The translations under genes and the position numbers were made by a program. DNA of 41,485 nucleotides from Nonomuraea lactucae (GTDB taxonomy: Bacteria > Actinomycetota > Actinomycetes > Streptosporangiales > Streptosporangiaceae), in NCBI RefSeq assembly GCF_003313395.1, contig NZ_QNFZ01000049.1:1-41485 (forward strand), read 5' to 3'. Of this stretch, positions 1 to 41,485 are shown in pieces. The first letter of the stretch is position 1. Each line of letters starts with the position of its first letter. Below the pieces are notes generated by a model that did no database searches, was not told the origin of the DNA, and saw only the letters and a program-made list of their open reading frames with translations.

Positions 1-260
1 GTTCGGGGGCCGGGGTCGCCGCCGCGCGTTCGGCGGCGAAGGCGGCGGCCCAGGCGGGGCCCCGCGCTCCCGCGCCTCGCCAGGGCGGATCTTCCGCCTG
101 GCCTGATGCCGTGCCCAGCCGCGGCAAGGTCAAGGTCGTGGAGTCCGAGGACGTCGACCCGCTGAACGACGCCGACGCCGACGTGGACGAGCTCTCCGGC
201 ATGGCGCTGCTGCAACGGGAGCTGGGTGCTCAGGTGATCGGGGAGATCGACCACACCTGA
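1..260 (+). CDS. dnaX: DNA polymerase III subunit gamma/tau, C-terminal end (partial)
   Basis: Only the last ~85 codons are in the window; the frame starts at base 3 and ends with TGA at 258-260. The visible protein is an Ala/Pro/Gly-rich linker followed by an acidic stretch (VESEDVDPLNDADADVDE) and a conserved tail (GMALLQRELGAQVIGEIDHT). This disordered linker plus short amphipathic tail is typical of actinobacterial DnaX, the clamp-loader subunit that joins polymerase cores, and the tail may help contact the polymerase alpha subunit. The assignment rests on the tail and on ybaB and recR lying downstream, as in many actinomycetes; the AAA+ domain is outside the window. No other family fits this tail plus context better. 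Confidence 0.78.
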   Translation, partial: SGAGVAAARSAAKAAAQAGPRAPAPRQGGSSAWPDAVPSRGKVKVVESEDVDPLNDADADVDELSGMALLQRELGAQVIGEIDHT

Positions 261-529
261 CCACGGGCTGAGCATGGGGAGAGTGCGGCCGGGGAGCGGC
301 GGAGCGGGGTTCTGTGAGGGGAGCCCGCTGAAGAGGCGAGGCCGATTTCCGGGTGGGAGCCCGCGACTTTCCGCAAGAGTGTGAGCTCGCGACGTGGGCG
401 AGGTCGGCCGGCGTCCGGGCAGGGCTGCCTGTCAGGAAGGGAGACCGGGATCAGGCGGCGGCCGTCGAGAGGGCGAGGCCGGCGTTCGGGAGGGGGCCCG
501 TCGAAGGTGGCCGGGGGGATCGGACGGGG
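261..529. other. Non-coding gap between dnaX and the GAF regulator
   Basis: Convergent intergenic stretch of about 270 bases, very G-rich on the plus strand. It contains loosely repeated pieces such as GAGCCCGC and GCGAGGCCG. I see no convincing coding frame, no U-tract terminator and no RNA gene. Confidence 0.4.
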
Positions 530-1963
530 TCAGCCGGCGAAGAGGCGGGCTTGGGCGGCGGCGGCGCGATGGTCCGTGGAGGGCAGCGAGGCCGCGATGC
601 GTTCCAGGATCTGGAAGTCGCCGCGCCCGTTGGAGGTCTGGGCGTAGGCCCACAGGTCGTCCGGTGAGCCGCGCAGCAGGAGGCAGGCGCGCACCTGGAC
701 CTCCAGCTCGTCGCGTTCGCGGCGGATCTCCGGTGACTCGGAGCGGGGTAGCAGCGGGCCGGTGTAGATGCGGGCCAGCAGAGCCGGGTCGTTGACCGTG
801 AGTAAGTGCCTGACCTGCAGGAAGTCGGACTCGACGGGTGACGTGAGCCGGTAGGGCTTGGCGCCGATGGTGCCGCGGAGCTGGGTGCGGAGCCGGTGGA
901 TCTCGGCCCTGATGGTGACCGGGTTGCCGTCGTCGCCGTACAGGTGGAAGGAGAGCTGCTCGGCGCTGAGGCCGCGCGGGTGGAGTGCCAGGAGGGCGAG
1001 GATCTCGGCGTGCCGGAGGGAAAGGGGCAGGCGGCGCTCCCCGACGGCGGCCGTCGGCGGGCCGTCGCCAAGGAGAGTGAGCCTGAGTATGGGCGGCGCC
1101 GCCGCCGAGGGCGTGGAGCGCAGCAGATAGCCCTCGGCGAACGGCTCCGCCACCGCCACCCGGCCGTCCCGCAGGAGCATGCGCTCGCCGGAGACCGGCA
1201 GGTGGACGCGCTCGCCCAGCAGGCCGCCCGGGTCGCCGGCGATGACGCGGCCGGTGGAGGAGAGCAGGATGCCCGGGCGCGAGCGCAGCGCCTCGTAGCG
1301 GCGGCGCAGGCGCTCGTCGTGTTCGTGCATGCGCAGGGCCAGATGCGCCTCGGCGAGCCGGGCCGTCGCGCTGACCACGGCGACGGTGGCGGGGTGCAGG
1401 CTGGGCGCGGTGCCGCTGATGTCGAGGCAGCCGAGGACGTCGCCGGAGTCGGGATCGACGATGGGCGCGGAACTGCACGACCAGACGTGCAGGCGGCGTA
1501 CGAGGTGTTCCTCGGAGTAGACGTGCACGGGCCGGCGCGTCGCCAGGGCGGTGCCGATGCCGTTGGTCCCGATGCGGTCCTCGGTCCACGCGTGGCCGTC
1601 GGTGAGCCCGACCTGGTCGGCGCGGCGCATGACGCCGTGGTGGCCCTCGCGCCACAGGACGCGCCCTTCGCCGTCGGTCACCACCACGATGTGCGCCGAC
1701 TCGTCGGCCATCCGCCCGAGCGCCTCGGTGAGCAGCGGGAGCAGGGGCCGCAGCGGGTGGCAGTCGCGCGCGTCGTTCAGGCGCGCGAGGTCTAACGCCA
1801 GTGGCGCCGCAACGGCTTCGGGGTCGATGCCCGCGTCCATGGAACGCCGCCACGAGGCGGCGATCAGCTGTCGCGGCCCCTCGGGCCACACCCCGTCTGC
1901 CATCACCGTCTCGTGGGCGCCGCGAAGGAGTCGGGAGTACGCGGGAAGATGGGCGTAACTCAT
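530..1963 (-). CDS. GAF-domain transcriptional regulator (AcoR-like N-terminus, C-terminal winged-helix region)
   Basis: A 477-residue cytoplasmic regulator. The N-terminal part (IAASWRRSMDAGIDP near residue 33) and the GAF core with TEDRIGTNGIGTALATRRPV followed by EEHLVRRLHVWSCSSAPIVD match the sensor half of AcoR-type activators. The sigma-54 AAA+ domain is absent; instead residues ~320-400 look like a winged-helix DNA-binding region. Such proteins usually sense a small metabolite and control alcohol or aldehyde metabolism, but no such gene is adjacent, so the target is unknown. ATG at 1963 is preferred because GGAG lies 6 bases upstream; a TTG four codons earlier contains that ribosome site. 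It lies on the opposite strand between dnaX and ybaB, so it interrupts an otherwise conserved block. Confidence 0.75.
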   Translation of the reverse strand: MSYAHLPAYSRLLRGAHETVMADGVWPEGPRQLIAASWRRSMDAGIDPEAVAAPLALDLARLNDARDCHPLRPLLPLLTEALGRMADESAHIVVVTDGEGRVLWREGHHGVMRRADQVGLTDGHAWTEDRIGTNGIGTALATRRPVHVYSEEHLVRRLHVWSCSSAPIVDPDSGDVLGCLDISGTAPSLHPATVAVVSATARLAEAHLALRMHEHDERLRRRYEALRSRPGILLSSTGRVIAGDPGGLLGERVHLPVSGERMLLRDGRVAVAEPFAEGYLLRSTPSAAAPPILRLTLLGDGPPTAAVGERRLPLSLRHAEILALLALHPRGLSAEQLSFHLYGDDGNPVTIRAEIHRLRTQLRGTIGAKPYRLTSPVESDFLQVRHLLTVNDPALLARIYTGPLLPRSESPEIRRERDELEVQVRACLLLRGSPDDLWAYAQTSNGRGDFQILERIAASLPSTDHRAAAAQARLFAG

Positions 1964-2322
1964 CGGCCACTCCAAGTAGTCGAACCCGTATGGCGAGCAT
2001 CCGCGTTGGAGAGGGTCAGCGCAAGCCGTTCCGGCGGTCGCGAAACGTGATTGAACGATAGCAACCTGTGTGCAACGTGGGCGTGATTATGGTTCCATCC
2101 AAGCGTCGGCATGGTGCGGCCGCTCCGGTCGGCGTGGTGGCCGGGTCTCGGACACTGGAGGGGGGCCGGGATCCGGCCAGACAATCTGGCCGGCCAGTCA
2201 CCGGCGATCCGTCGCGACGACCCCCGAGGGCGAAACACCTGCATGCTGCCAGTACATGACGAGGCCCAAACGCCGTAGGCTCGTGGAAGTCAAGAACGCG
2301 GAGCCACGAGGAGCGCACGACG
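1964..2322. promoter_or_regulatory. Divergent intergenic region upstream of the GAF regulator and ybaB
   Basis: A 359-base region between divergent starts that must hold promoters for both directions. The part next to the GAF gene is relatively AT-rich (around 2040-2095), fitting a promoter for that gene. A perfect 9-bp hairpin lies at 2173-2193. The ybaB ribosome site GAGGAG is at 2308-2313. I see no tRNA or SRP RNA here; in actinomycetes the SRP RNA gene, if linked, would be on the far side of dnaX, outside the window. Confidence 0.5.
2173..2193. other. Perfect 9-bp hairpin upstream of ybaB
   Basis: CCGGCCAGA, loop CAA, TCTGGCCGG is an exact inverted repeat. There is no T-tract on either side, so it is unlikely to be an intrinsic terminator. 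It could be an operator or an RNA stem in the ybaB-recR leader; function unknown. Confidence 0.5.
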
Positions 2323-2673
2323 GTGAACCCAGGGGATGTCAACCTGCAGCAGCTGCTGGAGCAGGCCCAGCTCATGCAGCAGCAGCTTGTGAGCGCCCAG
2401 CAGGAGCTCAACGACGCGCAGATCGAGGGCTCGGCCGGCGGCGGCCTGGTCACGGCCGTCGTCAACGGCTCGGGCGAGCTGCTCGAGCTCAAGATCGATC
2501 CGAGCGTGGTCGACGCCGGCGATCCGCAGGACACGGCAGACACGATCGCCGACCTGGTGATCGCGGCCGTACGTGACGCCGTGCGGGCGGCGGCCGACCT
2601 GCAGCAGGAGAAGCTCGGCCCGCTGGCACAGGGGCTGGGTGGCGGCGGTCTCGGCCAGCTGCCAGGGTTCTAG
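2323..2673 (+). CDS. ybaB: YbaB/EbfC family nucleoid-associated protein
   Basis: A 116-residue small dimeric DNA-binding protein of the YbaB/EbfC family. The N-terminal helix ([20 protein letters not shown]) is followed by the beta-rich core ([20 protein letters not shown]) and the C-terminal helix rich in Ala/Gln, ending in a Gly-rich tail. Length and order are normal for the family. Family members coat DNA and are encoded next to recR in most bacteria, suggesting a role connected to repair or replication. The start is GTG at 2323 with GAGGAG nine bases upstream. The stop lies 3 bases before recR, so the two are almost certainly co-transcribed. Confidence 0.92.
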
Positions 2674-2676
2674 GCC

Positions 2677-3276
2677 ATGTACGAAGGGGTCGTCCAGAAC
2701 CTGATCGACGAGCTGGGCCTGCTGCCCGGCGTCGGTCCCAAGAGCGCTCAGCGGATCGCGTTCCACCTGCTGGCGGCCGACCCGGCCGACGTCAAACGGC
2801 TGGCGCACGCGCTGCTCGAGGTCAAGGAGAAGGTGCGGTTCTGCCGGGTCTGCGGCAACGTGGCCTCCGAGGAGGAGTGCCGCATCTGCCGCGACGCGCG
2901 CCGCGACACCCACGTGATCTGCGTGGTGGAGGAGCCCAAGGACGTGGTCGCGATCGAGAAGACGCGCGAGTTCCGGGGCACCTACCACGTGCTCGGGGGC
3001 GCGATCAGCCCGATCGACGGCATCGGGCCCGACGACCTGCGCATCCGGGAGCTCATGACGCGACTGGCCGACGGCCGCGTCACCGAGCTCATCCTCGCCA
3101 CCGACCCCAACCTCGAGGGCGAGGCGACGGCGACCTACCTCGCCCGTCTGGTCAAGCCGATGGGCGTGAAAGTGACACGATTGGCCAGCGGTCTGCCTGT
3201 GGGCGGTGACCTCGAATACGCCGACGAGGTGACCTTGGGCCGCGCGTTCGAAGGACGGAGGCTGCTGGATGTCTGA
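2677..3276 (+). CDS. recR: Recombination mediator protein RecR
   Basis: 199 residues, the usual RecR length. It has a helix-hairpin-helix at residues ~9-28 ([18 protein letters not shown]), a four-Cys zinc finger (C56, C59, C68, C71), a TOPRIM domain from ~79 to 175 ([17 protein letters not shown], then [16 protein letters not shown]) and the C-terminal segment [19 protein letters not shown]. RecR with RecO and RecF loads RecA onto single-stranded gaps during repair. It follows ybaB after 3 bases and overlaps the next gene by 8 bases, giving a tight ybaB-recR-DUF5063 operon. Confidence 0.96.
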
Positions 3277-3799
3277 CCAGTGGACCGCGCTGGCAGAAGA
3301 GATCGCCGGACACGCGCAGAACTATGTAGACGGTCTGACCAGGGTGGCGGGCGGCGAGGGCGGCGATGCCATCTGGTCGCTGCTGCTGGTCGAGGTCGCC
3401 CAGGTGAGTCTCGCGGGCGCCAAGCTGGGCGCCAACGAGGACGTGATCCTCTCGGGCAACTACGAGCCTCCGCTGAGCGAGGACCCCGACATCGACGGCG
3501 TGCGCACCGCGCTGGCCGAGCGGCTGGAGGCGGTCGACGACTACGCCGAGGTGTTCGACCCGTACAAGGACACGGGCGTCACGCCCTACCGGCTGTCCGA
3601 TGACCTGACCGCGGTGGCCGCCGACCTCATCCACGGGCTGCGCCACTTCCAGGCGGGCCGGCCGCACGAGGCGCTGTGGTGGTGGCAATACTCCTACTTC
3701 AACACCTGGGGCAACCACGCGGGCGCCGCGATGCGCGCGCTGCAGGCCCTGGTCGCGCACTCGCGCCTCGACGTCGCGGAGGAGACCACCACGGTGTGA
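3269..3799 (+). CDS. DUF5063 domain protein
   Basis: A 176-residue soluble protein, mostly helical and acidic, with an aromatic C-terminal segment ([18 protein letters not shown]). This matches the actinobacterial DUF5063 family regularly found just after recR. Its start overlaps the recR stop by 8 bases, so translation is probably coupled. The function of the family is not known to me; the context suggests a link to RecR-dependent repair or simply shared transcription. No catalytic motif is obvious. Confidence 0.8.
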
Positions 3800-3887
3800 T
3801 CGCGTCCATATAGTGGTATGAGCCAGCGGTGGCATGAGAGACCCCAAGTAGACTGAGGCAGCTCACAGTCCTAACCGGGAGACTCTC

Positions 3888-5158
<1,271 letters not shown>

Positions 5159-5162
<4 letters not shown>

Positions 5163-6226
5163 GCAGGCCCAACCTTGCCCTGATCGGCGCCACCGGCGCG
5201 GTGGGCACCGTCATGCGCGACATCGTGTCCAGCCGTGACGACATCTGGGGCGAGATCCGCCTCGTCGCCTCCCCGCGCTCCGCGGGCAAGGTGCTGAAGG
5301 TGCGCGGCGCGGACGTCGTCGTCCAGGCCCTGGCTCCCGAGGTGTTCGACGGCATCGACATCGCCATCTTCGACGTGCCCGACGAGGTGTCGGCCGTCTG
5401 GGTGCCCATCGCGGCCGAGCGCGGCGCCGTGGCGATCGACAAGTCCGGCACGTTCCGCATGGAGCCCGACGTGCCGCTGGTCGTGCCGGAGGTCAACCCG
5501 CTCGACGCGCGGCGCCGCCCGCGCGGCATCGTATCCACCCCCAACTGCACCACGCTGTCGATGATGGCGGCCATGGGCGCGCTGCACGCCGAATACGTGC
5601 TCAAGGAGCTCGTCGTCGCCTCCTACCAGGCGGTGTCGGGCGCCGGAGTGGCGGGTTCGGCCCGGCTCTACGACGAGGTCGAGGCGCTCGCCGGTGACCG
5701 CTCGATCGGCCAGGTGGCCGGCGACGTGCGCAAGGCGCTGGCCAACAAGCTGCCCGACGACTCGCCGTTCCCGGCGCCGATCGCGTTCAACGTGGTGCCG
5801 TGGGCGGGCTCCTACAAGGAGGGCGGCTGGGCCTCCGAGGAGCTGAAGCTCCGCAACGAGTCGCGCAAGATCCTCGGCATCCCCGACCTCAAGGTCTCCG
5901 CGACCTGCGTACGCGTGCCGGTGGTCACCACCCACTCGCTGGCCGTCCACGCCCGCTTCGAGCGGGAGATCACGGTCGCCGACGCGCACCGCGTGCTCCA
6001 GGCGGCGCCGACGGTGGTGCTCATGGACGACCCCGCCAACGGTGTCTTCCCGACGCCGTCCGACGTGGTGGGCACCGATCCGACCTACGTGGGCAGGGTC
6101 CGGCAGGCGGTCGACTTCCCCAACACGCTCGACCTCTTCGTGTGCGGCGACAACCTGCGCAAGGGCGCGGCGCTCAACGCGGCGGAGATCGCCGAGCTGG
6201 TCGCAGCCGAGCTGTCCGAGCGCTGA
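5159..6226 (+). CDS. asd: Aspartate-semialdehyde dehydrogenase
   Basis: 355 residues; reduces aspartyl phosphate to aspartate semialdehyde with NADPH. It shows the nucleotide-binding start ([14 protein letters not shown], residues 9-22), the catalytic Cys in STPNC (C130), the [14 protein letters not shown] segment and the active-site His in [12 protein letters not shown] (H259). The length fits the family. The start overlaps the ask stop as ATGA with GGAGG just upstream, so the two are translationally coupled in one operon. Its product can feed DapA; a DapA paralogue is at 32462. The stop codon lies within a short repeated sequence (6218-6243). Confidence 0.96.
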
Positions 6227-6243
6227 TGAGCGCTGAGCGCTGA
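6218..6243. repeat. Three copies of a 9-bp repeat across the asd stop codon
   Basis: GAGCGCTGA occurs at 6218-6226, 6228-6236 and 6235-6243. Each copy ends in TGA; the first one is the asd stop. Each also contains the palindrome AGCGCT. It looks like slippage or local duplication at the 3' end of the gene. Confidence 0.7.
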
Positions 6244-6560
6244 GAGTGGCGCCAGGCGGTAACCGGCGGTATGGGCCCGCGTGCGCCCTGTGGGCTCACG
6301 TGCGCTCGTCGGCTCACGTGCGCCGGTGCGCCGCCCCTGGTGTGCCTCCAGGCTCCCTCGCGCACCGGCAGGCAGCGCGGCAGCCTCGCGGCAGCCACGC
6401 AGGCCCCCGCGTGGCTCCGCCCAGGAGCGGCCGTACAGGGGCGTGCCTGTACGGCGCCGCGAGCCGTGAGGCCGGTGGCCCGGCGGCGGTGGCTTGGCGT
6501 GGTGCGGCCGTGTGGCTTGGCCGTGTCCCGGGTTCTGGGCGGCCGTTACCAGCTGGGCCA
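6227..6560. other. Convergent intergenic region between asd and the M15-like gene, with hairpin and repeats
   Basis: 334 bases without a credible gene. It contains a 13-bp direct repeat GGCTCACGTGCGC (6293-6305 and 6311-6323, 18-base period) and a strong hairpin at 6430-6455. Composition is very GC-rich. Frames that cross it are opposite-frame readings without ribosome sites or family resemblance. Confidence 0.5.
6430..6455. terminator. Hairpin between convergent asd and M15-like genes
   Basis: GCCGTACAGG, loop GGCGTG, CCTGTACGGC is a perfect 10-bp stem. Its position between two convergent genes suggests a bidirectional terminator of the stem-only type common in actinomycetes. No T-tract follows, so this is an inference. 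Confidence 0.5.
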
Positions 6561-7283
6561 TTACTTGAAAAGGATGTCCCAGTGGTCCGACTCGTCGGCG
6601 AAGAGCGTGCCGGAGGGCGAGCGGTAGAGTGCGGCGCCGTCCCCGCGGACGCCGGTCCGCTCGCTGTTGTGGTGGATGTAGCGGTCGATGCAGGCGTTGT
6701 GCGAGATGTCGAGCTTGTAGCCCTTGCCGTGGCTGAAGCGGCCTGGAGAGTGGCCGACCTCGGTGCCGCCCGTGACCATGATCGGGCAGGTGCTCGCCTG
6801 CTTGAGCGCGATGATCCGGGCGATGGTGCCCGTTCTGACCAGGTCCAGTGAGGTGCACGTGTGGACGTGCCTGTTGGTGCAGTGGCCTGTCGACTTGTAG
6901 CGCAGGCCCGCTCCCAGGAGGTAGCCCGCGGCTGCGTCGTGTGACATGCGCACCATCGCGTGCCTGGGCTTCACGCGCCCCAGGTCGAGGTTCAGGAGCG
7001 GCTTGGCGGCGGCTGATGTCTCGGCGCGGGCCCGCTTGGCGTCCCGGCCGTGCCTGCCGGCGGCCTCCCGGTTCTTCCAGGTGGTGGTCTCGCGGTCCTT
7101 CCCCGTGGCGGCGCGGTGCTCGCCTGAGTTGTCGTGGCGGATGTGTGGCGTCAGCCGGAGCTCCCCGTCGGGTGTCATGGGAGCGGCCGAGGCGGCCGAG
7201 GCGGCCGACGCCAGCGCGATTATGGAGATCTCAATGCCGAGGAGCGCGGCCACGAGGGGCCGAGCGGTTCCACGTATCCACAT
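6561..7283 (-). CDS. Secreted protein with M15-type (D-Ala-D-Ala carboxypeptidase-like) metallopeptidase motifs
   Basis: 240 residues. An N-terminal signal peptide (basic start, hydrophobic core ~8-34 ending ASAASAAP) shows export. A charged linker (~40-95) precedes the C-terminal domain. That domain has TGGTEVGHSPGRFSHGKGYK with D192 after it: H185-x2-G-x3-D192 matches the zinc-binding HxxGxxxD of peptidase family M15, and E231-S-D-H234-W matches the ExxHW motif that supplies the catalytic Glu and third zinc ligand. Four Cys (135, 143, 166, 198) could form disulfides outside the cell. The likely role is hydrolysis of peptidoglycan peptide bonds. The start ATG has AAAAGG about 8 bases upstream. 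Assignment is from motifs only; overall similarity to characterised M15 enzymes looks low. Confidence 0.6.
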   Translation of the reverse strand: MWIRGTARPLVAALLGIEISIIALASAASAASAAPMTPDGELRLTPHIRHDNSGEHRAATGKDRETTTWKNREAAGRHGRDAKRARAETSAAAKPLLNLDLGRVKPRHAMVRMSHDAAAGYLLGAGLRYKSTGHCTNRHVHTCTSLDLVRTGTIARIIALKQASTCPIMVTGGTEVGHSPGRFSHGKGYKLDISHNACIDRYIHHNSERTGVRGDGAALYRSPSGTLFADESDHWDILFK

Positions 7284-7431
7284 GTCGATGCCTTTTCGCG
7301 GAAATTAGCCCTTCCGCCTGAAACATCAATCCCATGCTTCACACCCGTTGATCCGCGTCGCAGGAGCATTTTTGCCTTGTGGCGGCGATCACCGTGCGGC
7401 TCCATGACCTAACGAGGCTCGAAGCCGTAAA

Positions 7432-8109
7432 GTGACGAGCGTGTCCGAAGCCCGAAACCGAGGATCGGAGAGCACCAGAGAGGTCATCGTCGAGACGGCG
7501 TTGCGACTGTTCCGGGAGCGTGGCTTCGATGCGACGACCATGCGGGCCATCGCCGCCGAGGCCGGGGTGTCGGTGGGTAACGCCTACTACTACTTCGACG
7601 GCAAGGAGGCGTTGATCCAGGCGTACTACGATCGTGCCCAGGCCGAGCACGAGGCCGCCTGCCGCGAGCTGCTGGCCCAGGAGACGTCGTTCGCCGCCAG
7701 GTTGACCGGCGTGCTGCGCGAGTGGGTGCGTGTCTCCGAGCCGTACCACGAGTTCGCGGTGAAGTTCTTCAAGCACGCGGCCGAGCCGACGAACCCGCTG
7801 AGCCCGTTCAGCGCGCAGAGCTCGCCGGCGCGCGAGGCGTCGATCGCGATCTACCGGCAGGTGGTGGAGGGGTCGCGCGACCGGATGAACGCCGAGCTGC
7901 GCGAGGAGCTGCCCGAGCTGCTCTGGCTGCTCTCGATGGGGATCGTGCTGTTCTGGGTGCATGACACCTCGCCCGGGTGCGAGCGCACCCACCGGCTGAT
8001 CGACGTGACGGTGCCGCTCGTGGACAGGCTGGTGGGGCTGTCGCATCTGCCGGGGCTGCGGGGGATCACCAAGGACTTCATCGCGGCGGTGCACGAGTTG
8101 CGCGCATAA
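7432..8109 (+). CDS. TetR family transcriptional regulator
   Basis: 225 residues. The N-terminal helix-turn-helix is clear: TALRLFRERGFDATTMRAIA, then AEAGVSVGNAYYYFDGKEAL. The C-terminal ligand and dimer domain is of unknown specificity. A GTG at 7432 and another at 7441 are both possible starts. The gene lies 85 bases upstream of an LLM oxidoreductase on the same strand, and an inverted repeat at 8143-8162 sits between them, so control of that enzyme is plausible. Confidence 0.88.
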   Translation: MTSVSEARNRGSESTREVIVETALRLFRERGFDATTMRAIAAEAGVSVGNAYYYFDGKEALIQAYYDRAQAEHEAACRELLAQETSFAARLTGVLREWVRVSEPYHEFAVKFFKHAAEPTNPLSPFSAQSSPAREASIAIYRQVVEGSRDRMNAELREELPELLWLLSMGIVLFWVHDTSPGCERTHRLIDVTVPLVDRLVGLSHLPGLRGITKDFIAAVHELRA

Positions 8110-8142
8110 GTGCCCTCAGAGTCGCGGTGCGGTTCGAGACTG

Positions 8143-8162
8143 CATACCGCCCGGTTGGTATG
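8143..8162. promoter_or_regulatory. Inverted repeat upstream of the LLM oxidoreductase, candidate TetR operator
   Basis: CATACC, 8 bases, GGTATG is an exact 6-bp inverted repeat 33 bases before the start at 8195 and just after the TetR gene. Size and place suit a TetR dimer site; binding is inferred. Confidence 0.5.
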
Positions 8163-8194
8163 GTCGCCGTACCGACGCCGACCCGGAGGCCGCG

Positions 8195-9154
8195 ATGACT
8201 CAGAACTGGGGCATGACGATCCCCTTCCAGGACCGCTCGCTCGCGGACTCGCGCGAGCTGATCGAGGAGCTGCCCGCACTCGGATACACCGATGCGTGGT
8301 CGGCCGAGGTCAGCGGGGTCGACGGGTTCGTGCCGCTGGCGCTGGCCGCGCAGTGGGCGCCGGGCGTCAGGCTGGGCAGCGCGATCGTGCCGGTCTCCAC
8401 GCGCGGGCCGGGATTGCTGGCCATGTCGGCCGCGACGGTGGCCGACCTGGCGCCGGGGCGGTTCGTGCTGGGGATCGGCTCGTCGTCTCCGGCGATCGTC
8501 GAGCGGTGGAACGCGGGCACGTTCGCCAAACCGTACGCGCGGACGCGTGACACCCTGCGCTTCCTCAGGAAGGCGCTGGCGGGGGAGAAGGTGTCGGAGA
8601 GGTACGAGACGTTCGAGATCAGCGGGTTCAGGCTGGAGCGGCCGCCTCAGGTGGCGCCCAAGATCGTGCTCGCGGCGCTGCGCCCGCGCATGCTGCGCCT
8701 GGCGGCGGAGGAGGCCGACGGCGCGATCACGAACTGGCTCTCCCCGGACGACGTCCGCCAGGTGCGGGCCGAGGTGGGGGAGGGTACCGAGCTGATCGCC
8801 CGGCTGTTCGTGTGCGTGAGCGAGGACGCCGACCGGGTGCGGGCGCTGGCGCGCCGGATGCTGGCGACGTACCTGACGGTGCCGGTCTATGCCGCCTTCC
8901 ACGAGTGGCTGGGACGGGGCGAGGTGCTGCGTCCGATGCACGAGGCGTGGGCGGCCGGTGATCGGCAGGCCGCGCTCAAGGCGATCCCGGACGAGGTGGT
9001 CGACGCGCTGGTGGTGCACGGTGACGCGGCCACCTGCCGGGCCAGGATCCGCCAGTACGTGGACAACGGCCTCGACACGCCCGTGCTCGCTCCCATTCCC
9101 GGTGACGAGGTGCCGATCACCCAGGCTGTTCGCGATCTCGCCCCCAGGGCCTAG
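8195..9154 (+). CDS. LLM class flavin/F420-dependent oxidoreductase
   Basis: 319 residues of the luciferase-like TIM-barrel family. The start ([20 protein letters not shown]), [18 protein letters not shown], the [12 protein letters not shown]-type segment ([20 protein letters not shown]) and the C-terminal [20 protein letters not shown] region are typical of the actinobacterial F420-dependent branch. Such enzymes transfer hydride between reduced F420 or flavin and small organic substrates; the substrate cannot be read from sequence. It is preceded by a TetR gene and a dyad site, so it is probably inducible. Confidence 0.85.
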
Positions 9155-9266
9155 CATGCTCGTGTCGCCCGGCCGCTGAAGGCGCGGGCCCGCACGGCGT
9201 GCCCCCGGCGGTGTGGCGAGCCGCAGCACCTGGGGTGACGCGCAGGGCGGCGTGGCGGGGCGGCAT

Positions 9267-9307
9267 GGTGGATGACGTGGTGAGGGGGAGCGCCGGTGGA
9301 TGACGTG
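9267..9307. repeat. 13-bp direct repeat around the amidase start
   Basis: GGTGGATGACGTG occurs at 9267-9279 and 9295-9307; the second copy contains the amidase GTG start. The copies are 28 bases apart, so the first copy offers an out-of-frame decoy start that ends after 12 codons. Confidence 0.65.
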
Positions 9308-10714
9308 CTCAGGCTGGACGCGGTCGGCCAGGCGCGGGCCGTGCGCGACGGGCAGGTGTCGCCGCGCGAGCTGGTCGAGGCAGCCATCGCCCGCGTCGAG
9401 GCACGCGACGGCGAGCTCAACGCGGTCGTCCATCCGAGGTTCGAGCGGGCACTGGCCGAGGCCGAGCACCTGCCGCCCGGGACGCCCTTCCGCGGGGTGC
9501 CGATCCTGCTCAAGGATCTCGGGTGGCGGCAGGCAGGTGAGCCGTACAGCGCGGGCTCCCGCGTCCTCGACGGGCTGGAGGTCAAGCGCGACGGGTACGG
9601 CACGGCCAGGCTGCGCGCCGCCGGGTTCGTCGTGCTGGGCCGTACGAACACGCCCGAGTTCGGCAGCACGATCACCACCGAGCCCGCGGCGTTCGGTCCC
9701 ACGCGCAACCCCCACGCGCTCGGGCACTCCGCTGGAGGGTCGAGCGGCGGGTCGGCGGCGGCGGTCGCGGCCGGGATGGTGGCCATCGCCACGGCCAGCG
9801 ACGGCGGCGGCTCGATCCGCATCCCGGCCTCACTCTGCGGCCTGGTGGGGCTCAAGCCGACCCGGGGACGCGTCAGCTTCGGGCCCGACGGGGGTGAGGG
9901 CTGGAGCGGCTTCTCCTGCCCGGGGTTCGTGACCAGGACGGTGCGCGACACCGCGGCGGGGCTCGACCTCGTCGCCGGCTTCATGCCCGGCGACCCGTAC
10001 GACGCGCCCGCGCTGCCCCGGCCGCTGGCCGAGGAGGTCGGGGCCGATCCGGGACGGCTGCGCGTCGGGTTCGTCACCAGGCACCCGAGGGGCGACGTGC
10101 CGGAGGACCCCGAGCTCACCGAGGCCGTGACGAGGGCCGCAGGGCTGCTGGAGGTGCTCGGCCACGACGTGCGCCCCGGCTGGCCGGAGGCGCTCGGGCA
10201 GGCGGAGTTCCCTCGCCGCTTCGGCTCGATCGTGGCGAACAACATGGCCGCGGAGATCGACAGCATCGGCTTCTGGCGCGGCAGGCCGGTCGAGCTGGAC
10301 GAGCTCGAACCGCGCAACGCCGAGCTGGTGCGGACCGGGCGCGGGCACGGCGCGGTCGAGCACATCCTCGCCGTCCAGTGGATCGACTCCTTCCGCAGGC
10401 GGATGGCCTCGTGGTGGGAGTCGGGCAATGACCTGCTGCTGGCGCCGTCGCTGGGCGTCGCCCCGTTCGAGCTGGGCTGGATCCCGCCGCACGATCTCAG
10501 CGTGGCGGGCGGCAGGACGGCGCACGCGGTGGCCTACACCTCGCCCTTCAACGCCACCGGCCAGCCCGCGATCTCGTTGCCGCTGCACGTGTCGCGGGCC
10601 GGGCTGCCGGTGGGCGTCCAGCTGATCGCCGCGGCGGGGCGGGAGGACCTGCTGGTGCGGGTCGCCGCGCAGATCGAGACCGCGCGGCCGTTCGCGCACG
10701 CGGCGCTGGGTTGA
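9296..10714 (+). CDS. Amidase (amidase signature family)
   Basis: 472 residues, normal for the family. The Ser-cisSer-Lys triad is visible: K73 in [11 protein letters not shown], the cis-Ser in [18 protein letters not shown] (S150) and the nucleophile S173 in [19 protein letters not shown]. These cytoplasmic hydrolases cleave carboxylic amides to acid plus ammonia; related family members act on Glu-tRNA, indole-acetamide or peptides. The absence of gatB or gatC nearby argues against GatA. The GTG start has GAGGGGGAG upstream. The substrate is unknown. Confidence 0.9.
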
Positions 10715-10778
10715 CCGCCGGGAACCAATCCCTTGGCACAACGCGTTATGTCGTGACAGGCGAGGGTATGGGGGTGGC

Positions 10779-11162
10779 ATGATGGCGAAGGCGACACGGG
10801 CGGCAGCGGCGTGGCGGACGTACCGGGACGTGACCAAGCCCGGCACGCCGGGCCTGATGGCACGGGTGCGCGCGATCCCGCGGATGATCGGCGCGGTCAT
10901 GCGCGGTGACTACGCGGAGATGGGCAGGGGCAGGCTGGCCGTGATGGCGCTCGGCGTGGTCTACCTGGTCTCGCCGATCGACCTGCTGCCCGACTTCCTC
11001 GTGCTCATCGGCGTCGCCGACGACTTCGGCGTCTTCCTGTGGCTCATGGGGTCGCTGCTCGGCGAGAGCGGGCGCTACCTCTCCCACGAGCGCAAGATCG
11101 TGCAGGGGAGCGTGGAGGGCCGGACCGCCGGGCTGGATCCCTCCAGATCCCTGAACGGCTAG
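10779..11162 (+). CDS. DUF1232 (YkvA-type) small membrane protein
   Basis: 127 residues. The core GVVYLVSPIDLLPDFLVLIG followed by VADDFGVF is the DUF1232 signature: a hydrophobic hairpin with SPIDLLPD. One or two membrane-associated helices (~52-95) are expected. Function is unknown. The gene ends in TAG at 11160-11162, and the palindrome CTAG at 11159-11162 also supplies the stop of the convergent amidohydrolase, so the two genes overlap by 4 bases. Confidence 0.85.
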   Translation: MMAKATRAAAAWRTYRDVTKPGTPGLMARVRAIPRMIGAVMRGDYAEMGRGRLAVMALGVVYLVSPIDLLPDFLVLIGVADDFGVFLWLMGSLLGESGRYLSHERKIVQGSVEGRTAGLDPSRSLNG

Positions 11163-12355
11163 ATCTCCTCCATCCGCAGCCAGGCCCGTGACGGCAGCGG
11201 GTGGCCGAACAGGCGGGCGGCGTTGCCGTACGCGACCCTCGCGATGTCGGCGGGGGGCAGCGCGCCGAGGTTGCGGGAGACCGCCTTCTGCGTGTCGGGC
11301 CACGTCGAGTCTGAGTGCGGGTAGCCGCTCTCCTGCAGCACGTGGTCGAGGCCGACCGCGAGCCGCACCCCCGACAGGGCGTGATCGTCGAGCGTGCCGA
11401 AGAAGAAGTTGCGGCGCAGCACCTCGCTGGGCTTGAGCCCGCCGTCCCACGACGCCTCACCGGCCACCGGGTGGTCGAGCGCGTAGTCGGCCCGCTCGGC
11501 CAGCATCGGCAGCCAGCCCACGCCGCCCTCGACGATGAGGACGCGCAGGTTGGGGAAGCGCAGCGGCAGGCCCGACCAGAGCCAGTCGGCGCAGGCGAAC
11601 ATGGCGCTCGTCGGCATCAGCGTGGTGATCGCCTCGATGGGCGTGTCGGGAGACGGCACCGGCGACCAGCTCGACGCGCCGGTGTGCAGGGCCACGACCG
11701 TGCCCGTCTCCTCGCAGGCGGCGAAGAACGGGTCCCAGTGACCGCTGTGGATCGACGGCAGCCGCAGCCGCGTCGGGAACTCCGGGAACACCACGGCCTT
11801 GAACCCGCGGGCGGCGTTGGCCCGGATCTCCTTGGCGGCGATGTCGGGGTCGGGCAGCCAGGGGAGCTGCAGGCCGATGATGCGCTCGGGGTAGGTGCCG
11901 GCCCAGACCTCGATGTGCCAGTCGTTCCACGCCTTGACCAGGGCCAGCCCGAGCTCCTGGTCGCGGGTCCTGGCGAACGGCATGCCGGCCTGGCCGGCGA
12001 GCATGCCGGGGAAGCAGAGCGCGGCCCAGATGCCGGCCACGTCCATGTCCTCGACGCGGGCCTCGATGTCATGGCAGCCGGGGCGCATGTGCTCGAAGCG
12101 GACGGGCTCCAGCGTGCGCTGCTCGCGCGGCAGCCCCGCGCCCACGTCCATGGCGGCGCACGGGTAGGTGGCCCCGCCGTAGCGCCAGACCTGGTGACCG
12201 GCCTCCGTCTCCACGACCTTGGGCGCGACCTCGGCATGTTTCTCCGCGAGGCGCCCCTCGAAGAGGTCTGGCGGCTCGATCAGGTGATCGTCAGCGGAGA
12301 TGATCACGTAGTCGCGCCGCCTCGGATCAGGATCGGGGAGCAGCGGCGTAGTCAC
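11159..12355 (-). CDS. Amidohydrolase family 2 (ACMSD-like) metal-dependent hydrolase/decarboxylase
   Basis: 398 residues of the Amidohydro_2 group. Typical features are the start region ISADDHLIEPPDLFEGRLAE, the central LPWLPDPDIAAKEIRANAAR / GFKAVVFPEFP segment, VALHTGASSW with a metal-binding His, NLRVLIVEGGVGWLP and the C-terminal YGNAARLFGHPL. Homologues hydrolyse or decarboxylate ring or side-chain carboxylates using one divalent metal in a TIM barrel. The neighbours do not point to a pathway. Its 3' end overlaps the DUF1232 gene by 4 bases. Confidence 0.85.
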   Translation of the reverse strand: MTTPLLPDPDPRRRDYVIISADDHLIEPPDLFEGRLAEKHAEVAPKVVETEAGHQVWRYGGATYPCAAMDVGAGLPREQRTLEPVRFEHMRPGCHDIEARVEDMDVAGIWAALCFPGMLAGQAGMPFARTRDQELGLALVKAWNDWHIEVWAGTYPERIIGLQLPWLPDPDIAAKEIRANAARGFKAVVFPEFPTRLRLPSIHSGHWDPFFAACEETGTVVALHTGASSWSPVPSPDTPIEAITTLMPTSAMFACADWLWSGLPLRFPNLRVLIVEGGVGWLPMLAERADYALDHPVAGEASWDGGLKPSEVLRRNFFFGTLDDHALSGVRLAVGLDHVLQESGYPHSDSTWPDTQKAVSRNLGALPPADIARVAYGNAARLFGHPLPSRAWLRMEEI

Positions 12356-12560
12356 GCAGGTAACCGTACGACGGCGGGATAACGTCGAACAAGCTGCGAC
12401 GTCTCCGTTGGATATCCGCTCCTGGACATCTGAGTGCGATTCGGACCCGGGACCGCCGGGAGGGGGGATCGCGGGCGACCCCGGGCCATCGGGGCCCGCC
12501 GGGTGAGGATGCTGCTCATGCGGACCCCGGCGCCCCTCTACCCGCGAGTGATCGATTCAT
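12356..12560. other. Intergenic region upstream of the amidohydrolase and downstream of SURF1
   Basis: About 205 bases. It includes the probable promoter of the amidohydrolase and GC-rich inverted pieces around 12455-12505 (for example GGGCC-ATC-GGGGCCC) that may end transcription of SURF1. No gene is visible. Confidence 0.35.
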
Positions 12561-13349
12561 TCACCCGGCGGGCGCGGCGGCCTCCGGGGCCTCTCGCTCG
12601 CGGGCCTCGGACCGGCGATCCGCCACCTCGCGCCGGATCAGCAGGATCCAGCCGCCGACGGCCACCCCGATGAACAGCCACCACTGCACGCCGTACGCCA
12701 GGTTGAGCCCGCCTCCCGAGCCGACCTCGGGCGGGGGCACTGGCTCGGGCGCCGGACCGGCCGGTGGCCGCTGCACGGTCAGGTCGACGTAGCCGCCCAC
12801 CAGCTCGTACGGCAGCGCCCTGCCGATGCCGTCGGTGTTGATCAGCAGAACCTGCCCGGCGGGGAGCCCACGCAGGTCCCTGATGCCGCTCGACTCCTCG
12901 GTCTCGCTGAGCCGTAGCCGGCCGGTGACACTTACCTGCCCTGCCGGTGGTGGCGGAACCTCGGGCGGCGTGTCGGCGGTAGCTCCGGCCTTCACCCATC
13001 CGCGGTTGACGATCACGGCTCGCCCGTCGGCCAGCATGAGGGGCGTCAGCACGTAGTAGCCGGGCCGGCCCTGCTGCGGGCGCCTGCGCACCAGCAGCCC
13101 GTGGGCGGCGTCGTAGCTGCCGGAGACCGTCACCGCTCGGTAGCGGTCGGCCTCCTTGATCCGCTGCCCGGCGAGGCTCTCCAGCGGGACCGGCGGCGCG
13201 GCCAGGTTGGCGGTCACCCGGTCGCTGTTGGCCGACCTCTCCTCGAACCGCCCGAACTGCCAGCGTCCCAGGAGGACGAAGGCGGGGATCACGAGCAGGA
13301 CCACGAGGTGGAGCGCGATCCAGCGGGGCGTGAGGAGGAACCGGTACAC
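12561..13349 (-). CDS. SURF1 family cytochrome oxidase biogenesis protein
   Basis: 262 residues with two transmembrane segments, one near the N-terminus (ALHLVVLLVIPAFVLLGRWQ) and one near the C-terminus (WWLFIGVAVGGWILLIRREV), and an extracytoplasmic domain between them. GRWQFGRF after the first helix, VIVNRGWV in the middle and NLAYGVQWW before the second helix are SURF1 hallmarks. The family helps assemble the heme a-containing cytochrome c oxidase. GTG at 13349 gives the usual start VYRFLLTPRW, although GGAAGG abuts the start codon and is too close for a normal ribosome site. An in-frame extension upstream is GC-rich noise. Confidence 0.9.
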   Translation of the reverse strand: MYRFLLTPRWIALHLVVLLVIPAFVLLGRWQFGRFEERSANSDRVTANLAAPPVPLESLAGQRIKEADRYRAVTVSGSYDAAHGLLVRRRPQQGRPGYYVLTPLMLADGRAVIVNRGWVKAGATADTPPEVPPPPAGQVSVTGRLRLSETEESSGIRDLRGLPAGQVLLINTDGIGRALPYELVGGYVDLTVQRPPAGPAPEPVPPPEVGSGGGLNLAYGVQWWLFIGVAVGGWILLIRREVADRRSEAREREAPEAAAPAG

Positions 13350-13565
13350 CCTTCCAGGGTAGGCACCGGCCCTCGTGCTCCCCCACACGACCTGGGGTCG
13401 AAGGCCGCCGCCGATCCGTGCCGAGGCGTGATCCAATCGCAATCTGGTCGAAACCCTTACCGAGCGCCGGTTCATCGCGTACGGTCGTGATTCGTGCCGT
13501 GAGCCCCGCCAAGGGCACGCGGAGAACCCCCGCACAAGCCCCTCGAGAGGCCCTCGAAGAGCTCC

Positions 13566-14213
13566 ATGACCGCGCCTGCCGCACCCCCCGACGAGTCCCT
13601 GTTCGAGCTGCCCAGGCTCACCGCGCTGTTGCGCCACGCCGTGCCGCGGATCTTCGAGGGCATGATCCTTCCCGTCGCGGTCTTCTACGCGGGCATGCTC
13701 GCCGCGGGACCGACAGGGGGTGTCGTGGTGGCCGTGGCCTGGGTGTACGGGGGAGTGGTGCTCCGGTTGGCCAGGGGCAGGAGCGTCCCGGGAGGCGTGC
13801 TGCTGGCGGCCGGGATGGTGACCGTGCGGGCGGCGCTGGCGTTGCTGTCCGGGAGTCCGCTGCTGTTCTTCCTGCAGCCGACGCTCGGCGTGTTCTGCGC
13901 CAGCGCGGCGTTCCTGGCCACGGCCCGGGTGCGCAGGCCGCTCGCGCGGCGGGTGGCGGAGGATCTCGTGCCGCTGCCCGGCCACGTGCTGGAGGAGCCG
14001 GTGATGCGGCGGTTCTTCTCGCGGCAGTCGCTCGTCTGGGGGTGCGCCCAGCTCAGCAACGCCACGCTGAGCCTGTGGCTGCTGCTCAGCCAGACGATCC
14101 AGACGTACCTCGTCGTGCGCACGTCGGCGGTCGCCGTGCTGCTGTCGGGGGCCGCACTGCTGACGCTGGTGGACTTCAGGCGCTGCCTACGCGCTCTTCA
14201 GCGCCGAGCCTGA
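13566..14213 (+). CDS. VC0807-type integral membrane protein
   Basis: 215 residues with five or six hydrophobic segments (approximately 35-48, 50-65, 78-95, 98-116, 155-175, 180-197), so an inner-membrane protein. Layout and the FSRQSLVWGCAQLSNATLSL region resemble the VC0807 family of unknown function. The last 27 bases overlap the convergent HxlR gene. No catalytic residue pattern is evident. Confidence 0.65.
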   Translation: MTAPAAPPDESLFELPRLTALLRHAVPRIFEGMILPVAVFYAGMLAAGPTGGVVVAVAWVYGGVVLRLARGRSVPGGVLLAAGMVTVRAALALLSGSPLLFFLQPTLGVFCASAAFLATARVRRPLARRVAEDLVPLPGHVLEEPVMRRFFSRQSLVWGCAQLSNATLSLWLLLSQTIQTYLVVRTSAVAVLLSGAALLTLVDFRRCLRALQRRA

Positions 14214-14654
14214 GCCGGGCAGCGGGGTGACCTCGCGGGGACCTGCCACCTCGTGGCCCTCGGCGCACCGGAAGTGCTGCTCGATGGGCGCTCCGCAGTC
14301 GCGGTGGGTCAGCAGCACGGGCGCGCCGCTGTCGCCGGAGAGGTAAGTGTCGCCCCAGTGCATGAGCGCCACCAGCAGGGGATAGAGATCGCGCCCCTTC
14401 TCGGTCAGCCGGTATTCGTCGCGCTGTCGCTGGCCCGGCTCGCGGTAGGGCTTCTTGCGGAGCAGGCCCTCGTCGACGAGGCGGGCCAGCCGGGCGCTGA
14501 GCACCTGGCGGGGGGCGCCCGTGTTCGCCTGCATGTCGGCGAACCTGCGCACGCCACTGAACGCCTCGCGCAGCACCAGGAAGGTCCATTTCTCCCCGAC
14601 CACGTTGAGGGTGCGCTCGATCGAGCAGTTGGTGTCCCGGAAGGGCGCGGTCAT
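14187..14654 (-). CDS. HxlR family winged-helix transcriptional regulator
   Basis: 155 residues from ATG 14654 (TAPFRDTNCSIERTLNVVG). The HxlR core is clear: GEKWTFLVLREAFSGVRRFA, then GAPRQVLSARLARLVDEGLL and EYRLTEKGRDLYPLLVALMHWGD. HxlR proteins respond to electrophiles or redox stress, sometimes through an N-terminal Cys; C13 in DTNCS and C120 onward (HRDCGAPIEQHFRCAEG) are candidates. The extra C-terminal segment with two Cys and His residues may bind metal. It is divergent from a GNAT gene with ~60 bases between starts, which probably hold both promoters. An earlier start at 14678 would overlap that region. Confidence 0.88.
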   Translation of the reverse strand: MTAPFRDTNCSIERTLNVVGEKWTFLVLREAFSGVRRFADMQANTGAPRQVLSARLARLVDEGLLRKKPYREPGQRQRDEYRLTEKGRDLYPLLVALMHWGDTYLSGDSGAPVLLTHRDCGAPIEQHFRCAEGHEVAGPREVTPLPGSGSALKSA

Positions 14655-14714
14655 AGGCGATATCATACCTGAGTTCATTTGACAGACTCAGATCTCGGAG
14701 TGCACGCTGGGTCT

Positions 14715-15227
14715 ATGCATGGAACTCAGATCCGGCCGGCCCGCGCCGACGACGACGAGCGGATCAGGCGCTTCCTGGCCGGGCTCTCCCTGCACACGCA
14801 GACCATGCGCTTCTTCACGGGGATTCCCAGGCCCACCGCGAGCCTGGTGCGCGCGCTGCTCGCGGTGGACGAGCGCCGCGACGCGCTGGTCGCGACCCTG
14901 GACGGCGAGATCATCGGCCACGCCATGAGCTACCGCGGGAACACGGCGGACGTGGAGGTCGCCGTCGTGGTGACCGACCGGTGGCAGGGTCGGGGGCTCG
15001 GGCCGCGCCTGGTCGACACGGTACTCTTCAGGGCCGCCGTACGGGGCGCGACCACGGTCGGCATGGACGTGCTCGGCGAGAACCGGCGGGCGTTGAGGAT
15101 GGTCCGCCGGCTCTGGCCGGACGCCACGATGAAGGTGACTTCCGGAACCGTCGAAGTGACCGCTATGATCCAGCAGGCGATGGTATTTGCGGAACAAGGT
15201 TCTGCTGCCTCACCATTGACCGTGTGA
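14715..15227 (+). CDS. GNAT family N-acetyltransferase
   Basis: 170 residues from ATG 14715, where the fold begins (TQIRPARADDDERIRRFLAG). Motif A is VEVAVVVTDRWQGRGLGPRL, with the pyrophosphate-binding QGRGLG loop, followed by VGMDVLGENRRALRMVRRL. It would transfer an acetyl group from acetyl-CoA to an amine substrate that cannot be inferred. TTG at 14679 gives a longer but less likely start. The stop overlaps the start of a TetR gene (GTGA), suggesting a coupled two-gene operon, divergent from HxlR. Confidence 0.85.
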   Translation: MHGTQIRPARADDDERIRRFLAGLSLHTQTMRFFTGIPRPTASLVRALLAVDERRDALVATLDGEIIGHAMSYRGNTADVEVAVVVTDRWQGRGLGPRLVDTVLFRAAVRGATTVGMDVLGENRRALRMVRRLWPDATMKVTSGTVEVTAMIQQAMVFAEQGSAASPLTV

Positions 15228-15820
15228 AGAGTGCCAAGAACGGACGTGACGGGCGGACCCGCATCATCGAGGGGGCCCTCCGCCGATTCAGCCAGGACGG
15301 GGTCTCGGCCACCACGCTGGCCAGCCTGCGCGAGGAGAGCGGCGTCAGCGTCGGCAGCTTCTACCACCACTTCACCAGCAAGGAGCACGTCTTCGGCGTG
15401 CTCTACGGCGAGATCCTCACCGCCTACCAGGCGGCGTTCCTCGCCGAGCTGGAGAGCCATGAGTCGGCCCGCGACGGCATCGAGGCCGTCGTCGCCCTCC
15501 ACATGCGGTGGGCCGGAGAGCATCCCGAGCGGGCCAGGCTGCTGGTCAGCGAGCGCCCGCCGCGCAAGCACGAGCCCGGGGGCGCGGAGGTCGCGGAGGC
15601 GCGCCGGGCGTTCCTTCGTCGGGTGTCCGACTGGTGGCGGCCCCACATGAAGAACGGCCTGCTCCAGCCCGTGCACTCGACCATGTGCTACGTCCTGTGG
15701 CTCGGCCCGGCGCAGGAGATGTGCCGCCTGTGGTTCGCCGGCGCCCACACGCCGACCGAGGAGGAGATCAAGGGACTGGGCGAGGCGGCCTGGCAGAGCC
15801 TGCGCCAGCGCGCCGACTAG
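15224..15820 (+). CDS. TetR family transcriptional regulator
   Basis: 198 residues. The N-terminal HTH is GALRRFSQDGVSATTLASLR then EESGVSVGSFYHHFTSKEHV, with an unassigned C-terminal effector domain. The GTG start at 15224 overlaps the preceding GNAT stop by 4 bases, so they are translationally coupled. The stop codon lies in a 26-base imperfect tandem duplication (15817-15868). Likely targets are its own operon or the neighbouring HxlR region. Confidence 0.88.
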   Translation: MKSAKNGRDGRTRIIEGALRRFSQDGVSATTLASLREESGVSVGSFYHHFTSKEHVFGVLYGEILTAYQAAFLAELESHESARDGIEAVVALHMRWAGEHPERARLLVSERPPRKHEPGGAEVAEARRAFLRRVSDWWRPHMKNGLLQPVHSTMCYVLWLGPAQEMCRLWFAGAHTPTEEEIKGLGEAAWQSLRQRAD

Positions 15821-15868
15821 AGCCGATCAAGCCGGGGACCGGCTAGAGCCGATCGCGCCGGGGACGAG
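15817..15868. repeat. 26-bp imperfect tandem duplication across the TetR stop codon
   Basis: Units at 15817-15842 and 15843-15868 both begin CTAGAGCCGATC and share GCCGGGGAC; 22 of 26 positions agree by eye. The first TAG is the stop codon of the TetR gene. Confidence 0.75.
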
Positions 15869-15871
15869 GCG

Positions 15872-16174
15872 TTACGCGAGCTGGCGGACGCGGGTGGGCA
15901 CGCGCCAGCTCGCCTTGTCGAGGGAGATGTCGAGCCGCAGGTCGCCGCGCTGCCTGCGCAGGCCGGGCACGCGCACGCGGTCGTGTACGGCGAAGCGGCC
16001 CCGGCTCGTGTAGCCGAACCCCAGCTCGCCGGGCAGCACGCGCAGCTCGTCGTGGTTTCCGCAGCGCGGGCAGGTCCACCGCACGAGATCCAGGCCGCGG
16101 TTGTAGTCGGAACAGGCGCGGAAATACTCGTCCGGCATGAAGCGGGACTCGCAGGCCAGGCACGGGATGAGCAT
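15872..16174 (-). CDS. Small zinc-ribbon protein of unknown function
   Basis: 100 residues. Two CxxC knuckles (C5-L-A-C8 and C35-P-R-C38) plus C21 suggest a zinc ribbon in the first 40 residues, followed by a basic beta-rich tail (RVRVPGLRRQRGDLRLDI). The ATG at 16174 is the only reasonable start. I do not recognise the family. It lies downstream of, and convergent with, the TetR gene. GC3 is similar to its neighbours and the Cys pairs are ordered, which supports a real gene. A role in nucleic-acid binding would be a guess. Confidence 0.55.
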   Translation of the reverse strand: MLIPCLACESRFMPDEYFRACSDYNRGLDLVRWTCPRCGNHDELRVLPGELGFGYTSRGRFAVHDRVRVPGLRRQRGDLRLDISLDKASWRVPTRVRQLA

Positions 16175-16319
16175 CGATCCGCTCCTCTTCGAACAGGGTC
16201 CCCTAGAGATATCGCGTACCGCTTGCGGGTGGCTTACAGAACGCCACGAATCTCGGTAACAGTACGATCACTGTAGGTATTGGATCATGCGCGGGAGTAT
16301 GCGGTGAAAGGATGGCAGG

Positions 16320-17732
16320 GTGGAACCACTGCGCGATCACCTGCTCGGAACCCGCTACACGATTGACGGCGTCCGCGACCATCTCGGCGACGTGGCGGCC
16401 GCGGCCCTGGCCCGCGAGGAGCTGGTCCCGGCCCTGCGCGCCACCGCCGGCGGCCGCCCGCTCGACCAGCTGATCCGGCTGTGGTGGCTGGGCGTTCCCG
16501 TGCCCGCGGAGCGGGTGTCCCAGGTGGTGCTCGACTCGGGCCTGGTCACCGAGGAGGGTGGCCGGGTGACGGCGGACGTGCACCTCCAGCCGTGGGAGAC
16601 CGGCGGTTACGTCGTCTCCGACCGCAAGGTCCGCCCGGGTGACCCGGCTCTGCGCCCCGACCACGTGGTGGGCGCCGGCGGCGCCTCGGCCAATCTGGCC
16701 CAGCTCGCCAGCCGCCGTCCGGTCCGGCGGGCGCTCGACCTGGGCACGGGCTGCGGGGTGCAGGCGCTCCACCTGGCGGGCCGGGCCGAGGAGATCGTGG
16801 CCACGGACGTCAACCCGCGTGCCGTCGAGCTCGCCCGGCTGAGCTGGGAGCTGTCCGGGGTGCGCGATGTGGACGCCCGCGTGGGCTCGCTCTTCGAGCC
16901 GGTCGAGGGCGAGCTGTTCGACCTGATCGTCTCGAACCCCCCGTTCGTCGTCTCCCCCGCCGGGGTCTCCCCGTCCGCGAACCTGACATATCGCGAAACG
17001 GGCGGGGAGGGTGACGCCTTCTGCCGCGATCTCGTACGCCAGGCGCCCCGCCACCTCAACCCCGGCGGCCAGGCCCACTTCCTGGCCAGCTGGCTGCACG
17101 TCGCGGGCGAGGACTGGCGCGAGCGCGTCGGCGGCTGGCTGGCGGACACCGGCTGCGACGCCTGGGTGGTCGAACGCGACGTGCAGGACCCAGCCGAGTA
17201 CGTCGAGCTGTGGCTCAGGGACGCCGCCGAGCAGGGCACGCCCGGCTACACCGACCACTACGACCGCTGGCTGTCCTGGTTCGACGAGCGCGAGGTGGAG
17301 GCGGTCGGGTTCGGCTGGATCACCATGCGCAACTCCGGCACCCTCGACCCGGTGATCCGCGTGGAGCGGCTCACCCATCAGGTCACGCTCCCCGTCGGCG
17401 ACTATGTCGACGAGGTCCTCGACTCCATCGCGACCGCCCACCGGGTCCAGGACCTCTCGTCGGCGCGCCTGCGCACGGCCGAGGGGCTGCTCGACGAGCG
17501 GATCGGCCTGCCGGGCGCGGAGGATCCCATGCGCATCGTGCTGCGCCAGACCACCGGTCTGCGCCGCAGCAAGGAGGTCGGCACGGTCGAGGCCGCGCTG
17601 GCCGGGGTCTGCGACGGCGATCTGGCGCTCGGCCCGCTGCTCAACGTGATCGCCGAACTGGTCGGCAACGGCGACATTCCTCGTGCCGAGGCCATCCGCC
17701 CGCTCATCGCGGAAGGCTACTTCCACGTCTGA
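16320..17732 (+). CDS. Class I SAM-dependent methyltransferase with N-terminal DUF7059-type domain
   Basis: 470 residues. An N-terminal helical domain (~1-100, RDHLLGTRYTIDGVRDHLGD) precedes the Rossmann methyltransferase core: motif I RALDLGTGCGVQALHLAG (~137-154), acidic motif II ATDVNPRAVELAR, and IVSNPPF (NPPF 206-209). NPP(F/Y) marks enzymes that methylate a planar nitrogen, as in HemK/PrmC, RsmC or N6-adenine methyltransferases. A C-terminal domain (~340-470) of unclear role follows. Similar proteins are common single genes in actinomycetes; the target (rRNA, protein Gln or DNA) is open. The GTG start has AAAGGA upstream. Confidence 0.82.
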   Translation: MEPLRDHLLGTRYTIDGVRDHLGDVAAAALAREELVPALRATAGGRPLDQLIRLWWLGVPVPAERVSQVVLDSGLVTEEGGRVTADVHLQPWETGGYVVSDRKVRPGDPALRPDHVVGAGGASANLAQLASRRPVRRALDLGTGCGVQALHLAGRAEEIVATDVNPRAVELARLSWELSGVRDVDARVGSLFEPVEGELFDLIVSNPPFVVSPAGVSPSANLTYRETGGEGDAFCRDLVRQAPRHLNPGGQAHFLASWLHVAGEDWRERVGGWLADTGCDAWVVERDVQDPAEYVELWLRDAAEQGTPGYTDHYDRWLSWFDEREVEAVGFGWITMRNSGTLDPVIRVERLTHQVTLPVGDYVDEVLDSIATAHRVQDLSSARLRTAEGLLDERIGLPGAEDPMRIVLRQTTGLRRSKEVGTVEAALAGVCDGDLALGPLLNVIAELVGNGDIPRAEAIRPLIAEGYFHV

Positions 17733-18096
17733 CCGGCCCGCCAAAGCCCCGTGCACGCTTTTGCGTGACTCCTCCCCACCTGCGGCTTTTGCTCCTCTGA
17801 CCAGTGCCGCAATCGCGTGTTGATCCGATGTCAAGCCGCCCGGTGGAGGCTGTGGCACACGACACGGACCCGGGGGGTTCGGGGCCCCGTGTCGGAGTCC
17901 GGCCGGCCGTCGATGTGAGGCGGCTAGCCGTCACGTGGAGCATCCCGTTAACCGGGCCCCCTAGCGACACGTGGCGGTCACGATGGTCGGCCGGGCTGCT
18001 CATCACCGCAAGGACGGTCTCGGGGCTCGTGACTTACCGCAGAGGACAGTCTTGATCAACCATGTGTGGATGACACGTCTGGACGACGCGCTGTAT
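17733..18096. other. Intergenic region between the methyltransferase and the AfsR-like regulator
   Basis: 364 bases between convergent genes. It contains a GC-rich hairpin at 17861-17893 and no coding frame with a ribosome site or recognisable product. The rest shows nothing I can interpret. Confidence 0.45.
17861..17893. terminator. GC-rich hairpin between convergent genes
   Basis: GACACGG at 17861 pairs with CCGTGTC ending at 17893, with further partial pairing of the CCCGGGG / GGGGCCCC interior. No T-tract is present. Its convergent position suggests a bidirectional stem-type terminator. Confidence 0.45.
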
Positions 18097-21063
18097 TCAG
18101 GACTCGACGACCTGGGCGGCGTCGAGGAGGACCTTGAGGTCTCCGGCCTCGGGGGCGCCGAGCCGGTCGAAGATGGCGAAGGCCTGCCGTAGGCACTCGG
18201 TGCTGCGGGTGGTGCTGCCGAGACCTCTGAGCGCCTTGCCCAGCACCGTCAGCGACAGCGCCTCGCCGTACGGGTGGCCGATCTCCCGCGACACCAGCAG
18301 GGCCTCCTCGGCGTGCCGTACGGCGTCGGTGTAGCGCTCGGCGGTGATGAACGTCTCCGCCAGCCGGGAGCACACCCGCTGCTCCCACACCCGCTGCTTG
18401 CTGGCGCGGAAGAAGGCCAGGCACTCGGCGTGGTGGTGGACGGCCTCGGTGAGGCGGCCGACCCGGGACAGCACGATGCCGAGGTGGTAGCGCGCCCGGG
18501 CGGTGCCGGCGCCGCTGCCGATCTCGGTGAAGATGGCCAGGCCCTTCTCAGCGGCGGCGATGGCGTCCACCGCGTGGCCGAGGCCGAGGTGGTCGCGGGC
18601 GGAGTAGCTGAGCACGAGCGCCTCGCCGGCGGGCACGTCGTGCTCCCGGTAGAAGCGCGTGGCCGACTCGAACCACGACAGCGCCTCGGTGTGGCGGCGC
18701 TGCCGGCCGACGACGACGGCGAGCGCGTTCATCACCTCGCCGGTGACGACCTTCTCGCCACGGGCCACCGACAGCTCGTGCACGATCCTGAACTGCTCTT
18801 CGGCCTCCGTGAGCCGGTTGCCCGCGAAGAGCACCCTGCCCAGCACGTAGCGGGCGCGCAGCTCGCTGCCCGGGTCGCCGATGCGCCGGGCGGTGGCCAG
18901 CACGGCCCGCGTGGCCTGGTCGAACTCGCGCGTGTGGGTGCCCGACTCCAGCAGCGGCTCCATGGCCACCAGCAGGTCGGCGGCCGGCAGGAGCTGCTCG
19001 GCCGCCCGCGAGGCGGCGGCGGCCTGGCCGATCGCGGCGAACAGCGAGTCGCCCTCGGCGATCAGCCACGCCACGGCCTCGTCGGCGGTGCCGAAGGTGC
19101 GGCCACCGCCGACCACCAGGAGGTTGTCGGAGATGGAGCTGCCCTCGTAGGCCAGCCGGTGCGCCGACTGGGCGGAGGCCAGGTAGAAGCCGAGCAGCCG
19201 GCGCAGCGCCGTCGTGCGGGCCTGGGGCCGCTCGGTCTTGTCCATGATGCGCCGGGCGAACAGCTTGAGCAGCTCGTGGAAGCGGTAGCGGCCCGGCGCG
19301 GGCGCCTCCAGCAGGCTCGCGTCGACCAGCGACTCCAGCAGGTCCTCCGCCTCGAACGCGCTCATCGACAGCACCGCGGCGGCGGCCCCGGCGGAGATGT
19401 CGGGCCCGTTGGGCAGCGACAGCAGCCGGAACGCGCGCTGCTGCGCCGGGTCCAGCTGGCCGTAGCCCAGCGCGAACGTCGCCTCCACCGCCAGGTTGCC
19501 CACCCGCAGCTCGTCGAGGCGGCGCTGCTCGTCGGCCAGCCTGGGCACCAGCGACGCGACCGTCCACGACGGGCGCGCGGCCAGCCGGGCGGCCACGATC
19601 CGTACGGCCAGCGGCAGGAACCCGCACGCGGCGACCACGTCCATGGCGGCGGCGTGCTCGGCCGCCACCCGCTCCGGTCCGGCCACGGCGGCGAACAGCG
19701 ACAGTGCCTCGTCCGGCTCCATCACGTCGAGGTCGATCAGCCGGGCCGAGGGCAGGTCGGCCAGCTTGACCCTGCTGGTGACGATCGCCGCGCAGCCCGG
19801 CGACCCGGGCAGGAGGGGGCTGACCTGCTCGGCGTCGCGGACGTTGTCCAGCAGCACCAGGATGCGGCGCTCGGCCAGCAGTGACCGGAACAGCGCCGAA
19901 CGCTCGGCCGGGCCCTCGGGGATGACGTCGGGCGGGATGCCGAGCGCCCGCAGGAACGCGCCGAGCGCCGACTCCGGCGCGGTGGCCCCGTCGGTGTAGC
20001 CGCGCAGGTCGGCGTAGAGCTGCCCGTCGGGGAACAGGTCGTCGGCCGCGTGGGCCACGTGCACGGCCAGCGCGGTCTTGCCCACGCCGCCGATGCCGCA
20101 GATCGCGACCACGGGCACGCCCTCGGCGGACGCCTGCGCGGACAGCAGCGTGCGGATCCGGCCCGCGATCTCCTTGCGCCCGGTGAAGTCGCTCACCGCG
20201 GCCGGGAGCTGCGCGGGCCGGGGCAGCTCGTGGACCGGCTCCTCCTCGACCGCGGGCTCCTCCGCGATCTCCACGGCGGCCAGTGACGGGTCGGCGGCCA
20301 GGATGCGCTGGTGCAGCGCGGTCAGCTCGGGGCCGGGCTCGATGCCCAGCTCCTCGATCAGCGCCTCGCGGGTCTCGGTGAACACGGCCAGCGCGTCGCC
20401 CTGCCGCCCGCACCGGTAGTAGGCGAGCATCAGCTGGGCGCGCAGCCGTTCGCGCAGCGGATGATCGGCGGTGAGCGCGATCAGCTCGGAGACGACCGCC
20501 GCGTGGTTGCCCAGCTCCAGGTCCACGTCCATGAGCGTCTCGACCACGCCGATCCGGCGCTCGACCAGCCTGTCACGCTGGTGCTCGGCGTACGGGCCCA
20601 CGGTGCCGGCCAGCGGCTCGCCGTCGAACAGGGCGAGCGCGGTCCGCAGGGCCCGGGCGGCCTCCGTCAGCCTGCCCGTCTTCCGCGCCGACTCCGCGTC
20701 CTGGACGCCGCGCTCGAATCGGGCCAGGTCGAGCGAGCCCTCGGGCATGCGCAGCGCGTAGCCGCGGCCGACCGAGGTCAGGATCTCGGGCCGGGAGCGG
20801 GCGGGCCGCTCGGGTTCGAGCACGGTGCGCAGCCTGGAGACGTAGGTGCGCAGCGCGCCCAGGGCCCTCGGCGGCGCCTCCTCGCCCCACACCGCGTCGA
20901 TCAGCTCCGTCGGGGTGACCGGCCGTCCCTCCCGTACGAGCAGCATGCCGAGGATCGAACGCTGCAGCGGGGTGCCTAGGTCGAGCTCCTCGGCATCACG
21001 CCATGCGCGCACGGGACCGAGCACGGCGAAGCGCAGCCCGCTGTCGACGCTCTGACCAGCCAT
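18097..21063 (-). CDS. AfsR/SARP-type regulator: winged helix, BTAD, NB-ARC ATPase and TPR repeats
   Basis: 988 residues from ATG 21063, which has GGAG about 9 bases upstream. Domains in order: OmpR-type winged helix (~10-106), bacterial transcriptional activation domain (~113-256), acidic/Pro linker, NB-ARC STAND ATPase starting at DFTGRKEIAGRI with Walker A GIGGVGKTA (~323-331) and Walker B-like RRILVLLDNV, then helical repeats with TPR character (~750-980, for example GEALVLSYSARDHLGLGH). In Streptomyces AfsR such proteins integrate signals, often through phosphorylation, to switch on secondary metabolism. No biosynthetic cluster or afsS-like small gene is next to it, so it is an orphan global-type regulator. 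The upstream AT-rich stretch (21085-21130) probably carries its promoter. Confidence 0.9.
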   Translation of the reverse strand: MAGQSVDSGLRFAVLGPVRAWRDAEELDLGTPLQRSILGMLLVREGRPVTPTELIDAVWGEEAPPRALGALRTYVSRLRTVLEPERPARSRPEILTSVGRGYALRMPEGSLDLARFERGVQDAESARKTGRLTEAARALRTALALFDGEPLAGTVGPYAEHQRDRLVERRIGVVETLMDVDLELGNHAAVVSELIALTADHPLRERLRAQLMLAYYRCGRQGDALAVFTETREALIEELGIEPGPELTALHQRILAADPSLAAVEIAEEPAVEEEPVHELPRPAQLPAAVSDFTGRKEIAGRIRTLLSAQASAEGVPVVAICGIGGVGKTALAVHVAHAADDLFPDGQLYADLRGYTDGATAPESALGAFLRALGIPPDVIPEGPAERSALFRSLLAERRILVLLDNVRDAEQVSPLLPGSPGCAAIVTSRVKLADLPSARLIDLDVMEPDEALSLFAAVAGPERVAAEHAAAMDVVAACGFLPLAVRIVAARLAARPSWTVASLVPRLADEQRRLDELRVGNLAVEATFALGYGQLDPAQQRAFRLLSLPNGPDISAGAAAAVLSMSAFEAEDLLESLVDASLLEAPAPGRYRFHELLKLFARRIMDKTERPQARTTALRRLLGFYLASAQSAHRLAYEGSSISDNLLVVGGGRTFGTADEAVAWLIAEGDSLFAAIGQAAAASRAAEQLLPAADLLVAMEPLLESGTHTREFDQATRAVLATARRIGDPGSELRARYVLGRVLFAGNRLTEAEEQFRIVHELSVARGEKVVTGEVMNALAVVVGRQRRHTEALSWFESATRFYREHDVPAGEALVLSYSARDHLGLGHAVDAIAAAEKGLAIFTEIGSGAGTARARYHLGIVLSRVGRLTEAVHHHAECLAFFRASKQRVWEQRVCSRLAETFITAERYTDAVRHAEEALLVSREIGHPYGEALSLTVLGKALRGLGSTTRSTECLRQAFAIFDRLGAPEAGDLKVLLDAAQVVES

Positions 21064-21270
21064 GCCGTATTTCTCCAAGGCAATGGAACGATTTGTTACC
21101 AAATCATAGATCCAACGCTAGCTAACACATAGGCATGGGGGATCGCGTTAACCCGAACGTTGATCAGGCTTTGATCGGGCGTTGAACAACGGACCCGATC
21201 CTGATGGTGGCAGCGTGGCATGGTCCCAGATCGCGGGGGCGGCCGTGCCCGACGCGCATGGGGATCTCCG
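21064..21270 (-). promoter_or_regulatory. Upstream region of the AfsR-like gene
   Basis: AT-richer than its surroundings. On the minus strand a TATGAT -10-like hexamer occurs around 21105-21110, about 40 bases before the start. GTTGAT/TTTGATC-like direct repeats occur at roughly 21150-21185 and may bind a regulator. Read by eye only. Confidence 0.35.
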
Positions 21271-21309
21271 CAAAAACAGGAGGCCCCGCCCTTTTGGCGG
21301 GCGGGGCCT
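21271..21309 (-). terminator. Intrinsic terminator for the acetyltransferase gene
   Basis: AGGCCCCGCCC (21281-21291) and GGGCGGGGCCT (21299-21309) form a perfect 11-bp stem. On the minus strand it is followed by CCTGTTTTTG, a U-tract. It sits 13 bases after the GNAT stop at 21323. Confidence 0.85.
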
Positions 21310-21322
21310 TCGACGGACGTTT

Positions 21323-21979
21323 CTATGCTGCCTCGACTGCCGCTTCCAGCGGGGAGAGTCTCAGCATCAGCCGTTCGCGGACGGCGGGCCATTCGGAATG
21401 CAGGATCGAGTAGAACGCCGTATCTCGGACCGTGTCGTCGGCGCCTCGGCTCTCCGCTCGCCGCACCCCGTCGAAGTGTGCGCCGAGGGCCTCGATGGCG
21501 GCCCGGGATCGAACGTTTCGTACATCTGCCTTGAGCGTGATGCGATGGACGTTCCAGGTCTCGAAGGCGTGTGAGAGAAGCAGGAACTTGCTCTCCCGGT
21601 TGGCACCCGTGCCCTGGGCGGAGGCGCCCAGCCAGGTGTAACCGATGTCCGCCACGGACGGGACCTCGCCCACCGCGCTCAGCGCGCCCGGAGGCCAGGG
21701 CATGGGGCCCTGCCAGTACTCCAGGTGCATGAGACGGGTGGCACCGACCACACGGTCGGTGTTCAGCCACCGGATGGCGAAGGGCAAGGTGCGGCCCTCC
21801 GCCTGCTCAGCCAGCGCGGCCTCCACGTAGGAGACCATCTCGTCCCGGCCGGCCGGGACACGAGTGAAGGCATACGTGGAGCGGTCTTCACTCGCCGCGG
21901 CGACGAGGTCGTCGACCGCCGCGTGGCTGAGAGGTTCCAGGCGCACGAGGCGCCCGGACAAGGTGACAAGAGCGGGCAT
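21323..21979 (-). CDS. GNAT family N-acetyltransferase (RimJ/RimL-like)
   Basis: 218 residues. It has the RimJ/L layout: an N-terminal strand LSGRLVRLEPLSHAAVDDLV, the substrate region RTLPFAIRWLNTDRVVGATR, and the CoA-binding region GYTWLGASAQGTGANRESKF leading to HRITLKADVRNVRSRAAIEALGA. Such enzymes acetylate N-termini or small molecules using acetyl-CoA. The start could be ATG 21979 or GTG 21985. A strong terminator follows the stop, so it is a monocistronic unit. Confidence 0.85.
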   Translation of the reverse strand: MPALVTLSGRLVRLEPLSHAAVDDLVAAASEDRSTYAFTRVPAGRDEMVSYVEAALAEQAEGRTLPFAIRWLNTDRVVGATRLMHLEYWQGPMPWPPGALSAVGEVPSVADIGYTWLGASAQGTGANRESKFLLLSHAFETWNVHRITLKADVRNVRSRAAIEALGAHFDGVRRAESRGADDTVRDTAFYSILHSEWPAVRERLMLRLSPLEAAVEAA

Positions 21980-22120
21980 GAGCACATGATGAGGGGTGGC
22001 CGGGCCTGCTGTAACCAGGCAACGACAGGCAACTTTCGCGGGTTTCGGGCGGCATGGTGTTTTCGCAGGTCAGCACGGTGATTCGGGGAGTGAGACCGAC
22101 GCGTTCGGCGAAGATTTCGC

Positions 22121-23407
22121 CTAACCGTGACACGGGGTCGGCACGAGCGCCTGACGCCGTTCACGCGCGGTGTCCCGGCGCGCCAGCGAGAGCTCCTTCA
22201 GGCCCATGGACAGGTGGTCGAGGCCGGCCGCGATCCACGGCAGGTGGAGCGGATCGGAGCTGTTCAGCGCGGCCAGGCGCTCTTCGGCCGTCTCCCCGTA
22301 AAGGAGGCTGACCGCGACCCGCACCCGGGCGGCGCCGGGGGCGTCACCGAACGCGTGTCCGGGCAGCACGCCGATGCCGTGCTCGTCGAGCAGGATGCGG
22401 GTGATCTCGGCGGAGCCGCCGAGGCGCAGGTGGCCGAGATCGGGGTAGAGGTAGAAGCCGCCCTGCGGCACCGGCGCCGAGGCGCCGATCCCGGCGAACG
22501 CCGCGTGCGCCGCCCGCACCACAGCGCAGTGCAGCCTGCGGCTCAGCGCGATGCGCTCGACCAGCTCGGGCGGTTCGTCGAAGGCGTACGCGGCAGCCTC
22601 CTGCACCGGGGCGGCGGGCGCCGACCAGATCTCGCTGGCCACGGCGAGCAGCCTGGCGCGCAGGTCGTGCGCGCCGTCGGGCAGCCGGGCCACGCCGATG
22701 CGCCAGCCGCCCAGCGCGAGGCTCTTGCTCAGCCCCGTGGTGACGACGGTGCGCTCGGGGGCCAGATCGGCCGGTGAGATGTACGGCAGGCCGGGATCGT
22801 GCGTCAGATCCCGGTAGATCTCGTCGGAGATGATGGTCAGGTCGAGCTCGCGGGCCACGGCCACCAGGCGCGCGACCGTGCCCGGCGTGGCCAGCCGGCC
22901 CGTGGGGTTGTCGGGGAGCGTGACGATCACGGAGCTGACGGTCCGGCCGTGGGCGCGGGCGTGGAGCACGGCTGAGGACAGCCGTTCGGGATCGGGGACG
23001 CCGCCCTCCTGTGCCGGAGCGGGCACCAGGATGGGTCGCGAACCCACCAGGTCGGCCTGGGCGGCGTAGCTGACCCAGCTCGGCATGGTCACCACGACGT
23101 CGCCGCCGATGGCCAGGAGCACGCCGTACAGCAGCGACTTGCTGCCGGGCCCGCACACGACCGACTCGGGGTCGGTGGGGAGTCCGCGCCTGGTCCAGTA
23201 GCCCGCCGCCGCGTCACGCAGCCCGGCCGCCCCGGCGACCGGGCCGTAGCCGTTGCGGTCGGAGGCGGTGGCCAGCCTCTCGCGTAGCGCCGGGTGGACG
23301 GGCAGCCCCGCCTCGCCGAAGGCCAGGTGCAGCACCCGCTGCCCGGCGCGCCGTCTTCGTTCGATGTCCTCGTTCGCCGCCAGCGTGGCGGACAACGTCA
23401 CCGTCAT
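22121..23407 (-). CDS. Class I/II PLP-dependent aminotransferase
   Basis: 428 residues of fold-type I. Key residues: N167 in PDNPTGRL, D195 and Y198 in IISDEIYRDL, the Schiff-base Lys K228 in TTGLSKSLALGGWRIG with R236, and a substrate-carboxylate Arg in the C-terminal ARVRVAVS segment. It transfers an amino group between an amino acid and a 2-oxo acid; the substrate is not clear. ATG 23407 is taken as the start because the conserved N-terminus (LSATLAANEDIERRRRAGQRV) begins there; no strong ribosome site precedes it. It is divergent from a LysR gene 79 bases away, the usual arrangement for a regulator and its target. Confidence 0.88.
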   Translation of the reverse strand: MTVTLSATLAANEDIERRRRAGQRVLHLAFGEAGLPVHPALRERLATASDRNGYGPVAGAAGLRDAAAGYWTRRGLPTDPESVVCGPGSKSLLYGVLLAIGGDVVVTMPSWVSYAAQADLVGSRPILVPAPAQEGGVPDPERLSSAVLHARAHGRTVSSVIVTLPDNPTGRLATPGTVARLVAVARELDLTIISDEIYRDLTHDPGLPYISPADLAPERTVVTTGLSKSLALGGWRIGVARLPDGAHDLRARLLAVASEIWSAPAAPVQEAAAYAFDEPPELVERIALSRRLHCAVVRAAHAAFAGIGASAPVPQGGFYLYPDLGHLRLGGSAEITRILLDEHGIGVLPGHAFGDAPGAARVRVAVSLLYGETAEERLAALNSSDPLHLPWIAAGLDHLSMGLKELSLARRDTARERRQALVPTPCHG

Positions 23408-23486
23408 GCTTGTCACGTTCCCAGGGTGGTTGGATGAAGGCATCACTACAAGCGAGGCTTTTTGTGGGTAGGCGTAAGGAAATACG
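23408..23486. promoter_or_regulatory. Divergent promoter region between aminotransferase and LysR gene
   Basis: 79 bases carrying both promoters. An imperfect dyad CACTACAA...TTTTGTGG lies around 23448-23471 and could be a LysR site (T-N11-A type spacing). AGGA precedes the LysR ATG. Confidence 0.4.
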
Positions 23487-24422
23487 ATGCTTGATTTGCG
23501 GCGTTTGGTGTTGATCTGCGAGTTCGCCAGGCGCGGCAGCATCGCCGCGACCGCCGAGTCGCTCGGCTACAGCCCCTCCGCGATCTCCCAGCAACTGGCC
23601 GCGCTGGAACGCGAGACCGGCACGGCCCTCATCGACCGGACCGCGCGCAGCGCTGAACTCACCGACGCGGGCCGCCGCCTGGTCGCGCACGCGGAGCGCA
23701 TCCTGTCCATGGTCGAGGAGGCCGAGTCGGATCTCTCGGCCCACGCGGGCACCCCCTCCGGACGCGTCGTGGTAACAGCCTTCCCCACGGCGGCCGTCGC
23801 ATTCGCGCCGGCGCTCGCCCGCTCGCTGCGCCGCCACACGCAGCTGACGCTCCGCCTGCGGCAGAGCCGGTCGGGGCGGGGCATGCGCGAGGTCCAGGCG
23901 GGCGAGGTGGACATCGCGCTCGTGGACGACTGGTACGGCCGCGCCCGGGAGAGCGAGAACGTGCGGGTGTTCCCGCTGCTGTACGACCCGCTCGTGCTGG
24001 TCGTGCCGCGCAAGCACCGGCTGGCCGACCCGGACGTGCCGCTCGACCTGCGGGAGCTGCGCGACGAGCCGTGGATGGCCACCCCGGACGGCGAGCCGTC
24101 GCGGCTCGCGGTCGACCGGCTCCTCGTGGACGTGGGCGGCACCAAGCCGACGCCCTGGGAGTTCGAGGGGCTCGGCACGATCCTGTCGCTGGTGGCCAAG
24201 GGCCTCGGCATCGCCGCCGTGCCCGCGCTCGCCCTGGCGGCCGGGGTACGCGGCCTGGCCGTACGCCACTTCCCCGGCAACCCGGTGGGGCGGGAGGTGC
24301 ACGCCGTCGCCCGCGGCTCCAGCGTCCACCGCCCCTCGGTCTCGGTGACGCTGCGGGCCATCCACGTGGCGGCGCGCTACATCGCCGCCGACCTGGAGCC
24401 GCTGCGGCTCGCCGACCGGTAG
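23487..24422 (+). CDS. LysR family transcriptional regulator
   Basis: 311 residues. The N-terminal HTH ([20 protein letters not shown], then [20 protein letters not shown]) and the periplasmic-binding-like effector domain ([20 protein letters not shown] onward) are typical. AGGAAATACG before ATG gives a good ribosome site. It is divergent from the aminotransferase gene and most likely controls it and itself. The effector is unknown, probably the aminotransferase substrate or product. Confidence 0.9.
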
Positions 24423-24555
24423 CGCCCGCGCGGTCCGGAGCGACGGGTCGTGCGGAGCCGTGGTTGGGCAGCCGGTCGGCGAGGCGGCTCGCGGCCCGGT
24501 GGCGTCCGGGCGTTCCGCAGCCGCGGCGGGACGGCGCGCGGTAGCGTCTGCGGCT

Positions 24556-25299
24556 ATGGCGCCGACCTACGAGATCGAGCAGCTCCTGCTCTCGCAGCCC
24601 AGCACCCGCACCGTGGCGGGCGTCGACGAGGTGGGGCGCGGCGCCTGGGCCGGCCCGGTGACCGTCTGCGCGGTCGTCACCGATCTGTCGGACCCACCCG
24701 CCGGCCTGACCGACTCCAAGCAGGTGCTGCCCGGCAGGCGCGAGACGCTCGCCGCCGAGCTGCGGTCGTGGGCCGCGGGCATCGGCTTCGGCGAGACGGG
24801 CCCCGAGGAGATCGACGAGCTGGGGATGACGGAGGCCCTGCGCCGCGCCGCCCGCCGGGCGCTCGACGCCCTCCCCGTCAGGCCCGGCGCGGTGATCCTC
24901 GACGGCGCGCACGACTACATCGGCCCGCCCTGGCCGGTGGCCCTCCCCGTCAGGCCCGGCGCGGTGATCCTCGACGGCGCGCACGACTACATCGGCCCGC
25001 CCTGGCCGGTGCGGCTGGAGGTCAGGGGCGACGCGGCCAGCGTCTCGGTGGCGGCGGCGTCGGTGCTGGCCAAGGTCCGGCGCGACGCCCAGATGGCGGC
25101 GATCGGCTGCGAGGAGTACGGCTTCGCCGACAACGCCGGCTACCCGTCGCCGGTGCACCAGGAGGCCCTCGCCCGGCTGGGCCCCACCGAGCACCACCGG
25201 CTGTCGTGGTCGTACCTCGACGACCTGCCGCGGTGGCGCCACCTGAAGAGGCACCGCGACCCGGCGGCGACCGAGGGCCAGGTGAGCCTGTTCGGGTAG
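24556..25299 (+). CDS. rnhB: Ribonuclease HII with an internal 24-residue tandem duplication
   Basis: 247 residues. RNase HII removes ribonucleotides from DNA. The first acidic pair is in [15 protein letters not shown] (D24, E25), followed by LTDSKQV, the strand with the third catalytic Asp ([10 protein letters not shown]) and [21 protein letters not shown] with the fourth (D159). Odd feature: residues 105-128 are repeated exactly as 129-152 by a perfect 72-bp tandem repeat (24868-25011), so the third Asp occurs twice, D116 and D140. Without the extra copy the protein would be ~223 residues, a normal length. The frame stays open, so a protein could be made; activity is uncertain. ATG 24556 precedes the conserved start; the ribosome site is weak. 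The LLM gene follows after 6 bases. Confidence 0.93.
24868..25011 (+). repeat. Exact 72-bp tandem duplication inside rnhB
   Basis: Copy 1 is 24868-24939 and copy 2 is 24940-25011, identical at every base I compared, both starting GCCCTCCCCGTCAGG. In-frame: each unit encodes 24 residues (ALPVRPG...PPWPV). The flanking bases differ, so the unit is exactly 72 bp. Confidence 0.95.
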
Positions 25300-25305
25300 G
25301 CGGCC

Positions 25306-26328
25306 ATGCGCATCGGGCTCTTCCTCGTCGCCGCGGGCTTCCCCGGACGGGAGCCGGGACGCGTGCTGGCCGAGGCGGTGGAGCTGGTCGTGGCGGCGGA
25401 GGAGGCGGGGTTCGACGACGCCTGGATCGCCGAGCACCACTTCATGACGTACGGCGTCTGCCCGTCGGCGATCACGCTCGCCGCGGTCGCGGCCGGGCGG
25501 ACGGCGCGGATCGGGCTCGGGACCGCGGTGAGCGTGCTGTCCACCTGGCACCCGGTGGCGCTGGCCGAGCAGGCGGCCATGCTGCACCACCTGTCGGGCG
25601 GGCGGTTCACGCTGGGAGTCGGCAGGGGCGGGCCGTGGGTGGACCTGGAGGTGTTCGGGATCGGGCTGGAGCGGTTCGAGCGTGGATTCGGGGAGTCGCT
25701 CGACGTGCTGGTGAAGGCCCTTTCGGGGGATCGGGTGTCGGCCGACGGGGAGTTCTTCAGGTTCAGGGAGGTCGCGATGGTGCCCGCCGCCACGATGCGG
25801 CCGGTGGTGGCGTGCACCTCCGAGGCGACGCTGGCGCTGGCCGCGGCGCGCGGGCTGCCGATGCTGCTCGGCATGCACGTGGACGACCGGGAGAGGGCGG
25901 CGGCGGTGGCCGCGTACGAGGAACTGCGGGGCGAGCCGGAGACCGGCCACGTCGCGGCGGCGGTCGGTCACGTGGCCGACTCCACGCGGCGGGCCGTACG
26001 GGAGTTGACGGAGGCGATGCCGCGCTGGCTGGAGCCCGGACTCGCGGGCTACGTGCCGGTGGACGGGCGGGGCCGCGCCCGGCGCGACGTCGGCGCGTAC
26101 GTGGACTTCCTGACCCGGGTCCACCCTGTCGGCTCCGCTGACCACTGCGCGGAGGCGATCCTGCGCACGGCCGAGGCCACCGGCGTGCGGCACCTGATCC
26201 TCATGGTCGAGGGGCTGGGCGAGCACCGGCGCGTGCTGGAGACCGTCCGCCGCCTCGGCGCCGAGGTGCTGCCCCGCGTGCGGAAGGCCGAGGCGCCGCC
26301 CCGTGAGCGGGAGCACGAGCGGTGGTGA
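25306..26328 (+). CDS. LLM class flavin-dependent oxidoreductase (luciferase-like)
   Basis: 340 residues, TIM-barrel luciferase family. MRIGLFLVAA, FDDAWIAEHHFMTYGVCPSA, GTAVSVLSTWHPVALAEQAA and LSGGRFTLGVGRGGP are typical of the alkanal-monooxygenase-like branch using reduced FMN. The segment HPVGSADHCAEAILRTAEAT then GVRHLILMVEGLG is the usual C-terminal part. The substrate is unknown. It begins 6 bases after rnhB and is probably co-transcribed with it. It is convergent with the SCO5389-type gene, 39 bases between stops. Confidence 0.85.
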   Translation: MRIGLFLVAAGFPGREPGRVLAEAVELVVAAEEAGFDDAWIAEHHFMTYGVCPSAITLAAVAAGRTARIGLGTAVSVLSTWHPVALAEQAAMLHHLSGGRFTLGVGRGGPWVDLEVFGIGLERFERGFGESLDVLVKALSGDRVSADGEFFRFREVAMVPAATMRPVVACTSEATLALAAARGLPMLLGMHVDDRERAAAVAAYEELRGEPETGHVAAAVGHVADSTRRAVRELTEAMPRWLEPGLAGYVPVDGRGRARRDVGAYVDFLTRVHPVGSADHCAEAILRTAEATGVRHLILMVEGLGEHRRVLETVRRLGAEVLPRVRKAEAPPREREHERW

Positions 26329-26367
26329 ACCGGGGCCTTCCCGATCCACCACCGCCGCCGCCCAGGA

Positions 26368-26754
26368 TCAGCAGTCGACCAGCTCGGGCTTCTGGTTGAG
26401 GATCTGGGCTCTCGGCGTCACGAAGTCGCGCAGCGCCTCGGTGGCCGTGGGGTCGAAGACGGCGACCCGGTGGCAGTTCTGGAAGGCGAGCCGCACGCCG
26501 AAGTGGCGCTCCAGCGCCCCGCGCATCGCGTCGCTCGCCAGGCAGCGCAGGAGCTGGCCGCGCGCCTCCTCCGACGGCGGCGGGACCTCGTTGTCGGCGA
26601 ACTCGGCTCCGCTCGTGTCACGCTGCTGGACCAGCTCGCTGATCACCGACCACGCGTACGGCAGGGAGTCGCGGACGCAGGCGACGAACGCCACGTCGTC
26701 CACCTCGCCTGCTCTGGCCTGGTCGAGAAGATCGTTCGGAACGGTCAGCGACAT
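26368..26754 (-). CDS. SCO5389-type conserved actinobacterial protein
   Basis: 128 residues. The segments EVDDVAFVACVRDSLPYAW, FADNEVPPPSEEARGQLLR, CLASDAMRGALERHFGVRLA and FQNCHRVAVF match a family conserved across actinomycetes and, from memory, annotated after Streptomyces SCO5389. Function is unknown to me; it is soluble with two or three Cys. It follows the CooC-like ATPase gene on the same strand after 85 bases, so they may be co-expressed. Confidence 0.7.
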   Translation of the reverse strand: MSLTVPNDLLDQARAGEVDDVAFVACVRDSLPYAWSVISELVQQRDTSGAEFADNEVPPPSEEARGQLLRCLASDAMRGALERHFGVRLAFQNCHRVAVFDPTATEALRDFVTPRAQILNQKPELVDC

Positions 26755-26839
26755 GCTGTCTCCTCTCGGAAGGGATCTATCCGACGCTATGTGGCGCCGC
26801 TCTGGGGCTCCAGATGGCTGGAGGGGAACAGTCGTGTGG

Positions 26840-27790
26840 TCAGGGGCCGTAGACGAACTCGGGGTCGATCTGGTCGCCCAGGTCGAGGCCGGTCCGGGCG
26901 TCGCCCCAGGCGCGGGCGTTGCGCAGGTGGAACTCCTCGGTCTGGCGGCCGAACCTGACCCAGTCCTTCTCCTGCGCGTCGAGCTCCTTGAGCAGCACGG
27001 CGAGGGCGTCGGTGTTGGCCGGCTCCAGGTCGTCGAGGGCGAACGGGCGGCCCTGCTCCATGGCGCGGACGGCGGCCGAGTGCTCCATCCAGGTGAGCAG
27101 GTCGTCGCCGACCTGGGCCCGCAGGAAGTCGACGTCGGAGGGTCCGTGCACCTTGTTGCCGACGACCGCGATGCGCACGCCGAAGTCGGCGGCGTAGTCG
27201 AGATACTGCCGGTAGACGCCCACGCCCTGCCTGGTGGGCTCCGCGACGAGGAACGTCAGGTCGAAGCGGGTGAACAGCCCGGAGGCGAAGGAGTCGGCCC
27301 CGGCGGTCATGTCGACCACGACGTACTCGGACGGGCCGTCGACGAGGTGGTTGAGCAGCAGCTCCACCGCGCCGACCTTGGAGTGGTAGCAGGCCACGCC
27401 CAGGTCGTCCTCGCTGAACGGGCCGGTGGCCATGAGCCGGACACCCTCCGGTGTGGTGACGGCCAACTCGCGTGCGGGCCCGGTGAAGGTGCCGGAGGCC
27501 AGGTCCTCGAAGGTGAGCAGGCTGGAGCCGCGGCCTGGCGGGGTGGTCTTGACCATGGCCTCGGCCGAGGGGATGCGCGGGTTGTCGCCGCGCAGCCGGT
27601 CTTTGATGGCGGTGAGGTGGGAGCCGAGTGGCTCCGGCGGATCATCCGCGCCCAGCACGAGGGCCAGGTGCTGGTTGATGTCGGCGTCCACGGCGACCAC
27701 CGGGCCGCCCTGGTGCGCGACGTATCTCGCGAACAGCGCCGACATCGTGGTCTTGCCGCTGCCGCCCTTGCCGACGAACGCCACCCTCAC
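26840..27790 (-). CDS. CooC/MinD-like P-loop ATPase
   Basis: 316 residues. The deviant Walker A MRVAFVGKGGSGKTT (residues 1-15), VVAVDADINQHLA and VVVDMTAGADSFASGLFTRF place it in the SIMIBI class next to CooC, the ATPase that matures nickel carbon-monoxide dehydrogenase. No CODH or nickel gene is near and the CooC metal-binding Cys pair is not visible, so the partner is unknown. GTG at 27790 is chosen because GGAG sits 7 bases upstream and translation begins right at the P-loop. It lies between an LCP gene upstream and the SCO5389-type gene downstream, all on the minus strand. Confidence 0.82.
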   Translation of the reverse strand: MRVAFVGKGGSGKTTMSALFARYVAHQGGPVVAVDADINQHLALVLGADDPPEPLGSHLTAIKDRLRGDNPRIPSAEAMVKTTPPGRGSSLLTFEDLASGTFTGPARELAVTTPEGVRLMATGPFSEDDLGVACYHSKVGAVELLLNHLVDGPSEYVVVDMTAGADSFASGLFTRFDLTFLVAEPTRQGVGVYRQYLDYAADFGVRIAVVGNKVHGPSDVDFLRAQVGDDLLTWMEHSAAVRAMEQGRPFALDDLEPANTDALAVLLKELDAQEKDWVRFGRQTEEFHLRNARAWGDARTGLDLGDQIDPEFVYGP

Positions 27791-27800
27791 GCGCACGCTC

Positions 27801-27841
27801 CAATGATTATGAAAACCGTTGTCGTTCGAGGTCGGCGACAA
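27801..27841 (-). promoter_or_regulatory. AT-rich island and inverted repeat upstream of the CooC-like gene
   Basis: TTGTCG (27819-27824), 11 bases, CGACAA (27836-27841) is an inverted repeat just upstream of the CooC-like ribosome site. Next to it AATGATTATGAAAAC (27802-27816) is strikingly AT-rich for this genome and recalls Fur/Zur-type half sites, but does not form a full symmetric box. Confidence 0.35.
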
Positions 27842-27889
27842 TCATGCCACACCCGCGACGGGCGTGAGGACGGGATTTCGAATCGGGGA

Positions 27890-29272
27890 CTAGCCGCAGG
27901 CCGCGTCGAGCGGGACCGCCTGGTCCGGGCTCTGCGTCGGCGAGGTGGTGGGGCTACCGCTCGTGGGGGTCCGGGGGGTGCGCTGCGCGGGCCGGTCGGC
28001 CAGGGCCTCGGCGACCTTGTCCCGGATCAGGTTCCAGTCGGGGTAGGCGGTGTTGACGAGCGGCGGCACGAAGTTGAGGCTCCTGATCCTGGCGTCCTTG
28101 ACCTTGTGCGCCAGGTCCACCAGCGGTGGCAGGAGGTTCTGGGGGATGTCGGTGGAGATGGCCCGCTTCGTGGCCGTGGCGAGCTGCTCGAAGCTGTTGA
28201 TGACGGTGATCGGGTCGGCCTGCTTGGCGACGGCGTTGAGCAGGCACTTCTGGCGGCCCATGCGGACGTAGTCGTCGCTGTCGGTGCGGGAGCGGCCGAA
28301 CCAGAGAGCCTCGGAGCCCGTCAGCTTGCGCGTGCCGGGGGAGATCAGCCCTTCGCGGTACTTGCCGTAGACGATCGGCTCCTTGATGGTGACCTTGACG
28401 CCGCCCATCGCGTCGATGATCTGCGCGAACCCTCTCATGTCCACCAGCGCGTAGTAGCTCACCGGCAGCCCGAGGATGTCGCCGACGGTCTGCTTGAGCA
28501 GCGCCGGGCCGCGCTGGCCGCGCCGCACGCCCGGCACCATCTCGGGGTGGTCCTCGGCGTACTGGAACACCTCGTTGAGCAGGCCCGGAGTGTCCGGCCC
28601 GCTACCGGAGAAGCCGCTCGGGAAGTGGTCTCTCGCCGGGCCCGCGGGGAGCTGCACCCGCTGCAGGTTGCGCGGCAGGCCGAACAGGACGGTGGCCCCG
28701 GTCGCGGTGTCGACGCTGGCCACCGTCATGCTGTCGGTGCGCACTCCCGGCCGGCCCGGGGCGGAGTCGCCGCCGAGGAGCAGGAAGTTGACCCGGTCCG
28801 CGCCGTTCCACGGGTCCTGGGCCATGACCGGCGAGGTGTTGGTGAACAGGGTCTGCACCAGGTCGCGAGACAGGTAGGCCATCCTGGCCGCGTACGAGGT
28901 GGGGGCCAGGATGAGCGCGCAGAGCCCGGCGGCGACCACGGCGGTGAGGGCCCGGCCCACGGTGTGGGAGGGCTCGGGCCGTACGAGGACGAAAGACCGG
29001 ATGATCACTATGGACCAGGCGAGCGCGATGACGGCCAGCGCGACGGACATCCCGGTGAGCCAGGCGGGCTGGACGGCCAGCGACAGCAACTGCGGGCCGA
29101 AACCCGTGAGCGCGGTGATGACGACGGCGAGCACAAGCACGTGGGCCGCCATGAGGGCGAGGCCGGTCCTGCGGCGGTCGGTGGCCAGATGGGCGACGCC
29201 CCACAGGAGGGCGGACCCCACGATCAGGGCGACGCTGGAGACGGGCCCGAACCCGCGTTCCGTGCCTGTCAT
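27890..29272 (-). CDS. LCP (LytR-CpsA-Psr) family cell-wall glycopolymer ligase
   Basis: 460 residues. Four hydrophobic helices fill the first ~130 residues (ALIVGSALLWGVAHLA; AHVLVLAVVITALTGF; SVALAVIALAWSIVIIRS; VVAAGLCALILAP), anchoring an extracytoplasmic LCP domain: RVNFLLLGGDSAPGRPGVRT with the following DSMTVASVD, LFGLPRNLQRV, the acidic/basic YALVDMRGFAQIIDAMGGV and GRSRTDSDDYVRMGRQK. LCP proteins transfer wall polymers such as teichoic acid or arabinogalactan from lipid carriers to peptidoglycan. A Pro/Thr-rich tail follows. Multi-helix N-termini are less common than a single anchor. A second LCP gene is at the right end. Confidence 0.9.
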   Translation of the reverse strand: MTGTERGFGPVSSVALIVGSALLWGVAHLATDRRRTGLALMAAHVLVLAVVITALTGFGPQLLSLAVQPAWLTGMSVALAVIALAWSIVIIRSFVLVRPEPSHTVGRALTAVVAAGLCALILAPTSYAARMAYLSRDLVQTLFTNTSPVMAQDPWNGADRVNFLLLGGDSAPGRPGVRTDSMTVASVDTATGATVLFGLPRNLQRVQLPAGPARDHFPSGFSGSGPDTPGLLNEVFQYAEDHPEMVPGVRRGQRGPALLKQTVGDILGLPVSYYALVDMRGFAQIIDAMGGVKVTIKEPIVYGKYREGLISPGTRKLTGSEALWFGRSRTDSDDYVRMGRQKCLLNAVAKQADPITVINSFEQLATATKRAISTDIPQNLLPPLVDLAHKVKDARIRSLNFVPPLVNTAYPDWNLIRDKVAEALADRPAQRTPRTPTSGSPTTSPTQSPDQAVPLDAACG

Positions 29273-29378
29273 CCCTGGTCAACCCCCTGTTTTCGAGCAG
29301 GACGCTTCCAGGTTAGTAACGGTTTGTGCTTGATTGGGGCTGCGTAACGGAAGTGTCGTGTCAATTCGAGGGCAAGGG

Positions 29379-30110
29379 ATGGCCGTGAGTGTGCGACGCG
29401 GGAACTACGGGTTCGACGCGCCCTGGGCTCTGGCCGGACTGGTCCTCGGCGGGCTGGCGCTGCTGTGCCTGGCGGCGGTCTCGTTCGTCTCCGGCGTGCC
29501 GACCGCCGGGGTGGTCTTCCTGCTCGGTGGCCTCTACACGCTGGCCAGCGCCGCCAGCCACCTCTACACGGCCCGCCGCGGGAAGTTCGCCGTGTGGGGG
29601 AGGGAGCTGGACCGGCTGAAGGGCGACGAGTGGCTGCTCGACCTCGGCTGCGGGCGGGGCGCGGTGCTGCTGCCGGCCGCCGAGCGGCTGCCCGAGGGGC
29701 GGGCCGTCGGGATCGACCTCTGGCGCGTCGGCGGCCGGCCGCGGAACCACGGTGAGCGCCTCACTCGGGCCAACGCCGAGGCCGAGGGCGTCACGGTCGG
29801 GCTGGTCGCCGGCGACATGCGCGACCTGCCGTTCGGCGACGCGACGTTCGACGTGGTGGTCTCCGGCCTGGCCCCGCGCGGCCTCCTCGACGGTGAGGGG
29901 CGTGCCCTGCGCGAGGCGTACCGGGTGCTGCGCCCCGGCGGGCTGCTGCTGATCGCCGACCAGCAGCGGCACGGGCCCGCCCACGAGGCGGCACTGCGCG
30001 GCCTGGGCGTGGTGGACGTGCGCAGGCGCGACCTCGGCTGGCGCTACTGGTACGGCGGGCCGTGGGCCGCCACCTGGATGGTGGAGGCGAGGAAGCCGGT
30101 CACGGAGTAG
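29379..30110 (+). CDS. Membrane-anchored class I SAM methyltransferase
   Basis: 243 residues from ATG 29379, which follows GAGGGCAAGGG. Two hydrophobic helices (ALAGLVLGGLALLCLAAVSF; GVVFLLGGLYTLASAA) come first, then a Rossmann methyltransferase: WLLDLGCGRGAVLLPAA (motif I), AVGIDLWR (acidic loop) and FGDATFDVVVSGLAPRG, with EAYRVLRPGGLLLIAD as post-motif. It resembles UbiE-type small-molecule or lipid methyltransferases, and the anchor suggests a membrane substrate. Its stop is 6 bases from the stop of the convergent TS-like gene. The closest neighbour by function is unclear. Confidence 0.82.
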   Translation: MAVSVRRGNYGFDAPWALAGLVLGGLALLCLAAVSFVSGVPTAGVVFLLGGLYTLASAASHLYTARRGKFAVWGRELDRLKGDEWLLDLGCGRGAVLLPAAERLPEGRAVGIDLWRVGGRPRNHGERLTRANAEAEGVTVGLVAGDMRDLPFGDATFDVVVSGLAPRGLLDGEGRALREAYRVLRPGGLLLIADQQRHGPAHEAALRGLGVVDVRRRDLGWRYWYGGPWAATWMVEARKPVTE

Positions 30111-30116
30111 GGACCC

Positions 30117-30734
30117 TCACAGCAGCCGAGGCAGAGCCGGCCGCATGACCCGCAGCACCTGCGTACTGTCCGACAGGTAGAGGTGCGGCACGTCCACGAA
30201 CACCCGCATCGGCCCGCTCTCCACGCCGAGCCCCCGCGCCATCCCCGCCTGGACGTCCGCCAGCGGCACGTAGTTCATGTAGCTGGTGAACACGTTCTGC
30301 GACCGGAACACCGCTGTCATGACCAGCACGCCGTCACGCAGCCTGAAGGCCAGCCCGCTCAGGCACGGCACCGAGTCGTACGGCTCGCCCGGCGTGGTGA
30401 GCGAGATCCAGGCGCTCTTGCTGTACGGCTTGGCCCGCAGCAGGTCGGTCGCCCAGCTCAGCTGCCCCTTGATCCGGGCCCCGTAGCTGTACTTGAACGG
30501 CGGCACCACCGTGTCCTGCGTGAACTTCCTGCAGTAGAGCGCGAGCCGGTCGTGGTCACCGTGCTTGTCGATGATCGGGTCGTCCCGGCTCACCTCGGCC
30601 ATCTCGAACAGCACGGGCGGCCCCTCCATGACCGGGCCGCGGTCGTCGTCGCCGAGCGCGCCGGCCGTCCACACATGGCGCATCAGCCAGATCCACGCCT
30701 CCCCACATGACGCCCACACTTCCGGGTCGGGCAT
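30117..30734 (-). CDS. Short thymidylate-synthase-like protein
   Basis: 205 residues. The core matches thymidylate synthase by eye: YSYGARIKGQ; KPYSKSAWISL (the R-R-I-V-S strand); SVPCLSGLAFRLRDGVLVMT, where C124 aligns with the catalytic Cys; FRSQNVF, where R144 and S145 align with the phosphate-binding Arg-Ser; N154, aligned with the Asn that selects uracil over cytosine; and HLYLSD, with H184 and Y186 contacting ribose in ThyA. Missing are the N-terminal phosphate loop (RTGTGT in ThyA) and the C-terminal folate-closing tail; ThyA is ~264 residues. It could bind dUMP or a related nucleotide but might not methylate it. Stop and start abut the upstream membrane-protein gene (TGA-ATG), indicating a coupled two-gene unit. 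Fold assignment is mine by motif alignment. Confidence 0.68.
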   Translation of the reverse strand: MPDPEVWASCGEAWIWLMRHVWTAGALGDDDRGPVMEGPPVLFEMAEVSRDDPIIDKHGDHDRLALYCRKFTQDTVVPPFKYSYGARIKGQLSWATDLLRAKPYSKSAWISLTTPGEPYDSVPCLSGLAFRLRDGVLVMTAVFRSQNVFTSYMNYVPLADVQAGMARGLGVESGPMRVFVDVPHLYLSDSTQVLRVMRPALPRLL

Positions 30735-31406
30735 TCAGGTCTCCACGTTCGGGAACTGGTAGGGGTTGTGCGGCAGCCGGCGCCGCCTGGTCACGTTGCA
30801 GCGCACGTAGTAGACGGAGTAGTGCACGAGCGCCACCAGCACGAGGCTGCTCAGCAGCAGCAGCGCGTTGGGCTCCTGCCCGCTGAGGCCGGTGACGCCG
30901 ACGGTCAGGTACGCGGAGTTGGCGATGGCCAGCATCATGACGTTGATGCCCGGCCAGGCCAGCGGAGCGTAGGTCTCGGGAAAGCGGGGATCGACCGGCA
31001 GGTTCGGCGACCAGGCGAGCTCGTCCTTCAGCTGCGTCGCGTACAGCAGCCGGAAGTTGTTGATCGCCCGCGCCGTCCGGGCGCAGGCGTTGCCCGCCTC
31101 GATCATGCGCAGGAAGGGCAGCACGCTGAGCAGCCCGAACGCGGCCACCAGCGCGAACAGGTACCAGGGCACGGTGTGCCAGGCCGCGAGATCCCGAGGG
31201 TCCACCACCTTGGCGGTGGTGAGCGCGATGGTCGCCAGGAACGGTCCAGACAACAGGCTCATCGCCAGCCTGGTCATCTTCAGGCGCTCTTCCTTGGCGG
31301 CGAGGTGGACGGCGTAGACGCCGGTGAAGTCCACTGCGGCGAGCTGGAGGAACTGGCTCGACGGCAGCCCGTCCTCCGTCGTCATGCGTGGGGGTGTCTT
31401 CCGCAT
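30735..31406 (-). CDS. Four-helix membrane protein paired with the TS-like enzyme
   Basis: 223 residues from ATG 31406, which has AGGAG 6 bases upstream; longer starts up to 31478 run towards the LysR stop and lack a ribosome site. Hydrophobic helices lie at ~45-67, 77-99, 152-173 and 180-202. Between helices 2 and 3 a soluble helical segment (EAGNACARTARAINNFRLLY) plus a Pro-rich loop protrudes. The two-helix, soluble, two-helix layout recalls pore or effector proteins of nucleotide-signalling conflict systems (SLATT-like), but I cannot assign it to a named family. Its stop directly abuts the TS-like start, and the LysR gene lies 72 bases upstream on the same strand. Confidence 0.7.
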   Translation of the reverse strand: MRKTPPRMTTEDGLPSSQFLQLAAVDFTGVYAVHLAAKEERLKMTRLAMSLLSGPFLATIALTTAKVVDPRDLAAWHTVPWYLFALVAAFGLLSVLPFLRMIEAGNACARTARAINNFRLLYATQLKDELAWSPNLPVDPRFPETYAPLAWPGINVMMLAIANSAYLTVGVTGLSGQEPNALLLLSSLVLVALVHYSVYYVRCNVTRRRRLPHNPYQFPNVET

Positions 31407-31478
31407 GCGGTGCTCCTGTAGGGCCAGCTGACTCCAGTATGAGCACTCTTCGCGGGATGTGTCGGGCATTTCTGCCAA

Positions 31479-32390
31479 TCATTCCAACAAATCCAGACTG
31501 GCTCCCGTCAACCGGGTTCGGGAGAGAGGGAGGTGGGTGATGGCGGTGTGGAAGGCGGCGACGGCCGCCCTGATCGCCGGATGCCCGCCGTACCCTCTGC
31601 GGAAGGCCGCCAGCGTGCGGCGGCTCAGAGGCAGCTCGGTCAGTGGCACGCCGGACGGCGGTGAGAGCGCGGCGAGGCGCGGCACCAGCGCGACCCCCTG
31701 ACCGGCGGCGGCGAACGCGAGCACCGTGTCGAAGTCGTCGACGTGGTGGCGGACCCGAGGCTCGAACCCGGCCGCCTGGCAGGCGCGCACGGCCATGGCG
31801 TGGCAGAGCGTGCCCGGCTTGTTCATGATCCAGGGGTCGTCGCGGGCGTCGGCGACGGTCGCGCGGCCGGTCAGGTACATGGGCTCGCCGAACAGCGGCT
31901 CGGTGGCCAGCGAGGCGTCGGTGACCGGTGGCACGAAGTCGTACTCGTGGACCAGGGCGACGTCCAGCTCGCCCGCCCGCAGCGCGCCGGAGACGTCGGC
32001 CGGGTCGATCTCGGCCACCATCGGCTCCAGCGCGGGGTGGGCACGCGCCAGCTCGGCCAGCGCGGGCGGCATCAGCACGCGGGCCGCCGTCGGGAACGCG
32101 CCGATCCGCAGCGGCCCGGACGGCTCCCCGCGCACCGCGGCGAGCGCCGCCGACGCGCGTTCCAGTTGTTCGAGTACGGCCTGCGCGTGCTCCACCAGCA
32201 GGTGGCCGGCCGGCGTCAGGGTGACCGTCCGGCCGGTGCGTTCGAGGAGCGGCACGCCCGCCTCCCTCTCCAGCGCGCTGAGCTGCTGGGAGACCGCCGA
32301 CGGGGTGAAGGTCACGGCCTCGGCCACGGCCGCGATGGTGCCGCGTCTGGCCAGTTCGCGGAGGAGGCGGAGCTTGCGTGGATCGAGCAT
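31479..32390 (-). CDS. LysR family transcriptional regulator
   Basis: 303 residues. HTH: MLDPRKLRLLRELARRGTIA and FTPSAVSQQLSALEREAGVP; the effector domain starts SGPLRIGAFPTAARVLMPPA. It is divergent from the DapA-type gene with 71 bases between starts, including a perfect palindrome AGCTTAAGCT at 32397-32406, so it probably controls that gene. It also lies 72 bases upstream of the membrane/TS-like pair on the same strand and may be co-transcribed with them. The effector is unknown. Confidence 0.9.
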   Translation of the reverse strand: MLDPRKLRLLRELARRGTIAAVAEAVTFTPSAVSQQLSALEREAGVPLLERTGRTVTLTPAGHLLVEHAQAVLEQLERASAALAAVRGEPSGPLRIGAFPTAARVLMPPALAELARAHPALEPMVAEIDPADVSGALRAGELDVALVHEYDFVPPVTDASLATEPLFGEPMYLTGRATVADARDDPWIMNKPGTLCHAMAVRACQAAGFEPRVRHHVDDFDTVLAFAAAGQGVALVPRLAALSPPSGVPLTELPLSRRTLAAFRRGYGGHPAIRAAVAAFHTAITHLPLSRTRLTGASLDLLE

Positions 32391-32409
32391 CAGTAAAGCT
32401 TAAGCTCGA
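32383..32409. promoter_or_regulatory. Nested palindromes at the LysR start / DapA-type promoter
   Basis: AGCTTAAGCT (32397-32406) is a perfect 10-bp palindrome. TCGAGC (32383-32388) and GCTCGA (32404-32409) form a second inverted repeat, off-centre from the first, that overlaps the LysR start. Candidate autoregulatory LysR site. Confidence 0.45.
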
Positions 32410-32461
32410 CCGCAGGAATCCGAACTGGACCTAACGGGTCTTCGGACTACAGGCTCGAAGC

Positions 32462-33340
32462 ATGCTGAAGGGAATCCACGTACCTCTGGTCACGCCGTTC
32501 ACCGCCACCGGAGAGGTGGCGCTCGACGCCGTGGAGAAGCTCGCCGGGCACGTGCTCGACGAGGGCGCCTCGGGGCTGGTGGCGCTGGGCACCACCGGGG
32601 AGGTCGCGGCGCTGTCCCCCGAGGAGCGGGCTCGGGTGATCGAGGTGTGCGCGCGGGTCTGCCGGGACCGGGAGGCGCCGCTGACGGCCGGCGTCACCGG
32701 CAACGAGCCGCGGTCGGTCCTCGCGGCGCTGAGCGAGCTGCCGCCGGACGTCACGGCGGCGCTGGTGACCGTGCCCTACTTCCTGCGGCCCTCGGAGGCG
32801 GGTGTCGTCGCGTACTTCGAGGCGCTGGCCGAGGAGACGCCGGTGCCGCTGGTGATCTACCACATCCCCTACCGCACGGGGCAGCCGGTGAGCGCCGCCA
32901 CGCTGCGTCACCTGGGCGGGCACCCGATGGTCGCCGGGGTGAAGTACGCCGCGGGCGGCGTCGACCAGGACGCCGTCGACCTGCTGGGCGACCTGCCGGA
33001 GGGCTTCGCCGTGCTGGGCGGCGACGACGTGTTCGTGTCTCCGCTGCTCGCGCTGGGCGCCTCCGGCGGCATCCTGGCCTCCGCGCACCTGGCCACCGGC
33101 CGGTTCGCCGAGCTGGCCGGGGCGTGGCGGGCCGGCGACGTCCGCCGGGCCAGGGAGCTCGGACACCGGCTGGCCAGGCTGTCGGTGGCGCTCTTCGCCG
33201 AGCCGAACCCCACCGTCATCAAGGGGGTGCTGCACGCCAGGGGCCTGATCCCGACGCCCGACGTGCGGCTGCCCCTGGTGCCGGCGAGCGCGCCGGCGGT
33301 GTCGCGGGCGTCACAGGAGCTGTCACGCGTCATCGAGTAG
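32462..33340 (+). CDS. Dihydrodipicolinate synthase/N-acetylneuraminate lyase family protein (DapA-like)
   Basis: 292 residues, TIM-barrel class I aldolase. ALGTTGEVAAL (residues 41-51), Y133 in IYHIPYRTG, R138 in the same motif and the Schiff-base Lys K161 in GVKYAAGG agree with E. coli DapA numbering. R138, which binds the incoming semialdehyde carboxylate in DapA, is kept, so condensation of pyruvate with aspartate semialdehyde is possible. However, the position divergent from a LysR gene and away from dapB suggests a paralogue, perhaps for catabolic 2-oxo acids. The stop codon starts a 12-bp triple repeat. Confidence 0.82.
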   Translation: MLKGIHVPLVTPFTATGEVALDAVEKLAGHVLDEGASGLVALGTTGEVAALSPEERARVIEVCARVCRDREAPLTAGVTGNEPRSVLAALSELPPDVTAALVTVPYFLRPSEAGVVAYFEALAEETPVPLVIYHIPYRTGQPVSAATLRHLGGHPMVAGVKYAAGGVDQDAVDLLGDLPEGFAVLGGDDVFVSPLLALGASGGILASAHLATGRFAELAGAWRAGDVRRARELGHRLARLSVALFAEPNPTVIKGVLHARGLIPTPDVRLPLVPASAPAVSRASQELSRVIE

Positions 33341-33374
33341 GTGCTCTCGCAGGTGCTCTCGCAGGTGCTCTCAG
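33339..33374. repeat. 12-bp tandem repeat, three units, linking two convergent stops
   Basis: AGGTGCTCTCGC at 33339-33350 and 33351-33362, then AGGTGCTCTCAG at 33363-33374. The left end contains the last bases of the DapA-type stop and the right end contains the stop of the FAD monooxygenase gene. Confidence 0.85.
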
Positions 33375-34516
33375 AGTGCGACATGGTGGCGGTACATCCA
33401 GGCCAGTGACTCCTGGCTGGCGGTCTTCTTCAGGAAGAACGGCAACGCCAGGTCGCGGAACACCCGGGCCACCGGCCCCGCGGCCTTGCCGTTGCTGATC
33501 GTCCGGGAGTAGGCCACGACGCGCTCCACCCTGCCGCGCCGCTCGGCCTCGAACCGCTCGAACGCCTCCCGGTGGCCGGCGGAGTCGCGCAGGCACCTGG
33601 CCAGCACGATCCCGTCCTCGATCGCCAGCGACGCGCCCTGCCCGGCGCTGGGCGAGGTGGCGTGGGCGGCGTCGCCCGTCAGCACGACCCTGCCGCGATG
33701 CCAGGTCGGCACCGGCGGCAGGTCATGGACCGGCAGCCCGCCGTCCGCCCGGCCGCGCTCGATCAGCTCCGCCGCGCTCCCCGCGTCGTCGGCGAACGCC
33801 TCCAGCAGCACCGGCTTCCAGTCCGCGGGCACGTCCCCGAGGGCGCGCGGGAGGTTGGCGAACCACCAGGCGTCGCCGGTCCGCGTCACGGTGTAGCCGA
33901 AGAAGGCCCGCTTACCGAAGATCATGTTGTACACGCCGGGCTCACCGGCGAAGCCCGCGTCGTGGACGATGCCGCCCAGGCTGTAGAGGCCGCTGTAGCG
34001 CGGTTCCGGCGCCTGCGGGTCGAGGAGGTGCCGGATGCGCGAGCGGACTCCGTCGGCGGCGATCAGGATGTCGCCCACCGCCTCGCCGCCGTCCTCGAAC
34101 CGGGCCACCACCTTGTCCCCGGTGTCCTCGAAGTCCACCAGGCGCTTGCCGTACGTGATGGGGACCCCGCGGGAGACGGCCTCGTCGCGGACGACGCGGT
34201 AGAGGTCGGAGCGCAGGATCGTGTGGCTGACCGTGCCGTCCTCCAGCGCGAGCCCGTTCGCCACCTCGCCGAGGCGCTTGCCGGTGCCGCTCCACATCAC
34301 CATGTGCGGGGTGGGGATGCCGGCGGCCATCACCTTCCGGTGCGCGCCGAGCACGCGCAGCGCGTCAAGGCCGTTCGAGGCGACGTTGAGGAACGCGCCC
34401 ACGCCCTCGGCGGACGCCGGGTAAACCTCGAAGACCTCGGCCTCGATGCCCGCCCGCTGCAGGGCCATCGCCGTCGCCGGGCCGCCGATGCCGCAACCTA
34501 TGATGAGAGCCTTCAT
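33371..34516 (-). CDS. FAD-dependent monooxygenase (PHBH/TetX-type)
   Basis: 381 residues. N-terminal Rossmann GCGIGGPATAMALQRAG (GxGxxG at ~8-13), the middle DG motif (IAADGVRSRIR) and the GD motif GRVVLTGDAAHATSPSAGQG that binds the FAD ribityl chain. These enzymes hydroxylate aromatic compounds or inactivate antibiotics (TetX-like) using NAD(P)H and O2. The substrate is unknown. AAAGG precedes ATG 34516. It is divergent from a MarR gene with an inverted repeat between them, so it is likely repressed by MarR until an aromatic or phenolic ligand is present. Confidence 0.9.
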   Translation of the reverse strand: MKALIIGCGIGGPATAMALQRAGIEAEVFEVYPASAEGVGAFLNVASNGLDALRVLGAHRKVMAAGIPTPHMVMWSGTGKRLGEVANGLALEDGTVSHTILRSDLYRVVRDEAVSRGVPITYGKRLVDFEDTGDKVVARFEDGGEAVGDILIAADGVRSRIRHLLDPQAPEPRYSGLYSLGGIVHDAGFAGEPGVYNMIFGKRAFFGYTVTRTGDAWWFANLPRALGDVPADWKPVLLEAFADDAGSAAELIERGRADGGLPVHDLPPVPTWHRGRVVLTGDAAHATSPSAGQGASLAIEDGIVLARCLRDSAGHREAFERFEAERRGRVERVVAYSRTISNGKAAGPVARVFRDLALPFFLKKTASQESLAWMYRHHVAL

Positions 34517-34524
34517 CGTGATAC

Positions 34525-34542
34525 CTTTCGTTCGGTCGAAAG
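34525..34542. promoter_or_regulatory. Inverted repeat between FAD monooxygenase and MarR gene, candidate MarR operator
   Basis: CTTTCG (34525-34530), 6 bases, CGAAAG (34537-34542). Exact 6-bp arms 8 bases from the monooxygenase start and ~24 from the MarR start. It overlaps the monooxygenase ribosome site region, which suits repression. Confidence 0.6.
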
Positions 34543-34565
34543 AAATATATGGCGCGAGGAGGGTC

Positions 34566-35054
34566 GTGTCCAGAGGTATTTCGGAGCACCGAAAGAATTT
34601 GCTGGAGGCGCTGGGCGAGGCCGGCCGGGACAACAGCAACGCCGCCGTCATGTACCACACGGCCATGGGCGAGCGGATCGGCCTCGGCATGACCGAGGAG
34701 AAGGCGCTCGACCTGCTCCAGCGGCTCGGCCCGCTGACGGCGGGGGAGATCTCGCAGCACACGGGGCTGGCGCCGGCCTCGGTGAGCGGGCTGATCGACC
34801 GGCTGGAGCGCAAGTGGCTGGTGCGCCGCGTGCGCGATCCGAAGGACCGGCGACGGGTCATCGTGGAGATCAACTTCGAGCGGCTGGCGGGCTTCGCCGA
34901 GCTGTTCGAGCCGCTGGTGCAGGGGCTGGCCGAGCTGTACGAGGGCTACACCGACGAGCAGCTGGAGCTGGTCCTCGACTTCCTCACCCGGGCCACCGCC
35001 ATCCAGCGCGCCGCCACCGCCATGCTCACGGCCGACGGATCGGACGATGTTTAA
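34566..35054 (+). CDS. MarR family transcriptional regulator
   Basis: 162 residues from GTG 34566, with AGGAGG shortly upstream. Winged-helix core: LLQRLGPLTAGEISQHTGLA, SVSGLIDRLERKWLVRRVRD with PKDRRRVIVEI, the MarR DxRxxxV-type wing. The flanking helices form the dimer domain. It is divergent from the FAD monooxygenase with an inverted repeat at 34525-34542, so it most likely represses that gene and itself and is relieved by a small aromatic ligand. Confidence 0.9.
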   Translation: MSRGISEHRKNLLEALGEAGRDNSNAAVMYHTAMGERIGLGMTEEKALDLLQRLGPLTAGEISQHTGLAPASVSGLIDRLERKWLVRRVRDPKDRRRVIVEINFERLAGFAELFEPLVQGLAELYEGYTDEQLELVLDFLTRATAIQRAATAMLTADGSDDV

Positions 35055-35136
35055 CGTGCGGCGCTCGACGGGGCGGGCGGCGGTGGACGTCTCGCTGGAG
35101 CTGGTCGCCCACGGCCTGCGCGGGTTTCGCGTGCGA

Positions 35137-35658
35137 TCAGCCGGCGGGCTTCTGGCGTCGGTTGAACCGGCCCACCTTGGCCCGGTTGCCGCACCCCTCC
35201 ATGGAGCACCAGCGGCGGGTGCCGTTCTTGCTGGCGTCGAGGAACCAGAGCACGCAGTCGGGGTGCGCGCACTTGCGCACCCGGTCGGGCCGCTCGCCTA
35301 TCAGGCGTGCGAACGCGGCCGTCGCCGCCCAGGCCGCGTGCCACGCCGGGTCCTCCACGACCACCACGTCGTACGGCTCGGCGCCGCGCATCATCGGCCG
35401 GGTGGCGCCACGGCCGAGCACGACGTTGAGCCGGCGGAAATCCCCCTCTTCGAGTGCGGCGCGCAGAGCGTCGCGGGCCTGCCGGAGCCGGTCGCGCACC
35501 CCTTCGAGGTCGTCATCGCCGGGCAGGCCGTGCTCGGCGAGCCAGGCGCGCACGGCTTCGAGGTCGTCCAACTGGTCGACCGGCTCACCGTGCTCCCTCC
35601 ACACGGTGTTGACCAGGTCCAACGCCACGGGCTCACCACGGAGCGGTCGGACTCGCAC
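35137..35658 (-). CDS. CGNR zinc-finger / ABATE-type putative transcriptional regulator
   Basis: 173 residues. The N-terminal domain (PVALDLVNTVWREHGEPVDQ onward) is of the stress-associated ABATE type. The C-terminal CGNR finger has C130, C135, C151 and C156 with KCAHPDCVLWFLDASKNGT and RRWCSMEGCGNRAKVGRF. CGNR proteins are thought to bind DNA. The GTG start at 35658 has AGGGG 6 bases upstream. It is divergent from an alpha/beta hydrolase across a nested palindrome (35661-35738) and probably controls both genes. Confidence 0.9.
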   Translation of the reverse strand: MRVRPLRGEPVALDLVNTVWREHGEPVDQLDDLEAVRAWLAEHGLPGDDDLEGVRDRLRQARDALRAALEEGDFRRLNVVLGRGATRPMMRGAEPYDVVVVEDPAWHAAWAATAAFARLIGERPDRVRKCAHPDCVLWFLDASKNGTRRWCSMEGCGNRAKVGRFNRRQKPAG

Positions 35659-35660
35659 GC

Positions 35661-35738
35661 TTAACCCCTAAAAGCAGTTTGACTGGTTAGTGTTCGCCAT
35701 GTTACCACTTAACCATCAAACCTGATTTAGGGGGTTAA
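35661..35738. promoter_or_regulatory. Nested 78-bp imperfect palindrome between CGNR regulator and hydrolase
   Basis: Outer arms TTAACCCCTAAA (35661-35672) and TTTAGGGGGTTAA (35726-35738), inner arms GTTTGACTGGTTAGTG (35677-35692) and CACTTAACCATCAAAC (35706-35721), centre near 35699. The outer arms contain the ribosome sites of both divergent genes. Likely operator/promoter with two-fold symmetry. Confidence 0.75.
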
Positions 35739-35742
35739 GGTC

Positions 35743-36603
35743 ATGACCATTCACTACCGGACCGCGGTGATCGACGGGCTGGACATCTTCTACCGCGAGG
35801 CGGGCGACACGTCGGCGCCTGCGCTCGTCCTCCTCCACGGGTTCCCGACCTCGTCGATCGCGTACCAGGAGCTGATCGCCGACCTGGCCGACGAGTTCCA
35901 CCTGATCGCACCCGACTACCCGGGGTTCGGGCACAGCTCAGCGCCGGGCGCCGACGAGTGGGACTACACGTTCGACCGTCTGGCCGACGTGGTCGACCGG
36001 CTGCTCGACTCGCTCGGGGTCCGCCGGTACGCCGTCTACGTGCACGACTACGGTTCGCCGGTCGGACTCCGGCTCGCCGTCCGCCATCCGGATCGGATCA
36101 CCGGCATCATCACGCAGAACGGCAACGCCTACGAGGACGGGCTGACCCCGTTCTGGGAGGTGCTCCGCAAGGCGTGGGCCGACCCTTCGGCCCAGAACGT
36201 CGAGCCGCTGCGCACCCTCTACACCCGGGAGGCCACCCACTGGCAGTACACCCACGGCGTGGGCGACGTCTCCCTGGTCAACCCCGACAAGGAGGCGCTC
36301 GACCAGGCCCTGCTCGACCGGCCGGGCAACCACGACATCCAGCTCGCGCTGTTCCTCGACTACCGCACGAACGTCGAGAGATACCCGCTGTGGCAGGACT
36401 ATCTGCGTACCCACCAGCCTCCCGTGCTCGCCGTCTGGGGGCGGCACGACGAGATCTTCGGGCCGGAAGGGGCGTCGGCGTTCGCCCGTGACGTGAAGAA
36501 CGCCGAGGTCCACCTGCTGGACACCGGCCACTTCGCCCTGGAGACGCACCTCCCGGAGATCGCCTCGCTCGTCCGGCGCTTCCTGCGCGGCCTCGCCGTC
36601 TGA
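35743..36603 (+). CDS. Alpha/beta hydrolase (haloalkane dehalogenase / epoxide hydrolase-like)
   Basis: 286 residues. HGFPTSSIAYQELI holds the oxyanion-hole HGFP. The nucleophile elbow is VHDYGSPVG with Asp102, as in dehalogenases and epoxide hydrolases, rather than Ser. The catalytic His is H263 in LLDTGHFALETH and GRHDEIF offers the acid. It therefore probably cleaves C-halogen or epoxide bonds by an Asp-ester intermediate. AGGGGG precedes ATG by ~7 bases, inside the shared palindrome. It is divergent from the CGNR regulator. Confidence 0.88.
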   Translation: MTIHYRTAVIDGLDIFYREAGDTSAPALVLLHGFPTSSIAYQELIADLADEFHLIAPDYPGFGHSSAPGADEWDYTFDRLADVVDRLLDSLGVRRYAVYVHDYGSPVGLRLAVRHPDRITGIITQNGNAYEDGLTPFWEVLRKAWADPSAQNVEPLRTLYTREATHWQYTHGVGDVSLVNPDKEALDQALLDRPGNHDIQLALFLDYRTNVERYPLWQDYLRTHQPPVLAVWGRHDEIFGPEGASAFARDVKNAEVHLLDTGHFALETHLPEIASLVRRFLRGLAV

Positions 36604-36628
36604 GCCCCGCGCTCCCGGAGTTCGCGGG

Positions 36629-37507
36629 TCAGTAGTGCCAGGGGAACGGCGACCAGTCGGGAGCCCGCTTCTCCAGGAACGAGTCGCGGCCCTCGGCGGC
36701 CTCGTCCGTCATGTACGCCAGCCGCGTGGCCTCCCCGGCGAAGACCTGCTGGCCCACGAGCCCGTCGTCGATCATGTTGAAGGCGAACTTCAGCATCCGC
36801 TGAGCCGTGGGCGACTTGCCGTTGATCTTGCGTGCCCACTCCAGGGCCGTGGACTCCAGCTCGGCGTGCGGCACCACCGCGTTGACCATGCCCATGCGGT
36901 GGGCGTCGGCGGCCGAGTAGGTGTCGCCGAGGAAGAAGATCTCACGGGCGAACTTCTGCCCTACCTGGCGCGCCAGGTAGGCGGAGCCGAAGCCGCCGTC
37001 GAAGCTCGCCACGTCGGCGTCCGTCTGCTTGAAGCGGGCGTGCTCCTCGCTGGCCAGCGTGAGGTCGGCCACCACGTGCAGGCTGTGCCCGCCCCCGGCC
37101 GCCCAGCCGGGCACCACGCAGATGACGACCTTGGGCATGAACCGGATCAGCCGCTGCACCTCCAGGATGTGGAGGCGGCCGGTCGAGGGGGAGCCGTCGG
37201 CGTACTGGTAGCCGTCCTTGCCCCTGATCCGCTGGTCGCCACCGGAGCAGAACGCCCAGCCGCCGTCCTTGGGCGAAGGGCCGTTGCCGGTCAGCAGCAC
37301 GCAGCCGACGTCGGTGGTCTGGCGAGCATGGTCGAGCGCCCGGTAGAGCTCGTCGACCGTCTGCGGCCGGAAGGCGTTGCGCACGTCCGGGCGGTCGAAG
37401 GCGATGCGGACCGTGCCCTGGTCGACCGCCCGGTGGTAGGTGATGTCGGTGAAGTCGAATCCCTCGACCGCCTGCCATGCCTTGGGATCGAACAGCTCGG
37501 AGACCAT
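36629..37507 (-). CDS. menB: 1,4-dihydroxy-2-naphthoyl-CoA synthase
   Basis: 292 residues of the crotonase fold. MenB features: FDRPDVRNAFRPQTVDELYR, AFCSGGDQRIRGKDGY, VVPGWAAGGGHSLHVVADLT, ASFDGGFGSAYLARQVGQKF and the C-terminal SPFPWHY. It closes the second ring in menaquinone synthesis by converting o-succinylbenzoyl-CoA to DHNA-CoA. Other men genes are not in the window. It lies 35 bases downstream of an ArsR-type gene on the same strand and might share its promoter. Confidence 0.94.
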   Translation of the reverse strand: MVSELFDPKAWQAVEGFDFTDITYHRAVDQGTVRIAFDRPDVRNAFRPQTVDELYRALDHARQTTDVGCVLLTGNGPSPKDGGWAFCSGGDQRIRGKDGYQYADGSPSTGRLHILEVQRLIRFMPKVVICVVPGWAAGGGHSLHVVADLTLASEEHARFKQTDADVASFDGGFGSAYLARQVGQKFAREIFFLGDTYSAADAHRMGMVNAVVPHAELESTALEWARKINGKSPTAQRMLKFAFNMIDDGLVGQQVFAGEATRLAYMTDEAAEGRDSFLEKRAPDWSPFPWHY

Positions 37508-37542
37508 GTGCCAGAGCCTAACGGACCTCCGGGCCCGTGCCG

Positions 37543-37875
37543 CTAGGTGACTTCGGCTCGTAGCTCTGCCAGGAGCTCGCCCTGGTCGACCAGCATGTCG
37601 GTGAGGATGCGCCGGGCGGTGCCGAGCAGTTGGGCGAGCTCTGGAGTGGCCAGCGTGTAGACGACGGTGCTCCCCTCGCGGATGGCGCTCACGATCCCTG
37701 CCCTGCGCAGCACCGCCAGCTGCTGGGAGAGGCTCGACGCCTCGATGTCGATCTGGGCGAGCAGATCCCGGACGGGAAGTGGTCCTTCCTGGAGAAGCTC
37801 CAGCACCCTGATGCGAGCGGGGTGGCCGAGAGTTCGGAAGAAGTCGGCCTTGGCCTGGTGGACCTCCACGTGCAT
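37543..37875 (-). CDS. ArsR family transcriptional regulator
   Basis: 110 residues from ATG 37875 (HVEVHQAKADFFRTLGHPAR). Winged helix: LGHPARIRVLELLQEGPLPV, IEASSLSQQLAVLRRAGIVS and REGSTVVYTLATPEL. There is no Cys anywhere, so this is not a classic ELCVC metal sensor; the signal is unknown. It is divergent from the DUF3073 gene and upstream of menB. Repeated TGCATA sequences at 37871 and about 37900 flank the start region and could be part of an operator. Confidence 0.9.
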   Translation of the reverse strand: MHVEVHQAKADFFRTLGHPARIRVLELLQEGPLPVRDLLAQIDIEASSLSQQLAVLRRAGIVSAIREGSTVVYTLATPELAQLLGTARRILTDMLVDQGELLAELRAEVT

Positions 37876-37962
37876 AGTGACCAGACTAATCGAGTGCAGT
37901 TGCATAATTCTTCAAGTCGTAACGTTGTTGGCTAGGATGACAGCGGGGACTAGGGAGTAGCC

Positions 37963-38133
37963 ATGGGTCGAGGAAGAGCCAAGGCGAAGCAGACCAGGGC
38001 TGCTCGCCAGATGAAGTACGCCAGCCACACCATTGACTATGACCGGCTGCGCGAGGAGCTCGGGGTCGACTCGGAGCCCGACGACATGCACCCGACTACG
38101 GGCTCCGAACAGGAGTCCGAGCCCGCGCGGTGA
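37963..38133 (+). CDS. DUF3073 small basic protein
   Basis: 56 residues: MGRGRAKAKQTRAARQMKYA, then SHTIDYDRLREELG and an acidic tail. This is the actinobacterial DUF3073 family, small proteins with a basic N-terminus and acidic C-terminus; function unknown, possibly nucleic-acid or ribosome related. GGGAG is 6-7 bases before ATG and a TAGGAT -10-like box lies at 37933-37938. The last 38 bases overlap the 3' end of the convergent P450 gene. Confidence 0.85.
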   Translation: MGRGRAKAKQTRAARQMKYASHTIDYDRLREELGVDSEPDDMHPTTGSEQESEPAR

Positions 38134-39376
38134 CGCGTGCCCCCTTCGCGGGTGCGAGCGTCACGCCAGTGAGCCGCCTGGCCTCCGGGGCCTGATCCGC
38201 CACGGAGAGTTCGAGGCGGTGCAGCACCTCGCGGATGATCACGCGCATCTCCAGCAGGGCCAGCTGCGCTCCGACGCAGAAGCGCCTGCCGCCGCCGAAC
38301 GGCATCCATGACCTGTTGTGCCCGCCTTCGAGGAACCGTTCCGGCCTGAACTCCTCCGGTGAGGGGAACACCTCGGGGTCGTGGTGCACCAGCGGGATGC
38401 TCGGTCCGGCGTACCATCCGGCGGGCACCTCGTACGCGCCCAGCCGCAGCGGGGCGTCGAGCAGCCTCGGCGCCTCGTACACCACCGGCCGGACGCGCAG
38501 GACCTCTTTGATCACCGCGTCGAGGTAGGCGTCGTCGTCCGGCAGGCGTTCGAGCACGTCCGGCATCCGGAGCAGCCGCTCGAACGCCCAGGCGAGACCG
38601 GTGGCCGTCGTCTCGTGGCCGGCCAGGAGCAGCGTGATGAGCTCGTCGCGGATCTCCTGGTCGTCGAGCTCGGTCTCCAGCAGCCTCGCGAGCACGTCGG
38701 TGCCGCCGGGAGCGGCGCGGCGGCGGGTGATCTCGCCGTAAAGGATCCCGTCCACGGCCGCGCGCACCCCCAGGAACCTCCCGTACGGCAGGAAGGGCAC
38801 GCGCCCCATGACCCGGCGCACCCCGGGCGGCGTCATCGCGACCGTCACGGAGCTCCCGAGCTCCATCAGGCGGGGGAGCAGTACGCGCAGGCGGCCGAGG
38901 CGTTCCGCGTCGCGGATGCCGAAGACCAGCCGGAGGATCACCTCCAGCGTGATCTCCTGCATGCGGGGGCGCAGCGTGAAGGGCCGGTCGAGCGGCCAGG
39001 TGGAGATCCGCTCGACGGCGATCTCCGTGATCTCGTCGTGGTAGCCGGCCACCTGCCGGGCGCGCAGCGGCGGGTTGAGCAGTTTGCGGTGCTGCCACCA
39101 CGGGTCGCCGTCCAGCATGAGCACCGAGTGCACGCCGACCACGGGTTCGAGGAAGTCGCCCCGGGCCTGGCCGGCCCGGCCGCCGCCCTGGTCGGTCTTG
39201 TAGACCTGCTCGGCCAGCTCGCCGGTGGCCACGTACACCTCGGGCGGGAAGCCGAAGAAGCGCACGGTGAAGATCGGGCCGTACCTGCGGTGGCACTTCT
39301 CGAGAAGGCGCACGGGGTCGGCCAGGAACGATGCCGTCTGCACAGGTGACGGCGCCCGAGGTCCGGGAGGGAGCAT
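38096..39376 (-). CDS. Cytochrome P450 monooxygenase
   Basis: 426 residues, a soluble bacterial P450. The I-helix is LLAGHETTATGLAW (252-257), the K-helix ExxR is E291-V-L-R294, the PERF-type segment is FRPERF, and the heme loop FGGGRRFCVG gives the thiolate Cys367. It needs ferredoxin partners, not visible here. The substrate is unknown; the pattern is closer to the fatty-acid or terpene-type CYP families than to polyketide CYPs by impression only. ATG 39376 has GGAGG 7 bases upstream. It is divergent from a TetR gene across a dyad site. The 3' end overlaps DUF3073 by 38 bases. Confidence 0.93.
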   Translation of the reverse strand: MLPPGPRAPSPVQTASFLADPVRLLEKCHRRYGPIFTVRFFGFPPEVYVATGELAEQVYKTDQGGGRAGQARGDFLEPVVGVHSVLMLDGDPWWQHRKLLNPPLRARQVAGYHDEITEIAVERISTWPLDRPFTLRPRMQEITLEVILRLVFGIRDAERLGRLRVLLPRLMELGSSVTVAMTPPGVRRVMGRVPFLPYGRFLGVRAAVDGILYGEITRRRAAPGGTDVLARLLETELDDQEIRDELITLLLAGHETTATGLAWAFERLLRMPDVLERLPDDDAYLDAVIKEVLRVRPVVYEAPRLLDAPLRLGAYEVPAGWYAGPSIPLVHHDPEVFPSPEEFRPERFLEGGHNRSWMPFGGGRRFCVGAQLALLEMRVIIREVLHRLELSVADQAPEARRLTGVTLAPAKGARVTARARTPVRSP

Positions 39377-39394
39377 GTTCGTGCCTCCAAGTGA

Positions 39395-39413
39395 TGTATA
39401 CGTACGTCATACA
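39395..39413. promoter_or_regulatory. Dyad site between P450 and TetR gene, candidate operator
   Basis: TGTAT, 9 bases, ATACA (39395-39413), with the palindrome ACGTACGT inside. It lies 19 bases before the P450 start in an AT-rich island (to 39430), ideally placed for TetR repression. Confidence 0.6.
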
Positions 39414-39441
39414 CGCTCGTATATATCTGTAGCATGGTCAT

Positions 39442-40044
39442 GTGCCACGGACAACAGAAGCCGGCGGATACCGGGAGCGGCTCCTCGCCGGAGCGGTGAG
39501 CTGCCTGCAGGAGAAGGGCTACGCCCGCACGACCGCGCGTGACCTGGTCGCGGCCTCGGGCACCAACCTGGCCTCCATCGGCTACCACTTCGGCGGCAAG
39601 GACGCCCTGCTGAACGAGGCCATCGCCGGGTGCTTCGACGCGTGGACCCGGCGGGTCGAGGAGGCGATCTTCGGCACGGCCGGGCCGGGCACGCCGAGGG
39701 AGATGCTGGAGCGGGCCATGGTGGCGCTGGTCGACGTGTTCGAGGAACTGCGCCCCCAGCTCGTCGTCTGCGTCGAGGGCTATCCGGCGGCGCTGCGCGA
39801 GAACGTGCTGCGAGAGAAGCTGGCCGGCGCCTACGCCAGGGCGCGCCAGGCCGGCGTCGACATGATCGGCCGGGCCGGTGCCGAACTGGGGTTCGAGCTG
39901 CCGGTCCAGCCGGAGGTGCTGGTCTCCGTGCTGATCGCCGTCTCCGACGGCCTCATGATCCAATGGCTGCTCGATCCGGCGAGCACACCCGACGCCCGGC
40001 AGGTCGTGGACGCGCTCGCCGCGCTGTCACTGTTCACGGCCTAG
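39442..40044 (+). CDS. TetR family transcriptional regulator
   Basis: 200 residues. HTH: GAVSCLQEKGYARTTARDLV then AASGTNLASIGYHFGGKDAL. The C-terminal half (REMLERAMVALVDVFEELRP onward) is an unassigned ligand domain. GTG 39442 gives the normal start; no strong ribosome site is visible, so the transcript may be nearly leaderless. It is divergent from the P450 gene and likely represses it via the dyad at 39395-39413. Confidence 0.9.
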   Translation: MPRTTEAGGYRERLLAGAVSCLQEKGYARTTARDLVAASGTNLASIGYHFGGKDALLNEAIAGCFDAWTRRVEEAIFGTAGPGTPREMLERAMVALVDVFEELRPQLVVCVEGYPAALRENVLREKLAGAYARARQAGVDMIGRAGAELGFELPVQPEVLVSVLIAVSDGLMIQWLLDPASTPDARQVVDALAALSLFTA

Positions 40045-40053
40045 CTCCGGCCG

Positions 40054-40074
40054 GACCCCGCACGCGGCGGGGTC
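40054..40074. terminator. Hairpin between convergent TetR and LCP genes
   Basis: GACCCCGC (40054-40061), loop of 5, GCGGGGTC (40067-40074): a perfect 8-bp stem. It starts 9 bases after the TetR stop and overlaps the LCP stop, so it can act in both directions. No T-tract. Confidence 0.6.
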
Positions 40075-41485
40075 AGGTGGCGGCGCAGGTGTCGTGGGTG
40101 GCGGCGAAGCCGTCGATCGCCTCGGTGATCGCCTCAGGGTCGTCGGCGCGTGTCGCCTTCAGCCCGCTCCAGTCGTCACCGATGACCAGCACCAGCCGGC
40201 TGGTACGGGCCTGCGGGACCGACCTGGGCGTCGCGGTGATCACGTCCTTGGCGAGGGTGGGCACGCGGGTCTCGCCGTTGGGGGAGTAGAGGATCGCGGT
40301 CTTCCCGTACGGCTTGACAGTCGTGTCGCCGACCTTGGTGACGTGGTAGCCGCGCTGTTCGAGCAGGGCCGCGACCTGAGTACCGAGGCCCACGCGGTAG
40401 GTGCCGTTGCGGACCTCGACGTGCACCTCCGAGCGGGACACCTTGGCCTGGCCGCCCTCGACGCCGCCGGGATCGCGGTCCTCGGCGACGAGCCGGAAGA
40501 GCCTGCCGGCCTGCGGCTCGACCCACTCGACCCGGCCGGGGTGGGTGACGGAGTAGTGCCACGGCGTGGTGATGAAGCGGATCCGCCCGGCGTTGAGGCC
40601 CTGCAGGCCGGCGGCCAGGTCCTTCATGACGCCGGGCGTGAGGCCGGGGTCGGTGGTGACGGCCCTGGTGCCCGCGTCGAGGAACCCGAGCAGCCTGGCC
40701 GGGTCGGTGAGGGTCTCGCCGCTCATCACCTTCTTGACCATCGAGGCGATGAACATCTGCTGCCGCTGGATGCGGCCGATGTCGGAGCCGTCGCCGAGGC
40801 TGTAGCGGGCGCGGACGTAGCCGAGGGCCCGCTCGCCGTCCAGCGTCTGCCGCCCGGCGGGCAGGTGGAGCAGCGCCTTCGTGTCGTTCACCGGCTCGGG
40901 CAGGCACACCTCGACGCCGCCGATGGCGTCGACCATGCTCTTGAAGCCGGTGAAGTCCACCTTGACGAAGTGGTCGATGTGGATGCCCGTGAGTGCCTCG
41001 ATGGTCTTCCAGGTGCAGGCGATGCCGCCGGAGTTGAACGACTCGTTGATCATGCCGAGGTGCTGGCGCTGGCCGGGCAGGCCGTCCCTGGCGTGGCAGG
41101 CGGGCAGCTCCACCAGGGAGTCGCGGGGGAAGCTGACCACCATCGCGTGCTCGCGGTTGGACGAGAGGTGCGCGAGCATGATCGTGTCGGTGCGCTCGCC
41201 GTCCGCGCGGCCGTACCTGGCGTTCCTGCCGTCGCGCTGGTCGGAGCCGATGACGAGCACGTTGAGCGCGGTGCCGGCCACCTTGGGCGGGCGGGCCGCG
41301 CCGAGGTCGTCCCCGGAGACGTCGATGTGCCTGACGTTGCCGGTGAGCCGGAGGTAGACGGCCACCGCCGCGCCCGTGACCAGGACGGTGATCGCCGTGC
41401 CGGCGGCGACCAGCCACCGCAGCCACCGGCCGCCCGTCCGGGAGCGCGCGTGCCTGGCCCGCGCGTGCCGGGGGCGCGCGTGCCT
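40073..41485 (-). CDS. LCP family cell-wall ligase with LytR C-terminal domain (5' end outside window)
   Basis: 470 codons are in frame up to the window edge, so the true start lies beyond it. The visible N-terminus is very basic ([16 protein letters not shown]) and is followed by one transmembrane helix (WLRWLVAAGTAITVLVTG), then the LCP domain: LNVLVIGSDQRDGRNARYGR, ADGERTDTIMLAHL, VVSFPRDSLVELP, VDFTGFKSMVDAIGGVEVCL and ALGYVRARYSLGDGSDIGRI, then a LytR_C domain (VEVRNGTYRVGLGTQVAALL). It anchors wall glycopolymers to peptidoglycan outside the membrane. Unlike the LCP at 27890 it has a single anchor. It ends at the hairpin 40054-40074. Confidence 0.92.
   Translation of the reverse strand, partial: RHARPRHARARHARSRTGGRWLRWLVAAGTAITVLVTGAAVAVYLRLTGNVRHIDVSGDDLGAARPPKVAGTALNVLVIGSDQRDGRNARYGRADGERTDTIMLAHLSSNREHAMVVSFPRDSLVELPACHARDGLPGQRQHLGMINESFNSGGIACTWKTIEALTGIHIDHFVKVDFTGFKSMVDAIGGVEVCLPEPVNDTKALLHLPAGRQTLDGERALGYVRARYSLGDGSDIGRIQRQQMFIASMVKKVMSGETLTDPARLLGFLDAGTRAVTTDPGLTPGVMKDLAAGLQGLNAGRIRFITTPWHYSVTHPGRVEWVEPQAGRLFRLVAEDRDPGGVEGGQAKVSRSEVHVEVRNGTYRVGLGTQVAALLEQRGYHVTKVGDTTVKPYGKTAILYSPNGETRVPTLAKDVITATPRSVPQARTSRLVLVIGDDWSGLKATRADDPEAITEAIDGFAATHDTCAAT

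Follow-up and report, generated by a model that had tools for sequence, protein, structure and literature searches.

A compact protein with a thymidylate synthase (TS) fold and a four-helix membrane protein are encoded by adjacent genes on the minus strand of the window, the whole stretch of 41,485 nucleotides from Nonomuraea lactucae that was analysed here, and the two proteins behave as one unit; this is well supported and is the strongest result of the analysis. The reading that we favour, with a probability of roughly 40%, is that of a membrane-docked pyrimidine-nucleotide unit that would process unusual pyrimidine nucleotides or serve in their house-cleaning. The predicted fold, the pairing, a third gene that joins the pair in other genera and an active site conserved only in the partner-bearing rows of the alignment were observed directly; from these we infer the ligand, the docking, the chemistry and the purpose.

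The TS-fold gene, placed at positions 30117–30734 (minus strand) from the list of open reading frames and from homology, encodes 205 residues, and the membrane-protein gene at 30735–31406 (minus strand) encodes 223 residues from an ATG start. Two open reading frames with a touching stop and start had been described in an earlier note on this DNA, and this is borne out: the stop codon of the membrane-protein gene (30737–30735) abuts the ATG of the TS-fold gene (30734–30732) with zero gap, giving a TGA-ATG junction (30732–30737, minus strand) that can be read directly in the sequence. A putative ribosome-binding stretch, GGAGA (30740–30744, minus strand), is read inside the end of the membrane-protein gene, 5 nt ahead of the TS start; a second, AGGAG (31413–31417, minus strand), is read 6 nt ahead of the membrane-protein ATG at 31406, and because of its placement we prefer this ATG to the longer TTG start that was also listed. 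Between the window and locus L001 the differences at codon positions 1, 2 and 3 number 17, 10 and 32 in the TS gene and 16, 6 and 41 in the membrane-protein gene; this third-position bias, together with conservation in 24 genomes (L001–L024), makes both frames look like real genes. The zero gap recurs in 19 of these 24 partner-bearing loci, and the gap between alignment ends is 3 nt in 27 of the 49 genomes with the membrane family.

A scan of contigs returned 30 TS relatives, of which 24 (L001–L024) have the membrane-protein gene upstream on the same strand; at the other six, all from Actinomadura (L025–L030), a membrane match was not found. Across 298 genomes of the order, a TS match at E ≤ 0.001 is present in 123, with 104 strong matches (E of 3.8e-55 or better) and 19 weaker ones, 17 of which lie in open frames of at least 276 codons. 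Members of the membrane family were found in 49 of these 298 genomes, and in 49 of 49 a strong TS match is adjacent on the same strand. The remaining 55 genomes with a strong TS match all belong to one genus, g18, identified as Actinomadura via shared contigs. In a phylum-wide sample of 296 genomes, the TS protein was matched in four besides the window's own (E from 1.5e-23 to 5e-4) and the membrane protein in the window's own genome only. These searches scored the ∼9–10 best-looking candidates per genome, so an absence means not found at that depth. The earlier note had proposed that the two genes form a system and had named a lack of co-occurrence among homologues as grounds for giving this up; the co-occurrence in 49 of 49 genomes came down on the side of the pairing, and so did the active-site conservation that tracks the partner (see below). 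In the open-licence literature searched, supplements aside, no account of this particular pair was found.

The pair stays together in at least three neighbourhoods, the identities of the ilv, serA and ABC permease genes being our own reading of the neighbouring genes: with ilvB-ilvN-ilvC (L068, L083–L085), with nucleoside-type ABC permeases (L022, L024, L067) and in the Nonomuraea LCP/methyltransferase region. The loci with nucleoside-type permeases come from three genera; at L022 and L024 an amidohydrolase is also found near the pair, and at L024 its best NCBIfam match is 5'-deoxyadenosine deaminase, below the cut-off. In the window, a convergent methyltransferase gene lies downstream of the pair and a LysR gene upstream. 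Control of the pair by LysR was considered and set aside: LysR is directly upstream in the window, and the relatives whose neighbourhoods were read have intervening genes or no LysR gene.

The TS-fold protein matches TIGR03283 (thy_syn_methano) with an E value of 1.5e-11 and 44.2 bits, below the curated cut-off of 174.55 bits, residues 9–191 falling on model positions 7–199 of 201; 31 of 31 homologues match the same family at E ≤ 0.01. The archaeal-type compact TS proteins of this family are similar in length, whereas the window protein differs in its score and in being actinobacterial and membrane-coupled. An AlphaFold2 model of the single chain (pLDDT 92.8) aligns to TS-family chains over approximately residues 4–200, with dCMP hydroxylase, MilA and ThyA as structural matches, and the TS-superfamily fold extends over most of the chain. 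The relationship to ThyA is upheld by the predicted structure, whereas the word 'truncated' in the earlier note is not: the near full-length family match and the extent of the aligned model describe no fragment.

The pocket residues are R32, Y84, K106, C124 (the nucleophile), R144, S145, N154, H184 and Y186. C124, R144, S145, N154, H184 and Y186 align with C146, R166, S167, N177, H207 and Y209 of ThyA, and were also aligned to MilA and the Lactobacillus casei TS; K106 and S107 stand at the phosphate arginines R126 and R127 that ThyA receives from the partner subunit. We compiled 38 partner-bearing TS rows (the window, L001–L024, 12 further loci and L118, covering part of the 49 genomes), in all of which R32, Y84, K106, S107, C124, R144, S145, N147, N154, H184 and Y186 are invariant, so that the ThyA-type residues named in the earlier note (the Cys, the Arg-Ser, the Asn and the HxY) hold throughout this set. 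N147 occupies the position of Asp169 in 38 of 38 rows and P53 that of Glu58 in 37 of 38, both by alignment, and the C-terminal lid is absent; in ThyA these three features are the folate-binding Asp, the catalytic Glu and the folate lid. The protein had been described as lacking both this lid and the N-terminal phosphate loop. The first part stands; the loop is shortened and retains R32 (DDDRGP, compared with NDRTG in ThyA), plausibly the equivalent of ThyA R21, which we infer because MAFFT left the loop gapped. Compared with Escherichia coli ThyA, the protein has Asn at Asp169 and Lys/Ser at Arg126/127.

Among the structural matches, the phage dCMP hydroxylase (PDB entries 9iqu and 9iqc) and the CMP hydroxymethylase MilA (PDB entries 5b6d, 5b6e, 5jnh and 5jp9) have 18–21% identity to the TS-fold protein. 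MilA carries an Asp at the base-selecting position, where the TS-fold protein carries an Asn, and the portions of the literature examined describe no membrane partner or nucleotidase for either enzyme. Comparison with MilA associates Asn at position N154 with uracil substrates, and Ser at position S145 with deoxyribose (PMC5175136). MilA likewise carries a Lys at the R126 position, and its preferred substrate is the ribonucleotide (PMC5175136), so the TS-fold protein could favour either ribose or deoxyribose. Judged from its residues, the ligand would most likely be a uracil-type pyrimidine monophosphate, and the chemistry probably differs from the folate reaction.

The partner-less set comprises 50 rows from 48 different genomes (L029 is the same as L122, and L030 the same as L121), part of the 55 Actinomadura genomes. 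In these rows K106 is replaced by Thr in 50 of 50, and N154 and Y186 are kept in none; R32 is kept in 11, C124 in 27 (it is lost in 23), Y84 in 29, and H184 and S145 in 44 each. S107, R144, Q146, Y152 and D181 are kept in 50 of 50. The claim that the pocket Asn and the HxY are retained is thus right for the partner-bearing rows and wrong for the Actinomadura homologues, in which N154 and Y186 are gone. In a tree of 90 rows, which leaves out the broken row L072, all partner-less rows group in a single clade (100/100) that is nested with three partner-bearing rows of genus g43 (99/95), with bootstrap values that are not fully settled. Given the nested position, with other short TS proteins as the outgroup, the partner appears to have been lost in the Actinomadura clade and not gained elsewhere. 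As this concerns one lineage, partner and pocket are correlated through one event of loss, without independent replicates. In a 53-row tree of the clade and four partner-bearing rows, the presence of the Cys changes at least three times on well supported branches and seven times on the best tree, which suggests that selection has ceased to maintain catalysis in the partner-less lineage. These Actinomadura proteins (L025–L030 and L119–L158), which keep R144, Q146 and D181 and repeatedly lose the catalytic Cys, are candidate pseudo-enzymes with a new role; the genes at L027–L030 are flanked by neighbours that we read as ilvC and serA.

Structure prediction and hydrophobicity both support the four hydrophobic segments that had been noted in the membrane protein. 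The single-chain model (pLDDT 76.9) has four membrane helices; the N-terminal helix is long, and a stretch of some length connects helices 2 and 3. This stretch, residues 100–151, is the most conserved part of the protein, with 27 of 52 positions invariant over 25 rows; the membrane helices are less conserved over the same rows (4/21 to 9/21 positions invariant, or 19–43%). Residues 137–150 are modelled with low confidence in the single chain and include several invariant residues, a combination that would suit a docking segment on the cytosolic side. Neither a Pfam nor an NCBIfam family cut-off was reached by the window's membrane protein. DUF5368 is hit by 19 of 25 members (best E 0.0023), and the window row scores 13.3 bits where the cut-off is 25; matches to CopD (4/25, best E 0.00011) and A13L (3/25, best E 0.00062) were taken as generic helical matches. 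Comparison of the model with PDB and viral structure libraries gave nothing above the helical-bundle background. At a pLDDT of 76.9 and with no clear match to a solved structure, a dock, a channel and a transporter are indistinguishable. Two of the 49 membrane-protein genes, at L067 and L068 (genomes G284 and G201), look broken or partial, seeming frameshifted or giving no match for the first 99 residues, and the TS rows beside them keep the full pocket; this could reflect decay or an assembly error. A third membrane match (G285) contains one stop codon.

The earlier note had likened the pair to a conflict system, in which the TS-fold protein would sense a pyrimidine nucleotide derived from phage or stress and the membrane partner would open or disrupt the membrane. 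We regard this as unlikely. The constant pairing of a small membrane protein, the retention of the full pocket in partner-bearing rows only, the patchy presence of the membrane gene within the genus of the window (21 genomes with it and at least 20 without) and the changed Asp169 and Glu58 positions, which fit a binder, all speak for it, and a defence unit of E. coli that has been validated by experiment does contain a TS domain (PMC13092281). There are also weak scores to the SLATT effectors (NF033634 and NF033632), which are likewise small helical membrane proteins: among 25 members, SLATT_1 matches nine (best E 0.055) and SLATT_4 seven (best E 0.12), and the window protein scores 10.4 bits where the cut-off is 41. 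Homology to these effectors, prompted by the weak NCBIfam score, is not supported: hhalign against 25 SLATT_1 proteins of the same order gave probabilities of 0.3 (domain) and 1.7 (whole protein), level with the 1.0 and 0.8 of the reversed control, in a test whose power is limited by the shallow alignment of the membrane family (Neff 1.7). Set against the two-helix, pore-forming SLATT fold, four membrane helices are predicted in 223 residues at the confidence given above, with no clear structural match. The window's genome does encode a SLATT_1 protein above the family cut-off elsewhere (L103, G000:C699:9230-10021), with a weaker SLATT-like stretch just upstream.

Further results speak against a conflict system. 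Neither protein matches a PADLOC-DB family at E ≤ 10. Of the nine neighbours in the window compared with PADLOC, five have no match and three have weak ones (E from 1.6e-4 to 4.1e-4); the convergent methyltransferase matches mad2 (E 6.4e-14) over its methyltransferase region, which was taken as a generic match to that domain. Scans of viral contigs, each run with two peptide patterns, found no relative, and the 85 phage records that match all do so at less than 60% identity, the best-covering at 24% over 92% of the query. A mobile or viral origin was set aside on these grounds and because the sole match in a plasmid record is to an 11.85 Mb replicon: this is L118 (NZ_LT559118.1 of Nonomuraea gerenzanensis), filed as a plasmid although its size implies a chromosome. 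Furthermore, a pure sensor needs neither an invariant catalytic Cys nor invariant ribose-binding residues, and the third gene found in other genera fits metabolism better. The alternative offered in the earlier note, a nucleotide-modifying enzyme coupled to a membrane protein, is the better fit, and it is also the direction in which the third gene points.

This third gene encodes a HAD protein and was seen directly after the TS gene in several genera when neighbourhoods were read. A profile built from five such proteins and searched over the 298 genomes of the order at E ≤ 1e-40 finds the subfamily in 19 genomes, in all 19 directly downstream of the TS gene (7–29 nt) and with the membrane gene present; at this threshold it is missing from 30 of the 49 pairs. 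In the window no HAD gene lies beside the pair, and the window's genome gives weak profile matches only (best E 1.4e-6). The best NCBIfam family is the nucleotidase family TIGR02254 (YjjG_YfnB) in three of three proteins scanned (E from 8.8e-43 to 1.9e-36), although their scores of 146.4, 125.6 and 130.3 bits fall below the cut-off of 159.9. DLDGT, K160 and D185, which we take to be the HAD motif residues, are invariant in five of five aligned sequences. The substrates of YjjG include dUMP, dTMP, UMP and 5-fluoropyrimidine derivatives (PMC8475336).

In the pyrimidine-nucleotide unit that we favour, the ancestral operon would probably have held three genes, for the membrane protein, the compact TS-fold protein and the YjjG-like HAD, of which the pair in the window would be a remnant. 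The TS-fold protein would bind the 5'-monophosphate of a uracil-type pyrimidine, in the simplest case dUMP or a relative substituted at position 5, and would place its Cys at C6 in the manner of ThyA, without folate-dependent methyl transfer; it would act while docked on stretch 100–151 of its membrane partner. Removal of the phosphate would fall to the HAD or to a general nucleotidase, and the membrane protein would be the dock or the exit.

The same three proteins could be arranged as a biosynthetic route to a modified nucleoside, with the TS-fold protein altering C5 of a pyrimidine monophosphate (compare MilA and the phage 5-hydroxy-dCMP synthase), the HAD dephosphorylating the product and the membrane protein exporting the nucleoside. 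This is doubtful: in the loci read, which differ from one another, the neighbours of the pair could not be recognised as a biosynthetic cluster, the HAD is missing from most pairs at the threshold used, and the folate-binding Asp is an Asn in every partner-bearing row. It would be more surprising still if the TS-fold protein were a pseudo-enzyme that regulates amino-acid or one-carbon metabolism in connection with the ilvC-serA region. By our reading of neighbours, the TS gene does have ilv genes on one side and serA on the other in L084 and several Actinomadura loci; in L068, L083 and L085 it follows ilv genes, in L023 it precedes serA, and the partner-less lineage keeps its fold-core residues while losing the Cys in many rows; but Nonomuraea and others carry the pair elsewhere, with the pocket fully conserved. 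That it is a second, working thymidylate synthase is highly improbable despite the TS fold, the nucleophile and a family named for a thymidylate synthase, as the score lies far under the TIGR03283 cut-off, the Asp169 and Glu58 equivalents are changed (N147 and P53), there is no folate lid, and the protein should not be needed for dTMP when all 55 genomes of the window's genus have another predicted source, a ThyX match in 54 and a full-length canonical ThyA match in the sole genome without one (G285, locus L070).

Other TS-like genes were seen in these searches. In the window's genus, L075 (4165–6803) and L076 (4209–7070) have a longer TS-like gene followed by a gene read as a carbamoyltransferase, and may be part of a cluster of the nucleoside-antibiotic type. 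Another compact TS-like subfamily (L064, 4579–5235; L065, 725–1381; L066, 1236–1913), with E values of ∼1e-21 to 1e-23 to the window family, has a His at the position of ThyA Arg166.

Thymidylate synthase is among the best-studied enzymes, a drug target, and is known as a soluble folate enzyme. The pair may represent a hitherto undescribed membrane-bound pyrimidine-nucleotide system of the Streptosporangiales, in part of them with a nucleotidase of its own; its TS-fold protein would have given up the synthesis of DNA precursors and would act on uracil-type nucleotides, by chemistry that needs no folate or by sensing them covalently, and without the membrane partner the enzyme would be free from selection. 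We put this forward tentatively. The branch amounts to a natural experiment: it has a membrane partner and a changed folate-binding Asp but retains both nucleophile and dUMP pocket, and in the lineage that lacks the partner the pocket has decayed. The role of a TS fold without folate, and the reason why a membrane protein is needed, become testable, and the HAD third gene supplies a concrete class of substrates with which to do so.
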